Assembly (NCBI GenBank): GCA_934466475.1 | Contig: CAKSLI010000004.1 | Location: 1-64,000 of the forward strand | DNA from: an uncultured Oscillospiraceae bacterium | GTDB taxonomy: Bacteria; Bacillota; Clostridia; Oscillospirales; Ruminococcaceae | Direction: 5' to 3' | DNA length: 64,000 nucleotides | Shown: positions 1 to 64,000 of the stretch, one piece after another | Layout of the letters: every line of letters starts with the position of its first letter | Position numbering within the stretch: position 1 is the first letter of the stretch | Notes under the pieces: model-generated | Databases searched by the model: none | What the model was told of the DNA's origin: nothing | What the model saw: the letters and a program-made list of their open reading frames with translations, nothing else | Program-made: the position numbers and the translations under genes

Positions 1-87
1 AGGCATACAGCCTTACTTCGTCGGCTTTCATCGCATTCGGCGCACTCTACCCATTTTCCCTTTTCAAACCGGTTTTTAGAGGTGACC
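1..87. repeat. Family A MITE-like element, partial (cut by window edge)
   Basis: The right part of a family A element: it matches other copies (for example 55680-55760) and ends in the shared terminal motif GGTTTTTAGAGGTGACC. The left end lies outside the window. Confidence 0.85.
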
Positions 88-310
88 ATAAGTCATATAC
101 GAAATCTGCTCGTGTCCCGGTTTTTAGGGCAATGCCGCATAATTATTGTCGTTCGATTGCGCCGTCATATTTTTTGTCAGATTGTACAAATTGAGCGCAG
201 GCAGGCTGGCGCCTGCCAAGCGAAAGTTGTGCAAGATGACGGAAAAGATGCAAGCAAGCGTGCGACAAAGGCTTTAGCCGTTAATTGTGCGGTGTTGCCT
301 TAGAGGTGAC
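88..310. repeat. Family B-like fragment split by a family C element
   Basis: Positions 88-127 match the right half of the family B copy at 26450-26490 and run into GGTTTTTAG. The sequence resumes at 304 as AGGTGACC. TTAG is present on both sides of the intervening family C element (124-127 and 300-303), so C inserted into the terminal repeat of an older element. Confidence 0.7.
128..299. repeat. Family C palindromic element
   Basis: About 172 bp with inverted ends GGCAATGCCGCA and TGCGGTGTTGCC and an internal inverted repeat. It is closely related to 61729-61900 and, in inverse orientation, to 5935-6310. No coding potential is seen. The flanking TTAG duplication supports mobility. Confidence 0.8.
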
Positions 311-338
311 CATCTGAAAAAATGGTGTGGAGGTTTAT

Positions 339-2198
339 ATGAGAAAAATATGGGCGGCTTTAGCGGCGTCCGCTGTTCTGGCAGCGTCTGTGAGCGTGAC
401 CGCAGCTGCGGAAACCGGGTCGAAAAAGGTCACTGCGGTTATCAGCAGCAGCGAGGTTCAGTTAAATGCAGAACTGTACACGGGAAGCTACTACTGGGGA
501 AGCTGGTACTCAAACTGGAACTGGAACCACTATTCTCCTGTCAGCGACTTTATCGACAATACCGGCAGGTATACGATCGCCTATTCAGACGGCAGGAACA
601 TGAATATTTCCCATATCAGTGATAACGGGAAAATTGAGGACACTATAAAATTCAAGCAGCCCATGACGATTGTCGGAGGCGTTGCCTGCGATGATAACGG
701 CAATTTCTATGTTGCCTGCGGAACGGAAGACGAGGCAGGGACAGGGAACATCTGCACATTTGCAGTCTACAAGTATGACAGCGCCGGAACCCTGCTCGGC
801 AAGGCGGAGTATTTCCCGAACGACACCAGTTGGGGTACGCGAGTGCCATTTGACGCCGGAAACTGCGCAATGGCATTCCAGGGAGATTTGCTGATATGCT
901 CCTACGCCCGTGAGATGTACAATGGTCACCAGTCCAATGCTGTTTTCTGCGTTGATACGACTACGATGACCGAAAATCCGTTGTATGACAGCTATGTCAG
1001 CCACTCTTTCGATCAGTCTGTCGTGGTCATTGACGACAATACGGTCGCCTTTGCAGACCACGGAGACGCTTACCCGCGCGGTTTTTCCGTAAATGTCCGC
1101 AGCGATACAAGTTCGCCAATGATGGGACACAACAGCAACGGAGCCTTTGTTCCGTTCCACATTCCCGGCAGCACGGGAGATAATTTCACGAATGCAAGGC
1201 TGACTGAGATAGCGGCTTTGGATACGGGTATCGCATTAGTCGGTTCTTCTGCGAAGTCATCCTCACTGGACTATGAAAGCGAAAAGCAGCAGCTTTTCAT
1301 GCAGGTCATTGACGAGGAAACAGGCGAGAGCCTGCTCAACGGCTCCGCGCGTACAAACGGAGATAAGGGAATCCTGTGGCTCACGGACTACACGGACGGC
1401 AGCGAGGTAAGGGCTTCCGCTGCGGCTGCGCTGGACGATTCCCGGCTTCTTGTAATGTGGGAGCGCTGGAACGACAACAGCCTGGTAAATTCGTATTACT
1501 CCATTATCTCATCTGACGGAAGCATACTTGTTGATTCTGTCCCCATGCAGCACGCCATGCTGAACGGCGCAGAAGAGCTTAAGGTCGATGGCATCATTGC
1601 AAGGTGGATCTACGCGGACGGCGAGGGAAAGGACGCAACTGTCTATCGTCTTGATACCTCATCGGTAAGCAGCGACGTGCTTAAAGAGGCGGCAGTAGAG
1701 CTTTCATATACCGAGAAAGCGTTCACCGGGAAAGCCCTGAAGCCTGCCGTGACCGTAAAATATGAGGGTAAGGCGCTGAAAAACGGTCGGGATTACACAG
1801 TTTCCTACAAGAACAATAAGAATCCGGGCACAGCAACCGTTACGGTCAATGGAAAGGGAGAGTATTCCGGCACTGCGACAGCAACGTTCAGGATAGTTCC
1901 GAAGGCTGTCACGAACGTTAATGCAGTACGGACAACGAAGTCAAAGAACACAGTAACGTGGAAATCCGCTAAGGTCGATGGCTATGAGGTCGAGATAACC
2001 AAATGGGTCAAGGACGGATATTACTACTGGCAGGACAATTCTGTAACAAGAACGGTGACAAAGGCAAAGTATGTTCACAATGCCGGAAACAAGGACGGCG
2101 TGATCTTTGAGTACAGGGTTCGTCCGTTTGTTAAGGCAAATGGAGTAAAGGTATACGGCGAATGGTCTGACAGTGTGAATCCTTATTGGAGTTGGTAA
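339..2198 (+). CDS. Secreted protein with Ig-like and FN3-like C-terminal domains
   Basis: Function unknown; probably exported or surface-associated. The start at 339 is chosen because GGAGG lies 6 bases before this ATG; an in-frame GTG at 327 has no such site. Residues 1-24 are a clear signal peptide (MRKIWAALAA then AVLAASVSVTAAAE). The middle (about 30-440) is rich in Trp, Asp and Gly and may be beta-propeller-like, but I cannot name it. About residues 455-525 form the Ig-like domain common in Clostridia surface proteins (YTEKAFTGKALKP, then GKGEYSGTATATF). The last 85 residues resemble fibronectin type III. No sortase signal or membrane anchor is seen. It is monocistronic, with repeats upstream and a terminator at 2229. 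Confidence 0.85.
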   Translation: MRKIWAALAASAVLAASVSVTAAAETGSKKVTAVISSSEVQLNAELYTGSYYWGSWYSNWNWNHYSPVSDFIDNTGRYTIAYSDGRNMNISHISDNGKIEDTIKFKQPMTIVGGVACDDNGNFYVACGTEDEAGTGNICTFAVYKYDSAGTLLGKAEYFPNDTSWGTRVPFDAGNCAMAFQGDLLICSYAREMYNGHQSNAVFCVDTTTMTENPLYDSYVSHSFDQSVVVIDDNTVAFADHGDAYPRGFSVNVRSDTSSPMMGHNSNGAFVPFHIPGSTGDNFTNARLTEIAALDTGIALVGSSAKSSSLDYESEKQQLFMQVIDEETGESLLNGSARTNGDKGILWLTDYTDGSEVRASAAAALDDSRLLVMWERWNDNSLVNSYYSIISSDGSILVDSVPMQHAMLNGAEELKVDGIIARWIYADGEGKDATVYRLDTSSVSSDVLKEAAVELSYTEKAFTGKALKPAVTVKYEGKALKNGRDYTVSYKNNKNPGTATVTVNGKGEYSGTATATFRIVPKAVTNVNAVRTTKSKNTVTWKSAKVDGYEVEITKWVKDGYYYWQDNSVTRTVTKAKYVHNAGNKDGVIFEYRVRPFVKANGVKVYGEWSDSVNPYWSW

Positions 2199-2228
2199 AC
2201 AGAAACCGGATCCGTCCTGAAATAATTT

Positions 2229-2257
2229 TGAGCCCTGGTAATTCCAGGGCTCTTTTC
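2229..2257 (+). terminator. Intrinsic terminator
   Basis: GAGCCCTGG and CCAGGGCTC form a stem followed by TTTTCTG, just after the secreted-protein gene. Confidence 0.85.
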
Positions 2258-2378
2258 TGCCACGCAGGAAAACACAGAATCGTATGATATTCATAACCTG
2301 CCGAAGGCTTATGGTGTATAATCTGCACAAATCACAGAGGACAAAAACAGCAGTACCGACAAAATTAAATCCTGCCGG

Positions 2379-2407
2379 TTGACAACCGGGTTAGTTTGTG
2401 CTAATAT
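2379..2407 (+). promoter_or_regulatory. Promoter of the TetR-hydrolase operon with an embedded GTTAG-N6-CTAAT palindrome
   Basis: TTGACA (2379-2384), 17-base spacer, TAATAT (2402-2407). GTTAG-TTTGTG-CTAAT at 2390-2405 covers the spacer and the -10. The same layout occurs at 7118-7146 in front of the paralogous hydrolase locus. Confidence 0.75.
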
Positions 2408-2412
2408 AGTCC

Positions 2413-2440
2413 TGTGACCGAAATATAAAAAACAGTCACA
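2413..2440 (+). promoter_or_regulatory. Candidate operator, TGTGAC-N16-GTCACA
   Basis: An inverted repeat between the -10 and the ribosome site of the tetR-like gene. It is a plausible autoregulatory site for the encoded TetR protein (inference). Confidence 0.5.
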
Positions 2441-2456
2441 GAATGGAGGGGCTTCT

Positions 2457-3053
2457 GTGCCGACCGCATTTACTGATGAAGAAATGGACCGTATCCGCAG
2501 TGAACTGATTCAAGCAGGCATACGGCTCAGCAAGGAACTGGGGCTTCAGAGAATGTCCGTTGAAAAGCTCACCGAAGCCGTTGGGATAGCCAAGGGCAGC
2601 TTCTACCTGTTTTTCGGCTCAAAGGAGGATTTCATACTCGCGATAGCGGAGTTCGCTGGCAGGGAAACGCAGAAAATGCTTCTTTCAAGGCTGAACGGGC
2701 GCAGGCAGATGCCGGCGCACGAGTTCATGGAGTTCTTCAACGAGTATCTGCATTCCGACCTTGAATTAATGAACGGACTTACCGTGAATGACTTCTTCTG
2801 GCTGCAAAAGCATATTAAAAAGCAGGTGCTGTTTGATCCTGAAGCTCAGATAAAAACCGCAGAGCTGTGGCTGTCGCTGATAGACGACGTCAGACCTGGC
2901 GTTGACCCCGGAACATTCGTGAATCTGATAAAATCAATTTACGCCATAAGGGAGCACAGCGACACGATGGTTAAGGGTTCGATCGAAAGAAGCGTTCAGA
3001 TACTGCTGAGCACCATAGAAATATACATCAGTGGAAAGGGCGATATCGTATGA
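2457..3053 (+). CDS. TetR-family transcriptional regulator
   Basis: 198-residue regulator. The N-terminal helix-turn-helix spans about residues 12-55 (LQRMSVEKLTEAVGIAKGSFY, then LFFGSKEDF, the typical TetR pattern). The C-terminal ligand domain is not assignable to a known effector. The start is GTG at 2457, six bases after GGAGGGG. The stop overlaps the next gene by 4 bases (ATGA), so it is translationally coupled to two alpha/beta hydrolases. It probably represses this operon in response to a hydrolase substrate or a related small molecule (inference). A promoter and two palindromes lie directly upstream. Confidence 0.9.
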   Translation: MPTAFTDEEMDRIRSELIQAGIRLSKELGLQRMSVEKLTEAVGIAKGSFYLFFGSKEDFILAIAEFAGRETQKMLLSRLNGRRQMPAHEFMEFFNEYLHSDLELMNGLTVNDFFWLQKHIKKQVLFDPEAQIKTAELWLSLIDDVRPGVDPGTFVNLIKSIYAIREHSDTMVKGSIERSVQILLSTIEIYISGKGDIV

Positions 3054-3895
3054 AAACATTTACCGAAGAGTACAGAGAATTTCTCACAACGCATGAGTTC
3101 AGGACTGTGAACGCCGCCGGGCAGGATTTTGAGGTGATAGACTCCGGGAGCGGCGGGCAGACCATTGTATTCCTGAACGGCGTGGACATGTATCAGTTCT
3201 GGAAGGATTACGTTTCAGCCCTTGAAAACAACTATCGCACAGTGATGATGAAGTATCCCCTGACTGTCTGGAAAAACACCGAAATGGCGGCGCTTCTCCA
3301 CGAGCTTTTCATAAAGCTCGGGATAGACGCTCCGATACTTGTCGGGATAAGCGACGGCGGAGTACTCGCGCAGCTTTACGCAAAGCTGTACAGGGTCAGC
3401 GGACTTATAATGGTGTCCACCCTGACCGTTGATTCCTCTTATGTTGAGTCGATGAAAAAGGAAAAGTTCTTCATGCCGATTATGAAGCGTTACATAAAAA
3501 AGACGAGCTTTGACAAGCTCAGGGTAAGGCTTGTGGAATCGGTCAAAAAGCATTTCCGCAACGAAACGGAGGAAGAAAAGGCGTATGCCGTATCGTTCCT
3601 GGAATGCGTCGGCTCGGACGAAGGTTACAGGTATATGTTCCTGCGGGCGATCCAGGCAACGAACGATATAACAAGGCTGGAGAAGTTCCAGAAGGGAGAT
3701 TTCAGCTATCTTGCGGGAAAGGTCCTTGTGCTTATTCCGGAAAACGACATGTTCGACAAGTCGGATTCGCAGAAGCTTGTGGATGTATTCACCGACCCGG
3801 TCGTAAAGCGGACCTATGGAGGACATCTTGGGCTTGTCATGCGTTCTGACCTTTACATACCTGAGATCAAGCGGTTCTTACATGACAATTTCTGA
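3050..3895 (+). CDS. Alpha/beta-fold hydrolase
   Basis: 281 residues with no signal peptide, so cytoplasmic. The nucleophile elbow is GISDGG (about residues 97-102, Ser nucleophile). An early strand with IVFLNG and a late GGHLGL supply the oxyanion-hole strand and the probable catalytic His. The acid is probably in PENDMFD near residue 230. The substrate cannot be told from sequence. It overlaps the upstream TetR gene by 4 bases and is followed 12 bases later by a second hydrolase gene, so the three form one operon. Confidence 0.85.
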   Translation: MKTFTEEYREFLTTHEFRTVNAAGQDFEVIDSGSGGQTIVFLNGVDMYQFWKDYVSALENNYRTVMMKYPLTVWKNTEMAALLHELFIKLGIDAPILVGISDGGVLAQLYAKLYRVSGLIMVSTLTVDSSYVESMKKEKFFMPIMKRYIKKTSFDKLRVRLVESVKKHFRNETEEEKAYAVSFLECVGSDEGYRYMFLRAIQATNDITRLEKFQKGDFSYLAGKVLVLIPENDMFDKSDSQKLVDVFTDPVVKRTYGGHLGLVMRSDLYIPEIKRFLHDNF

Positions 3896-3907
3896 GAGGA
3901 GCCTGAT

Positions 3908-5110
3908 ATGGAAAAATACGACATAACAAAGCCCATAGAAATCCCCGTAGGAATGCACAAATTGAACAACGACCCCGGCATCAGCTTTCAGCTCAACCGC
4001 CTTGTGAACATGGACGGCTGCGACCTTTCCGTTGCAAGGGAGATAGGTCCCTCAATAAAGACCACCGCTGAGTTTTACGGCGTGCTGAAAAGCAGGGCTG
4101 ACCTGGAGCTTGAAAACGGCCATATAAAGAATGCGGCGGCGCTGTACCGCATGTCGGAATTCTACACCGACTGGGAGGACCCGGACGGACTCGCGTCGTG
4201 GAAAAAGGCGCGGGAGCTTTTCTTCAGGTATTACGCGGACTTTTTCAGCGGCGAACACCCGCTAATCGAGCTTGTAAGCGTGCCATACGAAAGCTATGCC
4301 ATGCCGGTGCTGAAATTCAATTCGCAGTCCCCGAAAGGCAGGATAGTCATGCATGGCGGCTTTGACTCCAGCTATGAGGAGTTTTTCAGCGAATGCGAGT
4401 ATCTCCGGGAGCACGGCTATGACGTTTATCTGTTTGAGGGACCGGGACAGGGCGAATGTATCAGGAACCACGGGGCTCCGCTTATCATCGAATGGGAGAA
4501 GCCGGTCATGGCGGTCACGCATTATTTCGACCTGCACGATGTTATCCTGGTGGGTCAGTCACTGGGCGGATTTTTCGCGCCGAGAGCTTCGGCGTTTGAC
4601 GATAGGGTATCCAAATGCGTGAGCATTGCGCAGTTCGGCGCGCTGAAAATGAATTTCCATGACAACGCTTTTGTGAACGGGCTTGCCGCAGGTCTGCTGA
4701 ATATTGTGCTTTATGGCTTCGGCTGGCTGATAAATATTCTATACGCGGCGAAAAAGGGAAAGGGAATGCCGTTTTTCCGCACATATTTCCACCGCATGGG
4801 AACAACAAATGTTTACCGTCTTGCAAGGTTCCTATGGAGCATAGACCTCCGACCGATAGCCGACAGGCTGACCAAGGATTACCTCGTAATAAGCGGCAGT
4901 AAGGACGCCATGGCATGCCGCGCTGGTCTCGGAAGACATCTGATTGTCCTGCGGAATGCACGGTCAGTATCCTCCAGGGAGATAACAGCTTACGAAAAGG
5001 GCGCAGACCACTGCTGCTGCGGAAACCAGACAGCGGCAATGGACGCGGTCCTGCTGTGGGCGGAGCTCATGGAACGCAGGGACATGTCCCTTGACAGCTG
5101 CCAGGAATAG
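3908..5110 (+). CDS. Alpha/beta hydrolase of the FrsA / pseudooxynicotine-hydrolase-like type
   Basis: 400 residues, paralogous to the gene at 8114-9304 along its whole length: both begin KYDITKP and share KLN, QLNR, the helical N-terminal third, IVMHGGFDSSYEEFF (here) versus ILIHGGNDSYFEEF (there), and FEGPGQG. The nucleophile elbow is GQSLGG; the likely acid is in SGSKDAM and the His in GADHCCCGN. The N-terminal helical cap followed by a hydrolase core is typical of the 2,6-dihydroxypseudooxynicotine hydrolase-like group. Substrate unknown. An AGGAG site precedes the ATG. It is the last gene of the TetR operon, with a terminator at 5119. Confidence 0.85.
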   Translation: MEKYDITKPIEIPVGMHKLNNDPGISFQLNRLVNMDGCDLSVAREIGPSIKTTAEFYGVLKSRADLELENGHIKNAAALYRMSEFYTDWEDPDGLASWKKARELFFRYYADFFSGEHPLIELVSVPYESYAMPVLKFNSQSPKGRIVMHGGFDSSYEEFFSECEYLREHGYDVYLFEGPGQGECIRNHGAPLIIEWEKPVMAVTHYFDLHDVILVGQSLGGFFAPRASAFDDRVSKCVSIAQFGALKMNFHDNAFVNGLAAGLLNIVLYGFGWLINILYAAKKGKGMPFFRTYFHRMGTTNVYRLARFLWSIDLRPIADRLTKDYLVISGSKDAMACRAGLGRHLIVLRNARSVSSREITAYEKGADHCCCGNQTAAMDAVLLWAELMERRDMSLDSCQE

Positions 5111-5118
5111 GTGTTAAA

Positions 5119-5147
5119 AACGGGCGTACAGAAATGTGCGCCCGTTC
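5119..5147. terminator. Hairpin terminator between convergent genes
   Basis: AACGGGCG and CGCCCGTT arms around a short loop, between convergent genes ending at 5110 and 5163. A preceding A-run and following pyrimidine-rich stretch allow action in both directions. Confidence 0.75.
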
Positions 5148-5162
5148 CTAATATCTGCCCTG

Positions 5163-5804
5163 TTATTTTGCCGCTGAACTTTTATCGCCTACAAACCAGT
5201 AATCGCACATTTCGCCGCCGGAGGCCAGGGTCTGCTTTCTGATGAGCTTTGCGTGCATTAATCCTGCCGACAGCAGATCAATCTCGCACATGACCGGAAG
5301 GATATCAAGATAACCCTCCCTGCGGGCAAAATCGTTCAGCGGACATCTGGTGAAATGATAGTAGAATCCCTCTGCATGTTTTGTCTTGTCGAAATTAAAG
5401 TCCCATGATATCCCTTTGTACTGCGGGTGGACTTCAAGCCACTCAGCATTCCGGTGCATCCTTTTTTCCAGCTTTTCCAGTCCTGATTTGTTCGCGTTCA
5501 TAAATATTCCGACAGCTTTCATGAGCGGAAATCCCATAACTTCGTGGGTTATCTCCCGCAGGTCGTCAACGCTGATTTTGCCCTCCGCAGATTCCCATAC
5601 GGCAAAGAACAGCAGGCACTCGTACAGGTTGGACGCCATTGGATTGTCCTTTCCGATGTCGTCAGCGCGGTTAAGCATATTACGGTAAATTGAGTCTGTC
5701 CTGCGTATCAGGAGCGCTGTTTCTTCCTTTCCGAAACGCCTGATAAGGCTCTTCCTAACAATGGGTATTATCATTTTCCAGTACTTGTCGGTATATTCCA
5801 TCAT
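5163..5804 (-). CDS. L-2-amino-thiazoline-4-carboxylate hydrolase-like protein
   Basis: 213 residues. The pattern matches the ATC-hydrolase-like family: an N-terminal helical part, a central helix set, and the C-terminal FYYHFTRCPLNDFARREG and LPVMCEID segments carrying the conserved Cys residues and acidic residues. The founding member converts a thiazoline to N-carbamoyl-cysteine in Pseudomonas, but most Clostridia homologues are uncharacterised, so the substrate here is open. The ATG at 5804 is chosen over an in-frame GTG at 5819 because GGAGG lies 8 bases before it. It has its own strong promoter with an operator-like palindrome. It converges on the TetR-hydrolase operon. Confidence 0.75.
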   Translation of the reverse strand: MMEYTDKYWKMIIPIVRKSLIRRFGKEETALLIRRTDSIYRNMLNRADDIGKDNPMASNLYECLLFFAVWESAEGKISVDDLREITHEVMGFPLMKAVGIFMNANKSGLEKLEKRMHRNAEWLEVHPQYKGISWDFNFDKTKHAEGFYYHFTRCPLNDFARREGYLDILPVMCEIDLLSAGLMHAKLIRKQTLASGGEMCDYWFVGDKSSAAK

Positions 5805-5831
5805 ACGATCGTCCTCCACTTCTTACAGTAG

Positions 5832-5883
5832 GTTAGTTTATACTACCCGATTGGATTATATCACAAAACGTCAGGTTTGTCAA
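5832..5883 (-). promoter_or_regulatory. Promoter plus GGTAG-N6-CTAAC operator-like site
   Basis: On the minus strand: TTGACA (5883-5878), 17-base spacer, TATAAT (5860-5855), then 7 bases later GGTAG-TATAAA-CTAAC (5847-5832). The layout is the same as at 26114-26163 and 37825-37876. Confidence 0.75.
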
Positions 5884-5934
5884 TCAGCCCCGGAGTATAA
5901 GTCCTTAGGCATGAAATAATTGCTGAAAATATAA

Positions 5935-6310
5935 GGCAACACCGCACAAAGACCATTTATTGGATTTTGCACGTGTCTTGCTTGTATCTTGCACAATTCG
6001 TCCTAGCAAGGCGTGATCTCCCCCTGCGGGGGAGTGTGTCAGAGCGACGGCTTCGCTTTACGTACGCAGTGACAGAGGGGTTAGTTTGGCACAACATATC
6101 ACCGCCTTCAAAAGTGCGATGTTTCATTTTGTGCCAAACTAACGAAAGACCAGCCTTGCGTCGCTAGTTGTTGACTTGAAAACGCTATCGCTTCCGTCAA
6201 CAACTCCTCATTGTACAATCTGACGAAAAATCGAGATTAGCCAATCAGCGAAGCGTAATATTGGCAATACTAACTGTGCAATACACGCACAATCTTTGTG
6301 CGGTATTGCC
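5935..6310. repeat. Composite family C element with nested inserts
   Basis: Ends GGCAACACCGCA and TGCGGTATTGCC match family C, in inverse orientation. It is about 376 bp against about 172 bp for the other copies. The extra length lies in the loop of the central palindrome: a segment of about 6019-6150 carrying a perfect 15-bp inverted repeat (6080-6094 and 6129-6143, GTTAGTTTGGCACAA), and a second small hairpin (6166-6175 and 6196-6205). It abuts the cas8c remnant. No credible coding sequence is present. Confidence 0.7.
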
Positions 6311-6654
6311 CTGGACATTTCTGCATTCTGGTGATAGTATCCAAGCGCAAATTCCGCCTGCTCTGTCATTGAAAAAGTCGCGGGAAGGCTGCATCCGATC
6401 TTTTCTGTGATCTCTTCAAGCATTCTGCTGAAGTAAACCGCTAGCCCCTTATCAAGCTTTGAAAGATGATACTGCGACATGGTGGCAAGCTTTCCGATGA
6501 CCAGCGCCGGCGCAGTGCAGGCTGATGTGTAATACTTTTCCACAACGCCGGCATTCACTTTGCCGAGCGAGGTGTTCTGTATCTTGGCATACACAGCCAT
6601 GAGCCGCCCCGTCTGGTAAGCCTTCGATGGACTTTCCGTATTGAGTTCTGCCAT
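6311..6654 (-). pseudogene. Remnant of cas8c/csd1 C-terminus (type I-C CRISPR-Cas)
   Basis: About 115 codons resembling the C-terminal end of Cas8c (Csd1), the large subunit of the type I-C Cascade complex: a YQTGRLMAVYAKIQ segment, then EKYYTSACTAPALVIGKL, and the family's terminal EQAEFALGYYHQ. Intact Cas8c is about 550-650 residues. Upstream (toward higher coordinates) it is cut by a family A element; downstream it runs without its own stop into a family C element. The rest of the gene is absent. A cas2-like remnant lies on the other side of the family A element in opposite orientation, so the locus was rearranged and is dead. Confidence 0.75.
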
Positions 6655-6660
6655 AATAAG

Positions 6661-6888
6661 GGAACCTCTAAAAACCGGTTTGAAAGGGAAAATGGGTAGA
6701 GTGCGCCGAATGCGATGAAAGCCGACGAAGTAAGGCTGTATGCCTTACGAGGAGGTGCAACACGATGTTGCAGAGCGAAATAACCGGGCGACGGCATGGA
6801 CGCCGTCGCATCAGAAATTTCGCTCGTTGAAAGAAGCAGGCGGTGTGCTATACCCATTTTCACTCAAACAAGGTTTTTAGAGGTGACC
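6661..6888. repeat. Family A MITE-like element
   Basis: Full-length copy with terminal GGAACCTCTAAAAACC and GGTTTTTAGAGGTGACC, containing the internal palindrome GGGCGACGGCATG / CATGCCGTCGCCC-type stem and the TAAGGCTGTATGCCTTA stem. It lies between the cas8c and cas2 remnants. Confidence 0.85.
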
Positions 6889-6889
6889 T

Positions 6890-7012
6890 AAAATCATTGA
6901 TAAAGACCTCGACTCAATACGTACTTATCATCTCGGAAAGAACTGGGATAACAAGATCACCGTTATCGGCAAGCCTCCGAAGATCGTGCAGGAAGATACC
7001 CTGATCTTATAA
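6890..7012 (+). pseudogene. Remnant of cas2 C-terminus
   Basis: 40 codons in one frame ending in TAA at 7010-7012. The peptide reads IDKDLDSIRTYHLGKNW then a KITVIGKPP stretch and ends EDTLIL. It fits the end of Cas2 (IDxxxDSIRxYxLG...EHYGxKPxxxxxxxLII). The N-terminal half, including the catalytic Asp, is missing; the fragment starts directly at the end of the family A element. A Cas2 assignment from 40 residues is probable, not certain. Confidence 0.65.
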
Positions 7013-7117
7013 TGCCCAAACGTCAGTTCAGTCAAAAGCCGATGTTCAGCCGATGGAATGACCCAGAAAACTGATACCTGATAATTTTGTGCAAATTTAC
7101 GAAATTACAAAAAGCCT

Positions 7118-7146
7118 TTGAATTGTGAGTTAGAAGGTGCTAATAT
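7118..7146 (+). promoter_or_regulatory. Promoter of the AraC-hydrolase operon with GTTAG-N6-CTAAT palindrome
   Basis: TTGAAT (7118-7123), 17-base spacer, TAATAT (7141-7146). GTTAG-AAGGTG-CTAAT at 7129-7144 overlaps the -10, as at 2390-2405. The roughly 165-base leader up to 7316 holds GC-rich possible hairpins; nothing else was recognised in 7013-7117 or 7147-7315. Confidence 0.65.
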
Positions 7147-7315
7147 ATTTTTGAACGTATTTCCCGCCGCGCCAGGAAGGATCTGACCGCCAGAGCCGGC
7201 GATTGCTGCGTTATATCCCGGAATTGCGCGCCCGGGCGGGGATATCAGGGGCTGATTTAACAGGTGGTTTCACTACTTTTCCGCGTATGGCGGAAAGCAC
7301 GAAAGAAGAACGAAA

Positions 7316-8056
7316 ATGACAACAGAGGCACTATTTGAATATGACCATATACTTATGCGTGCAGAGTACCGTACTCCCGACCCGCACAGCCATCTTGCGG
7401 TTCATCTGATCCTCGGGACGGAAAGCAATGTCCACTGTGATATTTCGGGCGAACATATTGAGGCTCCGGGAATTTTCATTGCGGCGGACATCACACATAC
7501 AGCGTACACAACTGGCGGCGGAATGCTGGTTTACCTGTTTGATCCGGCGTGCCGCTATGCGGACATGATAAATGAAATCCGCCTATGTGGAGAGCCGTTT
7601 CAGCTCCTGCCGGAAAACACTGCGGACAAAATACGTTCCGCATGGAACAGCAGCGTTTCTCCCGCGCAGGCTGACCGCAGTATCCTTGATATCCTTGGGT
7701 TTCCGGCGGCAGACGCTTCGCGCAGGGACGGGCGCGCAACAGCCGTGCTTGACCTGCTCCGCTCCCTTGACGATATCCCGGAGGACATAGTACAGCGGCT
7801 TTGCAGCGAAGCGTGCCTGTCGCAGAGCCGTTTGTCGCACCTTTTCAGGGAGAATGTCGGGATATCGCTTCACAGGTACCTTGCATGGGAGAAAATGCGC
7901 AAGGGATATGTGAATTATCAGAAATACGGCAGTATCACCGAAGCCGCAATGCGTGCCGGATTCGATTCGCCGTCCCATTTTGCCGCGACCTGCAAGAGAA
8001 TGTTCGGGATCTCCTTTTCGGATTTTGTAAAGGGAGAAAAGTCAGCAGGTAAATGA
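7316..8056 (+). CDS. AraC-family transcriptional regulator
   Basis: 246 residues. The N-terminal part (about 20-85) looks like a cupin sensor (HSHLAVHLILG, then GIFIAADITHTAY). The C-terminal part (about 145-240) is a double helix-turn-helix: LSQSRLSHLFRENVGISLHRYL and then GSITEAAMRAGFDSPSHFAATCKRMFGISF, the AraC signature. It lies 57 bases ahead of a hydrolase gene and probably activates it. The ATG follows GAAAGAAGAACGAAA, a weak ribosome site. Confidence 0.9.
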   Translation: MTTEALFEYDHILMRAEYRTPDPHSHLAVHLILGTESNVHCDISGEHIEAPGIFIAADITHTAYTTGGGMLVYLFDPACRYADMINEIRLCGEPFQLLPENTADKIRSAWNSSVSPAQADRSILDILGFPAADASRRDGRATAVLDLLRSLDDIPEDIVQRLCSEACLSQSRLSHLFRENVGISLHRYLAWEKMRKGYVNYQKYGSITEAAMRAGFDSPSHFAATCKRMFGISFSDFVKGEKSAGK

Positions 8057-8113
8057 AAGTAATTCTCATCGGAATATGCTACAATATTGTCACAAACAAA
8101 GGGAGGCATAACG

Positions 8114-9304
8114 ATGAAGAAATACGATATCACAAAGCCGGTCGTGCTGAAAAAAGGCGTTTACAAGCTGAATGACGAAGCAAATTTCAACTACCAGCTT
8201 AACCGCGTGATCAACTGGGACGGCGGCAGGCTGGAGGACGTGCAGAAGGTCGCCGGAAAGATAAAGGTCAGCGCCGACTGGAAGCGCGAGCTCATTGCGC
8301 TTGGCGATGAGGCAATGCGCGAGGAGCGCACCGAAAACGCGATAGCCTACTACCGCATGAGCGAGTTTTTTATGTATGACGGCGACCCGGACAAGAAGAA
8401 ATACTACCAGAAAGCGACGGAGCTTTTTTACCAGTATTACGCCGATTATTTCGAGGGAGAAAACCCGCGTATCGGGAGGTTCGAGGTACCGTATGAAAAC
8501 GTGAAGCTCCCGGTGATGCACGTCCGCCCGGAGGGAAAGAGCCGCGGGACTATACTTATCCATGGCGGCAACGACAGTTATTTCGAGGAGTTCCTGTTTA
8601 CCGTGCTGTATCTTCAGGAGCAGGGCTTCGAGGTCTATATGTTCGAAGGCCCGGGGCAGGGCGGAGTAATGCGCCTCCAGGGAATGCACTTCACGCATGA
8701 GTGGGAGAAGCCCGTAAAGGCGGTGCTTGATTATTTCGGGCTGAATGACGTTACGATCATCGGGATCTCGCTTGGCGGATATCTGGCTCCGAGGGCTGCG
8801 GCATTTGACAGGCGTATCACCAAAGTCGTTGCATGGTCGGTTTTCCCGTGCTTTCAGGACGTTATCGTGGGAATGCAGAAGCCTGCGGTACAGAACGTGT
8901 TCCGCATCTGCATGAAGCTCCATGCAAGACCGCTCATCAACATGGTGTTCCGGAAAAAGGCGCGTAAGGAGCCGGTCATTGACTGGGGGCTGAAGCACGG
9001 TCAGTACGCCTATGAAGCCAGGGACGCCTACTGCTACGCGAAAAAGCTGAAGCTGTACGATATTGAGCCCATAGCGGACAAAATCACGCAGGATATGCTG
9101 ATAGTCGGCGCAAATCAGGATCATTTCATAGATTACCGCATGATAGGCAGGGAGATAAATATGCTGAAAAACGTCCGCAGCCTGACATTCCGGCTGTTCA
9201 CCGATAAGGAGGACGCGCAGAATCACTGCAATGTCGGCAACGGAAAGCTGGTTCTGGATTTCATCTGCGGCTGGATATCGCAGGTGAATGGCGAGGCAGA
9301 GTGA
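8114..9304 (+). CDS. Alpha/beta hydrolase, paralogue of the 3908-5110 product
   Basis: 396 residues. The ATG at 8114 follows GGGAGG with 7-base spacing; the longer frame from 8087 lacks a ribosome site. The same family features as the paralogue are present: N-terminal KKYDITKP and helical cap, ILIHGGNDSYFEEF oxyanion strand, FEGPGQGG, nucleophile elbow GISLGG (about residue 220), acid in ANQDHFID and His in AQNHCNVGN. It is the second gene of an AraC-controlled operon. Two separate loci with paralogous hydrolases, different regulators and near-identical promoter palindromes suggest related but distinct substrates. Confidence 0.85.
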   Translation: MKKYDITKPVVLKKGVYKLNDEANFNYQLNRVINWDGGRLEDVQKVAGKIKVSADWKRELIALGDEAMREERTENAIAYYRMSEFFMYDGDPDKKKYYQKATELFYQYYADYFEGENPRIGRFEVPYENVKLPVMHVRPEGKSRGTILIHGGNDSYFEEFLFTVLYLQEQGFEVYMFEGPGQGGVMRLQGMHFTHEWEKPVKAVLDYFGLNDVTIIGISLGGYLAPRAAAFDRRITKVVAWSVFPCFQDVIVGMQKPAVQNVFRICMKLHARPLINMVFRKKARKEPVIDWGLKHGQYAYEARDAYCYAKKLKLYDIEPIADKITQDMLIVGANQDHFIDYRMIGREINMLKNVRSLTFRLFTDKEDAQNHCNVGNGKLVLDFICGWISQVNGEAE

Positions 9305-9318
9305 TCTATAAATATAAT

Positions 9319-9638
9319 AAACGTCCTGCATAACGCAAAGCGTTTCAGGCTGTCGATAAACCCTCATCTTCGTCGTCAGCGGCATATTCGGCAGGCACAA
9401 AGCCTAGCCGATATGCCGCTTCCTAGAATCTGAGGGTTTCTCAACAGCCTGAAATAAGCACTTTTTCGACAAGCTGTTCCCGCGAAGCGGGCTTTTTATA
9501 ATCTATTTTTTGACCCAGCAAGTGTGCGAATTATCAGCGTAGCTGATAATGAGTGCGCGCGGCTGGGATGTTCGGCGAAAAAGCCCCTTTAGGGGATTTT
9601 TTGACGGTCTCAAACGCCCTGCATAATGCAAGGCGTTT
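9319..9638. repeat. Duplicated terminator hairpin flanking palindromic elements D and E
   Basis: A 27-base hairpin copy at 9319-9345 and another at 9612-9638 differ at 3 positions; the second has a complete stem AACGCC...GGCGTT followed by TTTTT. Between them lie element D (about 9346-9450, ends CAGGCTGTCGATAAACCCTCA and its inverse) and element E (about 9455-9611, with CCCGCGAAGCGGG and CCCCTTTAGGGG stems). Elements D and E recur singly at 39369-39488 and 23790-23977, also between duplicated terminators. Confidence 0.75.
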
Positions 9639-9686
9639 TTCGTATTTACAATAGGGAAAAAATGTGATATACTTATCATGAAAAAA

Positions 9687-9714
9687 GTGTGACCTTTGCG
9701 CGAAAAACGCTGTC
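9687..9714 (+). promoter_or_regulatory. Probable ECF-sigma promoter
   Basis: GTGTGACC (9687-9694), 14 bases, GCTGTC (9709-9714), upstream of the ECF sigma gene. The same pair with 13 bases between lies at 10972-10998 upstream of the cystatin-like gene. Autoregulation by ECF factors is common; the assignment here is inference from the shared motif. Confidence 0.6.
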
Positions 9715-9750
9715 TGTTGTATAGGACGGAAATACCGAAAGGAGATACCT

Positions 9751-10314
9751 ATGGAAGACGCACAAATACTTGATCTGTACTTTGCCCGCTCCGAGCAGGC
9801 AATAAAAGAAACCGACCTTAAATTCGGGCGGTACTGCCTGACGATAGCCTACAACATACTGCACAACAACGAGGACAGCGAGGAATGCAAGAATGATACA
9901 TACATCAAGGCGTGGAACGCGATTCCCCCGAAAAGGCCTGAGAATTTCCGGGCATACCTTGGAAAGATAGCGAGGAACATCGCACTGAATATGTACGAAT
10001 ATATGCACAGGAAAAAACGAGATGTAAACAGCACTGAAGCCATTCTTGACGAGCTTTCGGAGTGTATTCCCGACCCCGGCTCAGACGTGGAAAAGGCGGC
10101 GGAAAGCATGATAATACGCGACAGCATAAACGATTTCCTTGGCACGCTCTCAGCAGACAACCGCAAGATATTCGTAAGTCGTTACTGGTACGCCAGCCCT
10201 ATTGAGGAGATAGCGCAGGAATACGGATTCAGTGTAAGCAAGGTCAAGACTTGCCTTATGCGCACGCGCAGCAAACTGAAAAAACATCTTGAAAGCGAGG
10301 GGATAATTGTATGA
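9751..10314 (+). CDS. ECF-type RNA polymerase sigma factor
   Basis: 187 residues, the usual ECF size. Region 2 spans about residues 20-90 (YCLTIAYNILHNNEDSEECKNDTYIKAW; NFRAYLGKIARN). Region 4 spans about 125-180 (SADNRKIFVSRYWY; IEEIAQEYGFSVSKVKTCLMRTRSKL). AAAGGAG precedes the ATG. The stop overlaps the next gene by 4 bases (ATGA); the next gene encodes a membrane-anchored protein likely to be its anti-sigma factor. An ECF-like promoter motif lies 37 bases upstream. Confidence 0.92.
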   Translation: MEDAQILDLYFARSEQAIKETDLKFGRYCLTIAYNILHNNEDSEECKNDTYIKAWNAIPPKRPENFRAYLGKIARNIALNMYEYMHRKKRDVNSTEAILDELSECIPDPGSDVEKAAESMIIRDSINDFLGTLSADNRKIFVSRYWYASPIEEIAQEYGFSVSKVKTCLMRTRSKLKKHLESEGIIV

Positions 10315-10958
10315 AAGAAATGCGTTTAATGCAGATAATCGGCGATATCGACGAAAAATACATTGACGAAGCTGCCCCCGCCGAGCAGAAAAAGAAAGCA
10401 ATGCGCTTCACACCGTGGGTCAGATATGCCAGCATAGCCGCCTGCGCAATGCTGGTTATCGGCATCGGAATATTTGCCATGACCCAGCAGAGGGGGAACA
10501 TTGTTGATAACCCCGTCCTGTCCGGAACACAGACGGAGGAAGCTGCGGATACTTCCGACCTTACCCAGTATTGCAATCCTTATGCGGAATACGACACGCT
10601 TACGGAAGCTGAAAAGGCAGCCGGATTTGATATTACTGTCCCCGACAGTTACGGAGGATACACCGAGCCTTATTATGCGGTTATCGAGGGGAAAATCCTT
10701 GAGGTGCAGTATTACAATGGCGACGACCGAGGAATGATCATAAGGAAATCTCGCGGAAGCGAAGATATCAGCGGCGATTTCAACGAGTTTGACAACATCA
10801 CTCAAACAGAAGTTAACGGAAATACAGTAACGATAAAAGGTAACGGCGATGAATTCAGCCTTGCGCTCTGGGTTTCCGGGGATTATTCCTATTCGGTTTC
10901 GGTAAGCTCCGGTATTTCTGAAAATGCACTGAAAGAAATTATCGAAAAAATCAAATAA
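10311..10958 (+). CDS. Probable anti-sigma factor with extracellular DUF4367-like domain
   Basis: 215 residues: a cytoplasmic N-terminus of about 38 residues starting KEMRLMQIIGDIDEKYIDEA, one membrane segment at about 43-60 (ASIAACAMLVIGIGIFAM), and an extracellular domain of about 90-215. The extracellular part (VIEGKILEVQYYNGDDRG; RGSEDISGDFNEFDNI; NTVTIKGNG) is clearly similar to the C-terminus of the secreted protein encoded next. The position directly after the sigma gene with a 4-base overlap, plus the topology, are typical of ECF anti-sigma factors. The N-terminus lacks a recognisable zinc-finger anti-sigma motif. Confidence 0.8.
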   Translation: MKEMRLMQIIGDIDEKYIDEAAPAEQKKKAMRFTPWVRYASIAACAMLVIGIGIFAMTQQRGNIVDNPVLSGTQTEEAADTSDLTQYCNPYAEYDTLTEAEKAAGFDITVPDSYGGYTEPYYAVIEGKILEVQYYNGDDRGMIIRKSRGSEDISGDFNEFDNITQTEVNGNTVTIKGNGDEFSLALWVSGDYSYSVSVSSGISENALKEIIEKIK

Positions 10959-10971
10959 TTTTTTCAAAAAG

Positions 10972-10998
10972 GTGTGACCTGATGATTTCAATGCTGTC
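10972..10998 (+). promoter_or_regulatory. Probable ECF-sigma promoter of the cystatin-like gene
   Basis: GTGTGACC (10972-10979), 13 bases, GCTGTC (10993-10998); compare 9687-9714. The gene start at 11063 lies 65 bases downstream. Confidence 0.6.
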
Positions 10999-11062
10999 CT
11001 TTAGGGTGAAAGGCAGTAAAACAGCTGCCAGTACAAAAGAAATTTCAAAGGAGTATAACATC

Positions 11063-12175
11063 ATGAAAAAGTCTATCAGATTCACCTCTGCCGCTATGGC
11101 AGCACTCATCGCAATGTCCTGCGCAGCATTCTCCGCATTTGCGGACGACTCCATAGAGCTGGCTGACGATTCCGGCTACACAGAGTTCCTCGCAGGAGGC
11201 TGGGAAGTAAACACAGGCAGCACATCTATCAGCAAGAACGCCGCTGCAAAGACCGCGTTCAAAAAGGCTACCGCTGAGCTTCTGGGCGTAAGCTATCAGC
11301 CAATAGCAGTCCTCGGAACTCAGGTCGTTGCAGGCACGAAGTACGCGATACTCTGCAAGGCAACTCCGGTAGTTCCTGACGCAGTGCCCGAAATCACGAT
11401 TATGTACATCTACGAAAACGTAGACGGTACCGTTGATATCGACGGCTTCCAGACTATGATCAGCGGCGATGACGAGGGCAGTTTCACAGCCAACACCGGA
11501 AAATTCGCGATAAAGAACAAAAAGAACAAGGCAGTATATTCCGCGTACAAGAAGGCAATGAAGGAGCTTGTTGGCGTTGATTACAAGCCGGTCGCATACC
11601 TCGGCAAGCAGGTCGTTGCAGGCAGCAATTACATGATACTCTGCCGCAGCAAGGCTGTCACTCCGGACGCTGCGTATGAGTGGTCGCTGGTAACAGTCAG
11701 CAAGTCCGCAAAGGGCAAGGTAAAGCTAGGCGATGTACAGACCCTGGAGCTTGGGAATACCGACGAGGAAATCACAGGCGACAACACCCAGATCCCGAAC
11801 CCGTGGCAGGAATACAAGACTGTTTCCGAAGCTGCAAAGGCTGCCGGGATAAGCTTCAGCGCCCCTGAAAAGCTCAAAGGCTACAAGGTTTCCTATGTGC
11901 AGGCGATGGACGGCATCGTTGAAGTGAGATACTCCAACGGAAGCAATGAGATATGCGTCCGCAAGGGCAAGGGAACCGATGACATCAGCGGCGACTACAA
12001 CGTATACAAGAACGTTTCCGAAAAGAAGATCGGCGGGAATACCGTTACGTTAAAGGGCAATGGCGGCGGCGTAAGTTCCGCGACATGGACTGACGGAACA
12101 TATTCCTATTCCATCTGCTCTGAAAACGAGCTGACAAATAAGCTCGTGGACAGCATTATCGCTGAAATCGGCTAA
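11063..12175 (+). CDS. Secreted protein with two cystatin-like repeats and a DUF4367-like domain
   Basis: 370 residues. The ATG at 11063 is chosen over 10982 because AAAGGAG precedes it and a signal peptide follows at once (KKSIRFTSAAMAALIAMSCA, ending AFA-DD). Residues about 50-135 and 150-235 are tandem repeats, each with a helix (AFKKATAELLGVSYQPIAVLG; YKKAMKELVGVDYKPVAYLG), then QVVAG followed by TKYAILC or SNYMILC, which is the cystatin inhibitory-loop pattern QxVxG. Residues about 265-370 (DGIVEVRYSNGSN; KGTDDISGDYNVY; NTVTLKGNG) match the extracellular domain of the neighbouring anti-sigma-like protein. Protease inhibition is an inference from the motif and has not been shown. Confidence 0.75.
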   Translation: MKKSIRFTSAAMAALIAMSCAAFSAFADDSIELADDSGYTEFLAGGWEVNTGSTSISKNAAAKTAFKKATAELLGVSYQPIAVLGTQVVAGTKYAILCKATPVVPDAVPEITIMYIYENVDGTVDIDGFQTMISGDDEGSFTANTGKFAIKNKKNKAVYSAYKKAMKELVGVDYKPVAYLGKQVVAGSNYMILCRSKAVTPDAAYEWSLVTVSKSAKGKVKLGDVQTLELGNTDEEITGDNTQIPNPWQEYKTVSEAAKAAGISFSAPEKLKGYKVSYVQAMDGIVEVRYSNGSNEICVRKGKGTDDISGDYNVYKNVSEKKIGGNTVTLKGNGGGVSSATWTDGTYSYSICSENELTNKLVDSIIAEIG

Positions 12176-12199
12176 AAACCTCCGATGAATATATTACAG

Positions 12200-12227
12200 G
12201 CTCCGGCGTGCAAAGTGCCGGAGCTTT
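12200..12227 (+). terminator. Intrinsic terminator
   Basis: GCTCCGGC and GCCGGAGC stem followed by TTTGCTTT, after the cystatin-like gene. It lies inside an in-frame upstream extension of the next ORF, which argues that the extension is not translated. Confidence 0.85.
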
Positions 12228-12265
12228 GCTTTCTGAAAAGACACAAATATGCTCCAAAAAAGTTG

Positions 12266-12294
12266 TTGCATATTTTGTCAGAATGTGTTATAAT
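12266..12294 (+). promoter_or_regulatory. Promoter of the McrB-WYL-RSH operon
   Basis: TTGCAT (12266-12271), exactly 17 bases, TATAAT (12289-12294). Transcription should start near 12301, downstream of the terminator at 12200-12227. Confidence 0.8.
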
Positions 12295-12352
12295 TAACGG
12301 TATCTATTCAGACGTTAATGAATATAAGGAGCATCGCAACTCTCTGGAGTAT

Positions 12353-13834
12353 ATGATATACAACTGCGATAACGGCAAACAGTTCGTCATTTACTGCTGG
12401 AATATCTTCTCTACGATAATCTTCGTCCAGGAATGCCTGAAGCGCTTCGGCGAAACCGGGGATCAGTTCGTGCTGACCTATTGCGAAAAAGGGGAAAGCG
12501 AGCCTGCGACCCCTGAGAATGAGGCGGCGCAGGAGGAGCTCGTACAGCAGTCCGGCATTTACCAGAATCCCTATTCTTACATGCTGCAATCATCGAAAAA
12601 CCTGATTTTCCGGGGCGCTCCTGGTACAGGAAAAACTCATCTTGCAAAGGAGATCGCCGCTGATATTATAAGCAAGGGACGCGTAAAGAGCTACAAAGAC
12701 CTCACTGATGAGCAGAAAAAACAGGTGGAGTTCGTGCAGTTCCATCCGAGCTATGACTACTCGGATTTTGTGGAAGGTCTGCGCCCGGAAGATAAAGATG
12801 GAACCATAGTTTTTAAGCTTAATCCCGGCATTTTCAAAACGTTCGTAAACCGTGCAATAAAGAACTATGAGGACTCCCAGAAATCACGGGAAATGATTGA
12901 AAATGAGTTCTCCGTCAAGGAAGCTATCGAGAATTTTTTCTCCGATGTAAAACTGAACGTGGATAAGTTCAGGACGATCAACGGAAATGAGTTCAAAATT
13001 TCCAGCGTGGATGAAAAAAACATCGGCATTTACATTCCGGGAAACGCTACATTCAAACATATCACTCTGAATTTTGACGAAATCAGAAAAATGCTGGAAT
13101 CCGGGCAGACATTCAGCAGGATAAAGGACGTCACGACATTCTTTGGAAAGACTTTTGCAACGCAGGGTTATTCTTATGATTTCGCAATTTATAAGGCTAT
13201 AATGGCAAAAAAGAGCAAAGTTTCCAAGACAAAAGTGCGTCAGGAAGAACGGAAAGAATACATCTTCATCATTGATGAGATAAACCGCGGAGAGATCTCA
13301 AAGATATTCGGCGAGCTGTTCTTTTCAATAGACCCCGGATACCGCGGCAGGGATGGCGAAGTTTCCACGCAGTATTCTAATATGCATCCTGACGAGAAGA
13401 AGTTCTACATTCCTGAGAATGTCTATATTATCGGCACAATGAATGATATCGACCGTTCGGTGGACAGCTTTGACTTTGCTATGCGCAGGCGTTTCCGTTT
13501 CGTGGAGCTCAAGGCGGACGAATGCATTGAAATGCTGGATGAGCTTGGTGAGTGCAGGGACGAGGCGGTAAGGAGAATGTCCGCGCTTAATAAGGAAATA
13601 GCGGCAGTCGAGGACCTGAATGAGAACTATCAGATCGGCGCGTCGTACTTCCTGAAACTGAAAAATCTCGATTATGACCAGCTCTGGACGGATTATCTCC
13701 AGCCGTTACTGCATGAGTATATTCAGGGAATGTACAACGAGGACGAGATAATGAAAAAGTTTGCGAGAGCATACGGATATCCCCAGAAATCTGCCAGAGG
13801 TGATGTGAATGAATCGGATCAGGATCAGGGATAA
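12353..13834 (+). CDS. McrB-like AAA+ NTPase
   Basis: Probably a nucleotide-driven motor of a defence-type system. From the chosen start (493 residues): Walker A GAPGTGKT at about 88-95; the McrB motif HPSYDYSDFVEGLRP at 131-145; a helical insert of about 170-290; Walker B with FIIDEINRG at about 304-313; sensor GTMND at 361-365; and arginine-rich MRRRF at 377-381. The N-terminal 80 residues are unassigned. The start is uncertain: the frame is open from 12185, but a terminator and promoter lie in that stretch, so the first in-frame ATG after the start site is used; its ribosome site is poor (AAGGAG lies 21 bases upstream, GGAG only 3). No mcrC follows. The gene overlaps the next by 26 bases. 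Confidence 0.85.
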   Translation: MIYNCDNGKQFVIYCWNIFSTIIFVQECLKRFGETGDQFVLTYCEKGESEPATPENEAAQEELVQQSGIYQNPYSYMLQSSKNLIFRGAPGTGKTHLAKEIAADIISKGRVKSYKDLTDEQKKQVEFVQFHPSYDYSDFVEGLRPEDKDGTIVFKLNPGIFKTFVNRAIKNYEDSQKSREMIENEFSVKEAIENFFSDVKLNVDKFRTINGNEFKISSVDEKNIGIYIPGNATFKHITLNFDEIRKMLESGQTFSRIKDVTTFFGKTFATQGYSYDFAIYKAIMAKKSKVSKTKVRQEERKEYIFIIDEINRGEISKIFGELFFSIDPGYRGRDGEVSTQYSNMHPDEKKFYIPENVYIIGTMNDIDRSVDSFDFAMRRRFRFVELKADECIEMLDELGECRDEAVRRMSALNKEIAAVEDLNENYQIGASYFLKLKNLDYDQLWTDYLQPLLHEYIQGMYNEDEIMKKFARAYGYPQKSARGDVNESDQDQG

Positions 13835-14732
13835 TTCCCAAACTCCCCAGGAGCTTTTTTCTGATATAAGTAGCCTGACTGGCAGGATCGCAAACAAGTC
13901 GCTGAACGCCTTTATTCCCGGGTATATGAGGGAGACCGACTCCATAAAGCCTCACACCAGGAAATACAACGGAATGTTTTACCGCAGCGTGGCGGAGATA
14001 ATCAAGGCGATCTATCCTGCCGATTACAGCAGCACGCATTCGCTGAAAAAGCTGGCGTTTGAATACTGCCATTACGACAGCAGCAAGGAGCTTCAGCCAA
14101 ATGTAAGAAATAACGGAAAAAAGCTCAGCCTGGTCAATCCGCTTAAAATCGTGTGCCTGAACAATCTGTTCTACCTCATTACGTTCTTTGTCAGGGACGG
14201 AGAAATAACCTACATAAACTACCGTATAGACAAGATGAAAAATGTGAGGTGCACCGATATCCCGGCTGACCATTACGAGGATCATATTTCCGAGGAGGAA
14301 AAGTATTACCTCGAGCTGAAGAATCGCATACAGTCCGAAAAGGAAGCAGCCATGCGCAGTAAGAAGATCTACGAGGGGAGCGGGGCTGATGTTGCCGCAG
14401 AGGACTGCGCGAAGCATATGGATCGCTGCGGCTTCAATATCGGGGAATATATCAGTAAGCATCCCACCATGTTCAACGACCGTATCGTAGAATCGCTGAA
14501 AATGAGAGCCGACAGAAAATGCATCGGCAGAATAATTGACACTTTCGGCTTTGAGCCGGATATAACCGATGAATCAGAATCAACGGTCATTGTAACGCTG
14601 TATAACACGTCGTTCACGTCCGTCAGACAGTTTGCGCTCCAGTATTATGACGAGGTGGAGATACTTGATCCGACCGTAAGGGAAGAACTGAAAACGGCAA
14701 TCAGCACACTTGCCGCAAAATACAAGGAGTGA
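13809..14732 (+). CDS. WYL-domain protein
   Basis: 307 residues. Residues about 60-150 fit the WYL ligand-binding fold (VAEIIKAIYP; KLAFEYCHYD; NPLKIVCLNNLFYLITFF; YINYRIDKMKNVRC), with FYL at the signature position. About residues 262-303 fit the WCX C-terminal extension (VTLYNTSFTSVRQFALQYYDEVEILDPTVREELKTAI, given here in pieces: VTLYNTSFTS and EVEILDPTVREEL). No clear N-terminal helix-turn-helix is visible in residues 1-60, unlike many WYL repressors. WYL proteins sense nucleic acids or nucleotides and often occur in defence loci. It starts inside the McrB-like gene (GAGGTG ribosome site) and ends 4 bases before the next gene, so the three genes are co-translated. Confidence 0.8.
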   Translation: MNRIRIRDNSQTPQELFSDISSLTGRIANKSLNAFIPGYMRETDSIKPHTRKYNGMFYRSVAEIIKAIYPADYSSTHSLKKLAFEYCHYDSSKELQPNVRNNGKKLSLVNPLKIVCLNNLFYLITFFVRDGEITYINYRIDKMKNVRCTDIPADHYEDHISEEEKYYLELKNRIQSEKEAAMRSKKIYEGSGADVAAEDCAKHMDRCGFNIGEYISKHPTMFNDRIVESLKMRADRKCIGRIIDTFGFEPDITDESESTVIVTLYNTSFTSVRQFALQYYDEVEILDPTVREELKTAISTLAAKYKE

Positions 14733-14736
14733 GCCG

Positions 14737-16779
14737 ATGAAAAAGACATATTACTGCTTTGCCGCTGACAGGAATGAAAACGGCATAATAAACAAATGGT
14801 AACCTCTAAAAACCGGGACACGAGCAGATTGCGTACATGACTTATATCAGATGCTAGGCGTCAAACCGCAGCGTTTTCCGCCGTAGGCGGATAATGCGTT
14901 TACTGTATGTATTTCAAGGTTTGACAACGAAGCAGATGATATAAGTCATAGAAATCTGCCGTGAAGGAGGTTTTTAGAGGTTACCAAATACCATATTCTT
15001 TGCGTCGGCGTTCCGGAAAACGGTGAAAATCCGGATTTCAGCGTTCTTCCTCCCATGAACGCGCAGGAGATATCCGACAGCGGAACAGAACCTCTCAATA
15101 TGGCGCTGAACAATGAGGACGGCTCTGTAAACGCCGTCCTGGAGCCGTCCGCTTCGACCTACCCGTCAGTTTACTGCGACGATACGGGTATCCACCTGGC
15201 GGTAAAGCCCTTTACCGCCCACTATCACCGGCTCAATCCCGGAAGAATATGGCCCTCAAAGCCTGAGCTTATGCGAACAGTGACCGTTATTGCCGAAACA
15301 GAGCGCGTCACGAAGAAATATGTTAATTACCTCGTCACAAACCGTAAGCTGCCTATACTGAATAATCACTATGCCGAGCATGGATATTATGTGTGTGATT
15401 ATAACGGCAGCGTTGCGTATCTGTCGCTTGTGCAGATGCAGTCTGTCGGCAACCGGTACGGCTTTACCAACGCAAAGCTCTCCGGAAACCGCGTCCTGCA
15501 AACCGATGGCAGGGAGTTCATGCGCCTGCCGCCGCCCTCTGACGAGCTTATAAAACAGCTTGATTCCGTAAGCTATCTCGGCGGTGAGATAACGGATAAA
15601 TTCGATATGAAACAGCTTCGTCTCTATGCGGATACTTTCTTTGTCTTCAGGCGGCAGCAGTTCGGTTCCGCGGAGAGGAAAGCCACTGACACAGCCGCTG
15701 TTGACGAGTTCCGTGAAAGCATTGAAGCGTTTCATCAGGCGCTGCTCCACCGGACTGTTTCTGTCAGCGCGTATTCCGGAATAGAAAACAGGCTTGGGGA
15801 GCTGCTCTGCGATGACGAATCCAGCGAGGCGTACAAGAAGATAGAGCGCGAGCTTATAGAGCAGATCCCGTGCCGCTATTTCAGGAACACCGATGCGTTC
15901 ATGGATATGCTCAATGCAAAGGGCTCCGCGCTGCCTGAAGGCGCGGATAAGAAGAAAAAAGCGGCGCAGCTCAAAATAGCCGCGCTCCAGACATTTTCCG
16001 AGCTTGCCCCTGAGATCGTTGAGCAGTACTGCGGGATAATCCTCACGGAAAAGGAGATCTCCGCCGTTCTCATATCTCTCAAAGAAAAGCTGGATTTCGG
16101 ATTCCAGGGCTTTGAGTTCCGTCTGAAATCTCCGGATTCACTGTATGAAAAGCTGTATGAGCGTTCCAATGAGGCGGGAAAGACTACCGAGGAGCTTTTT
16201 GAAGAGACCAGGGACATACTGCGGTATACCGTATGTTTCAGGGATCCCGATGATTATTGCAGCGGAATACAGCAGATCGTTGATTATATCACAAAAAAGT
16301 ATCACGCTCAGCTTAACGGCTTCCGGAATTACTGGACGCCGTATGTTCCCGGGGATTACAGGGGACTGAACGTTTCTATCCGGCTTCCGGAGCTATACTG
16401 GAACTTCCGCGAGGAAAGGATCTGCCTGGACAGCAGCTGGAAGAACTCCCGCTACTGCATTACCGTGCCGTCATTCTGCCTTGAGATCCAGTTCCACACT
16501 GATAACAGCTACGCTGTCAAGACTGAAAACCATAAGCTGTATGAAGAAACAAGACGCAGCGACTTTGATGAATCTCTCCGCGGATCCCATACAGAACAAA
16601 TGAAGAAGAACCTTGAGAGAGTTAAAATACCGAAAGGCGCGGATTTTATGTATATGGATTCCAACGAATACATTACTGCGCTGTATGATTTTGTTGATTT
16701 TCTCAGGGGTGAGCTTGCGCAGATAAAGGAAAACTGCCGGGATAACCCGCTCATTGATCAGTCGCTGTTCAGGGACTGA
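14737..16779 (+). pseudogene. RelA/SpoT-like nucleotidyltransferase-domain protein, disrupted by a family B element
   Basis: The ancestral gene can be rebuilt exactly: 14737-14797 joined to 14990-16779 gives one open frame of 616 codons plus stop, once the element (14798-14984) and one CAAAT duplicate are removed. At present the first part (atg at 14737, starting KKTYYCFAADRNENG) stops within the element after 22 codons. The remainder is open from 14986, with its first ATG at 15055 but no ribosome site. About residues 390-545 of the rebuilt protein carry a RelA/SpoT-like pattern: FEFRLKSPDSLYEKL, DILRYTVCF, FRNYWTPYVPGDYRGLNV, FCLEIQFHT, HKLYEE. This fold makes alarmones or pyrophosphorylates nucleotides or tRNA in toxin relatives. 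The first 380 residues are unassigned. Whether any product is made now is doubtful. Confidence 0.75.
14798..14984. repeat. Family B MITE-like element
   Basis: Ends GGTAACCTCTAAAAACC and GGTTTTTAGAGGTTAC, flanked by CAAAT at 14793-14797 and 14985-14989. Internal inverted segments pair around ATGACTTATATCA and TGATATAAGTCAT. It interrupts the RelA/SpoT-like gene. Confidence 0.9.
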
Positions 16780-16806
16780 TTACGTATCCTGATGCCCGTA
16801 AAATAT

Positions 16807-16840
16807 GAAAACCGCGTGGATCCTGTGTCCACGCGGTTTT
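16807..16840. terminator. Bidirectional terminator
   Basis: AAAACCGCGTGGA and TCCACGCGGTTTT arms between convergent genes ending at 16779 and 16847. Confidence 0.9.
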
Positions 16841-16846
16841 GTAATA

Positions 16847-18622
16847 TCAGATCACGTTGTATTCCTTGAGTATCTTCTCAATATCAGTGTCCTTTATCTT
16901 GCCGAGCAGTTTCTTGACTACCAGCTCCTTCATGAAGCCGATGTCCATATCGGTCGCCTTCTTGCCGTCGCGGAGCTTCACGGTTGCGTCCAGGAGCGCG
17001 CGGACGTCATAAACGCTGCCCCATACCTCCGGTACTCCGCGGTCAACGTTGAGCAGGGTGTAGACCGCCTCCATGCCTGTGCGCATGGAATATTCGGTGG
17101 TGAAGATCGTGTCGCGGGGCGTTTCAGCGAACTGACCAAGGAACGCGAAGTTCACTGCGCCGTCCGGAACTACCTTGGGTCTGTCGCCGTATGCCCTGGG
17201 CATGAAGAACGCGTCTATATAGGGCATCATTACCGGGACGGTATTTGCGGAGTGCTCCGCCATATCCTCGATCTGATCCTCGGGAACGCCGATGTGATAC
17301 AGCCATTCCATGCAGATCTCCTTGCCGGTGCATTCGCGCATGGGCTTCTTGATATAGTCGCCGGGCTTGTCGCTGAACAGGGCGTATACCCATACCAGGC
17401 AGTGATCCTTAGGCTGCTCGCGGAACTGCGGCTGGCGATTTATCGTCCAGCTCAGGAGCCAGCTGGAATCCTTGACGGTGACGATGCCTCCGGTAACTAC
17501 CTTTCCGCTGAACGGGTCACGCTTGCAGATATTCTTGATATAAGGAATAATGCGCTGATCCAGCGTTTCAACAGTGGCGCTCATCCAGTTGCACAGCTCA
17601 GGATTTCCGCAGAACTTGTCGGGGTGTCCGAAAGCGGGATCCTGCGCGGCGATCTTGCGCCACATATCCCAGCCGCCGCCTTCGCGTATCTCGGTATCGA
17701 ACTTTGCGGGGGTGTTCTGGCTGCCCATTGTGGAGTTCTCAACGCAGCCGCCGTTTGTGATGAACACAAGGTCGTTTTCGGTGAGGTCTATGCTTTCCTT
17801 ATTGCCGTTCCTGATGACATCAATGCGGGTCGCGAGCTTTCTTTCAGGCTTGCAGTCGAACTTCACGTTCACTACTTTTACGCCGTAATGGAACTGCACG
17901 CCGAAGCTCTCAAGATACTTCACCATAGGCAGTATCATGGACTCATACTGATTGTACTTGGTGAAGCGGAGCGCCTTGAAATCCGGCAGACCGCCGATGT
18001 GGTGTATAAAGCGCTGGATATACAGCTTCATTTCAAGGGCGCTGTGCCAGTTTTCAAAGGCGAACATGGTGCGCCAGTACAGCCAGAAGTTGGAGTTGAG
18101 AACCTCGTCATCGAAGAAATCGGTTATCTTCTTGTCCTGGAGCTGCTCGTTCGGCGTGAAGAACAGCTTCATTATCTCCATTGCGCCCTTGTCGGAAATA
18201 TCGAACTTTCCGTCCGTGTGGGCGTCCTCGCCGCGGTTTACAGTGGCGCGGCAGAGTGAATAGTTCGGGTCCGCCTTGTTCAGCCAGTAATATTCGTCCA
18301 GCACTGAAACGCCCTCGGTCTCGATCGAGGGAATCGAGTGGAAAAGATCCCACATTACCTCGAAGTGGTTATCCATTTCACGGCCGCCGCGCATTACGTA
18401 GCCGATGTTCTCGAACTTCCAGCCGTCGCAGGCACCGCCGGCGGTCTCGCCTTTTTCAAGAATATGGACGTGCTCGCCCTTCATCTGTCCGTCACGGACG
18501 AGATAGCACGCTGCTGTCAGCGCGGCAAGTCCGCTGCCGACGATATATGCTGATTTGCCGTCGACGCCTTCGGGCTTACGGGGTCTTGCAAATGCTTCGT
18601 AATTTCCGCTTGAATAGTACAT
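16847..18622 (-). CDS. ohyA: Oleate hydratase (MCRA family)
   Basis: 591 residues, the normal size of the myosin-cross-reactive-antigen family. These FAD enzymes add water to the cis-9 bond of oleate and related fatty acids, giving 10-hydroxy acids; in gut bacteria this detoxifies unsaturated fats. The FAD-binding start is AYIVGSGLAALTAACYLVRDG (seen in two parts, YIVGSGLAALTA and CYLVRDG; about 25-45) with EKGETAGGACDGW. Family segments include YNQYESMILPMVKYLESFGV, TNGGCVENSTMGS and GQFAETPRDTIFTTEYSMRT. The ATG at 18622 follows AAGGAGG; the upstream in-frame start at 18655 is not needed. A TetR gene lies upstream beyond a repeat and a terminator. Confidence 0.93.
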   Translation of the reverse strand: MYYSSGNYEAFARPRKPEGVDGKSAYIVGSGLAALTAACYLVRDGQMKGEHVHILEKGETAGGACDGWKFENIGYVMRGGREMDNHFEVMWDLFHSIPSIETEGVSVLDEYYWLNKADPNYSLCRATVNRGEDAHTDGKFDISDKGAMEIMKLFFTPNEQLQDKKITDFFDDEVLNSNFWLYWRTMFAFENWHSALEMKLYIQRFIHHIGGLPDFKALRFTKYNQYESMILPMVKYLESFGVQFHYGVKVVNVKFDCKPERKLATRIDVIRNGNKESIDLTENDLVFITNGGCVENSTMGSQNTPAKFDTEIREGGGWDMWRKIAAQDPAFGHPDKFCGNPELCNWMSATVETLDQRIIPYIKNICKRDPFSGKVVTGGIVTVKDSSWLLSWTINRQPQFREQPKDHCLVWVYALFSDKPGDYIKKPMRECTGKEICMEWLYHIGVPEDQIEDMAEHSANTVPVMMPYIDAFFMPRAYGDRPKVVPDGAVNFAFLGQFAETPRDTIFTTEYSMRTGMEAVYTLLNVDRGVPEVWGSVYDVRALLDATVKLRDGKKATDMDIGFMKELVVKKLLGKIKDTDIEKILKEYNVI

Positions 18623-18722
18623 ACAAATTTCCTCCTTGATATTATCACCGTTCATCCGGTCCTTTATCCTTTCGGTGATTATATCTTATCATTTTCCAAA
18701 GGAATATGCAATATACAGAAAA

Positions 18723-18753
18723 GCCGCCGTGTTCAGTTTTTCATCACGGCGGC
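18723..18753 (-). terminator. Terminator of the downstream tetR gene, displaced by a repeat
   Basis: GCCGCCGTG and CACGGCGGC stem; on the minus strand it is followed by TTTTCTG. The tetR-like gene ends at 18960 and a family A element (18802-18959) lies between its stop and this hairpin. Confidence 0.8.
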
Positions 18754-18801
18754 AAAGGTGTATATTTTTTTATCATTCAGGCGGAAATGTTCAGATTTAT
18801 G

Positions 18802-18959
18802 GGAACCTCTAAAAACCGGTTTGAAAAGGGAAAATGGGTAGAGTGCGCCGAATGCAAGGAAAACCGACGAAGTAAGGCTGTATGCCTTACGAGGAGGTTT
18901 GACGAAGCAGACGGTGTGCTATACACATTTTCACTCAAACAAGTTTTTTAGAGGTGACC
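18802..18959. repeat. Family A MITE-like element (short variant)
   Basis: Ends GGAACCTCTAAAAACC and GTTTTTTAGAGGTGACC; flanked by perfect TTATG repeats (18797-18801 and 18960-18964). It lacks the GGGCGACGGCATG central stem of the longer copies. The duplicate overlaps the stop codon of the tetR-like gene. Confidence 0.9.
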
Positions 18960-19517
18960 TTATGAAATGCGGAATTTCTCCAGCGCCTCCGTGACATTTC
19001 CGTGCATGATAACGGAGATGCGGTCCACGATTTTGTGCGGGTCCTCCTTCATGTCGTCCTTGACCCAGTTCAGCATGACTCCCACGAATGCGTACTTGTA
19101 GAAATCCGCGATGAACTCCTTGTCCTCCTCGCGGATTGTTATTCCGGCGGATTTTTCGTTCACCACGCTGATAAGCAGGTCATAGGTCAGCTTAAAGAGG
19201 TAGTTTTCGACGTGTTCGCGGCTGACGGAACGGTACACGTTGATTATGAACGGCTTGTTGTCCAGAACCGCCTCGAATATCTGTAAAATTCCCTGCTGCC
19301 AGGTCTCGTAGGTCTTTTTTCCCTCCAGGGCGCGCTTGGCGTCCTCAAGGCAGGACCACTCAACGAGGTCGTAGATGTCCTTGAAGTGGTAATAGAACGT
19401 CATTCTGCTGATACCGCAGTCTTCGGTTATGTCGTTTATCGTTATCTTGCTGAGCGGCTTTTTCAGCAGAAGATTTTTCAGTGACGCCTCCAGCGCACGT
19501 TTGGTTACCTGTGACAT
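18960..19517 (-). CDS. TetR-family regulator (DhaS-like C-terminal domain)
   Basis: 185 residues. The helix-turn-helix is in about residues 8-52 (ALEASLKNLLLKKPLSKITI; ITEDCGISRMTFYYHFKDIYDL). The C-terminal part looks like the TetR_C domain found with dihydroxyacetone-kinase regulators and with many fatty-acid-stress regulators. It lies upstream of oleate hydratase on the same strand, so fatty-acid-dependent control of ohyA is plausible (inference). AAAGGAG precedes the ATG. Its stop TAA (18962-18960) lies in the target duplication of a family A element. Confidence 0.88.
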   Translation of the reverse strand: MSQVTKRALEASLKNLLLKKPLSKITINDITEDCGISRMTFYYHFKDIYDLVEWSCLEDAKRALEGKKTYETWQQGILQIFEAVLDNKPFIINVYRSVSREHVENYLFKLTYDLLISVVNEKSAGITIREEDKEFIADFYKYAFVGVMLNWVKDDMKEDPHKIVDRISVIMHGNVTEALEKFRIS

Positions 19518-19575
19518 TTTCTGCTCCTTTCGGGCTGTACCCGGTTTTTGCTGTGATCATTGCATGCGCGTGCCG

Positions 19576-20658
19576 TCAGCAATACGCCGCCGCGATCAGG
19601 TAAAGCTGTTTGTTCTCATCCCCCTTTTCGGTTTCGAGGATGATGTGCCTGCGTTTTTTTTCAGGCTCCGACATTACGGCTTCCGTCCAGGGATTGTCCC
19701 AGCCGAAAAGGCTGTATCCGGAGAAGCCGCCGAGCCGTTTTCCGCCGCACATCACATTGACCGCCGCGCGGTCGCGGGAGCTGCTTTTGACGTACATCAC
19801 GACAAGCTGCGAGCATTCGTCTTCGAACTCCATGACAAGTCTTGAACCGGGCTTCTTTTTCCGGCAGACCGGGAACATCGGTTCGTGGTAGCCGCAGGGC
19901 TCGGTTTCCGGCGCAGTCTTTTCAAGGTCGATGAGCTTGAGTCCCTCAAAACGAACGTCGGTCATCGGCTCTGGAATCGGGAGCGTGGGCGCGCCGTCCT
20001 CAATGCTCTTTTGTATCGCCAGCCAAATCGCTTTTGCAATGAATTCATGCCCGTCAACATGCGGGTGCCCTTCGTCCTCAGTGTACACGTTCATCGGAAG
20101 TTTCCCGGACTGTATCAGCGGGTAAAGCGAGTGTTTCAGTCCCACCATGGGATTTCCGTACATTTTCGCGAAGTGCAGCATGTATTCCTCGCAGGAATAC
20201 CCGTCCCGGTTGAACACGGACACCGGTATCACCACCGGGCGCTTTTCCAGTGAAAGGAGCATTCGCAGCAGGCTCTCGTACTTTTCCAGACCGATGGGGT
20301 GGCTTTCCTCGTTTATTGAGTATTCCACGAAAACTATATCCGGCTGCTGTCCCTTTACAAGCAGCTGGGTTATCATTATTCCGGTAAGGCAGTTGGTTCC
20401 GGAAACCGCCATGTTGACCGCCTCGACCTGCTTTCCGGCGGCGCGGAAATATTCCTCCAGGAAATCCGGAAAGCACCTGCCGCAGCCGTTTGGCGAGGCA
20501 TGGTAGCCTATCGAAATAGAAGCTCCCAGGAATGCGAGCTTTACCGTATCCTGCCGCATTATCCGGGCAAGCGCCTGTCCGTCCGCGATATTGATGACGG
20601 AATCGCTCAGCGCTTTGGCGTACATTTCCTCTCCGAGGGCTTCAATAAGCGTCTGCAT
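19576..20658 (-). CDS. SGNH/GDSL-type hydrolase
   Basis: 360 residues, no signal peptide. The SGNH blocks are visible: FLGASISIGYHASPNG (block I Ser, about residues 43-50), NMAVSGTNC (Gly block), VFVEYSINEE (Asn block), and DEGHPHVDGHEF (catalytic Asp-x-x-His region, about 197-208). These are esterase or lipase-like enzymes, often deacetylating polysaccharides; the substrate is unknown. The last 120 residues form a beta-rich accessory region. It starts 16 bases after the LysR-type gene on the same strand, so the two are co-transcribed. Confidence 0.85.
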   Translation of the reverse strand: MQTLIEALGEEMYAKALSDSVINIADGQALARIMRQDTVKLAFLGASISIGYHASPNGCGRCFPDFLEEYFRAAGKQVEAVNMAVSGTNCLTGIMITQLLVKGQQPDIVFVEYSINEESHPIGLEKYESLLRMLLSLEKRPVVIPVSVFNRDGYSCEEYMLHFAKMYGNPMVGLKHSLYPLIQSGKLPMNVYTEDEGHPHVDGHEFIAKAIWLAIQKSIEDGAPTLPIPEPMTDVRFEGLKLIDLEKTAPETEPCGYHEPMFPVCRKKKPGSRLVMEFEDECSQLVVMYVKSSSRDRAAVNVMCGGKRLGGFSGYSLFGWDNPWTEAVMSEPEKKRRHIILETEKGDENKQLYLIAAAYC

Positions 20659-20674
20659 AGTTTACTCCTTTCAG

Positions 20675-21646
20675 TCAGGAAGTTCTCCATGTTCCGTAGC
20701 TTACAAGCTGTTTCAGCAGCAGGGAATACTCCCGCGCCGCCTTTGTAAGGTAACTGTTCTTTCGGTAGACGAGTGAAATATCCGTTTTTGCCAGCGCGTC
20801 CGGAAGCACGAAATATACCGGGTGCTTCGAAACATCCCCGAATCTCACCAGCGAATCAGGCAGGAACGCCAAGCCGAACTCCGCCTTGACGAAAGCGAAC
20901 GCGGACTCCACGGAGCGCACCTTCAGCGCATAATTCGGAGTCATTCCCGCGGTCGAGAAAATGCTGTCGATCTTTTCCGATGTGAATTCTCCGCCATCGT
21001 CGCAGACGATGATCTTTTCGCCGGCAAGCTGTGATAATTCCACCGGCTTTGCCGTCAGAAACTTCATAGAACTGCCGCGGATATCCTGGGCTGTGAGCGG
21101 CGTTGCGGTCAGCTTGCCGGCAAGTTCGCTCTTTTCCGGTACTGCGAGAAGCAGACGCTCGTCTGCAAGCGGCTCCGCCTCAAGGAGCTTCGGGTCGAAG
21201 CTCACCGCGCCGATGAAAAGGTCTATCTCCCCGCTCAGCACGGCTTCAAGGAGCTGCTGGGAACCCGCTTCCGTGACGGAAACATTCACACCGGAGTATC
21301 TGTGGCAGAATTCCGTTATGCTCCGCGGGAGCATGCAGGAAGCGCGGAATATCGTTGAGCCTATCCTGAGCGAACCCGTCCGCAGGTCGCTCATGTCGGA
21401 TATCTCGTTGCGCAGGCTTTCCTCCAGCACCTTTATCTGCACCGCCGTCCTGACGTATGCCTGACCCGCCGCGGTCAGCTTTACCGGAGTGGTGGAACGG
21501 TCAAACAGCGGCGTCCCGAGCTGATTTTCTATGTTTATTATATACTGGCTGAGCGAAGGCTGGGTCACGGAGAGCTTCCGCGCTGCCTTTGAAAAGCTGC
21601 CCTGTTCTGCAAGGGTAAGGACATATTCTATCTGCTGTGAAGTCAT
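20675..21646 (-). CDS. LysR-family transcriptional regulator
   Basis: 323 residues. The N-terminal winged helix-turn-helix is typical (QQIEYVLTLAEQGSFSKAAR, KLSVTQPSLSQYI, LGTPLFDRSTTPVKLTAAG). The effector-binding domain spans about residues 90-300 (LRIGSTIFRASCML; GEIDLFIGAVSFD). GGAGGATAAC precedes the ATG. It is followed by an SGNH hydrolase gene it may control. Confidence 0.92.
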   Translation of the reverse strand: MTSQQIEYVLTLAEQGSFSKAARKLSVTQPSLSQYIINIENQLGTPLFDRSTTPVKLTAAGQAYVRTAVQIKVLEESLRNEISDMSDLRTGSLRIGSTIFRASCMLPRSITEFCHRYSGVNVSVTEAGSQQLLEAVLSGEIDLFIGAVSFDPKLLEAEPLADERLLLAVPEKSELAGKLTATPLTAQDIRGSSMKFLTAKPVELSQLAGEKIIVCDDGGEFTSEKIDSIFSTAGMTPNYALKVRSVESAFAFVKAEFGLAFLPDSLVRFGDVSKHPVYFVLPDALAKTDISLVYRKNSYLTKAAREYSLLLKQLVSYGTWRTS

Positions 21647-21742
21647 GTTATCCTCCGTTAGGGCGGTATCAGTTCCGCCCTATCTGATTATAGCATATTT
21701 CTATAACTAAATCAATAGGGAAGCGGGGGATTCCCACAGATG

Positions 21743-21771
21743 TTGACAGGCATTCTGAACGGTGCTATAAT
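21743..21771 (+). promoter_or_regulatory. Strong promoter pointing into a family A element
   Basis: TTGACA (21743-21748), 17 bases, TATAAT (21766-21771). Only 5 bases downstream a family A element begins and no plus-strand gene follows; the next gene (22016-22669) is on the minus strand. The original target gene may have been lost. Confidence 0.7.
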
Positions 21772-21776
21772 ATGTA

Positions 21777-21971
21777 GGTCACCTCTAAAAACCTCGTTTG
21801 AATGAAAATGTGTATAGCACACCGACTGCTTCTTTCAACGAGCGAAATTTATGATGCGACGGCGTCCATGCCGTCGCCCGGTTATTTCGCTTTGCAACAT
21901 CGTGTTGCACCTCCTCGCATTCGGCGCACTCTACCCATTTTCCTTTTTCAAACCGGTTTTTAGAGGTTCCC
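21777..21971. repeat. Family A MITE-like element
   Basis: Inverse orientation: begins GGTCACCTCTAAAAACC and ends GGTTTTTAGAGGTTCCC, with the internal GGCGACGGCATGGACGCCG-type stem. No clear target duplication. Confidence 0.88.
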
Positions 21972-22015
21972 TTATATAGCAAAGTATGCGGAAATTTATT
22001 GCCGTATCATTCAGA

Positions 22016-22669
22016 TCATTCGTGCTCCTGCGGCTCTGTGATCCCCAGTGCTTTGAGTATCTCGAAGATCTCGTTTGAATTCCTGCGGAATTCCCTGGTA
22101 ACACGCTCCATCCAGCGGGAATACTCCCTGATTTTCGCGATAAGCAGATCGGCCTGCTGCTGAAAGCTCAGGTCTGGTATGACTATTCCGCTTATCTGCT
22201 TAATGGAGATCCACTTCATGCGGCCGTTATTGGTGGAAGCGGCGGCGCTGCGCAACCTGCTCATTCCTTCCTCGCTCTGGAGCCAGTAGCAAAGCCAGCG
22301 TGGTATGATCTTTTCCTTGTCAGTGCTGATCATGTATATGTTGCCGCTGACGATTATCTTTTCGTCATCAAGGCTCCCGGCTATGTCTATCTTAAATGGA
22401 GTGTCGTTCTTTGTAATAAGTATCATATCCGGCTGAAGGCAGTACTGATCTACATTCTTCCCCAGGATGGAGGGGTCAAAGCGCCTGAGCCCTTCGGTAT
22501 TCAGCTGAAGCGATGCCTCTTCCCTCATATCCGCAAGCGAAAGATAGCGATAGCCTGTTTCCTTGTCCGTGGTGCACTGTTCCAGCTCGTCGGCGCTCAG
22601 CTGGATCCCCCTTGATATGCTGGTTATAACGTTTCCAAGAGTTACTACTCTGCTTTTCCTGACTGACAT
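22016..22669 (-). CDS. Orphan half-size type I restriction S-subunit (single target-recognition domain)
   Basis: 217 residues, about half a normal HsdS. One target-recognition domain with the HsdS features: start VTLGNVITSISRGIQLSADE, the central DMILITKNDTPFKI and VSGNIYMIS strands, RWLCYWLQSEEGMSRLRS, then NGRMKWISIKQISGIVIPD (LKxIxIPxP-like) leading to the long helix QQQADLLIAKIREYSRWMER. No hsdM or hsdR is nearby. It could act as a dimer of half-subunits, exchange with a locus elsewhere, or be a remnant. A GGAGC site precedes the ATG. Confidence 0.8.
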   Translation of the reverse strand: MSVRKSRVVTLGNVITSISRGIQLSADELEQCTTDKETGYRYLSLADMREEASLQLNTEGLRRFDPSILGKNVDQYCLQPDMILITKNDTPFKIDIAGSLDDEKIIVSGNIYMISTDKEKIIPRWLCYWLQSEEGMSRLRSAAASTNNGRMKWISIKQISGIVIPDLSFQQQADLLIAKIREYSRWMERVTREFRRNSNEIFEILKALGITEPQEHE

Positions 22670-22717
22670 AATATGCTCCTGTTTCTTAAACTATATTATC
22701 ACACGATCCCGGAAAAG

Positions 22718-23674
22718 TCAAACCGGATAAACACCCGGTGCGGTCACAAGCTTTTTCCATGCGGGTACGGCTTTCAGGTAATCTATCATGTTTATGTGTC
22801 CCCAGAAAGAATCCCTGACGATATCGTTTACCGGATAGCCGTGATACATTCCCTGACCGACTTCAAGCGTGACCTGGACTCCTGCGCTTTTCATGCGGGA
22901 AACCAGATCATCGCACATTGCGTAGAGCACCTCGCAGTCTGCAAAGGAGACGTATGCCTCTTTAAGCCCGGCGTAATTTCCGAGCTGCGGGTATGGCATA
23001 TATTGCGGCAGTTCACTGCCGTTTGTTATCAGGTCGTAATAAGTGTCGAGCCACTTCACGGGAACGAATATGTCAGTTTTGTCGAGCTTCTCCGCGCGCT
23101 CCCGCTCCCCCTGAGAACAGATGCACATTTCCGGGGAGGAAACATACAGCTTGTCCGGCATGGGGACGTTTTCGCCCCTGGCATTGATGTGTGAGATAAG
23201 CGCCAGAGCCAGTGCTCCGCCTGTTGAACAGCCTGCGACTGCAACGTTTCCCTCTCCATATTCCGGGATAAGGTGCCTGTATACCTCATATATCATATCA
23301 ACGCTTTCGTTCATCGCGTGCTCAATGCACGGCAGGCAGTAGGGAATGATCACATCCCTGCCGGTCTCAAGCGCGAGCCTTTCAAACAGCTTGTAATCCT
23401 TTGCCACAGGGAACTGGAGCATTTTTTTATCCGGAATGTACAGCAGCGCCTGGATACTGTCCCTGTGCGTAAGGAATGTGGACAGCACTCCGTGCTCCAG
23501 GCGGCGCTCGTATTCCAGTTTTTTCGAAACCGCTCTGTCCGGGAAATTTATAACGTGCAGGTTTTTGCTATATCTTTTCCGGAGCTCGTCCGCAGAGCAG
23601 CTGAGAAGTTTCCTGTCCCCGAAGATTCCGGCAGTCCTTTTCATCAGACGATATTTCAGACTGAAATATATCAT
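22718..23674 (-). CDS. Alpha/beta hydrolase (HSL-like)
   Basis: 318 residues from the ATG at 23674, which follows CGGAGG with 7 bases; longer frames start upstream of the promoter and are rejected. The nucleophile elbow is GCSTGG (about residue 163), preceded by DVIIPYCLPC and an helix with MIYEVYRHLIPEYG. The probable His is in QGMYHGYPV near residue 280 and the acid in FADCEVLYAMCDD. No signal peptide. Substrate unknown. It has its own promoter. Confidence 0.8.
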   Translation of the reverse strand: MIYFSLKYRLMKRTAGIFGDRKLLSCSADELRKRYSKNLHVINFPDRAVSKKLEYERRLEHGVLSTFLTHRDSIQALLYIPDKKMLQFPVAKDYKLFERLALETGRDVIIPYCLPCIEHAMNESVDMIYEVYRHLIPEYGEGNVAVAGCSTGGALALALISHINARGENVPMPDKLYVSSPEMCICSQGERERAEKLDKTDIFVPVKWLDTYYDLITNGSELPQYMPYPQLGNYAGLKEAYVSFADCEVLYAMCDDLVSRMKSAGVQVTLEVGQGMYHGYPVNDIVRDSFWGHINMIDYLKAVPAWKKLVTAPGVYPV

Positions 23675-23708
23675 ATTGTTCCTCCGATGTGATCTGTTAA
23701 TATAATAA

Positions 23709-23737
23709 AGTATACCATAAAAACAGAGTGTTGTCAA
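23709..23737 (-). promoter_or_regulatory. Promoter of the HSL-like hydrolase gene
   Basis: Minus strand TTGACA (23737-23732), 17 bases, TATACT (23714-23709), 35 bases upstream of the start codon. Confidence 0.75.
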
Positions 23738-23763
23738 CAACGGGTTTTTCATGAGAATAAAAA

Positions 23764-24003
23764 ACGGAGCGCATATCACTGCGCTCCGTCAGCTTGTCGA
23801 AAAAAACAAATTTGCCCGCGAAGCGGGCTTTGAAATCAATTTTTTGACCCAGCTCTGCCGGGTCAAAAAACACTTTTATCCGCACAAGTGTGCGAATTGT
23901 CGGCAAAGCCGACAATGAGTGCGCGCTGGGCGGATGTTCGGCGGAAAAGCCCCTTTAGGGGATTTTTCGACGGTCTCACGGAGCGCATATCACTGCGCTC
24001 CGT
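23764..24003. repeat. Duplicated terminator hairpin flanking element E
   Basis: The 26-base hairpin with arms ACGGAGCGCA and TGCGCTCCGT occurs identically at 23764-23789 and 23978-24003. The second is the natural terminator of the minus-strand gene ending at 24020. Between them (23790-23977) is element E, with near-inverted ends CTTGTCGAAAAA and TTTTTCGACGG and internal stems GCCCGCGAAGCGGGC, TTTTTTGACCC, and CCCCTTTAGGGG. Confidence 0.8.
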
Positions 24004-24019
24004 TTAAGGAAGTTATCCG

Positions 24020-24712
24020 TTATTCCACGTTGTCCGGCACTTTGTTCCGGGCTGTGAAGACAAGCATTATCGCGAACCAGATTATCATGCTTTCGCTCAT
24101 AAGTCCGTTGGTGAATCCAAGCCTGAAAGGAGTGTCTGGCATAAGGCATTTGATAAGATACAGTATACCGTAGATCACCAGCACATTTGTGAACGCCATT
24201 CCCCGGGGGAACACAGTTTTCCCCCTTATCTGGAGGACGAACCACCAGATGAACGGCGGAAGCATGAACGCTTCGCTCAGCATTATCACCCAGGAAAGGT
24301 GCGAGAAAAGCGCCTCGCACGAGGGAAGCGCGGCGTCCGCACAGCCGTTGTTTGTCATCCAGGAGAACAGATAGAGTATCATTATGTAGAAAAGGTGAAG
24401 GCATAGCCAGGGGGTCAGCCCGAATATGTTGAGCACGCGGTAGATTTTTGCGTCCCTGCGGTCGGTTATGAATTTCCCGGCCGCAAAAAGTCCTGCGCCG
24501 TAGAAAATGATCCCCGGAAATGCAAGCAGCATTGCAAGGGAATTCCTCCACGGGGCAATGTCAGCCGCGCCCTCAGTCAGCCAGTATAAACCGCCGCTGT
24601 ATGCGGTGTCTCCGTATATCATCAGCCAGTCGCCTGAGCCGAAGCATATACAGCCGAGCATTCCCGAAATAAATGAAATGATAAGTATGCGTTTTCTGTT
24701 ATCTTTGGTCAT
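24020..24712 (-). CDS. Multi-pass membrane protein, unknown function
   Basis: 230 residues with about seven hydrophobic segments (for example ILIISFISGMLGCICFG, SLAMLLAFPGIIFYGAGLFA, WLCLHLFYIMILYLFSW, VLVIYGILYLIKCL, MIIWFAIMLVF). Related in layout to the disrupted gene at 26246-27026. AAAGGAG precedes the ATG. The family is not one I can name with confidence. A terminator, later duplicated by an inserted element, follows it. Confidence 0.7.
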   Translation of the reverse strand: MTKDNRKRILIISFISGMLGCICFGSGDWLMIYGDTAYSGGLYWLTEGAADIAPWRNSLAMLLAFPGIIFYGAGLFAAGKFITDRRDAKIYRVLNIFGLTPWLCLHLFYIMILYLFSWMTNNGCADAALPSCEALFSHLSWVIMLSEAFMLPPFIWWFVLQIRGKTVFPRGMAFTNVLVIYGILYLIKCLMPDTPFRLGFTNGLMSESMIIWFAIMLVFTARNKVPDNVE

Positions 24713-24787
24713 TCTGTTATTCTCCTTTGAGTGACTCCGGGTGAGCCGTATCCACAGAAACGGCGGGTATGATGACGCAGTCAGTAA

Positions 24788-26056
24788 TTACTCAGCCTTT
24801 TTCCTGGAGAGGAGCATGAGCGCGCCTGTTCCAAGGGCTATTGCAATGAAAGCGGAAACGTCCTGGGCGCCGGTCTCCGGATTCTTTGAGGTGTCGGAGC
24901 TGTTGTCAGCGCCGGTCTCATCGCCTGTCTCAGCGCTTGCTTCAGCTGTTGCTTCCGCGCCGCGCTTGACGTAGGAGATCACGCCATCGTCTGCGGTGAG
25001 TGTGAGCACAAGGTCGCCGTTTTCGTTTGTTGAAAGGGTGTATTCTGCGGATTCAGCCTCGAAAGCTTCGTTGTCATAGGCAACGTAAACGCCCTCGCCG
25101 TCGCCCTTATCTCCGCTGTCATACATATACGCGCTGAAATCACGGGTCTTTTCGCCGTTCATATAGGTGTCGCCGTGACCGTTTTCATCAATGACGAAAT
25201 AAAGCTCCGTGTCTGCATATGCGTCGCCGAAGCTGCTGAGGTCAGCGTCCCAGGTGCCGATCATATCGGATATCTGCGCCAGGGAGCTGTCGGTGCGCTC
25301 GGAGAAGTCCATGTTTTCCAGGCAGAACAGGGAGATGACGTCATCAATGGTCTTTTCATCGGCGTCAGCGGAAATTCCGGCGCTGAGCCAGTATGCGTAC
25401 TTTCCCTTAAAATAGCCCTGGAGATTTTCAAGGTCGCTGCCGTAGCGGAATTCTATGTGATATGTGGAAGCCATCGTATCGTCGCGGAAGAAGAAATAGT
25501 TGAACTCGCCCGCTTCATCAGTGCTCTTATAAACATCGCAGGGGAAAGAGGGATCCATTTCAACTCCGCCCCAGTTCAGGGTCTCGCCGCTGCCGACAGT
25601 GTACTGACCGATATACTCGTAGGTATGTGTGGATTCCGTGCCGTCCGTGAGCTTTATAGCAGCTGTCTGGTCAGCGTTGAACGTAAATTCTGCCGCGTCG
25701 TTTATATACCAGCAGTCAAAGGAAGCTGCGCCGGTCTCGGCGATGTGGTCAATGGCTTCCTGACCGTAGTACGGAGAGCTGATCGAGCCCTTGAGGGACG
25801 CTGCAACGGCTCCTCCGTTGTCCTCGCCGACAACTGCGTTGCAGTACTTTTCCCATATATAGGAGTACTGTTCGTCAAGTATAACATCAAAAAGATTGTC
25901 GTAGCTTGTGCTGTTTTCTCCTGCTATTTCAGGCCAGATGCCTGTATATTCGGGCTCTGCGGCTGACTCCGAGGTCGCTGCACCGGCGGTTGCTGCCATT
26001 GCGGAAAGCACTGCTCCCGCTGCAAGTACGGATGTCATTTTTCTGATAAATTTCAT
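24788..26056 (-). CDS. Secreted, probably wall-anchored ZinT-like metal-binding protein
   Basis: 422 residues. Signal peptide of about 1-27 (KFIRKMTSVLAAGAVLSAMA, ATAGAA). The region of about 80-245 follows the ZinT/YodA pattern: a helix with YYGQEAIDHIAETG, the strand AEFTFNADQTAAIK, YEYIGQYTV, and STYHIEFRYGSDLENLQGYF followed by YAYWLSAGI, comparable to the ZinT HFHxxFG...WPTYYP end. The C-terminus has NPETG followed by a hydrophobic segment and RKKAE, a sortase-type anchor. ZinT proteins bind zinc or cadmium and pass metal to importers. His residues are fewer than in E. coli ZinT, so metal choice is open. Two GTTAG-N6-CTAnC palindromes occupy its promoter. Confidence 0.72.
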   Translation of the reverse strand: MKFIRKMTSVLAAGAVLSAMAATAGAATSESAAEPEYTGIWPEIAGENSTSYDNLFDVILDEQYSYIWEKYCNAVVGEDNGGAVAASLKGSISSPYYGQEAIDHIAETGAASFDCWYINDAAEFTFNADQTAAIKLTDGTESTHTYEYIGQYTVGSGETLNWGGVEMDPSFPCDVYKSTDEAGEFNYFFFRDDTMASTYHIEFRYGSDLENLQGYFKGKYAYWLSAGISADADEKTIDDVISLFCLENMDFSERTDSSLAQISDMIGTWDADLSSFGDAYADTELYFVIDENGHGDTYMNGEKTRDFSAYMYDSGDKGDGEGVYVAYDNEAFEAESAEYTLSTNENGDLVLTLTADDGVISYVKRGAEATAEASAETGDETGADNSSDTSKNPETGAQDVSAFIAIALGTGALMLLSRKKAE

Positions 26057-26081
26057 TTCTGCTGTCCTTTCTTTTTATGCT

Positions 26082-26163
26082 GTTAGCTAAATCTAACTTG
26101 TTGGTATGCTTTGGTTAGCCTCGACTACCTGAGCATTATATCACATTTTTCCTGACTTGTCAA
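26082..26163 (-). promoter_or_regulatory. Promoter with two GTTAG-type operators upstream of the ZinT-like gene
   Basis: Minus strand TTGACA (26163-26158), 17 bases, TATAAT (26140-26135). GGTAG-TCGAGG-CTAAC follows 5 bases after the -10 (26129-26114), and GTTAG-ATTTAG-CTAAC is at 26097-26082. Confidence 0.8.
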
Positions 26164-26245
26164 TAGTGCTGAACTATTCTGGGAAAATAGTGAAAAAGAG
26201 CTGGTACTGTTCCTGAGAGGCTCAGGGGCAGGCGCTGACTGCGGC

Positions 26246-27026
26246 TCATATCAGGAACACAAGTCCCAGGAACATGAGCGCTCCAGCGATGTTGCCCTTT
26301 GCAGGGAGCTTTGTGGGGAGCAGCAGTATCATAAGGTAACCTCTAAAAACCTCCTTCACGGCAGATTTCTATGACTTATATCATCTGTTGCGTTACCAAA
26401 CCTTGAAATACATCAAGTATTACTGCGGTTTGGTGCCTTACATCTGATATAAGTCATATACGAAATCTGCTCGTGTCCCAGTTTTTAGAGGTTACCATAA
26501 AAACAAGCGTATTGAAAACGCACGCCCAGACAGGGAGCGTTGTTCCGCCGGATACTGTCATGACAAACAGGGTCACCACGAAGGCGAGCAGACCTGCGTA
26601 ACCGGCAAACATGGGGGCGATGGTTTTTTTCTGGAGGTCGAGAACGGCTTCCCTTGCCTTGTCGGTCCTTCCGAGACGTATGTACATCCATTCCACTGCG
26701 CCGAAAAGCACGTGATGCGCCGTTATCGGGACAAGGTACACCAGCGCGGAGATCAGCATTATTATGGACGCCGGCTGCGAGAAGCCGCCCATCCAGCGGC
26801 TGAGCCCGATATAGCCTGCACCGAACATGGCAATGGCTCCGGTTCCGAGGAGAATTGACGCCAGCGGGAATGAAAGCGGCATATCCCGGAACATTTCGGA
26901 CATCTTTTCAGCATTGCTGATGTTTTTCAGGTCAAGACGGCCTTTCCTGGAGTATCCGAGCAGACAGTCGCAGGCTCCGCAGAGTAAATGACCGATTATT
27001 GCTGATATCAATGCGATTTTTAACAT
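26246..27026 (-). pseudogene. Membrane protein gene truncated by a family B element
   Basis: Removing the element (26335-26495) and one CATAA copy restores 204 codons plus a stop at 26246-26248: the frame passes from VFNTLVFM into a hydrophobic tail (ILLLLPTKLPAKGNIAG, ending FLGLVFLI). Now the frame runs into the element and stops at 26454, replacing the last 28 residues by about 12. The protein has about six membrane segments and is related in layout to the product of 24020-24712. The start at 27026 is preceded by AGAGG; it lies 28 bases after the DUF454 gene, so it is probably the last gene of the DtxR operon. The shortened protein might still be made. Confidence 0.75.
26335..26495. repeat. 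Family B MITE-like element
   Basis: Ends GGTAACCTCTAAAAACC and GTTTTTAGAGGTTAC, flanked by CATAA (26330-26334 and 26496-26500). Its interior matches the 14798-14984 copy. Confidence 0.9.
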
Positions 27027-27053
27027 TTCAGGCACCTCTGTTGAATTTTTTGA

Positions 27054-27446
27054 TCATTCTTCCGGATTGTCCTCCTGGCGGTGAGTTTTCACGAAGAAAG
27101 CGAAGTACACAATATGGAACAGCCATACTCCGCCAAGGATCATGCAGGGTATGTATATTTCCTTTGCGAACATCACCGCAAAGCCAACGGACATGAGGAG
27201 GGTCACGGTTATCATGACCTTTATCTTGGTTTTGCGGGTCATGCCTCTCCCTTTTACGAAGCTCTCCAGGTCGTTCTTGTAGAGTCTTGTCCCCCTGAAC
27301 CAGCGGTCCAGCCTTTCGGAGCTTTTCGCGAAGCAGACCGCCGCGACAAGCAGGAACGGGAACGCCGGCAGCAGCGGGAGCACGGCTCCCACTGCCCCCA
27401 GACCCACGCCGATGCAGCCAACTGTTATAAGTATTATTTTTTTCAT
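27054..27446 (-). CDS. DUF454 (YbaN-like) inner-membrane protein
   Basis: 130 residues. The DUF454 pattern is clear: GCIGVGLGAVGAVLPLLPAF then FLLVAAVCFAKSSERLDRWF, and two further membrane segments (VMITVTLLMSVGFAVMFA; CMILGGVWLFHIVYFAFF). Function unknown. The start at 27446 overlaps the YgbA gene stop by 4 bases (ATGA), indicating translational coupling. In this operon it follows a DtxR-type regulator, two ABC genes and YgbA, a combination that suggests metal or heme handling (inference). Confidence 0.9.
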   Translation of the reverse strand: MKKIILITVGCIGVGLGAVGAVLPLLPAFPFLLVAAVCFAKSSERLDRWFRGTRLYKNDLESFVKGRGMTRKTKIKVMITVTLLMSVGFAVMFAKEIYIPCMILGGVWLFHIVYFAFFVKTHRQEDNPEE

Positions 27447-27781
27447 TTTTCTTTCTCCGTTCGTCGTTTTTCCCGTTTGCTTTCGATAACGTGGCGGATT
27501 GCCATTATTGGGTGGTGAAATATCATCCGCGGTCCGGAAAAGCGCATAACCACGCGTATTTTTTCGCGCATTTCCGGCTTGTAGCAGTGTACCCGGCAGT
27601 TGGAGCAGAACGTCTTGCTTTCCATGAACGGGCATTTATCGCTGCGCATTGCGGCGTAGTCCGCCAGCTCACGGCATTCGGGGCAGAGCGCGCCGCGGGT
27701 GCCGTGCTTCTTTTGGCAGTACAGACGTATCATCAGCGCGACTGTTTTTTTCTCACGCTCGCGCTTCTTGTCAGCATTCAT
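27443..27781 (-). CDS. YgbA-like protein (nitrous-oxide-stimulated promoter family)
   Basis: 112 residues with the family's Cys-rich core: MIRLYCQKKHG, LCPECRELADYA, KCPFMESKTFCSNCRVHCYKPEMREKIR (read as KCPFMESKTFC and CRVHCYKPEMR), followed by VMRFSGPRMIFHHPIMAIRH. The Cys arrangement suggests metal or iron-sulfur binding. YgbA in enterobacteria is linked to nitric oxide and iron stress. The start at 27781 overlaps the ABC gene by 11 bases. The longer frame to 27850 lies inside the ABC gene and is not needed. Confidence 0.88.
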   Translation of the reverse strand: MNADKKREREKKTVALMIRLYCQKKHGTRGALCPECRELADYAAMRSDKCPFMESKTFCSNCRVHCYKPEMREKIRVVMRFSGPRMIFHHPIMAIRHVIESKREKRRTEKEK

Positions 27782-29453
27782 ACATTCGTCCTTTCTCAAC
27801 GCGGTAGACGCGGTCGGCGGCCGCCATTGTGCTCTCGCGGTGCGAAACAAGTATTATGCTCCTGTCCTGCTTCTGCTGTCGCAGCGCTTTCAGAATGATA
27901 CCCTCGTTTATGCTGTCAACGTTGCTGGTCGGCTCGTCAAGCAGGATCAGGCTGCTGCCGCGCAGGAATGCCCGCGCAAGCCCCAGGCGCTGCTTTTCTC
28001 CGGAGGAAAGCTCATCGCCGAGCGCCCCGACGCGCGTCTTGTAGCCGTCCGGCAGGGACGCTATGAAATCATGCACGGAAGCCATTCGGCATGCTTCCTC
28101 AAGCTCCTGCTGAGTAGCCTGCGGCTTTGCGATACGCAGGTTGTCCTCTATCGTTTCATCGAAAAGATAAGTCGTCTGGCTGACCATAGTTACGTTGTCC
28201 AGCAGGCTTGCCTCGTCAATGCTGTCTATATCGATCCCGTTATAGCATATCGTGCCGCTGTCCTTCTGCCAGAATCTCAGCAGCAGCTTCAGCAGCGTGG
28301 ATTTTCCGCAGCCGCTTTCGCCCACAATGCCGACTATTTCGCCCTTTCCGGCATGCATGCATACATCAGAAAGCACCTTGGAATTTCCATTATATGAGAA
28401 CGACAGCTCCGAAACGTCAAGCTTTTCAAATGTGAATCTGCTGCCGTTTTCCACGGACTCCACCGCTGGCTTTTCCGTGAGCAGGTCAAGGACGCGGTCG
28501 CCGCTTGCAAAGGTCTGCGTGAGGTTCCCGGGCAGCGCGGACACGGCAATGACCGGGCCGAATGAGCCGAACACCGCGGTAACTCCGATTATCATTCTGC
28601 CTATGGTGATAATGTCCCGGCTGACGAGGATAATACCTACGGCAAGCGCCGATAAAATAATAAGCGAGACGGTGAGCTCGGTCGCTGCGGAGGCTCTTGC
28701 AGTGTCGTTCTTCATCTTTTTCGTTTCGGTCAGGAGGATATCGGAGCGGCGGTCTACCTCAGCTCTGCGGCTGTCTCCGGCATTGTTGAGCACGATTTCC
28801 TTTATTCCCCTGATACTGTCGAGGAAAAATGCGTTGAAGCCCGCAAATTCCGCGCGGTACTTCACGCCGGATTCCTTCAGCCGTGCCGAGGAGACAAGCG
28901 GAAGAACTATTCCGACCAGGACATATCCCAGGAGCGCAGTCAGCGCGATATACCAGTGCGAGACGTTCCCTACGAATATGAACACCGCAAGGGACACTAT
29001 CACTGCAATGCATATCGGCGAGATCGTGTGCGCGTAGAAAACCTCCAGCGTTTCGATATCGGAGGTTATCATGGCAATGATCGAGCCCTTTTTCTTGCTC
29101 TCCAGCTTTGCAGGGCAGAGGGTGCGCAGCGCTCCGAATATCTTGTCGCGGAGCACAGCGAGCAGCCGGAATGCGATATAGTGGTTTCCGTACTGCTCAA
29201 GGTATCGCAGCAGCCCGCGGAGAACCCCGCAGCCTATCGCGAGGGCGGCTATCCAGCCGTAGGAAAGCGCCACTGCTTCGCCCAGTGCCTTTGCGACTCC
29301 CACCGCGCCGAACAGTGTTACTCCCATGGCGCATACGAATCCCAGGGAGCCGTTTATTACCGCAAGTATCATTATGTATGCAAGGCTTCCGAGGAGCACT
29401 ATCAGGCTCGCCATAATCCGGGCACCGCTGCGGCGAATTGCTTTTTCTTTCAT
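27771..29453 (-). CDS. ABC transporter, fused permease-ATPase (CydC-like half)
   Basis: 560 residues: six membrane segments in about 1-300, ATPase in about 335-555. Walker A GESGCGKST (about 372-380), Q-loop VSQTTYLF, signature LSSGEKQRLGLARA, Walker B LILLDEPTS, and switch His in VSHRES. It pairs with the next upstream gene as a heterodimer. The layout resembles CydDC exporters and YbtPQ/Irt-type siderophore importers. The DtxR-type regulator in the same operon favours an iron or heme role (inference). The start lies 1 base after the partner gene. Confidence 0.88.
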   Translation of the reverse strand: MKEKAIRRSGARIMASLIVLLGSLAYIMILAVINGSLGFVCAMGVTLFGAVGVAKALGEAVALSYGWIAALAIGCGVLRGLLRYLEQYGNHYIAFRLLAVLRDKIFGALRTLCPAKLESKKKGSIIAMITSDIETLEVFYAHTISPICIAVIVSLAVFIFVGNVSHWYIALTALLGYVLVGIVLPLVSSARLKESGVKYRAEFAGFNAFFLDSIRGIKEIVLNNAGDSRRAEVDRRSDILLTETKKMKNDTARASAATELTVSLIILSALAVGIILVSRDIITIGRMIIGVTAVFGSFGPVIAVSALPGNLTQTFASGDRVLDLLTEKPAVESVENGSRFTFEKLDVSELSFSYNGNSKVLSDVCMHAGKGEIVGIVGESGCGKSTLLKLLLRFWQKDSGTICYNGIDIDSIDEASLLDNVTMVSQTTYLFDETIEDNLRIAKPQATQQELEEACRMASVHDFIASLPDGYKTRVGALGDELSSGEKQRLGLARAFLRGSSLILLDEPTSNVDSINEGIILKALRQQKQDRSIILVSHRESTMAAADRVYRVEKGRMYEC

Positions 29454-29454
29454 G

Positions 29455-31176
29455 TCACACCTCCATGTAACCGTTTTCGAGATTCTTCTGTGCCGTGTAC
29501 AGCGCGGCGTAACCGCCGTTCAGGCTCATAAGCTCTTCGTGGGTCCCGGATTCCCGAACTTCGCCGCCGACCATGAAGTATATCCGGTCAGAGGGAACTA
29601 TGTTTTCCAGGCGGTGCGAGATGACGATAACGTTTTTCGTCCGGGAGAGCGCCTTAATATTCTGCATGATAACGGATTCGCTTTCGATGTCGATGTTGCT
29701 TGTTGCCTCGTCAAAGACGTAGATATCCTTGTCTGCGACAAGATTCACCGCCAGAGCCAGCCGCTGTTTCTGTCCGCCGGAGATGTTGGCGGCGTCCTCG
29801 GTTATTTCGCGGTCGAAACCGCCGTTTTCCCTTATGAAATCCGCGAGTTCCACTTTTTCAAGCGCAGCCGTCATTTCCTCATCGGTGACGTCTTTTTTTG
29901 CCAGCCTGAAGTTTTCGCGGACTGTGGTGTTGAATATGTATGTCCCGCAGCTTACCACTGCCAGTTTAGAGTAGTAGGCTTCCCGGGAGAGGGATGAAAG
30001 TTCCTTTCCTCCGGCGGTCACGGCGCCGGAACCCGGGCGGAGGGCTCCGGTCAGCAGTCCGACGACTGTGGATTTTCCGCAGCCGCTTTCGCCGACTATC
30101 GCGGTCATTCCGGCGGCAGGGAAGTCCATGCTGACGTTTTTCAGTACCTCGCGTTCGCCGTCATAGCTGAATGAGACATCATTCAGCCCCAGTGAAGCGT
30201 CGGAGGGAGCGCTGCTGCCCCATTCCGGGTCGGGCTGTTCCAGCAGGGAGAGTATCTTGTTCCCGGCGCTGGCTCCGTTCATTGCAACATGGAACGCCGA
30301 GCCGAACGCGCGCAGCGGAAGGAAGAAATCCACCGCAACCAGTATCAGGAACAGCGCGGAGACCGGAGATATACTGCCGGAGGCGGCGTCGTTCACCGCG
30401 AACGCTATGCCGATCCCCGCGCCGCCGTATGCCACGATATCCATTATCGTGGTGCTGGCGAGCTGCATAACAAGCACCTTCATGGTGATTTTACGGAATT
30501 CCTCGGCGTTCTGGTTCATTTTTGTGTGCTGAGCGGCGTCCGCGCGGAATATTTTCAGCTCGCGCAGACCCTGTACGCTGTCAAGGAAGCTGTCTCCCAT
30601 GGAGGTGTACTTTCCCCAGTATTTCGCGAAGATTTTCTTGGCATACTTTGAAACTGCGATTATCGACAGCGGTATCAGCGGAACGCAGCATATCAGCACA
30701 ACGGCAACGCGCCAGTCCGTCCAGACCGTAACGAAGAACAGCAGGAACGGCGCGATCATTGCAAAGAAAAACTGCGGTATGTACGAGGAATAGTAGAGGT
30801 CGAGCTGTTCGATTCCCTCCAGTGCGACCTGCGTGAGACCGGCAATGCTCATTCCGTCAGTGCTTTTTACGCCCAGGCGCACGATCTTGTCGTAGGTTTT
30901 TTCGCGGAGTTCCTTTTTCGCCTTTCTTCCCAGGAGATCCTTCAGGTATCCGGTCGCGCGGCTCGCGGCGTACCTTACGGCTATTCCTGCAATTCCGCAT
31001 ACGGCGGGCAGGGCGTAAGCGGAGGGCTCCGCGCCGCTGGAAAGCAGATATATCGCCTGACATATCCCGGCGGTGATCGCGAGGTTCGCGAGAAGCCCAA
31101 GTATCATTGAACCAACTGTGTAGAAAATATATTTCCTGCTGCTGCCCAGGAGCCGCAGAAGCTGCTTATCTATCAT
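29455..31176 (-). CDS. ABC transporter, fused permease-ATPase (CydD-like half)
   Basis: 573 residues. The membrane domain carries CydD-like text: GIEQLDLYYSSYIPQFFFA, PLIPLSIIAVSKYAKKIF, KYWGKYTSMGDSFLDSVQGL, ELKIFRAD. The ATPase has Walker A GESGCGKSTV (about 355-363), signature ISGGQKQRLALAVNL, Walker B IYVFDEATS and VISHRLE. It overlaps the regulator gene upstream by 11 bases and is followed directly by the second half-transporter. Substrate cannot be read from sequence; glutathione/cysteine export and metallophore import are the main options. Confidence 0.88.
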   Translation of the reverse strand: MIDKQLLRLLGSSRKYIFYTVGSMILGLLANLAITAGICQAIYLLSSGAEPSAYALPAVCGIAGIAVRYAASRATGYLKDLLGRKAKKELREKTYDKIVRLGVKSTDGMSIAGLTQVALEGIEQLDLYYSSYIPQFFFAMIAPFLLFFVTVWTDWRVAVVLICCVPLIPLSIIAVSKYAKKIFAKYWGKYTSMGDSFLDSVQGLRELKIFRADAAQHTKMNQNAEEFRKITMKVLVMQLASTTIMDIVAYGGAGIGIAFAVNDAASGSISPVSALFLILVAVDFFLPLRAFGSAFHVAMNGASAGNKILSLLEQPDPEWGSSAPSDASLGLNDVSFSYDGEREVLKNVSMDFPAAGMTAIVGESGCGKSTVVGLLTGALRPGSGAVTAGGKELSSLSREAYYSKLAVVSCGTYIFNTTVRENFRLAKKDVTDEEMTAALEKVELADFIRENGGFDREITEDAANISGGQKQRLALAVNLVADKDIYVFDEATSNIDIESESVIMQNIKALSRTKNVIVISHRLENIVPSDRIYFMVGGEVRESGTHEELMSLNGGYAALYTAQKNLENGYMEV

Positions 31177-31549
31177 GTTTCTTTTCCCTTTCCCTTGCTA
31201 TGAATTCTGTCAGCGCCCTGACGCTTTCCTCGCTGAATGCGCACACGGCGCCCATTGCGTCACGCCGGGCGATATCAGCGGGGACCCTGCAGTTCCGTTC
31301 AAGATGACCTCCCAGCCACGCAATGAGCATATCGTATTTTTTCAGCTGCTCATAGCCTTTCTGCGTTATGATCACCTTGTTTTTTTCATCGCGCTGCGTG
31401 CAGCCTTCCTGTTCAAGGCGCTCCGCTGCCTTGAACACGCTGACCTTGGTTACGTTCATCCTGTCGGCAATGGCGGTGAGCCTTACTCCTGCCGTTCCGT
31501 CATACAGCTCGTCTATCGCCATTAGATACCTGAGTTCTGCTGATGTCAT
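31166..31549 (-). CDS. DtxR/MntR-family metal-dependent repressor
   Basis: 127 residues. Winged helix-turn-helix typical of the family: SAELRYLMAIDELYDG, VRLTAIADRMNVTKVSVFKA, AERLEQEG, KVIITQKGYEQLKKYD, then the dimer/metal region with HLERNCRVPADIARRDAMGA (read as LERNCRVPADIARRDAM) and FSEESVRALTEFI. Some canonical metal ligands are altered (Cys and Arg near the DAM motif, FSEE in place of HxISxE), so metal choice is uncertain. It leads an operon of two ABC genes, ygbA-like and DUF454 genes. Three GTTAG-type palindromes surround its promoter, suggesting autoregulation. Confidence 0.82.
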   Translation of the reverse strand: MTSAELRYLMAIDELYDGTAGVRLTAIADRMNVTKVSVFKAAERLEQEGCTQRDEKNKVIITQKGYEQLKKYDMLIAWLGGHLERNCRVPADIARRDAMGAVCAFSEESVRALTEFIAREREKKHDR

Positions 31550-31565
31550 GCTGTCTCCTTAAAAT

Positions 31566-31731
31566 GTTAGATTTGACTAACTTTCTTGTGCGCCGGGCTG
31601 GTTCCCGGATTCTTTTCTGATGCTAGTTAGCTTATGGTAACTCGTCCCCGAAATAAAATGTGCGCTCCGGCACTTTTCAGATTATATCACATAAAATCGG
31701 GTTTGTCAAGAAAAGTTAGCCTTATGGTAAC
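31566..31731 (-). promoter_or_regulatory. Promoter of the DtxR-ABC operon with three GTTAG-type palindromes
   Basis: Minus strand TTGACA (31709-31704), 17 bases, TATAAT (31686-31681). Palindromes: GTTAG-ATTTGA-CTAAC (31566-31581), GTTAG-CTTATG-GTAAC (31626-31641), and an imperfect GTTAGCCTTATGGTAAC (31715-31731) upstream of the -35. The core resembles the GTTAG...CTAAC half-sites of known DtxR/IdeR boxes. Confidence 0.75.
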
Positions 31732-31775
31732 ATTTTCTTCCGAGAAGCCGAAAATTATTCCGGAACAGCAGAAAA

Positions 31776-31810
31776 CGCCGCGCAAAACCTTATGCGGTCT
31801 CTGCGCGGCG
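31776..31810 (-). terminator. Intrinsic terminator of the aldo/keto reductase gene
   Basis: CGCCGCGCA and TGCGCGGCG arms just beyond the stop of the minus-strand gene at 31831; followed on the minus strand by TTTTC. Confidence 0.8.
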
Positions 31811-31830
31811 ATAATTATTCTGTGATTTTA

Positions 31831-32670
31831 TCAGAGTATCGACATGAACCAGTCAACTGTTTCGGGGTCGTGGTGGGAGAAGAACAGGCTCTTTCCGGTG
31901 TCGAGGGCTTCAATGCGCTTCATTTCCTCGGCGTTCAGCTCGAAGTCGAATATATTGATGTTTTCTTTCATCCTGTTTTCGTGCACGGATTTTGGGATCA
32001 GTATAGAACCGCTCTGGAGCAGGAATCTCAGTGCGACCTGCGCGGAGGTCTTTCCGTATTTTTCGCCTATCTCCACGAGCGCGGGAGTCTTGAAGTAGTC
32101 GTTCCTGCCCTCCGCGAAAGGCCCCCAGCTCATGAGCTGAGTTCCGCATTTTGCAAGGTACTTCCTTGCAGTTTTCTGCTGCTGGAAAATGTGGTTTTCT
32201 ACCTGGTTCACTGCGGGCTTTATCTCTGCAAAGTGCGCGATGTCTATGAAGCGGTCAGGATAGAAGTTGGAAACGCCTATTGCACGCGCCTTTCCTGCCT
32301 TGTATGCCTCCTCCATTGCGCGGTAGGAGCCGTAATAATCTCCGAATGGCTGGTGTATTAAGAGAAGGTCAACGTAGTTACTCTTTAATTTCCTCAGGGA
32401 TTCCTCAATGGAAGCCTTTGCCTTTTCGTATCCCGCGTTGGTTATCCAGATCTTTGTGGTGATGAAAAGCTCCTCCCGGGGAAGACCGCACTTTTCGATC
32501 GCGTTTCCAACGCCTTCCTCGTTGCCGTATGCCTGCGCGGTGTCTATGCTGCGGTAGCCGAGTTTTATGGCGTCCAGTACGCAGCGCTCGGTATCATCGG
32601 CGGGCGTCTGGTATACGCCGTAGCCGAGCTGGGGCATTTTTACGCCGTTGTTGAGAGTTACATAAGTCAT
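31831..32670 (-). CDS. Aldo/keto reductase
   Basis: 279 residues, full AKR length. Family motifs: MPQLGYGVYQ, GYRSIDTAQAYGNEEGVG (Asp and catalytic Tyr), FITTKIW with the active-site Lys, LLLIHQPFG (catalytic His), AIGVSNF, NQVENHIFQQQ, and the NADPH site SILIPKSVHENRMKEN. It reduces aldehydes or ketones with NADPH; the exact substrate is unknown (2,5-diketogluconate-reductase-like subgroup). GGAGG precedes the ATG. Divergent from a LysR gene, its likely regulator. Confidence 0.92.
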   Translation of the reverse strand: MTYVTLNNGVKMPQLGYGVYQTPADDTERCVLDAIKLGYRSIDTAQAYGNEEGVGNAIEKCGLPREELFITTKIWITNAGYEKAKASIEESLRKLKSNYVDLLLIHQPFGDYYGSYRAMEEAYKAGKARAIGVSNFYPDRFIDIAHFAEIKPAVNQVENHIFQQQKTARKYLAKCGTQLMSWGPFAEGRNDYFKTPALVEIGEKYGKTSAQVALRFLLQSGSILIPKSVHENRMKENINIFDFELNAEEMKRIEALDTGKSLFFSHHDPETVDWFMSIL

Positions 32671-32813
32671 GTTGGTTCCTCCATTCAGTATTCATAAATA
32701 TCAGCGAAATTCTGCTGATATTCTCTTTACAGTGCTATTATACCATGCTATAATGTAAATGTACAATATTGATATCGGAATCTGCATTTAAAAAAATGAA
32801 TAGTGGAGGCGTT

Positions 32814-33623
32814 ATGCTTGACTTATACGAACTGGAACAGCTTGTAGCATTCGGAGAATACGGAACTCTGTCGCGGGCGGCGGAGGAACTGCACATTTCC
32901 CAGCCGTCAATAACCCGCAATATGCGCCGCCTGGAGGACGAATTCGGAGCTGCGCTTTTTAACCGCACCAAAAACCGGATAGAGCTCAATGAGACCGGGA
33001 AACTCGCAGTGGAATGTGCCCGCCGTGTCCTTCGCGAGGCAGAGCAGGCGGTGGACCAGGTCCGCGCGTTCGACCTGCGCAGGCATACTATAGCCGTGAA
33101 ATCCTGCGCTCCCGCGCCGCTGTGGGAGCTGATGAAGATACTGGAGAAAAAGCACCCTGGAATGACTATATCCTCAAGCATAACACAGAATGACGAGGTG
33201 CTGCGCTCCTGGGAAAGCGGCGAGTGCGACATCGCGGTGCTTCCGTTCATGCATCAGTGCGGGAACGCGGTCAGCCGGGAGTTCATGCGGGAAAACCTGT
33301 TCGTATGCGTCCCGGAGGGGCATGAGCTGGCAAAGCAGGATCGCCTGACCTTCGCAGAAATTAACGGCTTCAATTTTCTGCTGCGCACGGAGCTGGGATT
33401 CTGGGACGCGCTCTGCCGCCAGAAGATGCCCGCCTCCAGATTCCTGGTGCAGACGGATGATTTCACGTTCAACGAACTGGTGAGGTCGTCCTCGCTGCCG
33501 TGCTTTGTTACGGATTATTTCAGACACCCGTCTTCGGATTACCAGGGGCGGGTCATGATCCCGCTGACCGACAGTGAAGCAAAAGTCACTTTCTATATTC
33601 TTTGCAGGAGGGAATATTTATAG
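32814..33623 (+). CDS. LysR-family transcriptional regulator
   Basis: 269 residues from the ATG at 32814, preceded by GGAGG; an in-frame start at 32769 has no site. N-terminal HTH: ELEQLVAFGEYGTLSRAAEE, LHISQPSITRNMRRLEDEFG, ALFNRTKNRIELNETG. The effector domain is of normal length. Divergent from the aldo/keto reductase gene. Its TAG stop (33621-33623) lies in the target duplicate of a family A element. Confidence 0.92.
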   Translation: MLDLYELEQLVAFGEYGTLSRAAEELHISQPSITRNMRRLEDEFGAALFNRTKNRIELNETGKLAVECARRVLREAEQAVDQVRAFDLRRHTIAVKSCAPAPLWELMKILEKKHPGMTISSSITQNDEVLRSWESGECDIAVLPFMHQCGNAVSREFMRENLFVCVPEGHELAKQDRLTFAEINGFNFLLRTELGFWDALCRQKMPASRFLVQTDDFTFNELVRSSSLPCFVTDYFRHPSSDYQGRVMIPLTDSEAKVTFYILCRREYL

Positions 33624-33799
33624 GGAACTTCTAAAAACCGGTTTGAAAAGGGAAAATGGGTAGAGTGCGCCGAATGCGATGAAAGCCTCCTCGTAAGGCT
33701 GTATGCCTTACGGGGAGGTGCAACACGATTTCGCTCGTTGAAAGAAGCAGGCGGTGTGCTATACACATTTTCACTCAAACGAGGTTTTTAGGGGTGACC
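33624..33799. repeat. Family A MITE-like element (short variant)
   Basis: Ends GGAACTTCTAAAAACC and GGTTTTTAGGGGTGACC, flanked by perfect TATAG repeats (33619-33623 and 33800-33804). Inserted exactly at the lysR stop codon, between the gene and its terminator. Confidence 0.9.
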
Positions 33800-33812
33800 T
33801 ATAGTTTACTGA

Positions 33813-33840
33813 ACCGCCGCGCTGAAATAAGCCGGCGGTT
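33813..33840 (+). terminator. Terminator of the lysR gene, displaced by the family A element
   Basis: ACCGCCG and CGGCGGT arms followed by TTTGTC. Confidence 0.75.
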
Positions 33841-33864
33841 TTGTCATAATCACTATATTGTTCG

Positions 33865-33880
33865 GTTAGGCTAATCTAAC
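33865..33880 (+). promoter_or_regulatory. GTTAG-N6-CTAAC palindrome, candidate DtxR-type operator
   Basis: GTTAG-GCTAAT-CTAAC, five bases after a TATATT (33854-33859) but without a visible -35; about 150 bases upstream of the MacB-like ABC gene. Confidence 0.5.
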
Positions 33881-33937
33881 TCTTTGTTCAGGTATACAAA
33901 TCTTGCATGGAACGGGTGGTTTTTTAGGAAAAATAAC

Positions 33938-33986
33938 TTGACAATCGTCAAAAAAAAGATATAATGAACACATGAACAATCGTTCA
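33938..33986 (+). promoter_or_regulatory. Promoter of the MacB/FtsX-like operon with paired operators
   Basis: TTGACA (33938-33943), 16 bases, TATAAT (33960-33965). TGACAATCGTCA (33939-33950) overlaps the -35 and TGAACAATCGTTCA (33973-33986) follows the -10. Both are palindromes with the core CAATCGT or ACAATCGTT, as for a TetR-type repressor. Confidence 0.75.
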
Positions 33987-34020
33987 AACGATATTGGTAA
34001 TTACGAAAGGAACTGTGGTC

Positions 34021-34719
34021 ATGTTTATTGAGATCAGCGACATCAGGAAAAGCTACGGCACCGGCGAAAGCAAAGTCGATGTGCTAAAGGGGATCAGCTT
34101 CGGCGTAGAGAAGGGAGAATTCTGCGTGCTGCTCGGTCCGTCCGGAAGCGGAAAATCGACCCTGCTGAACATAATCGGAGGTATTGATGACGCGGACAGC
34201 GGATACATCTCGATAAGCGGCGAGAAAATCGAGAACATGAAGGAAAAGGCGCTCACGGACTACCGCCGCAGGCATCTCGGGTACATATTCCAGATGTACA
34301 ACCTGATACCCAACCTTAACATCAAGGAGAATGTCGAGACCGGGGCTTACCTCAGCGACCATCCGCTGGACGTTGACGATATCCTGAAGACCCTTGGTCT
34401 GTATGAGCACCGTCACAAGCTGCCGTCTCAGCTTTCCGGCGGTCAGCAGCAGAGGTGCTCCATAGGGCGCGCCATTGTCAAGAATCCCGACATACTGCTG
34501 TGCGATGAGCCTACCGGAGCGCTGGACTACAACACCTCCAAGGAGATACTGAAGCTCATTGAAACGGTCAATCAGAAATACAGCACCACTATCATTATGG
34601 TGACGCACAATGAGGCGATAAAGGATATGGCTGACAAGGTGGTCAAGCTCCGTGACGGAATGATAAGGAAAGTTGTTAAAAACGAGCATAAGCTCACCGC
34701 TGACGAGCTTGACTGGTAA
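34021..34719 (+). CDS. ABC transporter ATP-binding protein (MacB/LolD type)
   Basis: 232 residues. Walker A GPSGSGKST (about 39-47), Q-loop FQMYNLIPNLN, signature LSGGQQQRCSIGRA, Walker B ILLCDEPTGALD, switch His VTHNEA. The DEPTGALD form is typical of MacB/LolD/BceA exporters that work with FtsX-type permeases. The start at 34021 (after AAAGGAACTGTGGTC) begins at the normal point; an in-frame GTG at 34015 is possible. Followed after 12 bases by the permease gene. Confidence 0.92.
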   Translation: MFIEISDIRKSYGTGESKVDVLKGISFGVEKGEFCVLLGPSGSGKSTLLNIIGGIDDADSGYISISGEKIENMKEKALTDYRRRHLGYIFQMYNLIPNLNIKENVETGAYLSDHPLDVDDILKTLGLYEHRHKLPSQLSGGQQQRCSIGRAIVKNPDILLCDEPTGALDYNTSKEILKLIETVNQKYSTTIIMVTHNEAIKDMADKVVKLRDGMIRKVVKNEHKLTADELDW

Positions 34720-34731
34720 TGGAGGGTGACG

Positions 34732-37707
34732 ATGAGAAATCCGCTTAACAGACGCCTTCCGCGTGAGCTTGCCAGGGACTGGGCAAAATACGCGGCGATT
34801 TTCATAATGATGGTGCTTCTCATTTCGATATGCTCCGGAATGAGGGTTTCCAACGAGAGCCTGAAGCAGGCATATTACGACAGCTTTGAAAAGTACACTC
34901 TCGAGGACGGCCATATCACGCTCGACAAGCCTATGCCGGAGGAAATGCGCTCCTTGTTTGAGCAGAAGGGCGATATGAAGCTGTACGACAACTTTTATCT
35001 TGACGTGGAGTCCTCTGCGAATGATTCAGTAGTGCGCATTTTCTGCCAGGAGGACGAAGTAAACACTCCCTGCCTGCTCAGCGGCGAGCTTCCTGCGTCG
35101 GACGGCGAAATAGCGATAGACCGCGTTTTCGCGAAGAACAATGATATCAGCATTGGCGACAGCATAACGCTTGGCGGCAGGGAGCTTGATATCACAGGAT
35201 TCGTGGCGCTCCCGGATTACAGCACGCTGTTCCAGAGCAACACGGATTCCATGTTCGATTCCGTGCATTTCTCCATTGCGGTTATGACGCGCTCCGGATT
35301 TGATTCCATGGCGGGCAGGAGCATGGAGTACAATTACGCGTGGCTCTATAACACCGCTCCCGCGGACGATATCGAGGAAGCGGAGCGTTCCGACAAGTTC
35401 CTTGACGTTGTCAAGGACGAACTGACCGACTACGACGAGGCGATAGTAAAGGCTCAGGTAGATGAACTCACCGACAGGCTGGAAAAGGCCGGCGAGGAGT
35501 ACGGCGAGATCTACAAGAAGAACTTTGAGGACAAGGTTTCCGAGATAACTGAAAATGCGGAAAAGGGCGGCGAGGAATACGCGGAGCTCTACCAGAAGGC
35601 TATCGAGGAAAAGCTGAACGAGGTTTCCGAAAACGCTCAGGCGGGAGCCGCCGAATACGCCCAGATACTGATGAGCACAGGCACCGAGCCCGCTAAGGAA
35701 GACCTTTCCGTTGAGGTGGACGACTACACATTCTCGCTGATAAAGAGCACGGTAAACGCAATGCTTTCCGGCGGCGAGGCTGAAATGCCGTCTCAGCAGG
35801 AGCTTATAAACCACTATCTTGATCAGGTCAAAAAGCCTGAAAAGTCGGAGCTTTCAGTCGATGTGGACGACTTCACGTTTGGCATAATAGAGCGTTCCGT
35901 TGACGCCGCGATACGCGGGGAGGAGTACTCCGGTCCTACCGAGGATGAATTCAGGGACGCATATCTTGATTCCGTGGAAAAGCCGCGCCGCGAGGAACTT
36001 TCCGTTAAGCTTGACGACTTCCTTTTCGGCATAGTTGAGGACGCGGCTGACGCTGAGCTCAACGGCAGGGAATTCGAGATGCCCGCCGACGAGGAGTTTG
36101 AGAACGAGATAGACAAGTCTGATATAATCGCGGTGGATAACTACATTCCGCGCTATCTGAACCAGGCTGTTACATTCTCGATAGATGATATCGGCGGCGA
36201 TGAAGCCGGCACAATGGTGATGTGCTACATGATGATAGCGCTTATCGCGTTCATATTCGCCGTCACCATTTCCAACACCATTACGACAGAGGCGGGAGTT
36301 ATCGGAACCCTGCGCGCTTCCGGCTACACGAGGGGCGAGCTGGTCAGACATTACATGGTGCTTCCGATAATAGTTACGCTTGTCGCGGCGGTCGTGGGCA
36401 ATATCCTGGGCTATACCGTGATGAAGGATTACTGCGTTGACCTGTACCGCGGAAGCTACTCCCTCACTGATTACCAGACCGTATGGGACGCTTCGGCTTT
36501 CATGCTTTCGACAGTTGTGCCGATAGTGCTGATGCTGATAATCAACCTCTTTGTACTGACCTCGCGTCTGAAGCTCAGCCCGCTGAAATTCCTGCGGCAT
36601 GACCTCAGAAAGAACCGGAACAAAAAGGCTATGCGTCTGAATACAAAGATACCTTTCCGCACCAGATTCAGCCTGAGGATATTCTTCACGAACCTGCCTG
36701 GCTACATCGTAATGATAATAGGGATCCTGTTCGGCTCAGTGCTGATAGCTTTCGGCGATATGATGCCGCGAATGCTGAACGAATACCAGAATATCGTTGA
36801 GAGGGACATGATAAGCGAATACCAGTATGTCCTCTACGACTGCGATGAAGCCGCAGAGGTGACCGACCCCGCCGCCGAGAAGTTCGCAATGGCGTCCTAC
36901 GACTATACAAAGCCGGGATTCCTGACCGACAGTATCACGGTTTACGGCAAGGAGAAGGACAGCAGCTATATTTCCGCCGATATCCCGGCCGGAAAGGTGC
37001 TGATCTCCACGGGCGTCAGCGTAAAGTTCGGTCTGAACGAGGGAGACGCGATAACCCTGGACGAAAAGTACAAGCGCGACGCCTCCTACAAGCTGGAGAT
37101 AGCCGGCGTCTATGATTACGACTCCTCTCTGGCGGTATTCATGAACATAGACGATTTCAACAGCACATTCGGAAATTCCGCGGGGTACTTTACCGGATAC
37201 TTCTCCGACAGCCAGCTGACGGAGCTCCCGGATGACGATGTTGCGACCGTGATCACCGCGAGCGATTATACCAAGCTCTCCACACAGCTCATGGTTTCCA
37301 TGGGCGGAATGATGAACCTCATAAAGTGGTTTGGTGCGCTGTTCTTCATAATCGTTGTATATGTGCTGTGCAAGCAGGTCATCGAGCGGAACTTCCAGTC
37401 CATTGCAATGACCAAGATACTCGGATTCCGCAACGGCGAGATAGCGGTGCTGTATATAGCTTCCACCACTATCGCGGTCATACTGGGTCTGGTTATCTCG
37501 ATACCGTTCATCGACCTCGCTATGAAGGCGATATTCAGCGGTTATCTCTACACTATGATGACCGGATACCTGCCGCTTTCGATCAGCCCTATGACCTATG
37601 TGGTGATGTTCTGCACAGGTCTTGGGTGCTACGTGGTCGTAGCTATACTTCAGATGTGCAAGGTTGCAAGGGTCTCCAAGAGCGAAGCGCTGAAGAACGC
37701 TGAATAA
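34732..37707 (+). CDS. FtsX-family ABC permease with coiled-coil and 49-residue tandem repeats
   Basis: 991 residues; the ATG at 34732 follows GGAGGG. A first membrane segment lies at about 17-34, then a large extracellular domain up to about 490, three FtsX segments at about 495-620, a further segment near 655, a second extracellular domain, and three C-terminal segments (about 865-985). Within the first domain, about residues 235-315 are 26-residue coiled-coil-like repeats (EKAGEEYGEIYKK; EKGGEEYAELYQK). From about 325 come 2.7 copies of a 49-residue unit starting LSVEVDDYTF, LSVDVDDFTF, LSVKLDDFLF, spaced exactly 147 bases. It works with the ATPase upstream; the cargo is probably a peptide, lipid or drug (inference). 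Confidence 0.88.
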   Translation: MRNPLNRRLPRELARDWAKYAAIFIMMVLLISICSGMRVSNESLKQAYYDSFEKYTLEDGHITLDKPMPEEMRSLFEQKGDMKLYDNFYLDVESSANDSVVRIFCQEDEVNTPCLLSGELPASDGEIAIDRVFAKNNDISIGDSITLGGRELDITGFVALPDYSTLFQSNTDSMFDSVHFSIAVMTRSGFDSMAGRSMEYNYAWLYNTAPADDIEEAERSDKFLDVVKDELTDYDEAIVKAQVDELTDRLEKAGEEYGEIYKKNFEDKVSEITENAEKGGEEYAELYQKAIEEKLNEVSENAQAGAAEYAQILMSTGTEPAKEDLSVEVDDYTFSLIKSTVNAMLSGGEAEMPSQQELINHYLDQVKKPEKSELSVDVDDFTFGIIERSVDAAIRGEEYSGPTEDEFRDAYLDSVEKPRREELSVKLDDFLFGIVEDAADAELNGREFEMPADEEFENEIDKSDIIAVDNYIPRYLNQAVTFSIDDIGGDEAGTMVMCYMMIALIAFIFAVTISNTITTEAGVIGTLRASGYTRGELVRHYMVLPIIVTLVAAVVGNILGYTVMKDYCVDLYRGSYSLTDYQTVWDASAFMLSTVVPIVLMLIINLFVLTSRLKLSPLKFLRHDLRKNRNKKAMRLNTKIPFRTRFSLRIFFTNLPGYIVMIIGILFGSVLIAFGDMMPRMLNEYQNIVERDMISEYQYVLYDCDEAAEVTDPAAEKFAMASYDYTKPGFLTDSITVYGKEKDSSYISADIPAGKVLISTGVSVKFGLNEGDAITLDEKYKRDASYKLEIAGVYDYDSSLAVFMNIDDFNSTFGNSAGYFTGYFSDSQLTELPDDDVATVITASDYTKLSTQLMVSMGGMMNLIKWFGALFFIIVVYVLCKQVIERNFQSIAMTKILGFRNGEIAVLYIASTTIAVILGLVISIPFIDLAMKAIFSGYLYTMMTGYLPLSISPMTYVVMFCTGLGCYVVVAILQMCKVARVSKSEALKNAE

Positions 37708-37711
37708 CCTT

Positions 37712-37743
37712 ATCGTCCGGCTGCGAAATACCAGCCGGACGAT
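37712..37743 (+). terminator. Intrinsic terminator
   Basis: ATCGTCCGGCT and AGCCGGACGAT arms followed by GCTTTT, 4 bases after the permease gene stop. Confidence 0.88.
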
Positions 37744-37824
37744 GCTTTTGCAATACTCCAAAGTTTACTATGTATTTGTTCACCATTACCAAATGCGTTG
37801 AAAGATTATCATGCGTTCTGTCAC

Positions 37825-37876
37825 TTGCAATTTTCCCGGAAGTATGATATAATAACCGTGGTTAGGAAAGACTAAC
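37825..37876 (+). promoter_or_regulatory. Enolase promoter with GGTTAG-N6-CTAACC operator-like palindrome
   Basis: TTGCAA (37825-37830), 17 bases, TATAAT (37848-37853), and 6-7 bases later GGTTAG-GAAAGA-CTAACC (37860-37877). The roughly 140-base leader that follows has a GCCGC...GCGGC hairpin near 37905-37930 but matches no riboswitch I recognise. Confidence 0.8.
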
Positions 37877-37994
37877 CCGAATGAGAATAAGTCATTGGTA
37901 ATGCCGCTTAGCTGGTGCGCAGTGCGGCGGCTGCCGATGAATACCGGGTGAAAAACCAGGAATAATAATGCAAATACTCCGCTGCTGCGGATAA

Positions 37995-39314
<1,320 letters not shown>

Positions 39315-39345
39315 TCATAGCATTCACTTTCTCCATTATATAAAA

Positions 39346-39511
39346 AAGCCGCACTTTACGAAGTGCGGTACAGACTGTCGATAAACCCTCATCTTCGTTG
39401 TCACTCCGCATTATGGCAGGCACAAAGCCTAGCCATAATGCGGGTTTCTAGAATCTGAAGGCTTCTCGACAGTCTTTTTTTACAAGCTAAGCCGCACTTT
39501 ACGAAGTGCGG
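39346..39511. repeat. Duplicated terminator hairpin flanking element D
   Basis: The hairpin with arms AAGCCGCACTT and AAGTGCGG occurs identically over 23 bases at 39346-39368 and 39489-39511, after the enolase gene. Between them is element D (39369-39488), with inverted ends GACTGTCGATAAACC and its inverse and inner arms GCATTATGG and CCATAATGC. Compare 9319-9638 and 23764-24003. Confidence 0.8.
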
Positions 39512-39541
39512 CTCCATTTTTGGCGGTCAGTCCTCCGGACG

Positions 39542-40423
39542 TCAGCTGAACCTTGACCCAATCTTTTCCCGCAGGAGCCCCATGCCTATAAAAACGCACT
39601 GCTGTGCGGCTTCCGGATTTTCCGTGCCGATAATGCTGTACATTCCCTCGGCAAGGTCAAAGCGGACAGATTCGCCCCCGCAGAGCACCTCGCCCTTTGC
39701 CCTGACCACATTTCCGTAGAATCCCCAGAGAAGTCCGCGCAGCAGCTCCACCAGCTCCGCGATATTGTGGAATCCCATTTCCTTTATCGTGAGTTCCTCA
39801 AGCTGCTCGGAGTGCGGTCTGACCTGTACCCTTGCCGCCGGGACATGCTCCGAGCCGAAAAGCCCGTTCCACCATTCGCTGCTTTTTTGCGTGTAGTGCT
39901 CCGCGGCTATCTCCGCTTCCGGATTTATCCCGCGGATCTCCCGGCAGAGCTGCTCTATTTCTTCCCGGTCGGAGTTCTCCGTTTTGGAGAGCACGATAAC
40001 CGGAGCGCTGCGGATCTGGTCGCGGTAAATGGCGCTGTTCATTCCTGACTGGAATCCTGCCGGAGACACGACAGTGACCGGTTTGGCAAGCGAAATATTT
40101 CCGTAGCACAGCCTGCGCAGCGATGTCAGCACCGAGCCGAGCTCAGCGGCACCCGTGGGCTCTATCACGAGATATTCCGGGTCAAGCGTGGAAGAAACGG
40201 TCAGCACGGAGTTCACGAAGCTGTCTTTCATTGTGCAGCAGACGCAGCCCTCCATGAATTCCAGCACATCTGTTCCGCTCCCGGAAACCGCGCCGGAATC
40301 CAGCGAAACGCTGCCGAATTCGTTTTCCATGACGACAATGTTTTTGCCGGTGCGCCGGATAAGCTCCTTTATGAACGTGGTTTTTCCGGCTCCGAGGAAC
40401 CCGGAGATGATAAGTATTTTCAC
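39542..40423 (-). CDS. COG0523-family (CobW/ZNG1-like) GTPase metallochaperone
   Basis: 293 residues. Walker A GFLGAGKTTF (about 8-17), Glu-rich switch MENEFG, the metal-binding CxCC motif as EGCVCC (about 60-65), Walker B LVIEPTGAAE, and NKxD-like LSKTEN. COG0523 proteins use GTP to insert or move metals (Zn, Co, Fe). The C-terminal domain (HNIAELVELLRGLLWG; VRAKGEV) is the usual CobW_C type but short. Converges on enolase. Its His-rich metal tail is absent. The metal served is unknown. Confidence 0.85.
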   Translation of the reverse strand: MKILIISGFLGAGKTTFIKELIRRTGKNIVVMENEFGSVSLDSGAVSGSGTDVLEFMEGCVCCTMKDSFVNSVLTVSSTLDPEYLVIEPTGAAELGSVLTSLRRLCYGNISLAKPVTVVSPAGFQSGMNSAIYRDQIRSAPVIVLSKTENSDREEIEQLCREIRGINPEAEIAAEHYTQKSSEWWNGLFGSEHVPAARVQVRPHSEQLEELTIKEMGFHNIAELVELLRGLLWGFYGNVVRAKGEVLCGGESVRFDLAEGMYSIIGTENPEAAQQCVFIGMGLLREKIGSRFS

Positions 40424-40492
40424 AGCTTCTCCTTTATATACACTTTAAGCCGGGAAAAATTCCCGGCTCAAAGCTGAAGGTACAATCTATCG

Positions 40493-40648
40493 GTCACCTC
40501 TAAAAACCTCATGTGAGCGAAAATGAGCAGTGCGCACCATCTTCGTCGTCAAACCTCCTCGTAAGGCATACAGCCTTACGAGGAGGCTTTCCTAGAAGCT
40601 GGCACACCCTGCTCATTTTTGCTTTTCACACCGGTTTTTAGAGGTTCC
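40493..40648. repeat. Family A-related MITE-like element (diverged interior)
   Basis: Begins GTCACCTCTAAAAACC, ends GGTTTTTAGAGGTTCC, flanked by CTATCG (40487-40492 and 40649-40654). The interior differs from other A copies except for the CCTCGTAAGGC...GCCTTACGAGG stem. A weak hairpin at 40446-40470 (GCCGGGAA...TTCCCGGC) may be the original terminator of the adjacent alcohol dehydrogenase gene. Confidence 0.85.
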
Positions 40649-40664
40649 CTATCGTAAAAGTCCG

Positions 40665-41726
40665 TCAGTCTGCGAACTTTACAACAGGCTTAATGAGGTC
40701 GGCAGGCTTGTCCTTCATTATCTGAAGAGCCTCCGGAACGTGATCCCAGCCCTCGTAGACGTGCGTGGACAGCGGGCTTACGTCAAGTCTGCCGGAAGCC
40801 ACCAGTGCGCCGAGCTTTTCCATTCTGAGGCGTCCTCCGGGCATGAGACCGCCGTTTATCTGCTTGTGACCCATTCCAACGCCCCACTCAACGCGCGGAA
40901 TGTTGATATAGGTTCCGCTGCCGAGGTAGTTCACGCTGCCGATCTTTCCGCCGGGCTTGAGGGACTTGACTGCGGATTCAAACGTATTAACGGTACCGCC
41001 GGCGATGATGACCTTATCAACGCCTTTTCCGTGGGTCATTTCGAGAACCTGATCCTCTATGGTGCCGTTCTTGTAGCTTATGAATTCAGCTGCGCCGTAT
41101 TTTTTGGCGGCTGCAACGCAGTTGGGACGTGTTCCGACTGCGATTATCCTTGAAGCCCCGCGGAGATTTGCGCCTGCCACGGACATCAGTCCAACCGGAC
41201 CAATACCGATGACGAGAACCTCGTCGCCGAACTGAACGTCGGCAAGCTCAACGCCGTGGAATCCGGTGGGAACCATATCGGACAGCATGCAGGCATCCAC
41301 AACGTTTATATTGGCAGGCAGAAGCGCGAGGTTTCCGTCTGCGTCGTTCACATGAAAGTATTCAGAGAATACGCCGTCCTTGAAGTTGGAGAACTTCCAG
41401 CCTGCGAGCATTCCGCCGGAGTGCATCGCATAACCCGCCTGAGCCTCCAGCGAGTTCCAGTCGGGGGTTATCGCAGGAACGAGAACGCGGTCTCCGGGCT
41501 TGAAATCCCTGACGAGGGAGCCGACCTCGACTACCTCTGCGCAGCACTCGTGCCCGAGTATCATGTTGTGCCTGTCGCCCACTGCGCCTTCCCAGACGGT
41601 ATGAACGTCAGAGGTGCAGATAGCGATTGCGAGCGGCTTGCATATCGCGTCCATGGGACCACAGACAGGGACTTCCTTTTCGACCCAGCCGACCTCGCCG
41701 ATTTTGAGCATTGCGTAACCTTTCAT
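40665..41726 (-). CDS. adh: NADP-dependent secondary (isopropanol-type) alcohol dehydrogenase
   Basis: 353 residues. Very similar in text to the Clostridium beijerinckii / Thermoanaerobacter secondary alcohol dehydrogenases: GYAMLKIGEVGWVEKE, LGHECCAEVVEVGS, TPDWNSLEAQAGY, GMLAGWKFSNFKDGVFSEYF (FSNFKDGVFSEYFHVNDAD in part), and GMGHKQINGGLMPGGRLR. The catalytic zinc ligands are at Cys37, His59, Glu60 and Asp150. The nucleotide fold is VIGIGPVGLMSVAGA followed by GTRP, as in NADP enzymes. It interconverts acetone/2-propanol-type ketones and alcohols. The ATG at 41726 follows AAAGGATG; the longer frame is not needed. Confidence 0.93.
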   Translation of the reverse strand: MKGYAMLKIGEVGWVEKEVPVCGPMDAICKPLAIAICTSDVHTVWEGAVGDRHNMILGHECCAEVVEVGSLVRDFKPGDRVLVPAITPDWNSLEAQAGYAMHSGGMLAGWKFSNFKDGVFSEYFHVNDADGNLALLPANINVVDACMLSDMVPTGFHGVELADVQFGDEVLVIGIGPVGLMSVAGANLRGASRIIAVGTRPNCVAAAKKYGAAEFISYKNGTIEDQVLEMTHGKGVDKVIIAGGTVNTFESAVKSLKPGGKIGSVNYLGSGTYINIPRVEWGVGMGHKQINGGLMPGGRLRMEKLGALVASGRLDVSPLSTHVYEGWDHVPEALQIMKDKPADLIKPVVKFAD

Positions 41727-41779
41727 GTGCAGACATCCTTTCAAAATATATAAATATGTAACCTTTGAGGTACGTTTTG

Positions 41780-41808
41780 ATTATATACCTTTTTGTGATG
41801 TTTGTCAA
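41780..41808 (-). promoter_or_regulatory. Promoter of the secondary alcohol dehydrogenase gene
   Basis: Minus strand TTGACA (41808-41803), 17 bases, TATAAT (41785-41780). Confidence 0.8.
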
Positions 41809-41837
41809 CAGAAAGTTCGCGATGTTGGAAGGATTCG

Positions 41838-42509
41838 TTAATTTTCACCAAGGATCAGCTTTGCTGAATGTACACTTTCGCCAAATCTGCGGCAGCCTGC
41901 CTTATACATATTATAGGCTGTTTCGATATCCTTTATACCTCCCGCTGCCTTTATCTTCACATTTTCGCTCACGGAAGCCCTCATAAGCTGAATGTGACGG
42001 AGCTCGGTCGGCCTGCTGTGCCAGCCGGTTCCGCTCTTGACGAACGCCGCGCCTGCCTGTTCCGACAGCTCGCAGCCGCGCCTTATCTGCTCGTCGGTGA
42101 GGTTGTTAACCTCCAGTATGACCTTTAGCGGAACGTTTCCGCACAGCCTGCGGACGGCGCTGATGTCCTCGGTCACACGTTCTTCTCTGCCGGATTTCAG
42201 CTCCGACTGATTAATGACCATGTCGAGTTCGCCGCAGCCGTATTTCAGCAGTCTCTCTGCGATGAACAGCTTGGTATCCGTTTCTTCGCAGCCTGACGGG
42301 AATCCGACAACGCCGCCGACCGTAATGCCGGTCCCGTCCATCATGGAGCACAGCAGCTCGGTATTGGCGGGCATTGCGAATACTGCGGCGCATTTCAAGC
42401 GGACAGCCATTTCCGCCATTTCGCCGAGCTCCTGAACAGTATTGTCAGCCCTTACGCAGCTGAGATCCGTCATCTGCGGAAGGAGAGACCGGAATTCATT
42501 GATGTCCAT
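41838..42509 (-). CDS. deoC: Deoxyribose-phosphate aldolase
   Basis: 223 residues. Splits 2-deoxyribose-5-phosphate into glyceraldehyde-3-phosphate and acetaldehyde. Family marks: TVGGVVGFPSG, LDMVINQSELKSG, LKVILEVNNLTDEQI, and AGAAFVKSGTGWHSRPTE with the Schiff-base Lys (usual form VKTSTGF), then VKIKAAGGIKD with the second Lys. Slightly diverged from typical DeoC (the N-terminal Asp motif is ADNTVQEL rather than DHTLL), so another aldol substrate is possible. Followed upstream by a GntR gene 27 bases away in the same direction, likely one operon. Confidence 0.85.
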   Translation of the reverse strand: MDINEFRSLLPQMTDLSCVRADNTVQELGEMAEMAVRLKCAAVFAMPANTELLCSMMDGTGITVGGVVGFPSGCEETDTKLFIAERLLKYGCGELDMVINQSELKSGREERVTEDISAVRRLCGNVPLKVILEVNNLTDEQIRRGCELSEQAGAAFVKSGTGWHSRPTELRHIQLMRASVSENVKIKAAGGIKDIETAYNMYKAGCRRFGESVHSAKLILGEN

Positions 42510-42536
42510 TGTAAGCCTCCAAACATATCGTAAACA

Positions 42537-43253
42537 TCACTTTGCTCTGCCCTCTGTGGTTATCTTTACCTTGTACTTGTTGGCGAGCACGCGCACCTTA
42601 TCAACGCAGAGGGGCTTTTTATCCCTGCCGTAGCACACGCGTTCCACAATTAGTATCGGCGAGCCGGTAGGGACGTCCAGTATCTGGGATTCGGAGAAAT
42701 CGCAGGCCGCTGCGAATATCGTATCGCTGGTGCTGAATATCTCAAAGCCGTATTTTTCCTCCAGGAAGCTGTAAAGTCCGACAAAATCCGAGGTATTGTC
42801 CAGCCCCGGGACCAGCCGCTGCGGAATATGGTTGACCATAATGCACACCGGAACGCCGTCCGCGGTCTGAACCCTCTGTATCCGCACGACCTTTTCGCCG
42901 GGAGCCAGCCCCAGCTGTCCGGCGATTTCCTCCGGCGGGAGTATCGCGTCTATGTAGCGGCTTTTTGTCGCGACCTGATAGCCGCGCTTTCTCAGGGATT
43001 CCGTCACGCTTGTGACCCCGTTGAAGCTCTGGGGAGTCTTGCTGTCGAGCACCATTGTGCCGCGCCCCTGCTTTATCTCAACTAGCTGCTCGTCTGCAAG
43101 GAGCTTCATCGCCTTGCGGACGGTTGTGCGGCTCACTCCGAAAAGCTGCTCAAGCTCCGGCTCGGTCGGTATGAAATTTCCTGCGGAATAAACGCCCTTT
43201 TCTATGTCGTTCTTTATTATCTGGTATAGATTCCTGTATGCAGGCTGATTCAT
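42537..43253 (-). CDS. GntR-family regulator (HutC/UTRA type)
   Basis: 238 residues from the ATG at 43253. The GntR winged HTH is at about 10-75 (LYQIIKNDIEKGVYSAGNFI, PTEPELEQLFGVSRTTVRKA, ADEQLVEIKQGRGTMV). The UTRA effector domain follows (GYQVATKSRYIDAI; GEKVVRIQRVQTADGVPVCI; PILIVERVCYGRDKKPLCVD). UTRA domains usually bind sugar phosphates or amino acids. Located just upstream of deoC, consistent with control by a sugar phosphate (inference). Confidence 0.92.
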   Translation of the reverse strand: MNQPAYRNLYQIIKNDIEKGVYSAGNFIPTEPELEQLFGVSRTTVRKAMKLLADEQLVEIKQGRGTMVLDSKTPQSFNGVTSVTESLRKRGYQVATKSRYIDAILPPEEIAGQLGLAPGEKVVRIQRVQTADGVPVCIMVNHIPQRLVPGLDNTSDFVGLYSFLEEKYGFEIFSTSDTIFAAACDFSESQILDVPTGSPILIVERVCYGRDKKPLCVDKVRVLANKYKVKITTEGRAK

Positions 43254-43353
43254 GGGCTCAGTCCTTTCTGTGCTGTTTTCTCTTGAATTATAGCATAACC
43301 GGGTCAAAAAATCAAGAGGAATGCCCCGGCGTTATCCGGGGCATCAGGTGTGA

Positions 43354-43599
43354 TCATGCATTCTGCTTACATCGCTGGTTTATCGCGTAGAACCTCAGAC
43401 CGTCAACGGAAAAGCTGAGCGACAGCCCCTTTTCTCCGAAGTATTCCTCCAGAAAGCTGCGCAGCTCCGCACTGCTGGAATCCACCGAGAAATTTTGTCC
43501 GCCGCAGGAGCCGTGGTAGTGCAGCTCGGTGGAGAACTGCTCTGCGACCCGCTTTTTCAGGCGGGACATTTCTGTGAGATTTATTGTTCTTGTAGCCAT
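43354..43599 (-). CDS. Small protein of unknown function
   Basis: 81 residues. Not recognised. It starts TRTINLTEMSRLKKRVAEQF, has a GSCGGQNFSVD segment with one Cys near residue 32, and ends in RCKQNA. The alternating pattern suggests a small alpha/beta fold; no signal peptide or membrane segment. AGGAGG precedes the ATG and it lies 9 bases after the HD-domain gene, so it is probably co-transcribed and genuinely expressed. Confidence 0.65.
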   Translation of the reverse strand: MATRTINLTEMSRLKKRVAEQFSTELHYHGSCGGQNFSVDSSSAELRSFLEEYFGEKGLSLSFSVDGLRFYAINQRCKQNA

Positions 43600-43608
43600 A
43601 GCGCCTCC

Positions 43609-44181
43609 TCAGACATATTGGCTGTACTTGTCCTCGCAGCTTCTCATGGCGAGTATCGTGTCCGATATCAGTTCGTCAAGGGAAACTCCCATGAGCCCGG
43701 CGCCGCGCTCGATGACCTCGCGGGAACACCCCGCTGCGAAGTTTGCGTTCTTGTATTTCTTCTTCACCGATTTGAGCTCCATATCCTGCACTGACTTTGA
43801 CGGCCGCATGAGCGCCACGGCGCCGATGAGCCCGGTCAGCTCGTCCACTGCGTAAAGCACCTTTTCCATTTCGTGCTGCGGCTCTATGTCCACTGTGAGC
43901 TTCCAGCCATGGCTTGCCGTTGCATGGATAAGCCTTTCGTCTATCCCGCGGGAGCGCATTATTTCCTGCTCCTTTATGCAGTGCTGGTCAGGGTACATCT
44001 CGAAGTCAAGGTCGTGCAGCAGCCCGACTGTCCCCCAGAAATCCGCCTCGTCAGCATAGCAGAGCTTGTCGGCGAACCAGCGCATTACCCCCTCAACCGT
44101 AACGGCGTGTCTCAGGTGGAATGCGTCTTTATTGTACTCGGTGAGCAGCGCCCACGCTTCATCTCGTGTTATTGTTCCCAT
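43609..44181 (-). CDS. HD-domain protein (HDIG-type phosphohydrolase)
   Basis: 190 residues. Metal-binding HD motif: LRHAVTVEGVMRWFA, GLLHDLDFEMYPDQH (HD pair about residue 53-54), HATASHGW, and VDELTGLIGAVALMRP with the last Asp. Such proteins are usually phosphatases acting on nucleotides or small phosphates; many Clostridia have this uncharacterised type. AAAGGAG precedes the ATG and a promoter lies at 44229. Confidence 0.88.
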   Translation of the reverse strand: MGTITRDEAWALLTEYNKDAFHLRHAVTVEGVMRWFADKLCYADEADFWGTVGLLHDLDFEMYPDQHCIKEQEIMRSRGIDERLIHATASHGWKLTVDIEPQHEMEKVLYAVDELTGLIGAVALMRPSKSVQDMELKSVKKKYKNANFAAGCSREVIERGAGLMGVSLDELISDTILAMRSCEDKYSQYV

Positions 44182-44228
44182 TCGTTTTCTCCTTTCTAAG
44201 CAGATAAAACCTATGGATTCTATATGAT

Positions 44229-44257
44229 ATGATACAACATCATTTGAAATTTGTCAA
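44229..44257 (-). promoter_or_regulatory. Promoter of the HD-domain gene
   Basis: Minus strand TTGACA (44257-44252), 17 bases, TATCAT (44234-44229). Confidence 0.7.
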
Positions 44258-44306
44258 TAGCTTTTGTAAAAAATCCCGGATTTCATCATTTCCACCGAAA
44301 ATGACG

Positions 44307-44335
44307 TTGACAAAACGCAGATATTATGCTATAAT
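44307..44335 (+). promoter_or_regulatory. Promoter of the tetrapyrrole operon
   Basis: TTGACA (44307-44312), 17 bases, TATAAT (44330-44335). A family A element now separates it from hemA, so the 5' leader is about 290 bases. Confidence 0.75.
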
Positions 44336-44375
44336 ACATATTAAATTAGTAGGCAAATATTCTGGCTTACATTAG

Positions 44376-44604
44376 GGAACCTCTAAAAACCGGTTTGAAA
44401 AAGGAAAATGGGTAGAGTGCGCCGAATGCGATGAAAGCCGACGAAGTAAGGCTGTATGCCTTACAAGGAGGTGCAACACGATGTTGCAGAGCGAAATAAC
44501 CGGGCGACGGCATGGATGCCGTCGCATCATAAATTTCGCTCGTTGAAAGAAGCAGGCGGTGTGCTATACACATTTTCATTCAAACGAGGTTTTTAGAGGT
44601 GACC
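44376..44604. repeat. Family A MITE-like element in the hemA leader
   Basis: Full copy with ends GGAACCTCTAAAAACC and GGTTTTTAGAGGTGACC. Flanks ATTAG (44371-44375) and ATTAT (44605-44609) are a near-perfect duplicate. It lies between the promoter and hemA. Confidence 0.88.
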
Positions 44605-44632
44605 ATTATAGATATAAAAGCAGGTGCGGGAA

Positions 44633-45748
44633 ATGGAAGACTTTATATGCGCGAGCATTAACTATAAGAAATGCGGCGAGGAGCTGCGCGGCAGGTTTGC
44701 GTTCGGACAGGAGCTGCGTGGGAGGTTCATAGCGGAAAATCGCGGGTTCAGCCCGGTGCTGCTCTGCACCTGCAACCGCACGGAGCTGTATATGCTTGGC
44801 GGGGTGAACGAGGCGCTGCGTTTCCTGACGGAGCTTTCCGGGGTCCCGCGTCCGGAGGTGGAGGGCTGCGCGATGCTGTTCAGCGGGGAGGGAGCCGTAA
44901 GGCATCTGTTCCGCGTTGCCTGCGGCGTGGATTCAATGGTGCTCGGCGAGGACGAGATCCTGGGGCAGCTAAGGGGCGCGTATGCTTTTTCAGTTGAGCT
45001 GATCCAGCTTTCGCACAGGGTGAATATAATCTTCCAGAGCGCTGTTGCCGCCGCAAAGCGGATAAAGACTGAAACAGCCATGTCCAGGACGTCTGTCTCC
45101 CATGCGACACTTGCCGCAAAGCTGGCGGCACATTCCGCGCCGGAGGTCAGCGTTCTGCTCATCGGTGCGAGCGGAAAGACCGGCACGAGCCTGCTGAAAA
45201 ATCTGCTCTCATACAGGAATGTCAGGGTCATGGCGACCATGCGCTCCCACAACGGGGAAGCGGTGATACTCCCGGAAAGCCCCGCGCTGACCGTGGTTCC
45301 GTATGAGGAGCGGTACAGCTGCATAAGCGGGTGCAGCTGCGTGATATCCGCGACATCCAGTCCGCATACGGTTCTTACCGCGGACAGGCTCAGGGAATTC
45401 TGCCGCGGGGAAAAGCTGCTGATAGACCTCGCGGTCCCACGGGATATAGACCCGGCGGCAGCGGAGATACCAGGCGTCACGCTGCGCAGCATAGACTATT
45501 TCAGCAGCCTTGCCGAGGACAACAATCTGCGAAAGCAGGACAGCGCTGAACAGGCAAAGCAGATGATAGAGGAGGACATAGGTGAACTCCGGAAAACGCT
45601 GCTCATGCATGAGAATCTCCCGCAGATAAGGGCGGACGGAGTTCTCGAGGGAATGACCGCCGAGGAGCTGCTGTTCCGGCTGAAAAAGGAGCTTTCCGCC
45701 CCCGCTTTTGCGGAGGTCGTAGGCTCGATACTCGGCGAAAAGGAGTGA
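44633..45748 (+). CDS. hemA: Glutamyl-tRNA reductase
   Basis: 371 residues. First step of C5 tetrapyrrole synthesis: reduces Glu-tRNA to glutamate-1-semialdehyde with NADPH. The catalytic Cys lies in VLLCTCNRTELYML (about 42-52); then RHLFRVACGVDSMVLGEDEI, the NADPH fold VLLIGASGKTGTSLLKNLL, and LLIDLAVPRDIDP. The C-terminal dimerisation part is short compared with E. coli. The ATG at 44633 is used; a GTG 9 bases upstream is an alternative. Six genes from here to 50902 overlap or nearly touch, so one operon. Confidence 0.93.
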   Translation: MEDFICASINYKKCGEELRGRFAFGQELRGRFIAENRGFSPVLLCTCNRTELYMLGGVNEALRFLTELSGVPRPEVEGCAMLFSGEGAVRHLFRVACGVDSMVLGEDEILGQLRGAYAFSVELIQLSHRVNIIFQSAVAAAKRIKTETAMSRTSVSHATLAAKLAAHSAPEVSVLLIGASGKTGTSLLKNLLSYRNVRVMATMRSHNGEAVILPESPALTVVPYEERYSCISGCSCVISATSSPHTVLTADRLREFCRGEKLLIDLAVPRDIDPAAAEIPGVTLRSIDYFSSLAEDNNLRKQDSAEQAKQMIEEDIGELRKTLLMHENLPQIRADGVLEGMTAEELLFRLKKELSAPAFAEVVGSILGEKE

Positions 45749-45752
45749 TCTC

Positions 45753-46373
45753 ATGCCTTACTTTCCGTTTTTTGTGAATATCGAGGGGCGGCGCTGCCTT
45801 ATCGCGGGCGGCGGCAGGATAGCGCTCCACAAAATAAGAAAGCTGCTGGATTTTTCCCCGGAGATACACGTTGTGTCGCCGGAGATATGCCCTGAAATCT
45901 TGGAGATACCGGGGATACTGCCTGAGCGGCGGGAATTCCGTCCCGGCGACATTGACGGCGCTTTTTTCGTTATTGCCGCCACTGATGATACGGAGGTCAA
46001 CTCCGGGATTTCAGCGCTCTGCCGGGAGCGCGGCATTCCCTGCAACGCAGTAGACAGCCCGGAGGACTGCTCGTTTTATTTCCCGGCGCTTGCCAGACGC
46101 GGGGACATCACGGTCGGAGTTTCCACCGCCGGCAAAAGCCCGCTCATAGCGGCGAAGCTCCGCAGGGAAGCGGAAGCGCTGCTCACGCCGGAGCTCGCGG
46201 ATATATGCGCCCTTATGGGGGAACTCCGCCCGGCTGTGCGGGAGCGCTTCCCGCAGGAAAAACAGCGCGCCTCCGTCATGGCCGCAGCGCTTGAACACTG
46301 CATGGAGCGCGGCAAAGCCCCGGAATTGCCGGAGCTTCTTGATTTTATCGACAGACTGGAGCTGAACGTATGA
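45753..46373 (+). CDS. Precorrin-2 dehydrogenase / sirohydrochlorin ferrochelatase-like (siroheme synthase N-terminal type)
   Basis: 206 residues. Oxidises precorrin-2 to sirohydrochlorin with NAD+; the Met8p/SirC type. NAD fold at the N-terminus: PFFVNIEGRRCLIAGGGRIA, LHKIRKLL; then FFVIAATDDTEVN, IPCNAVDSPEDCSFYFPAL and VGVSTAGKSPLIAAKLRREAE. The ferrochelatase step cannot be proven from the sequence. Starts 4 bases after hemA and its stop overlaps hemC by 4 bases (ATGA). Confidence 0.9.
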   Translation: MPYFPFFVNIEGRRCLIAGGGRIALHKIRKLLDFSPEIHVVSPEICPEILEIPGILPERREFRPGDIDGAFFVIAATDDTEVNSGISALCRERGIPCNAVDSPEDCSFYFPALARRGDITVGVSTAGKSPLIAAKLRREAEALLTPELADICALMGELRPAVRERFPQEKQRASVMAAALEHCMERGKAPELPELLDFIDRLELNV

Positions 46374-47224
46374 CCCTCAGAATCGGAACGCGGCAGAGCA
46401 GGCTCGCCCTCGCGCAGACGGAAATGTTCGAGTTGGCGCTCCGGCAGAAATACCCGGAGCTTTCCGTTGAAATCGTGAAATTCACGACCCGCGGCGACAG
46501 GATACTTGACAGACCGCTCGACCGGATCGGCGGCAAGGGCGTGTTCGTTGAAGAGATAGAGCAGGCGCTGAGAAACGGTGAAATAGACGCCGCTGTGCAC
46601 AGCGCTAAGGACCTCCCGGTTCAGCTGGGCGAGGGTCTGGAGATCTCCGGGGTGCTCCCGCGGGGAGACCACCGCGACATGCTCATCACGAGGAAAGGCA
46701 CGGAGCTTTCCGGCAGATTTACGGTTGGCACAGGGAGCCTCCGCCGCCGCATGAATCTCTCAAAACTGTACCCGCACGCGGTTTTCGCCGACATACGCGG
46801 CAATGTTGACACGCGGCTGCGCAAGCTCGCAGACGGCGAATATGACGCGATAATCCTTGCGGCGGCGGGCGTTGAGCGGCTGGGGCTTTCCCTTGAGGGA
46901 TTCAGCGTGCGCAAGTTTGAGCACACGGAATTCCTCCCGGCGCCGTGTCAGGCGATAATCGCAGCGGAGTGCGTCTCCGGCAGCCCCGCCGCAGAGCTTG
47001 TGCGGAGCGTTTCCGACCAGGAGACCATGCTGTGCTTCAACGCTGAGCGCGGGGTCATTGAAGCTCTCGGCGCCGACTGCACAGTTCCGGTCGGGGCATA
47101 CAGCGAGATTTCCGGCGGGGTGCTCCGCCTGACGCTTTCGGATAGAAATGGGAAAACGGCATACGGCGAGTGTCCGCCGGAGAACGGCGCCGTGCTTATA
47201 AAGGAGCTGATTTCGCGGCTATGA
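46370..47224 (+). CDS. hemC: Hydroxymethylbilane synthase (porphobilinogen deaminase)
   Basis: 284 residues. Joins four porphobilinogens into hydroxymethylbilane. Typical text: LRIGTRQSRLALAQTE, DRIGGKGVFVEEIEQALRNG, DAAVHSAKDLPVQ, TGSLRRRMNL, DIRGNVDTRLRKL, APCQAIIAAEC. The dipyrromethane-cofactor Cys is in LGADCTVPVGAY (about residue 235). Overlaps genes on both sides by 4 bases. Confidence 0.96.
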   Translation: MTLRIGTRQSRLALAQTEMFELALRQKYPELSVEIVKFTTRGDRILDRPLDRIGGKGVFVEEIEQALRNGEIDAAVHSAKDLPVQLGEGLEISGVLPRGDHRDMLITRKGTELSGRFTVGTGSLRRRMNLSKLYPHAVFADIRGNVDTRLRKLADGEYDAIILAAAGVERLGLSLEGFSVRKFEHTEFLPAPCQAIIAAECVSGSPAAELVRSVSDQETMLCFNAERGVIEALGADCTVPVGAYSEISGGVLRLTLSDRNGKTAYGECPPENGAVLIKELISRL

Positions 47225-48696
47225 CAGGAAAAGTAATACTCACAGGGGCAGGCTGCGGCGACTTTGACCTTATCACGCTGCGCGGGGCGGAAGCCCTGAA
47301 GAACGCGGACGTAATAATTTACGACAGCCTTATTGACAGACGTCTGCTTGATTTGGCGCCATCCGCCGAGAAAATATGCGTTGGAAAGCGCGCGGGACAG
47401 CACTCCGCAAAGCAGGAGGAAATAAACGCGCTGCTGGTGGAAAAGGCGCTTTCCGGTAGGAATGTCGTCCGTCTGAAGGGCGGGGACCCGTTCGTATTCG
47501 GGCGCGGCGGCGAGGAGATACTGGAGCTGAAAAGGCACGGAATACCGTTCTCGGTTATTCCCGGGGTGACTTCGGCAGTAGCGGCCCCTGAGCTTGCGGG
47601 AATACCGGTCACGCACAGGAAAACCGCCCGCAGCTTCCACGTTATAACCGGGCACACCGCCGACAGCTGCACGCCGGAAAATCTCGCGCAGTATGCGAAG
47701 CTCCGGGGGACGCTGGTATTCCTCATGGGACTGAATTCACTGGAGGATATAGCGCGCGGGCTCGTTTCCGGCGGAATGCCGGAGGATACTCCCGCAGCGG
47801 TAATTTCAAACGGTGCAGCGCGCTTCCAGCGGACGGTGCGCGGGACTCTTGAAAACATCCCGGAGAATGTACGCACGGCCGGGCTTTCCGCTCCTGCCAT
47901 AATAGTTGTCGGCAGCACGGCGGAGTACGATTTTTCCTCGACATATCAGCCGCCGCTTTCCGGCAGGAATATCGCGGTCGTCTCCTCCGGGGAGACCGCC
48001 GGACGGCTGTGCAGTGGGTTTCATGCGCTTGGAGCGTATGTGTTCCGGACGGGCGGAATCGACATTGAGGAAATGTACGGCGATGATATCGACCGGGCAT
48101 TTTCGGAACTGGCTGACGGCAAATTCACTCATATCGCGCTGACAAGCCCGAACGGAGCGCGGATCTTCCTGAAAAAGCTGCGGGAAAAGCGCATGGATAT
48201 ACGGACGCTGAATTCTGTGAGGTTCGCCGTTATCGGGAAGGGCACCGCGGCTGTCCTGGAGGAGCACGGCGTGTTCACGGAGCTGATGCCGCAGGAATAT
48301 ACCACATCCGCTCTCGGAAATCTGCTTGTACAGAGCGTAAGACCCGCTGAAAGGCTGCTCATATTACGCTCGGAGGAGGGCTCGCCGGAGCTGAACGAGA
48401 TCCTCGGGGGCACGGTGAATTACGAGGACGTTCGGACATACAGACCGGTATACCGGGGCGCACAGGCGCTGGACTGCGATTTCGCGGTATTCACTAGCGC
48501 AGGTTCAGTCCGGGGATTTTTTGCGAACGGCGGGAGTATGTCCGCAGGGACGATCCCGGCGGCAATAGGAAAAGTCACCGCCGCAGAGCTCGGCAGGCAC
48601 GGCTTCACGGAATGCGTGGTACCGCGTGAGAGCACCGCTGACGGCGTTATACAAAGTATTTTGGAGGCAGTAAAATGCAGAGATTCAGAAGATTAA
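47221..48696 (+). CDS. cobA-hemD: Fused uroporphyrinogen-III C-methyltransferase / uroporphyrinogen-III synthase
   Basis: 491 residues. The N-terminal half (about 1-240) is the SAM-dependent SUMT: LTGAGCGDFDLITLRGAEAL, VVRLKGGDPFVFGRGGEE, SVIPGVTSAVAAPELAGIPV, HVITGH. The C-terminal half (about 245-490) is HemD: NIAVVSSGETAGRLC, FTHIALTSPNGARIF, VRFAVIGKGTAAVLEEHG, FTSAGSVRGFF. It makes uroporphyrinogen III and methylates it to precorrin-2, a fusion common in Clostridia. The ATG at 47221 overlaps the hemC stop (ATGA). The last 22 bases overlap hemB. Confidence 0.95.
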   Translation: MTGKVILTGAGCGDFDLITLRGAEALKNADVIIYDSLIDRRLLDLAPSAEKICVGKRAGQHSAKQEEINALLVEKALSGRNVVRLKGGDPFVFGRGGEEILELKRHGIPFSVIPGVTSAVAAPELAGIPVTHRKTARSFHVITGHTADSCTPENLAQYAKLRGTLVFLMGLNSLEDIARGLVSGGMPEDTPAAVISNGAARFQRTVRGTLENIPENVRTAGLSAPAIIVVGSTAEYDFSSTYQPPLSGRNIAVVSSGETAGRLCSGFHALGAYVFRTGGIDIEEMYGDDIDRAFSELADGKFTHIALTSPNGARIFLKKLREKRMDIRTLNSVRFAVIGKGTAAVLEEHGVFTELMPQEYTTSALGNLLVQSVRPAERLLILRSEEGSPELNEILGGTVNYEDVRTYRPVYRGAQALDCDFAVFTSAGSVRGFFANGGSMSAGTIPAAIGKVTAAELGRHGFTECVVPRESTADGVIQSILEAVKCRDSED

Positions 48697-49646
48697 GGGC
48701 AAGCGAAGCTATGCGCAGAATGGTGCGCGAGACCCGTCTTGACGCGGCGGATTTTATCTATCCGATATTTGTGGCTGAGGGCGAGAACATAAAGAAGCCT
48801 GTGGACTCAATGCCGACAGTGTACCAGTATTCCATAGACCGGCTGGAGGAGATACTCCCGCAGATAGCGGACAGCGGCATTTCCGGGCTGCTGATATTCG
48901 GCATACCCGCGCACAAGGACGCCCGCGCTACCGAGGCATACAACGATGAGGGGATAACTCAGCGTGCGATAAGGTACATAAAGTCCCGTTATCCCGAGCT
49001 TATCGTCATAGCGGACGTATGCCTGTGCGAATACACCGACCACGGTCACTGCGGGCTTATCTGCGGGTGCAGGATACTCAATGATGAAACGCTCCCGCTG
49101 CTGAGCGCGATGTCGGTAAGCCTTGCCAGAGCCGGCGCGGATATCATAGCGCCCTCGGACATGATGGACGGCAGAGTTGCGGCGATACGCTCCGCGCTGG
49201 ACGAAAACGGGCTTTCGGACGTGCCGATAATGTCTTACAGTGCAAAGTTCGCTTCGGGGTATTATTCCCCGTTCAGGGACGCGGCGCAGTCCGCTCCGAG
49301 CTTCGGCGACCGCAAGACCTACCAGATGGACCCCGCCAACGGCAGGGAGGCGCTGCGCGAGATAGAGGACGATATCTCCGAGGGCGCGGACATGGTCATG
49401 GTGAAGCCTGCTCTCGCCTACCTGGACGTGCTGAGATCCGCCCGGGAGCGCTTCAGCCTGCCGATAGCCGCGTACAACGTCAGCGGTGAATTTTCCATGG
49501 TGAAAGCCGCTGCACAGCTCGGCTGGATAGATGAGCGGCGCATAGTCCTCGAGAATCTCACGGCAATAAAGCGCGCTGGCGCTGACATTATCATAACCTA
49601 CCACGCGCTTGACGCCGCCGGCTGGTTAAAGGAGGAACAGGTATGA
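48675..49646 (+). CDS. hemB: Porphobilinogen synthase (delta-aminolevulinate dehydratase)
   Basis: 323 residues. Condenses two 5-aminolevulinates to porphobilinogen. The zinc-type Cys cluster is present (VIADVCLCEYTDHGHCG), with Lys residues in MSYSAKFASGYYSPFRDA and MVMVKPALAYLD (Schiff base). It ends with the usual VLENLTAIKRAGADIIITYH segment. GGAGG lies before the ATG, inside the preceding gene; its stop overlaps hemL by 4 bases. Confidence 0.97.
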   Translation: MQRFRRLRASEAMRRMVRETRLDAADFIYPIFVAEGENIKKPVDSMPTVYQYSIDRLEEILPQIADSGISGLLIFGIPAHKDARATEAYNDEGITQRAIRYIKSRYPELIVIADVCLCEYTDHGHCGLICGCRILNDETLPLLSAMSVSLARAGADIIAPSDMMDGRVAAIRSALDENGLSDVPIMSYSAKFASGYYSPFRDAAQSAPSFGDRKTYQMDPANGREALREIEDDISEGADMVMVKPALAYLDVLRSARERFSLPIAAYNVSGEFSMVKAAAQLGWIDERRIVLENLTAIKRAGADIIITYHALDAAGWLKEEQV

Positions 49647-50902
49647 GCACCGAAAGATCCGAAAAGCTCTACGAAAGAGCCTGCAAATTCATGCCCGGCG
49701 GAGTGAACAGCCCGGTGCGCGCCTGCCGTTCGGTGGGAGTTTCACCTCTTTTTATCAGGAGCGCGAAAGGCTCGAAAATCTACGATGAGGACGGTAACGA
49801 ATTCATCGACTACATCTGCTCCTGGGGACCGAATATCCTTGGACACGCTGTTCCGCAGATAACAGAAGCGGTGAAGTCCGCATGCGACAGCGGGCTGACC
49901 TTCGGAGCCTGCCACAGGGGAGAAATAGAGCTGGCGGAGCTTATCCAGAAGCACTTTCCGTCCATGGAGATGCTGCGGCTGGTCAATTCCGGAACAGAGG
50001 CGGTAATGAGCGCTATCAGAGCCGCCAGGGGATTCACGGGGCGCGACAAGATAATCAAGTTTGAGGGCTGCTATCACGGGCATTCTGACGGGCTCCTCGC
50101 AAAGGCGGGCTCCGGGCTGATGACCCATTCGATTCCTTCCGGCGCGGGAGTTCCCGCGGGCTGCACTGCGGACACGCTGCTTGCAAGATACAACGATGAA
50201 GCCTCCGTTGAGAAGCTGTTCGGCGAATACGGCGGAAAAATCGCAGCGCTCATCGTGGAGCCCTGCGCGGCTAATATGGGAGTAGTCCCGCCGAAGCCCG
50301 GATTCCTGAAATTCCTGCGGGAAATCACTGAGAAATACGGCGCTCTGCTCATTTTCGACGAGGTCATAACCGGATTCCGGCTGTCTGACGGCGGCGCGCA
50401 GAAATATTATGGGGTAACCCCCGACCTCACAACCCTCGGAAAGATAGTCGGTGGCGGAATGCCGCTGGCGGTTTACGGCGGAAAGCACGAAATAATGGAG
50501 TGCGTGGCTCCGCTGGGTTCCGTGTATCAGGCGGGAACGCTCTCCGGAAATCCCTGTGCAGTTGCCGCAGGTATCGCTCAGCTGAAGCTGATAGAAAGCA
50601 CTCCGGATCTGTACGCGCGGATAGATTCCAGCGCCGAAAAGTTCCACGCGGCAATGCTGGAAGCCGGGCTGAACGCAAATCGCTGCGGTTCGCTGCTGAC
50701 GGTGTTCTTCACGGACAGGCAGGTCACGGATTACGACACCGCGAGAGCCTGCGACACCGGAAAATTTGCGGAATACTGGCGGAATATGCTGGCGAACGGA
50801 ATATACGCGGCGCCGTCCCAGTTTGAGGCTATGTTCGTTTCCTACGCGCACTCTGACGAGGATATCGAGCGCACGATACAAGCGATAAGGACATTGCGAT
50901 AA
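49643..50902 (+). CDS. hemL: Glutamate-1-semialdehyde 2,1-aminomutase
   Basis: 419 residues. PLP enzyme forming 5-aminolevulinate. Text: FMPGGVNSPVRACRSVGVSP, SWGPNILGHAVPQI, LVNSGTEAVMSAIRAARGFT, KFEGCYHGHSDGLLAKAGSG, LLIFDEVITGFR, and LTTLGKIVGGGMPLAVYGGK with the PLP Lys. The C-terminal YAAPSQFEAMFVSYAHSDED is typical. Last gene of the operon. No hemE, hemN or ferrochelatase follows, so the local product is siroheme precursor or feed for cobalamin, not protoheme. Confidence 0.97.
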   Translation: MSTERSEKLYERACKFMPGGVNSPVRACRSVGVSPLFIRSAKGSKIYDEDGNEFIDYICSWGPNILGHAVPQITEAVKSACDSGLTFGACHRGEIELAELIQKHFPSMEMLRLVNSGTEAVMSAIRAARGFTGRDKIIKFEGCYHGHSDGLLAKAGSGLMTHSIPSGAGVPAGCTADTLLARYNDEASVEKLFGEYGGKIAALIVEPCAANMGVVPPKPGFLKFLREITEKYGALLIFDEVITGFRLSDGGAQKYYGVTPDLTTLGKIVGGGMPLAVYGGKHEIMECVAPLGSVYQAGTLSGNPCAVAAGIAQLKLIESTPDLYARIDSSAEKFHAAMLEAGLNANRCGSLLTVFFTDRQVTDYDTARACDTGKFAEYWRNMLANGIYAAPSQFEAMFVSYAHSDEDIERTIQAIRTLR

Positions 50903-50911
50903 ATATGTAGG

Positions 50912-50931
50912 GGGAGGGGCTTGCCCCTCCC
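50912..50931 (+). terminator. GC-rich hairpin after hemL
   Basis: GGGAGGGGC and GCCCCTCCC arms about 10 bases after the stop; weak T-tract. Confidence 0.6.
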
Positions 50932-50949
50932 GCCATTATTCAACGAAAC

Positions 50950-50986
50950 AGCTCCGGTCATTTGTTGTGACCGGAGCTTTATTTTT
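50950..50986. terminator. Intrinsic terminator between convergent genes
   Basis: AGCTCCGGTCA and TGACCGGAGCT arms followed by TTATTTTT, ending at the stop codon of the minus-strand sulfotransferase gene. Confidence 0.88.
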
Positions 50987-52475
50987 ATGTATTCTCGATA
51001 TCCTTCTTATTGACGGAAGCAACGCAGAAGTCAATGCGTTCGTCCTCATCGTCCTCGCTGTTGGAGCCTGTCAGACCTATCTCCTTGGTGGGGTCGATAC
51101 CGTCAACGGCGGTCGCCTGAGCCTCGCCTGTCGCCGCGCCGGGTACCCTGAACGTCCTGACATCCAGCGGTTCTATGGATGTCTCTACCGGCTTTTCAAG
51201 CTGCGGGATCCACTCGTAGGGAACTCGGTATGCGCGGTAGATCATGTTGCACTTGAAATTTCCGCCTAAAGTCTTGAAGTACGGGTTGACATATTCCCAG
51301 ACGATCTCGTGCTCCGGAGTTACCTCGATAAGATGACCGTCGGAGCCCTCGGTTATCAGGGTGTTTCCGTTGGGCAGGCGCTGCGCGGAGCTGATATAGG
51401 AGCTGTAAAATTTCGATGCGTCCGTGAACAGCAGGCTTCCGGCCTCAAGGGGAGTGTACTGCCAGGTTATCTCCAGGGTCACAGGGTTGAACTGGAGCAC
51501 CCTGGAATAATCGCGGTGCGCGTTGTTAACGCCGGTGGGAGAAGCCGGGTTCGGAACGCCGTATCCGCCCTCGCCGCCGTTGTCGAATACCAGCAGGTCG
51601 CCCTCTCCGGGAAGTCCCTTCGGGATCATGTGCAGGTGGTGCTGACCTATTATCCAGCCGAGCTTCTTTGTTGCTTCGTTCTCGTTGAAGTCAGGACCTA
51701 CGCGCCATACTATCTTTCCGGTGGAGCGCTCGATTATTGCGAGAATGTTGGAGTTGCGCGCGTCAAAGATGATGTTGTCCGGGTGGAAGCGGGTGTCTCC
51801 GGCGTCATACCACTTGTTTTCGCCGAGCGTGGAGAAGTTGTTTATGTGCATCCAGTCGCCGCCGGCCTCGCCGTGAATACCGGGATTGCGGAACAGGGCG
51901 TTCTTTGCCGCCTCGTCAAAGCCGAGCTCGTCAAAATGATCGGAAGCTCGCCAGCTCCAGAGGATATTTCCCTCCCAGTCCACCTCGATTATCTTGTCGT
52001 CAATGAGGCGCTTGTCGGAGATGTTGTGGTTGTAGAGATTTTCGTGCGTCAGGATCAGGGTATTGCCGCCGTCCGTGCGGGGCTCTCCGCCGGGGTAGTA
52101 GTAGCCCACGGTGCTCCCCTCGCGCTGGAAATCGTGGTGCTGGCGCGCCATGTAAACAGGCTCCTTGCCGGGATCGGCTACTAATTCGGTCTTGTCGAAC
52201 TTCCACACGATGTGACCATCCCAGTCCACCTGAACGAGGTCGAGCTGATCCTGAAAAGCATACTTGCCGTTCCGGGTGCCCGTGGTTCCCATAACGTAGC
52301 CGCCGGGGAGTATCTTGTTCGGGAATCCTCCCAGACCTGCCCACAGCTTTACCTCATTGCCGTTCATGTCTATGAGCAGAGCTCCCTTTGCGGACGGGAA
52401 AATCGTGTACCCGCCGTATGCCTTGTCCTTGTTGAATATTGTTACTCCCGTAGGAAAAATGCTCGGATAACCCAT
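50985..52475 (-). CDS. Arylsulfotransferase (ASST)-like protein
   Basis: 496 residues; six-bladed beta-propeller type. ASST text: FNKDKAYGGYTIFPS, LIDMNGNEVKLW, GHIVWKFD, ARQHHDFQREGST, the HHLHMIP segment, LVFDNGGEGGYGVPNP, SRVLQFNP, SAQRLPNGNTLITEGSDGHL, HEIVWEY. These enzymes move sulfate from one phenol to another through a sulfo-His. Known ASSTs are exported, but this one begins MGYPSIFPTGVTIFNKD with no signal peptide, so it appears cytoplasmic. GGAGG precedes the ATG. It lies 16 bases after an ABC importer operon for a sulfonate-like solute, suggesting use of imported sulfated or sulfonated compounds (inference). Confidence 0.85.
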   Translation of the reverse strand: MGYPSIFPTGVTIFNKDKAYGGYTIFPSAKGALLIDMNGNEVKLWAGLGGFPNKILPGGYVMGTTGTRNGKYAFQDQLDLVQVDWDGHIVWKFDKTELVADPGKEPVYMARQHHDFQREGSTVGYYYPGGEPRTDGGNTLILTHENLYNHNISDKRLIDDKIIEVDWEGNILWSWRASDHFDELGFDEAAKNALFRNPGIHGEAGGDWMHINNFSTLGENKWYDAGDTRFHPDNIIFDARNSNILAIIERSTGKIVWRVGPDFNENEATKKLGWIIGQHHLHMIPKGLPGEGDLLVFDNGGEGGYGVPNPASPTGVNNAHRDYSRVLQFNPVTLEITWQYTPLEAGSLLFTDASKFYSSYISSAQRLPNGNTLITEGSDGHLIEVTPEHEIVWEYVNPYFKTLGGNFKCNMIYRAYRVPYEWIPQLEKPVETSIEPLDVRTFRVPGAATGEAQATAVDGIDPTKEIGLTGSNSEDDEDERIDFCVASVNKKDIENT

Positions 52476-52491
52476 TGTGATTTCCTCCTTA

Positions 52492-53535
52492 TTACTGATT
52501 CACACCTGAAAGGTCAACGTCTGTGTTCTCAGGGAATGCCTTTGCTGCCGCGTCCTTGAAATAGAACTGTCTGATGTTGTACTCTGTCGGGAACTTGTTG
52601 TGCTCGAACGCCCATGCGTTAACATTGTCAAGATTTGCCGCGCCCTCCTCTGAAAGCCCGAACTTGATGTTGTACTGAGACCAGTTGGACTTGAATATCT
52701 CCTCGTCAATACCGAAGCGGTCCGCTATCGCCTTTGCGGATTCGTCAAGGTGATCGTTGAGGTACTGTACGCTCTCGTTAAGCGCGGTGAGATAATCCGC
52801 AAGGAGGTCGGTGTTTGCCGCTGCAAAATCCTTAGTGGTTATGAGGTAGGCAGAGATGTGGATATTGACATCCTTGGCGTCTGCCGCCTTGACCCAGCCG
52901 AATTCCTCAACCTTGTCAGCCTGAGAGCCGCTTGCTACTATCGCTGAAGCTCCTCCGTTCTGAACCAGTGCCAGAGTGGTGGAGGAATCGCTCGCCTGGA
53001 CTATTTTCTGCGTGTCCGGGTCAAGACCAAGATATGTCTGCGACTGCCAGTTGTAGTACTCTGCTACGGTTCCGATATTGGTTATCCAGCCTGCGCTGTC
53101 TGCAAGCTTTGAGAGGTCGTCGGCGTATTCCGGGGCAACATATATTCCTCCGGAGGTTGTGGTGCTGGAGGAAAGGTCGGAGAATATCACGAGATTGGTA
53201 GCTTCAAGAGTATTTCCGAAGCGGTTTACCGCTGCGAAATCCGCCAGAAGTCCGGTGTCTGCGGTGCCTGTTACTATGGAATCAACCGTGTTTATTCCGG
53301 CAACAAATTCCGTTGTCTGGAGATTGATTCCGTGCTTTTCGAATATGCCCTGCTGCTGTCCGATGAAATCGGCGTACTGGTCGGGCTGACCGGTCATGTT
53401 TGCAACGCGGAGCGTCCTGAGCCCGTTTTCCCCGGAGGAAGCGGCGGAGCTCCCGGTATTGCCTGCGCACGCGGTCAGCAGGGAAAGTCCGAGAGCCGCT
53501 GCGGTAACTGATTTAATTATGTTATGTATTTTCAT
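52492..53535 (-). CDS. ABC transporter solute-binding lipoprotein (SsuA/TauA type)
   Basis: 347 residues. Lipoprotein signal with LLTACAG lipobox (Cys about residue 23). The body matches the NMT1/SsuA/TauA class: LRVANMTGQPDQYADFIGQQ, QGIFEKHGINLQTTEF, VDSIVTGTADTGLLADFAAV, PEYADDLSKLADSAGW. Binds sulfonates, sulfate esters, taurine or similar outside the cell. Followed by the sulfotransferase-like gene; permease and ATPase genes lie upstream. GGAG precedes the ATG. Confidence 0.88.
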   Translation of the reverse strand: MKIHNIIKSVTAAALGLSLLTACAGNTGSSAASSGENGLRTLRVANMTGQPDQYADFIGQQQGIFEKHGINLQTTEFVAGINTVDSIVTGTADTGLLADFAAVNRFGNTLEATNLVIFSDLSSSTTTSGGIYVAPEYADDLSKLADSAGWITNIGTVAEYYNWQSQTYLGLDPDTQKIVQASDSSTTLALVQNGGASAIVASGSQADKVEEFGWVKAADAKDVNIHISAYLITTKDFAAANTDLLADYLTALNESVQYLNDHLDESAKAIADRFGIDEEIFKSNWSQYNIKFGLSEEGAANLDNVNAWAFEHNKFPTEYNIRQFYFKDAAAKAFPENTDVDLSGVNQ

Positions 53536-53553
53536 TGTAGTATCTCCTTTATA

Positions 53554-54333
53554 TCACTTTACGCCGAAATGCTTCAGAAATTTCTTTCCGGCGAGCTGGA
53601 GCAGTCTGTCAGCAACGAAGCCTATCACCGCGAGGGTGACGATTCCGGCGAACGCCCAGCTTGTCTTGTAGTAGAGTTTAGAGCTGTTTATAAGGTAGCC
53701 CAGACCATCGCTGCCGACCAGCATTTCCGCTGCGATCACGCAGATGAAAGCGGAGCTCAGCCCCAGCCTTACGCCGGTGTATATGTTGGAGACCGCCGAC
53801 GGAACCACTACCGTGAAGAATGTCCGCGCTTTTTTTGCGCCCATGCAGGAGGCTGCCTCCACAAGGGAGCGGTCAGTCGTTGCAACGCCTGCGATTGTGT
53901 TCACCAATACCGGGAAGAACGAAGCGTAGAATATCAGCGCTACTTTGGATTCCTCGCCAACGCCGAACCACATCAGGAACAGCGTGGTCAGCGCGATTGC
54001 CGGCACGAACCGGAAGAAGCTGAGTATCGGCTCCACTAGCCAGCGCACCGGGCGGAAATTTCCGACCAGAAGTCCGAGGGGGACCGCGAAAACTATCGCG
54101 AGAAGCCAGCCCTTGATCACGCGCCCGAAGCTCGCCGCGATATCCGCCCAGAGAGTGCCGTTCTGTATCAGCAGCACGAGGCTATTCAGCGTTTCGAGCG
54201 GGCTCGGTAGGAAGTACTCGTCATAGCCGAGGGAGCCCAGTCCCCATATCGCAAGAATTATTATCCAGGAGATGACTCCGCTGCGGAGTATCTTCTGCCA
54301 TGCGCCAGAGGGCGCGTTGTTATTGCCGTCCAT
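53554..54333 (-). CDS. ABC transporter permease (SsuC/TauC type)
   Basis: 259 residues from the ATG at 54333, preceded by AAAGGAGG. Six membrane segments; the BPD inner-membrane signature is EAASCMGAKKARTFFTVVVPSA (read as EAASCMGAKKARTF, EAA loop about residue 160). Other family text: ISWIIILAIWGLGSLGYDEY, LPSPLETLNSL, GWLLAIVFAVPLGLLVGNF, GDGLGYLINSSK-like GSDGLGYLINSS. Works with the neighbouring lipoprotein and ATPase. Confidence 0.9.
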   Translation of the reverse strand: MDGNNNAPSGAWQKILRSGVISWIIILAIWGLGSLGYDEYFLPSPLETLNSLVLLIQNGTLWADIAASFGRVIKGWLLAIVFAVPLGLLVGNFRPVRWLVEPILSFFRFVPAIALTTLFLMWFGVGEESKVALIFYASFFPVLVNTIAGVATTDRSLVEAASCMGAKKARTFFTVVVPSAVSNIYTGVRLGLSSAFICVIAAEMLVGSDGLGYLINSSKLYYKTSWAFAGIVTLAVIGFVADRLLQLAGKKFLKHFGVK

Positions 54334-54346
54334 TTTGCGTCCTCCT

Positions 54347-55405
54347 TTAAATGTAGTAGACATCGGATACGTCAAGCGCCTTGTTCACGATGATCGATGT
54401 GCTGTTGTCGCTGACGGTATAGAGCTTCTTTATGAAGATCTTTACGCTGTCGCCTTTCCTGAGCCTGGGCGAGCTCAGCGGATAGCGTCCGGTGACCGGG
54501 ATATCTCCGATAAGCGCCTGTACTTCGAACGCGTTTCCCCTGAAGGAAACGTCCTGCACAACAGCGTCCTCCATTGCGGATTCGAACTGGTGGTAACCGT
54601 TGTCCTGGAACTTGTTTATCTCGATGAACTCCGGGCGGATAAGAGCCTTTCCGGTTCCCTCAAAGCCTTTCAGCCTGCCATAATCCTCTATCATCACAGA
54701 CTGTCCGATGAACTGCGCCACGAATGCCGTTGCCGGCTCAAGATAAATCTCGGAGGGGCTGCCCACCTGCTCGACTCTGCCGCTGTTTGTAATGACGATC
54801 TCGTCTGCCACTTCTATCGCCTCGTCCTGGTCGTGGGTGACGAAAATACTTGTTATGCCGATCTTGTCTATGGTCTCGCGGAGCCATGTGCGGAGCTCCT
54901 TGCGGACCTTTGCGTCTATCGCCGCGAACGGCTCGTCAAGCAGGAGAAGCTCCGGCTGGGGGGCGAGCGCCCTTGCGAGGGCTATTCTCTGCCGCTGACC
55001 GCCGCTGAGCTGGTCGGGATAGCGCTTTCCCACGTCCGGGAGCCCTACAAGCTCCAGGAGCTCGTTCACGCGGTCGTTTATGAATCTCTTGTCCTTTTTC
55101 TGGACTTTCAGACCGTAGGCGATATTCGCGTTCACCGTCATAAAAGGGAACAGCGCGTAATTCTGGAACACGAAGCCTATCCCGCGTTCACTTGCCGGGA
55201 CGTTGTTAACATTCCTGCCGTTTATCAGGATATCGCCGCTGTCCTGCTTTTCAAGCCCCGCCAGCATACGGAGTATCGTTGTCTTTCCGCTGCCGCTGGG
55301 TCCCAGGAGCCCGATGAGCTTTCCCTTTTCCAGCCCGAAGCTCACGTTGTCAGAAGCCTTGAAGCTGCCGAAGCTCTTGTTGATATTTTTAAGTTCTATG
55401 TACAT
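54347..55405 (-). CDS. ABC transporter ATP-binding protein (CysA-like, with C-terminal regulatory domain)
   Basis: 352 residues. Walker A GPSGSGKTT (about 34-42), Q-loop VFQNYALFPFMTV, signature LSGGQRQRIALARALA, Walker B LLLLDEPFAAID, switch VTHDQDEA. After about residue 240 there is a TOBE-type C-terminal domain (ALIRPEFIEI; VQDVSFRGNAFEVQ), as in CysA/PotA. SsuB/TauB normally lack this, so it could be regulatory or a clue to a sulfate-like substrate. First main gene of the importer operon. Confidence 0.9.
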   Translation of the reverse strand: MYIELKNINKSFGSFKASDNVSFGLEKGKLIGLLGPSGSGKTTILRMLAGLEKQDSGDILINGRNVNNVPASERGIGFVFQNYALFPFMTVNANIAYGLKVQKKDKRFINDRVNELLELVGLPDVGKRYPDQLSGGQRQRIALARALAPQPELLLLDEPFAAIDAKVRKELRTWLRETIDKIGITSIFVTHDQDEAIEVADEIVITNSGRVEQVGSPSEIYLEPATAFVAQFIGQSVMIEDYGRLKGFEGTGKALIRPEFIEINKFQDNGYHQFESAMEDAVVQDVSFRGNAFEVQALIGDIPVTGRYPLSSPRLRKGDSVKIFIKKLYTVSDNSTSIIVNKALDVSDVYYI

Positions 55406-55429
55406 CTGGTTTTCTCCTCGAGTAGGATG

Positions 55430-55510
55430 TTATTCTGCGGTGTCAGATGTGCCCGGACATCGGCCGCACCTGAAATTCTGCCTCAGCAGCTCAGTAAAGA
55501 TGAAGTTCAT
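55430..55510 (-). CDS. Small Cys-containing ORF, candidate leader peptide of the sulfur importer operon
   Basis: 26 codons plus stop, reading MNFIFTELLRQ then NFRCGRCPGTSDTAE. GAGGG stands 8 bases before the ATG. It ends 24 bases before the ATPase gene start; that gene has its own site (GAGGAGAAAACCAG). Two Cys codons lie in RCGRCPG. Cys-containing leader peptides regulate sulfur genes in some Actinobacteria; here this is only an analogy. A small GATGT...ACATC hairpin lies within it. Confidence 0.45.
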   Translation of the reverse strand: MNFIFTELLRQNFRCGRCPGTSDTAE

Positions 55511-55534
55511 TTACCAACCCTCAATTCATATAAG

Positions 55535-55762
55535 GTCACCTCTAAAAACCTCGTTTGAGTGAAAATGTGTATAGCACACCGCCTGCTTCTTTCAACGAGC
55601 GAAATTTCTGATGCGACGGCGTCCATGCCGTCGCCCGGTTATTTCGCTTTGCAACATCGTGTTGCACCTCCTCGTAAGGCATACAGCCTTACGAGGAGGC
55701 TTTCATCGCATTCGGCGCACTCTACCCATTTTCCCTTTTCAAACCGGTTTTTAGAGGTTCCC
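55535..55762. repeat. Family A MITE-like element
   Basis: Inverse orientation, GTCACCTCTAAAAACC to GGTTTTTAGAGGTTCCC, flanked by ATAAG (55530-55534 and 55763-55767). It lies just upstream of the small ORF and the importer operon; any original promoter of that operon must lie within or beyond it. Confidence 0.9.
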
Positions 55763-55929
55763 ATAAGTTATACTAAAACTATCAACTTGGTATGTTTTGT
55801 CGGTTTTGTTTATTATACCCCGTTCTTCCGCATTTGTCAACAGGTTTTTTGTAATTTGTAGCAAAATACACAATTCACTGTGTGGCTCCGGGAAAATTTA
55901 GCTATATTCAACATTTTGCAAAAATCTGC

Positions 55930-55958
55930 TTGACAAAATCCCTGAAAAGTGTTATCAT
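55930..55958 (+). promoter_or_regulatory. Promoter of the thioredoxin gene
   Basis: TTGACA (55930-55935), 17 bases, TATCAT (55953-55958). Confidence 0.75.
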
Positions 55959-56017
55959 AAGTAAAACCTATAAATTGAATAGGAAACATAGATATTTAAC
56001 ACAGGAGGGTCTGAAAA

Positions 56018-56332
56018 ATGCTGAACGAGCTCACAAATCAGAACTACAACGAGATTTTTTCAACCGACAAGCCGCTGGTTGTTGAATTTTATTCTCCAAC
56101 ATGCGCTCACTGCAAGCGAACTGAAGCCGGACTTGCCGAGGTCGCCGAGGAGCAGGGCGAAAACGCCGTTATCGCGAAGTGCGATATAACCGCGCAGCCC
56201 GCGCTGGCTCAGCAGTACGATGTCACACAGCTTCCCACGCTGCTCTTTATAAAGAACGGAGATATCCGCGAGAAGCTGACCGGATTCACGCACAAGCTGA
56301 TAATCGCGGAGAACATCAAAAAGCTGAAGTAA
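56018..56332 (+). CDS. Thioredoxin with CAHC active site
   Basis: 104 residues. Thioredoxin fold: VVEFYSPTCAHCKRTEAGLAE, with CAHC instead of the usual CGPC (about residues 29-32), cis-Pro in TQLPTLLFIKNGD, and GFTHKLIIAENI. The His at the third position should raise the redox potential, as in DsbA-like proteins, but this one is cytoplasmic (no signal). Convergent with thioredoxin reductase, its likely electron donor. AGGAGGGTCTGAAAA precedes the ATG. Confidence 0.93.
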   Translation: MLNELTNQNYNEIFSTDKPLVVEFYSPTCAHCKRTEAGLAEVAEEQGENAVIAKCDITAQPALAQQYDVTQLPTLLFIKNGDIREKLTGFTHKLIIAENIKKLK

Positions 56333-56397
56333 TAACCAGTTTGGCGTGGCTTGTCGAAAAAAAATTTGGCTCAGGCTGCCGATAAACCGCCATCTGT

Positions 56398-56416
56398 GGG
56401 GAGGGAATCCCTCCCC
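56398..56416. terminator. Hairpin between convergent trx and trxB genes
   Basis: GGGGAGGG and CCCTCCCC arms with a 3-base loop. The sequence before it (56354-56395) contains CTTGTCGAAAAAAAA and GCTGCCGATAAACC, fragments resembling the starts of elements E and D. Confidence 0.55.
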
Positions 56417-56429
56417 ATGGCTTAGTTTT

Positions 56430-57329
56430 TTAATGACCTGCGAGGTATTTCTCAGCGGAATTTACTGCGTTAGCCCCGTCTGCGGCGGCGGTTATGACCT
56501 GCCGCAGCGGAGTTGTGCGGACGTCTCCCGCGGCGAAAATCCCCGGCGCGGAGGTTACGCAGTCCTCGCCTGCGACCACATATCCGGAGCCGTCCAGCTC
56601 GCACACGCCTTTCAGCGGAGACGTTCCCGGGACGCTGCCAATCGCCGCGAATATTCCGTCAACATCGAGGTGCTTTTCCTCGCCGTTCTGGATGTAGTTT
56701 ATGCCGTCAGCCTTTTCGCCGCCGGTGACCTCCGTCAGCGCCGCTCCGAGTACGGGGACTATATTCGCGCTCTCGCTTACCTGCTTCTGGAGGGTCTTGT
56801 TCGCACGGAACTCATCGCGCCTGTGAACGAGATACACTGTCCTGGCGAGCTTCGACAGGTACAGCGCGTCTCCGAGCGCGGTGTCTCCTCCACCGATGAC
56901 CGCAGCAATCTTGTCCTTGTAAAAGAACCCGTCGCAGACGGCGCAGTAGGAAATACGCTCCTTATCACTGCCGGGAACTCCGAGCCCGCGGTGCGAGGCT
57001 CCTGCGGCATAGATCACCGCCCTTGCGGTCTGTGAGCTTCCGTCAGCAAGGTCAACGCGCCAGTTTTCGCCGTCCCTTTCAATGGAGCTTACCTCGCCGT
57101 CAATGAACTCCGCGCCGAGAGATTCGGCATGGCTGCGGAACTTCTCGCCGAGCTCATAGCCGCTCACGCCGAAAAGCCCCGGGTAGTTGTCAACGCGGTC
57201 TGTGACCGCTATCTGTCCGGTGCCGAGGTATTCCTTTTCTATTACAGCCAGCGAGAGCTGCGCGCGCTTGCCGTATATCGCAGCGGACAGCCCCGCAGGA
57301 CCGCTTCCTATTATCAGAAGATCGTACAT
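56430..57329 (-). CDS. trxB: Thioredoxin reductase
   Basis: 299 residues from the ATG at 57329 (GGAGG upstream). FAD site LLIIGSGPAGLSAAIYGKRA, TDRVDNYPG, redox Cys pair CAVCDG (about 132-135), NADPH site VIGGGDTALGDALYL with HRRDEF, and the C-terminal FAD motif GIFAAGDVRTTPLRQVITA. Uses NADPH to reduce thioredoxins such as that at 56018. Confidence 0.95.
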   Translation of the reverse strand: MYDLLIIGSGPAGLSAAIYGKRAQLSLAVIEKEYLGTGQIAVTDRVDNYPGLFGVSGYELGEKFRSHAESLGAEFIDGEVSSIERDGENWRVDLADGSSQTARAVIYAAGASHRGLGVPGSDKERISYCAVCDGFFYKDKIAAVIGGGDTALGDALYLSKLARTVYLVHRRDEFRANKTLQKQVSESANIVPVLGAALTEVTGGEKADGINYIQNGEEKHLDVDGIFAAIGSVPGTSPLKGVCELDGSGYVVAGEDCVTSAPGIFAAGDVRTTPLRQVITAAADGANAVNSAEKYLAGH

Positions 57330-57375
57330 TTTTGTGCCTCCTTGCATAGCAAACAATTCCTATATGTTTGGTATT

Positions 57376-57404
57376 ATTTTAGCCTATTATTCCCCGTTTG
57401 TCAA
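57376..57404 (-). promoter_or_regulatory. trxB promoter
   Basis: Minus strand TTGACA (57404-57399), 17 bases, TAAAAT (57381-57376). Confidence 0.75.
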
Positions 57405-57477
57405 GATATATCCGGAGATATAAATTATCTATAACGGGCAATAGAAAAAATGAATATGGAATAATACACTAAACCTA

Positions 57478-57506
57478 TTGACACAATATGTTTTGTGATG
57501 TATAAT
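57478..57506 (+). promoter_or_regulatory. Promoter of the sulfur-carrier homocysteine operon
   Basis: TTGACA (57478-57483), 17 bases, TATAAT (57501-57506). Confidence 0.85.
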
Positions 57507-57544
57507 AGAGGACATAAAAGAACAAAGGTCTGGAGTGATAATAT

Positions 57545-58771
57545 TTGGAATTCAATACACGGCTTCTGCACGGAGGCTTCAAGCCGGACGCGGCTACCGG
57601 TTCGACAATAGCGCCGATATATCAGGTGAGCGCGTTTGCGCAGGAGAGCGCTGAAAAACTGGAGGCGGTGTTCAACAACCGTGCGCCGGGATTCGCATAT
57701 ACGAGGATAAACAATCCGACAGTCGCGAGCTTTGAGAACCGCATGAACGCCCTGGAAAAGGGGCTTGGCGCGGTCGCTTGTTCCTCCGGAATGGCGGCGG
57801 TCACGCTCTCGATGCTGAATATTCTTGAGGCAGGCGATGAGGTCATTGCAGGCGCGGGGCTTTTCGGCGGAACGATAGACCTTTTCGGCGACCTGAAAGC
57901 ATTCGGCATCACAACGAGGTTCGCTTCGCACGTCACCGTGGAGGAGCTCCGTCCGCTAATCAATGAAAGGACGAAAGCGGTGTTTGCGGAGCTCATCGGA
58001 AATCCGGGGCTTGAAATAGTAGACCTGAAAGAGGTTTCAGCGCTGTGCCACGAACACGATATCCCGCTGATAATCGACAGCACCACCGCAACGCCGTACC
58101 TTATAAATCCGTTTGAATTCGGTGCGGACATCGTGGTGCACTCCACGTCAAAGTACATAAACGGCGGCGGAAACTCGATAAGCGGAGTCATCATCGACAG
58201 CGGAAAATTTCCGTGGAACTTTGAAAAGCATACGGCGCTCGCCGAATACAAAAGGATGGGAAAGCTCGCGTATCTCGCGAAGCTGCGCGGAGGGCTCTGG
58301 CGCAATGTCGGCGCCTGCCTTGCACCGGTGAATGCGTTCATGAATTCCGTTGGAATGGAAACGCTGGGGCTCAGAATGGACCGCTGCTGCGAAAACGCCC
58401 TTGCCCTCGCGGAATTCTTCCGGGATACCGACGGCGTTGAGCCGAATTATCCGGCGCTTCCGGACAACCCGTATCATGCGCTCTGCGAGAGCCAGCTCAG
58501 GGGAATGGGCGGCGCGATACTCACGGTCAGGGCGGGCAGCAAGGAACGCGCGTTCAGGCTTATAAACGGACTTAAGCTCGCGACAAACGCAACAAACATT
58601 GGAGATGTGCGCACTCTGGTGATACATCCCTCCAGCACGATATACGCCCACAGCAGCGAGGCGCAGAAGCTCGCCGCGGGAGTATACGAGGATACTATAA
58701 GAATAAGCGTTGGTATAGAAGACAAGCAAGACCTCATCGCCGATTTCAGACAGGCGATAGAGGCACTGTAA
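57545..58771 (+). CDS. O-acetylhomoserine sulfhydrylase-like PLP enzyme (Cys/Met metabolism family)
   Basis: 408 residues, TTG start at 57545 with GGAGTG 8 bases before. Family text: TRLLHGGFKPDAATGSTIAP, AYTRINNPTVASFENRMNAL, ACSSGMAAVTLSML, LIIDSTTATPYL, and VVHSTSKYINGGG with the PLP Lys (about 208). It probably makes homocysteine from an activated homoserine, like MetY. The downstream sulfur-carrier genes suggest the sulfur donor is a protein thiocarboxylate, as in the Wolinella succinogenes HcyS pathway (inference from gene order). Confidence 0.88.
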   Translation: MEFNTRLLHGGFKPDAATGSTIAPIYQVSAFAQESAEKLEAVFNNRAPGFAYTRINNPTVASFENRMNALEKGLGAVACSSGMAAVTLSMLNILEAGDEVIAGAGLFGGTIDLFGDLKAFGITTRFASHVTVEELRPLINERTKAVFAELIGNPGLEIVDLKEVSALCHEHDIPLIIDSTTATPYLINPFEFGADIVVHSTSKYINGGGNSISGVIIDSGKFPWNFEKHTALAEYKRMGKLAYLAKLRGGLWRNVGACLAPVNAFMNSVGMETLGLRMDRCCENALALAEFFRDTDGVEPNYPALPDNPYHALCESQLRGMGGAILTVRAGSKERAFRLINGLKLATNATNIGDVRTLVIHPSSTIYAHSSEAQKLAAGVYEDTIRISVGIEDKQDLIADFRQAIEAL

Positions 58772-58783
58772 AGGAGAATCAAC

Positions 58784-59647
58784 ATGGCAACAGATTACGC
58801 AACACTCAAAAAAGGCGGATTCATGCGCCAGAAGCAGAAGAACAACTTTTCGCTGCGGCTCCGCGTTGTGGGAGGAAATCTCACGGCGAAGCAGCTTGCG
58901 GCTATTGCGGAGGTCTCCGATAAATTCGGCGATGGACATGTTCACCTGACCTCCCGCCAGAGCGTTGAGATACCGTTCATCAAGCTGGACGACATCGAGG
59001 AGGTCAAGGCGGCTCTTGCCAGGGGAGACGTTGAGCCAGGCGTTTGCGGACCGAGGGTCCGCACGATAACAGCGTGTCAGGGCGCGGCGATATGCCCCAG
59101 CGGATGTATCGACACCTACGCACTTGCCAAGGAGCTGGACGACCGCTATTTTGCCAGGGAGCTCCCGCACAAGTTCAAGTTCGGTATCACCGGCTGCCAG
59201 AACAACTGCCTTAAAGCGGAGGAAAACGACCTCGGCATAAAGGGCGGCATTCAGGTAAAGTGGAAAGAGGACGCCTGCATAGGCTGCGGCGTTTGTGAAA
59301 AGGCATGCCGCCAGGGAGCAATTTCTATCGCGGACGGAAAGGTCAGTGTAGATTACGACAAGTGCAATTTCTGCGGAAGATGCTTCAAGGCCTGTCCTAC
59401 CGAGGCATGGGACACCGTACACGGCTACATCGTGTCGTTCGGCGGACTTTTCGGCAACAGCATAAACAAGGGCGAAGCGATAATCCCGTTCGTTGAAGAC
59501 AAGGAAAAGCTGATGAAGATATGCGACGCGGCTATCGTTTTCTTCGAGCAGAACGCAAAGCCCGGCGAGCGTTTCAAGTTCACCATCGACCGTGTTGGCA
59601 GGGAAAAATTCGAGCAGGTAATTAAGGAGGCTTACAGCAATGACTGA
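58784..59647 (+). CDS. Sulfite-reductase-like siroheme/[4Fe-4S] protein with two ferredoxin clusters
   Basis: 287 residues. An N-terminal nitrite/sulfite reductase half-domain (GGNLTAKQLAAIAEVSDKFG; VHLTSRQSVEIPFI). The siroheme-[4Fe-4S] Cys set is TACQGAAICPSGCIDTY and GITGCQNNCLKAEEND. Then two [4Fe-4S] motifs: CIGCGVCEKACRQ and CNFCGRCFKACPTEAW (about 168-215). It probably reduces sulfite to sulfide for the pathway, with siroheme from the operon at 44.6-50.9 kb. The size and layout are like the AsrC / small clostridial type. AAGGAG precedes the ATG; overlaps the TusA gene by 8 bases. Confidence 0.88.
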   Translation: MATDYATLKKGGFMRQKQKNNFSLRLRVVGGNLTAKQLAAIAEVSDKFGDGHVHLTSRQSVEIPFIKLDDIEEVKAALARGDVEPGVCGPRVRTITACQGAAICPSGCIDTYALAKELDDRYFARELPHKFKFGITGCQNNCLKAEENDLGIKGGIQVKWKEDACIGCGVCEKACRQGAISIADGKVSVDYDKCNFCGRCFKACPTEAWDTVHGYIVSFGGLFGNSINKGEAIIPFVEDKEKLMKICDAAIVFFEQNAKPGERFKFTIDRVGREKFEQVIKEAYSND

Positions 59648-59885
59648 TTACAATATTGACGACAGGGTGGATATCACCGATGTGGTGTGCCCAACGACAT
59701 TCGTAAAGGCAAAGGTGGCTCTTGAGGAGCTGGACGAGGGACAGATCCTTGCGATCAGAATGAACGACGGAGAGCCGGTTCAGAACGTTCCGCGCAGCAT
59801 AAAGGAGGAGGGACATAAGATCCTGAAGCTTATCAACAACGAGGACGGGACCTATGACCTCATCGTGGAAAAGGTGGGCGACTGA
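59640..59885 (+). CDS. TusA-like sulfur-relay protein
   Basis: 81 residues. The TusA/SirA family motif VVCPTTFVKAKVALEEL holds the sulfur-carrying Cys (about residue 17) followed by Pro. IRMNDGEPVQNVPRSIKEEG matches the second half. It should pass persulfide sulfur to a carrier. Overlaps the preceding gene by 8 bases and the next by 1. Confidence 0.9.
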   Translation: MTDYNIDDRVDITDVVCPTTFVKAKVALEELDEGQILAIRMNDGEPVQNVPRSIKEEGHKILKLINNEDGTYDLIVEKVGD

Positions 59886-60190
59886 TGGCTGTAAAATCAA
59901 CGAATGAGAGCTTCCCGCAGGATATCGCGGAGGGACTGGTGCTGGCGGATTTCTATTCCGATTCCTGCATTCCCTGCAAGCGGATGTCCCCGGTGCTCGC
60001 CGAGCTTGAGGAGGAGCAGCCGGGTATAAAGCTGGTGAAGCTGAACATAAATTTCGGCGCTGAGACCGCCGCGGAGTATAACGTGACCTCCGTACCAACG
60101 CTGGTATTCTTTAAGGACGGCGCAGAGGTTCAGAGAGTTACCGGGGCAGTGAAGAAATCACAGCTCGAAGAAATAATAAAGACATTATAA
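59885..60190 (+). CDS. Thioredoxin-like protein with CIPC active site
   Basis: 101 residues. Thioredoxin fold with LADFYSDSCIPCKRMSPVLAEL (read as DFYSDSCIPCKRMS), cis-Pro in TSVPTLVFFKDGA, and VTGAVKKSQL. CIPC replaces CGPC. In this operon it likely keeps persulfide or thiocarboxylate chemistry reduced (inference). Starts 1 base within the TusA stop. Confidence 0.9.
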   Translation: MAVKSTNESFPQDIAEGLVLADFYSDSCIPCKRMSPVLAELEEEQPGIKLVKLNINFGAETAAEYNVTSVPTLVFFKDGAEVQRVTGAVKKSQLEEIIKTL

Positions 60191-60201
60191 GGAGAACAAC
60201 C

Positions 60202-60408
60202 ATGACTATCACAGTAACAGGCGTAAAGAAGGAAGTAGCTGACGGACTGACCCTCGCTCAGCTCGTAGTTGACGAAAAGGTGGAAACCCCCGAATACGTC
60301 ACCGCAAGCGTGAACGACGATTTCGTTTCCAGCAGCAGCTTTGAGGACACAGTGCTCAAGGATGGCGACAACGTTGAGTTCATCTATTTCATGGGAGGCG
60401 GTCAGTAA
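60202..60408 (+). CDS. ThiS/MoaD-like sulfur-carrier protein (HcyS-like) with GGGQ tail
   Basis: 68 residues, beta-grasp fold: TITVTGVKKEVADGLTLAQL, KDGDNVEFIYFMGGGQ. Active carriers of this family end in Gly-Gly, which is adenylated and turned into a thiocarboxylate. Here one residue (Gln) follows GGG, so it needs trimming. The JAMM-type protease encoded two genes on could do this, as HcyD does for HcyS of W. succinogenes. AAGGAG precedes the ATG. Confidence 0.88.
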   Translation: MTITVTGVKKEVADGLTLAQLVVDEKVETPEYVTASVNDDFVSSSSFEDTVLKDGDNVEFIYFMGGGQ

Positions 60409-61220
60409 TGGCATTTACAAACGAACAGCTTGAGCGCTACTCCCGTCATATCATTCTGAAGGAAGTCGGCGCAAAGGGGCAGAAGAAGCTCCTTAACGCA
60501 AAGGTGCTGATAATCGGCGCGGGCGGGCTCGGAGCCCCGGCGGCGCTGTACCTCGCGGCTGCGGGAGTCGGCACCATAGGCATCGCTGACGCGGACGAGG
60601 TGGATCTCTCCAACCTCCAGCGGCAGGTCATTCACACCACGGCTGATGTCGGCAAGGCAAAGGTGCAGTCTGCAAAGGAGACCATGGAGGCGATAAATCC
60701 GGACGTCACCGTAAATACCTACCGCACCTTCATCGACAGCGAAAATATCCTGGACATTATCAAGGACTACGATTTCGTCATCGACGGGACAGATAACTTC
60801 CCCGCGAAGTTCCTGATAAACGACGCCTGCGTAATGGCAAAGAAGCCGTTTTCCCATGCGGGAATAATCCGCTTCAAGGGGCAGCTTATGACCTACGTCC
60901 CCGGCAAGGGACCCTGCTACCGCTGCGTATTCAAGAATCCTCCACCCAAGGACGCAGTGCCTACCTGCAAGCAGGCGGGAGTTATCGGCGCAATGGGCGG
61001 CGTTATCGGCAGCCTCCAGGCAATGGAAGCTATCAAGTATATCCTGGGCGTAGGCGACCTGCTTACCGGATATCTGCTGACCTATGACGCACTGAAAATG
61101 GAGTTCCGTAAGATAAAGCTGCCGTCAGACACCAGCAAGTGCCCGATATGCGGCGAACACCCGACTATAACCAAGCTCATCGACTATGAGCAGGCAGAAT
61201 GCGACGGAGTACATTTATGA
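60408..61220 (+). CDS. ThiF/MoeB-like adenylyltransferase (HcyF-like)
   Basis: 270 residues. E1-like fold: RYSRHIILKEVGAKGQKKL, LIIGAGGLGAPAALYLAAAG, DADEVDLSNLQRQVIH, DGTDNFPAKFLINDACV, and the zinc Cys pairs CYRCVF and CPICGEH. It adenylates the C-terminus of the carrier made by the preceding gene. It starts at the last base of that gene, and its stop overlaps the protease gene (ATGA). Confidence 0.93.
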   Translation: MAFTNEQLERYSRHIILKEVGAKGQKKLLNAKVLIIGAGGLGAPAALYLAAAGVGTIGIADADEVDLSNLQRQVIHTTADVGKAKVQSAKETMEAINPDVTVNTYRTFIDSENILDIIKDYDFVIDGTDNFPAKFLINDACVMAKKPFSHAGIIRFKGQLMTYVPGKGPCYRCVFKNPPPKDAVPTCKQAGVIGAMGGVIGSLQAMEAIKYILGVGDLLTGYLLTYDALKMEFRKIKLPSDTSKCPICGEHPTITKLIDYEQAECDGVHL

Positions 61221-61627
61221 TAAAGCTTTCAAGGTCTGATTATGAAAAAATACTCGCCCACGCTGAAAAGGAGCTCCCGAACGAGGCCTGCGGGCTTATC
61301 GCGGGAGTTATCGAGGGCAGCGACAAGCTGATAAAGAAGGTGTATCTGCTGACCAACACGGATCACTCCAACGAGCATTTCAGCATGGATCCGAAGGAGC
61401 AGCTGGCAGCAATAAAGGACATGCGCGCAAACGGACTTGTTCCCCTCGGGAACTGGCACAGCCACCCGGAATCGCCCTCGCGTCCGTCCGAGGAGGACAA
61501 GCGCCTTGCCTACGACAGCAAGGCAAGCTACATGATACTTTCTCTTATGGACCACAGCGCTCCGGCGCTGAATTCGTTCCACATTTCCGGCGCTGACTCT
61601 GAAAAGGAGCAGCTGGAGATCTCCTGA
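61217..61627 (+). CDS. JAMM/MPN+ metalloprotease (Mec+/HcyD-like)
   Basis: 136 residues from the ATG at 61217. The JAMM zinc signature is complete: Glu in NEACGLIAG, then HSHPESPSRPSEED (H-S-H-P...S..D; about 79-92). Relatives (Mec+, HcyD) trim sulfur-carrier proteins or release the product from them. It fits removal of the terminal Gln from the GGGQ carrier in this operon (inference). Overlaps the adenylyltransferase stop by 4 bases. Confidence 0.92.
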   Translation: MIKLSRSDYEKILAHAEKELPNEACGLIAGVIEGSDKLIKKVYLLTNTDHSNEHFSMDPKEQLAAIKDMRANGLVPLGNWHSHPESPSRPSEEDKRLAYDSKASYMILSLMDHSAPALNSFHISGADSEKEQLEIS

Positions 61628-61640
61628 AACAGGTTAAGAA

Positions 61641-61676
61641 TATCGCGCGGAAGCCCTGAAAGGTTCTGCGCGGTAT
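61641..61676 (+). terminator. Probable terminator of the sulfur operon
   Basis: CGCGCGGAA and TTCTGCGCG arms around GCCCTGAAAGG, about 14 bases after the last stop; weak following T-tract. Confidence 0.6.
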
Positions 61677-61728
61677 TGTTCATATATGAAGAAGCAGTTA
61701 GTTGTTTCTATCATAAATTATCACATAA

Positions 61729-61900
61729 GGCAATACCGCATAATTATTGTCGCATGATTGCGCAGTCAGATTTTTCGTCAGGTTGTACAATGATGACGAC
61801 GCAAGGCTGCCGCCTTGCTAGGAAGAATTGTGCAAGATGACGGAAAAGATGCAAGCAAGCATGTGGCAAAGGCGTTAGCCGATAATTGTGCGGTGTTGCC
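61729..61900. repeat. Family C palindromic element
   Basis: Ends GGCAATACCGCA and TGCGGTGTTGCC. Same orientation and length as 128-299. Immediately upstream of a strong promoter. No clear flanking duplicate. Confidence 0.88.
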
Positions 61901-61911
61901 GTTTTTTTTTC

Positions 61912-61940
61912 TTGACAATTCGACGGAAAAGGGATATAAT
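61912..61940 (+). promoter_or_regulatory. Promoter of the DUF6110 / P-type ATPase operon
   Basis: TTGACA (61912-61917), 17 bases, TATAAT (61935-61940). Confidence 0.85.
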
Positions 61941-61996
61941 CTATTTTACAGAGATCAATATTTACTCTGCAAGCAAAATACAGGAGGACAACAAAA

Positions 61997-62239
61997 ATGA
62001 AAAACATCTTTAAAAACGAGAAATTCTGGCTGGTAGCAGCAGGCGCAGCAGGCGTTATCGTCGGCAAGAAGGTACTTACCGCCAAGAAGACAAGACAGAT
62101 CGCTGTAACAGGTCTTGCAAAGGGAATGAAGTTCACCAGCGACGCTAAGGCAGCGTTCCAGAGCATGAAGGACGAGGCTCAGGATCTTTGCTATGAGGCA
62201 AAGGAGCAGGCAGGTCTTAACGAAGAAAGTGCAGACTAA
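61997..62239 (+). CDS. Small DUF6110-like membrane-associated protein
   Basis: 80 residues: KNIFKNEKFWLVAAGAAGVI with GKKVLTAKKTRQ, giving one short membrane segment at about 10-25, then an amphipathic helix with KAAFQSMKDEAQDLCYEAKE. Proteins of this sort precede certain heavy-metal P-type ATPases in Clostridia and are probably partners. AGGAGG precedes the ATG and the stop overlaps the ATPase start by 1 base. Confidence 0.8.
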   Translation: MKNIFKNEKFWLVAAGAAGVIVGKKVLTAKKTRQIAVTGLAKGMKFTSDAKAAFQSMKDEAQDLCYEAKEQAGLNEESAD

Positions 62240-64000
62240 TGCGTTACAGGATCATATCGGATAACCCCGGACGAATCAGGATACGTTTCGGGGCGTATGC
62301 TTTTGATAAAGAGCTCGAAAGCTGTATCCGGAAGTTAACCGAAGCTAACTCTTTTGTGCTTTCTGCCGAGGTACATTCTGCGAACGGCGGACTTCTGATC
62401 TATTATAAGAAGTCCAGCCGCAGCGAGGTCATCAGCTTTATAGAAAGTCTTGATTTCCGCGGGCTCACTCCGATAGAAGAGGACAAGGCGACCCAGGAAA
62501 TAGACGACAACTTCAAGCACGGGCTTACAAAGCTCGTTGTGGCGCATTATGTGAAGAAGCTGCTGCTTCCTGCGCCGATACGCGCGGCGCTGACTGTGTT
62601 CAACAGTGCAAAGTACATATTAAAGGGACTTTTCGAGCTCGGTCAGGGCAGGCTCACGGTCGAGGTGCTGGACGCCGCTTCAATAACGGCATGTCTTGCG
62701 CAGCGTAATTTCAAGACGGCTTCCACGATCATGCTGCTGCTTTCAGTATCCTCGCTTCTGGAGGACTACACCCATGCGCGCACCAGGGCTGTGCTTACGT
62801 CCAGCCTTGCTGTAAAGGCGGACAGTGTATGGCTCGCAAACGGGGATGAGGACGTGCTCATTCCGATAGAGGAGCTTAAAATCGGCGACCTGATACGCGT
62901 CAGAACGGGCAGCGTTATCCCTGTGGATGGTGAAATAACCGAGGGCGAGGCGTACATCAACGAATCTTCGATGACCGGCGAGCCTCTGGCTGTGATGAAG
63001 TCAGTGGACGCAACGGTATTTGCCGGAACAGTCGTTGAGGAGGGTTCCGTTGTCGTAAGGGTCAGGGCGGTAAGCTCAGACACCAAAATACAGAAGATCA
63101 TCGAACTGATCGACAGCTCCGAGAATCTGAAAGCGGGAATACAGAGCCGCGCCGAGCGGCTGGCGGACGGCATCGTTCCGTTCAGCTTCCTGGGATTCGG
63201 GCTGACGCTGCTGTTCACGGGAAATGTGACCAAGGCGGTTTCGCTGCTTATGGTGGATTATTCCTGCGCGATAAAGCTGTCGGCTCCTATCGCGGTTATC
63301 TCCGCGCTGCGTGAAGCGGCTGACCACAACATCACCGTAAAGGGCGGAAAGTATCTTGAAGCCTTTGCCGCCGCAGACACTATCGTGTTCGACAAAACGG
63401 GAACGCTCACAAATGCCGAGCCTGTGCTTGACAAGGTCATTCCTTTCGGGGAATATTCCGAGGAGGAGGTTCTCAGAACCGCCGCCTGTATCGAGGAGCA
63501 CTTCCCGCACAGCATGGCGAGGGCGATCGTCAAGGGTGCTGAAAAGCGCGGCGTAGTCCACGCTGAGGAGCACGCAGAGGTCAACTACATAGTGGCTCAC
63601 GGAATAGCGACAACACTCCGCGGAGAGCGCGCAGTGATCGGAAGCAGGCATTTTGTCTGCGACGACGAGGGCGTTTCGATCTCCGCAGAACAGCAGGCTC
63701 GCATTGACGAAAATTCCGGGGCTTCCTCCGTCATTTATCTGGCGGTGGGAGGAGAACTTGCGGGCGCGCTCTGCATAAACGACCCGCCCCGTGCGGAAGC
63801 GGCAGGCGCGGTTGAGCTGATGAAGAGATGCGGCATAGAAAATGTCGTAATGCTCACCGGCGACAGCAGCGCGGCGGCTGAGAAGATAGCGCAGCAGCTC
63901 GGCATAACCGAGGTGCACGCGCAGGTGCTCCCGGAGGACAAACACAGCCATATCGAGCAGCTCAAGGCGGCGGGACACCGCGTTATCATGGTCGGCGATG
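62239..64000 (+). CDS. Heavy-metal translocating P-type ATPase (runs off the window)
   Basis: 587 codons are visible; the 3' end is outside. It starts MRYRIISDNPGRIRIRFGAY, a degenerate metal-binding-like N-terminal domain without CxxC. Actuator motif: SSMTGEPLAV (usually TGES/TGEP). Membrane motif VDYSCAIKLSAP replaces the CPC of copper/zinc pumps. Phosphorylation site TIVFDKTGTLT, then EEHFPHSMARAIV (HP-like) and VVMLTGDSSAAAEKIA; the window ends at HRVIMVGD, the start of GDGxND. The SCA motif leaves the metal open; Mn, Fe or Co are possible. Coupled to the small membrane protein upstream. Confidence 0.88.
   Translation, partial: MRYRIISDNPGRIRIRFGAYAFDKELESCIRKLTEANSFVLSAEVHSANGGLLIYYKKSSRSEVISFIESLDFRGLTPIEEDKATQEIDDNFKHGLTKLVVAHYVKKLLLPAPIRAALTVFNSAKYILKGLFELGQGRLTVEVLDAASITACLAQRNFKTASTIMLLLSVSSLLEDYTHARTRAVLTSSLAVKADSVWLANGDEDVLIPIEELKIGDLIRVRTGSVIPVDGEITEGEAYINESSMTGEPLAVMKSVDATVFAGTVVEEGSVVVRVRAVSSDTKIQKIIELIDSSENLKAGIQSRAERLADGIVPFSFLGFGLTLLFTGNVTKAVSLLMVDYSCAIKLSAPIAVISALREAADHNITVKGGKYLEAFAAADTIVFDKTGTLTNAEPVLDKVIPFGEYSEEEVLRTAACIEEHFPHSMARAIVKGAEKRGVVHAEEHAEVNYIVAHGIATTLRGERAVIGSRHFVCDDEGVSISAEQQARIDENSGASSVIYLAVGGELAGALCINDPPRAEAAGAVELMKRCGIENVVMLTGDSSAAAEKIAQQLGITEVHAQVLPEDKHSHIEQLKAAGHRVIMVGD

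What the first reader, a model, noticed from the sequence alone, without database searches (positions are those of the whole stretch)
12266..16779. Three-gene McrB-like NTPase / WYL protein / RelA-SpoT-like domain operon, a candidate undescribed defence system
Seen: one promoter (12266-12294), three genes overlapping or 4 bases apart, encoding a McrB-type AAA NTPase with complete motifs, a WYL-domain protein, and a large protein with a RelA/SpoT-like nucleotidyltransferase pattern. Known: McrB normally pairs with the nuclease McrC; WYL proteins are common in defence loci; RelA/SpoT-like toxins (toxSAS) act in abortive infection. Inference: the NTPase senses or remodels DNA or RNA, the WYL protein senses a nucleic acid or nucleotide signal, and the third protein is a growth-arresting effector replacing McrC. 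I do not know of this exact trio as a named system.
Basis: partly seen in the sequence, partly recalled or inferred. Interest (0 to 1): 0.88.

Follow-up and report, generated by a model that had tools for sequence, protein, structure and literature searches.

The report
Broken restriction genes beside alarmone synthetase
The reported three-gene defence system is really the wreck of two neighbours, an ordinary DNA-restriction pair and a rare pair made of a WYL regulator and an enzyme that probably makes growth-stopping alarm nucleotides; the second pair is real and is found elsewhere beside a matching clean-up enzyme.

The parts
12353..13834 (+). Gene 1, truncated McrB-type AAA NTPase (first in-frame ATG after the promoter-like site; the frame is open from 12185)
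   Evidence: 98% identical to a 577-aa relative P0011 and 75% to 698-aa McrB proteins; lacks about 180 N-terminal residues of the 698-aa P0012 and a 23-residue stretch that P0011 has
13809..13904 (+). Remnant of mcrC: first 32 codons, still overlapping the end of mcrB
   Evidence: 29/32 identity to McrC P0010 (PF10117); DNA similarity to the mcrBC locus of G107 runs on to about 13897
13902..14732 (+). Remnant of the WYL gene (WYL and C-terminal part), fused in frame to the mcrC remnant; together they make the 307-aa frame 13809-14732
   Evidence: 274/276 identity to residues 99-374 of intact WYL protein P0009
14737..14802 (+). First fragment of gene 3, ending in a stop at the left end of the element
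   Evidence: intact 616-aa relative P0001, 99% identical over the 574-aa frame
14798..14985 (.). 188-bp element with 17-18-bp perfect terminal inverted repeats and a 4-bp target duplication, one of nine paired copies in the window
15055..16779 (+). Main surviving frame of gene 3 (574 aa): N-terminal region of unknown fold plus C-terminal RelA/SpoT-type synthetase domain (about 15997-16650, by transfer from P0001 residues 357-574)
16808..16840 (.). Stem-loop after gene 3, terminator-like
   Evidence: 13-pair stem, listed on the minus strand

Best explanation
The locus is the decayed remnant of two adjacent modules. One was an ordinary mcrB-mcrC restriction pair. The other was a WYL gene followed by a ~600-aa intracellular nucleotide 3'-pyrophosphokinase. 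A deletion joined the start of mcrC to the WYL gene, another shortened mcrB, and a small mobile element cut the synthetase, so nothing here is likely to work. In intact relatives the synthetase would move a pyrophosphate from ATP to the 3' position of an adenine nucleotide, giving (p)ppApp-type alarmones and draining ATP; a SpoT-type HD hydrolase removes the product; and the WYL protein, directly upstream and sometimes fused to that hydrolase, senses a nucleotide or nucleic acid and sets expression or hydrolysis. Shown: gene structure, chimera, interruption, pairing, hydrolase linkage, predicted fold, motifs. Inferred: enzyme product, WYL ligand, growth arrest, purpose.
Against: The adenosine signature is no proof of product: in the same wider family SaEAS makes both (p)ppApp and (p)ppGpp, and two others make only (p)ppGpp (PMC12691689 abstract). 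Three of the 6 genomes with the HD subfamily have no detected synthetase of this family, so the hydrolase is not exclusive to it. No HD hydrolase of this kind is found in the window frames of 60 aa or more. Pfam recognised no winged helix in three N-terminal pieces of the WYL proteins. Only four loci could be read, three of them from one genus. A misassembly at the mcrC/WYL junction cannot be excluded without reads.
Confidence: 0.68

Rival explanations
1. One reading: a functional three-gene defence operon in which McrB senses, the WYL protein relays, and the RelA-like protein replaces McrC as growth-arresting effector.
For: Three same-strand frames with overlap or 4-bp spacing; the truncated McrB and chimeric WYL frames are free of stops.
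Against: Gene 2 begins with McrC sequence; gene 3 is interrupted; 5 of 5 closest McrB loci have McrC and 0 of 5 have the pair; 3 of 4 readable WYL/synthetase loci have no McrB hit in the DNA read, and in the fourth (L003) an McrB-McrC pair stands about 6 kb away.
Confidence: 0.03
2. The intact pair is a toxSAS-type toxin-antitoxin or abortive-infection module: the synthetase kills or arrests on phage infection, the HD hydrolase is the antitoxin, and the WYL protein represses the operon until infection.
For: A known precedent, FaRel, is flanked by a small alarmone hydrolase antitoxin gene (PMC11782079 passages); a WYL repressor controls CBASS (PMC9122588 abstract and passages). L003 lies near McrBC and NADAR, L089 near PARG and RNA ligase. 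Rare and patchy: 3 of 71 genomes in a genus.
Against: L001 and L002 instead carry a sensor diguanylate cyclase gene 3 and 15 bp upstream, and their other neighbours, judged by eye from frame lists, look like ordinary genes. No phage-dependent evidence. In the CapW paper the WYL-dependent induction was not needed for protection (abstract).
Confidence: 0.4
3. The pair is a stress-signalling module, not defence: a WYL-sensed signal raises or lowers an alarmone, coupled to c-di-GMP signalling in some hosts.
For: Cache-GGDEF gene directly upstream in 2 of 4 loci, with 71% identity between them; HD fused to the WYL regulator looks like a signal-controlled eraser.
Against: No hit to it in L003 or L089; L001 and L002 are of one genus, so the two are not independent.
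Confidence: 0.3
4. The synthetase pyrophosphorylates tRNA 3' ends, like FaRel2 or CapRel, rather than free nucleotides.
Confidence: 0.12
5. The McrC::WYL junction is an assembly chimera of two strains and does not exist in any cell.
For: Near-identical intact proteins exist (P0001, P0009, P0011); the window contig is the only source read here.
Against: The fusion is in frame, and a 5'-shortened McrB is shared by a separate 15-member cluster, so decay in this lineage is real; not decisive.
Confidence: 0.12

Closest known systems
FaRel with the hydrolase antitoxin ATfaRel (toxSAS toxin-antitoxin operon)
   Same: RelA/SpoT-type synthetase linked to a small alarmone hydrolase (PMC11782079 passages)
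   Different: Here the enzyme is 576-663 aa with a long N-terminal region, the partner directly upstream is a WYL protein, and the hydrolase can be fused to it; an AT2faRel-like antitoxin was not looked for
Apk/EAS family: Tas1/Apk1, Apk2 (MuF phage toxins) and SaEAS (8vx3)
   Same: Closest fold and sequence, RYT/GxN/FH motifs; apk2 is followed by the hydrolase gene aph1 (PMC12226406 passages)
   Different: Pfam finds no export domain in the N-terminal region of P0001 or P0003; paired with a WYL gene; in the plasmid and phage collections no record holds 80% of it
McrBC type IV restriction
   Same: Gene 1 and the first 32 codons of gene 2
   Different: McrC otherwise lost; not part of the conserved pair
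WYL regulators BrxR and CapW
   Same: WYL plus WCX protein beside a possibly suicidal effector (PMC9122588 passages)
   Different: Different effector; fusion to a SpoT-type HD domain in 2 of 4 loci; N-terminal winged helix not recognised
ARG-centred ADP-ribose systems with WYL regulators and alarmone-type HD phosphatases (PMC9503650, section 3.8 read)
   Same: WYL regulators and alarmone-type HD enzymes in one class of neighbourhoods
   Different: No alarmone synthetase is mentioned in that section

Membership tests
McrBC type IV restriction system | McrB AAA GTPase core with NxxD signature | tested here: met
   McrB model 2e-36, below its cut-off; TMNDIDRS visible; NxxD as McrB motif: PMC11090510 passages; 75% identity to McrB proteins
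McrBC type IV restriction system | McrC nuclease partner present | tested here: not met
   Only 32 codons remain
Alarmone synthetase (RelA/SpoT SYNTH) superfamily | SYNTH fold and motifs | tested here: met
   on intact relatives; one search also on the window's frame
Adenosine 3'-pyrophosphokinase (Apk) subfamily | RYT, GxN and YH/FH motifs | tested here: met
   8 of 8 relatives and the window; signature from PMC12226406 passages
Adenosine 3'-pyrophosphokinase (Apk) subfamily | Makes (p)ppApp | not testable with these tools
   Needs an assay
toxSAS toxin-antitoxin | Linked antidote (hydrolase or antitoxin) | tested here: met
   SpoT-type HD fused or about 2 kb away in 4 of 4 relatives; none found in the window itself
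toxSAS toxin-antitoxin | Small single-domain enzyme | tested here: not met
   576-663 aa with a ~350-aa N-terminal region
toxSAS toxin-antitoxin | Toxic on expression, neutralised by partner | not testable with these tools
   Needs an assay
Exported alarmone synthetase (EAS) | Signal peptide or export domain | tested here: inconclusive
   No Pfam domain other than RelA_SpoT in P0001 or P0003; no signal-peptide program was available
WYL transcription factor (BrxR/CapW type) | WYL and WCX domains | tested here: met
   L003 protein above cut-off for both; window protein and P0009 below cut-off for both
WYL transcription factor (BrxR/CapW type) | N-terminal winged helix-turn-helix | tested here: inconclusive
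   No Pfam hit to one in three N-terminal pieces; in the window this region is missing
Known defence systems in PADLOC-DB 2.0.0 | Model match for the synthetase | tested here: not met
   0 families for P0001, the L089 synthetase and the window frame

The most novel reading that the evidence does not exclude
WYL, synthetase and HD form an undescribed self-contained alarmone switch: a large cytoplasmic (p)ppApp-type synthetase with its own sensor region, its own SpoT-type eraser, and a WYL ligand sensor that in some species is physically fused to the eraser. It would work as a phage- or stress-triggered arrest device in gut and rumen Clostridia, with synthesis, sensing and removal of a (p)ppApp-type signal in one locus. 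(Odds lowered from 0.40 to 0.37 on recheck, because an earlier paper on alarmone-based immune systems, cited in PMC7824862, is not held and could not be read.)
Probability: 0.37. Interest if true: 0.74.

Novelty: new variant of a known kind. Interest (0 to 1): 0.5.

Why it matters
It removes a false trio, an easy mistake when a deletion fuses two neighbouring systems in frame, and puts a better target in its place. [quoted passage not shown] Whether cells use (p)ppApp as a controlled internal signal seems open. A synthetase, a hydrolase and a ligand-sensing WYL protein in one locus, with the last two fused in some species, would let that question be tested directly.

Tried and rejected
Whole-genome search from the window: no genome is held for it. 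First genome-contig scan with gene 3 alone: 21 pattern hits, none a relative; the alignment found two. Viral contigs: one locus, found by both the synthetase and the WYL alignment. Plasmids: 21 records of 72,556 match, all only in the C-terminal domain among the 20 listed, 0 cover 80% of the query. Phages: 3 of 50,697, again only the domain. Rfam and tRNA scans of the window: nothing.

Family-level genome searches with the synthetase: 1 of 396 and 1 of 297 genomes (overlapping draws), each the genome already known; order level 8 of 394, of which 1 is full-length and 7 match only the domain. Of those seven, L007 (phage head protein with an Apk-like end) and L008 (Apk-like with an HD gene) look Apk-like, L010, L011 and L012 look like ordinary GTP-type synthetases, L013 like Rel, and for L009 no synthetase-like frame was listed; it was dropped from comparisons. 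These calls are by motif and eye.

WYL profile: 160 of 327 genomes match, but only one at 633 bits; the next is 102 bits, so the rest were treated as other WYL families.

N-terminal region of gene 3 predicted alone: mean pLDDT 51, too poor to search, so its fold is unknown. Whole-model searches mainly saw the C-terminal domain.

The tree of 16 domain sequences splits the RYT/GxN group from GTP-type enzymes (100/98), but has long branches and only 2 of 13 firm inner forks; used only for that split.

McrB neighbours: of the five loci, DNA after mcrC could be read for 7 kb or more in four and 0.4 kb in one (L047).

Considered and rejected: gene 3 as McrC replacement; McrB as part of the conserved unit; chance adjacency of the HD gene.

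HD-subfamily loci without this synthetase: G800, G745 and G798 were read; in G800 a RelA/SpoT-type frame (by eye) stands directly before the HD gene, G745 and G798 show none in the DNA held. All three contigs are short. A seventh, broken HD fragment in G809 (59 bits, with a stop) was not counted among the six.

Papers: the 2020 work cited by PMC7824862 for alarmone-based immune systems is not held; an earlier description there cannot be excluded.
Full report
WHAT IS IN THE WINDOW. Three plus-strand frames lie between 12185 and 16779. Gene 1 (open from 12185, first ATG after the promoter-like site at 12353, end 13834) is an McrB-type AAA protein. Gene 2 (13809-14732, 307 aa) is WYL-like. The ATG of gene 3 is at 14737; its frame hits a stop at the left edge of a 188-bp element (14798-14985) and an open frame of 574 aa resumes with an ATG at 15055. 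The element has 17-18-bp perfect terminal inverted repeats; nine paired copies and one cut copy of this family lie in the window (19 end matches against 0.10 expected), and seven of nine, including this one, are flanked by an identical 4-bp duplication (read by eye from the flanks).

GENE 2 IS A SCAR. A search of about 5.8 billion proteins found two relatives of gene 2 among 794 candidates: an intact 374-aa WYL protein (P0009) and, for the first 32 residues only, a 437-aa McrC (P0010, PF10117). Residues 1-32 are 29/32 identical to the start of McrC; residues 32-307 are 274/276 identical to residues 99-374 of P0009. So the 26-bp overlap of genes 1 and 2 is most simply the inherited mcrB/mcrC overlap (about 23 bp in three of the five loci below), and a deletion took the rest of mcrC and the first 98 residues of the WYL protein. 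In CapW, the N-terminal domain of this architecture is the DNA-binding winged helix (PMC9122588 passages); that this is what gene 2 lost is inference, since Pfam saw no helix-turn-helix in three relatives.

GENE 1 IS AN ORDINARY, SHORTENED McrB. Its best listed relatives are mostly 698-aa McrB-type proteins at 73-75% identity, plus one 577-aa version at 98% (8,000 candidates scored, 120 listed). Compared with the 698-aa P0012 it lacks about 180 N-terminal residues, and compared with the 577-aa version a further 23 residues beside the promoter-like site. In 247 genomes, 59 had a match. The five strongest (442-792 bits) were read: McrC follows in 5 of 5, and neither the WYL gene, the synthetase nor the HD hydrolase was found in the 11.8-19.9 kb fetched around each (0 of 5; after mcrC, 7 kb or more could be read in four and 0.4 kb in one).

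THE CONSERVED UNIT. Gene 3 has eight relatives in the protein search (only the 7,994 candidates sharing most words were scored), the nearest a natural intact 616-aa protein at 99% (P0001). DNA could be read for four relatives: L001 and L002 (two genomes of one genus), L003 (an IMG/VR contig) and L089 (G804, same genus as L001). In 4 of 4 a WYL gene lies directly upstream and overlaps the synthetase gene by a few bases, and the WYL proteins are homologous to gene 2 and P0009. In L001 and L002 the WYL protein carries an N-terminal SpoT-type HD domain (PF13328); in L003 (same strand, one gene between) and L089 (opposite strand, one frame between) a separate HD gene of the same subfamily lies about 2 kb away. 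The other three HD domains are 54-58% identical to the L003 one, and all four keep the HDLLEDT and ADRLHNLR stretches. The L003 HD matches Rel/SpoT hydrolase domains, MESH1 and a (p)ppApp hydrolase of known structure.

IS THE HYDROLASE LINK CHANCE? Each of G001, G002 and G804 has two HD matches, this one and one in a 602-720-aa Rel-like frame. Across 71 genomes of the genus, 6 have the HD subfamily (177 bits or more; the next is 68 bits) and 3 have the synthetase, all among the six; drawing this by chance has p = 3.5e-4, ignoring shared descent and the physical linkage. Against exclusivity: G800, G745 and G798 have the HD subfamily without this synthetase; in G800 it directly follows another RelA/SpoT-type frame.

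MECHANISM. Most likely the intact pair is an alarmone switch: the synthetase makes a 3'-pyrophosphorylated nucleotide, the HD enzyme removes it, and the WYL protein controls the operon or, where fused, the eraser. Shown: gene order, fusion, co-occurrence, predicted fold, motifs. Inferred: product, ligand, growth arrest. Whether it serves defence or stress is open: L003 has McrBC and NADAR nearby, L089 has PARG and RNA ligase, whereas L001 and L002 have a Cache-GGDEF gene 3 and 15 bp upstream.

NOVELTY. PADLOC 2.0.0 has no model for the synthetase. Paper searches with WYL plus toxSAS, alarmone, pyrophosphokinase, HD domain, McrBC, RelA or BrxR terms and on ppApp enzymes listed no title or abstract that pairs a WYL protein with an alarmone synthetase. 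The four listed papers that hold both 'WYL domain' and 'alarmone' were checked by passages, and one section of one was read: it links WYL regulators and an alarmone-type HD phosphatase in ADP-ribose systems, without a synthetase. Limits: one search listed 20 of 24 papers, the library is open-access PubMed Central only, and PMC7824862 cites an earlier paper for 'alarmone-based immune systems' that is not held. The closest known arrangement is FaRel with its hydrolase antitoxin (PMC11782079, passages). So: new variant of a known kind.

Noticed in passing
window, nine pairs from 6660-6888 to 55534-55762: Family of 158-230-bp elements with conserved GGnnACCTCTAAAAACC-like ends and, in seven of nine, 4-bp target duplications; nine paired copies in 64 kb plus one cut at the window start: a dense non-autonomous element family whose transposase was not sought.
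   Followed up: partly
L001:6448-10008 and L002:6319-9843: A Cache-GGDEF diguanylate cyclase gene lies 3 and 15 bp upstream of the HD-WYL gene, suggesting one operon that handles two nucleotide messengers.
   Followed up: partly
L100:1414-3028 (G800): The same HD subfamily directly follows a different RelA/SpoT-type frame of about 380 aa, a second synthetase-hydrolase pairing.
   Followed up: partly
L008:1051-2498 (G602): An Apk-like domain frame, an 80-aa frame and an HD hydrolase gene in a row, resembling phage apk2-iapK-aph1.
   Followed up: no
L003:2915-4863: NADAR gene next to a second, divergent WYL gene between McrBC and the WYL-synthetase pair.
   Followed up: no
L102:5079-10379 and L089:658-13357: A protein of about 455 aa and unknown function, similar by eye, lies near the HD subfamily gene in both G798 and G804.
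   Followed up: no
L103:9579-9752 (G809): A broken fragment of the HD subfamily (60% identity over 58 residues, with a stop).
   Followed up: no
window 203-299/61804-61900, 9508-9612/23874-23978, 9390-9450/39415-39475: Further two-copy repeats of 61-105 bp, 84-87% alike, not part of the TIR element family.
   Followed up: no
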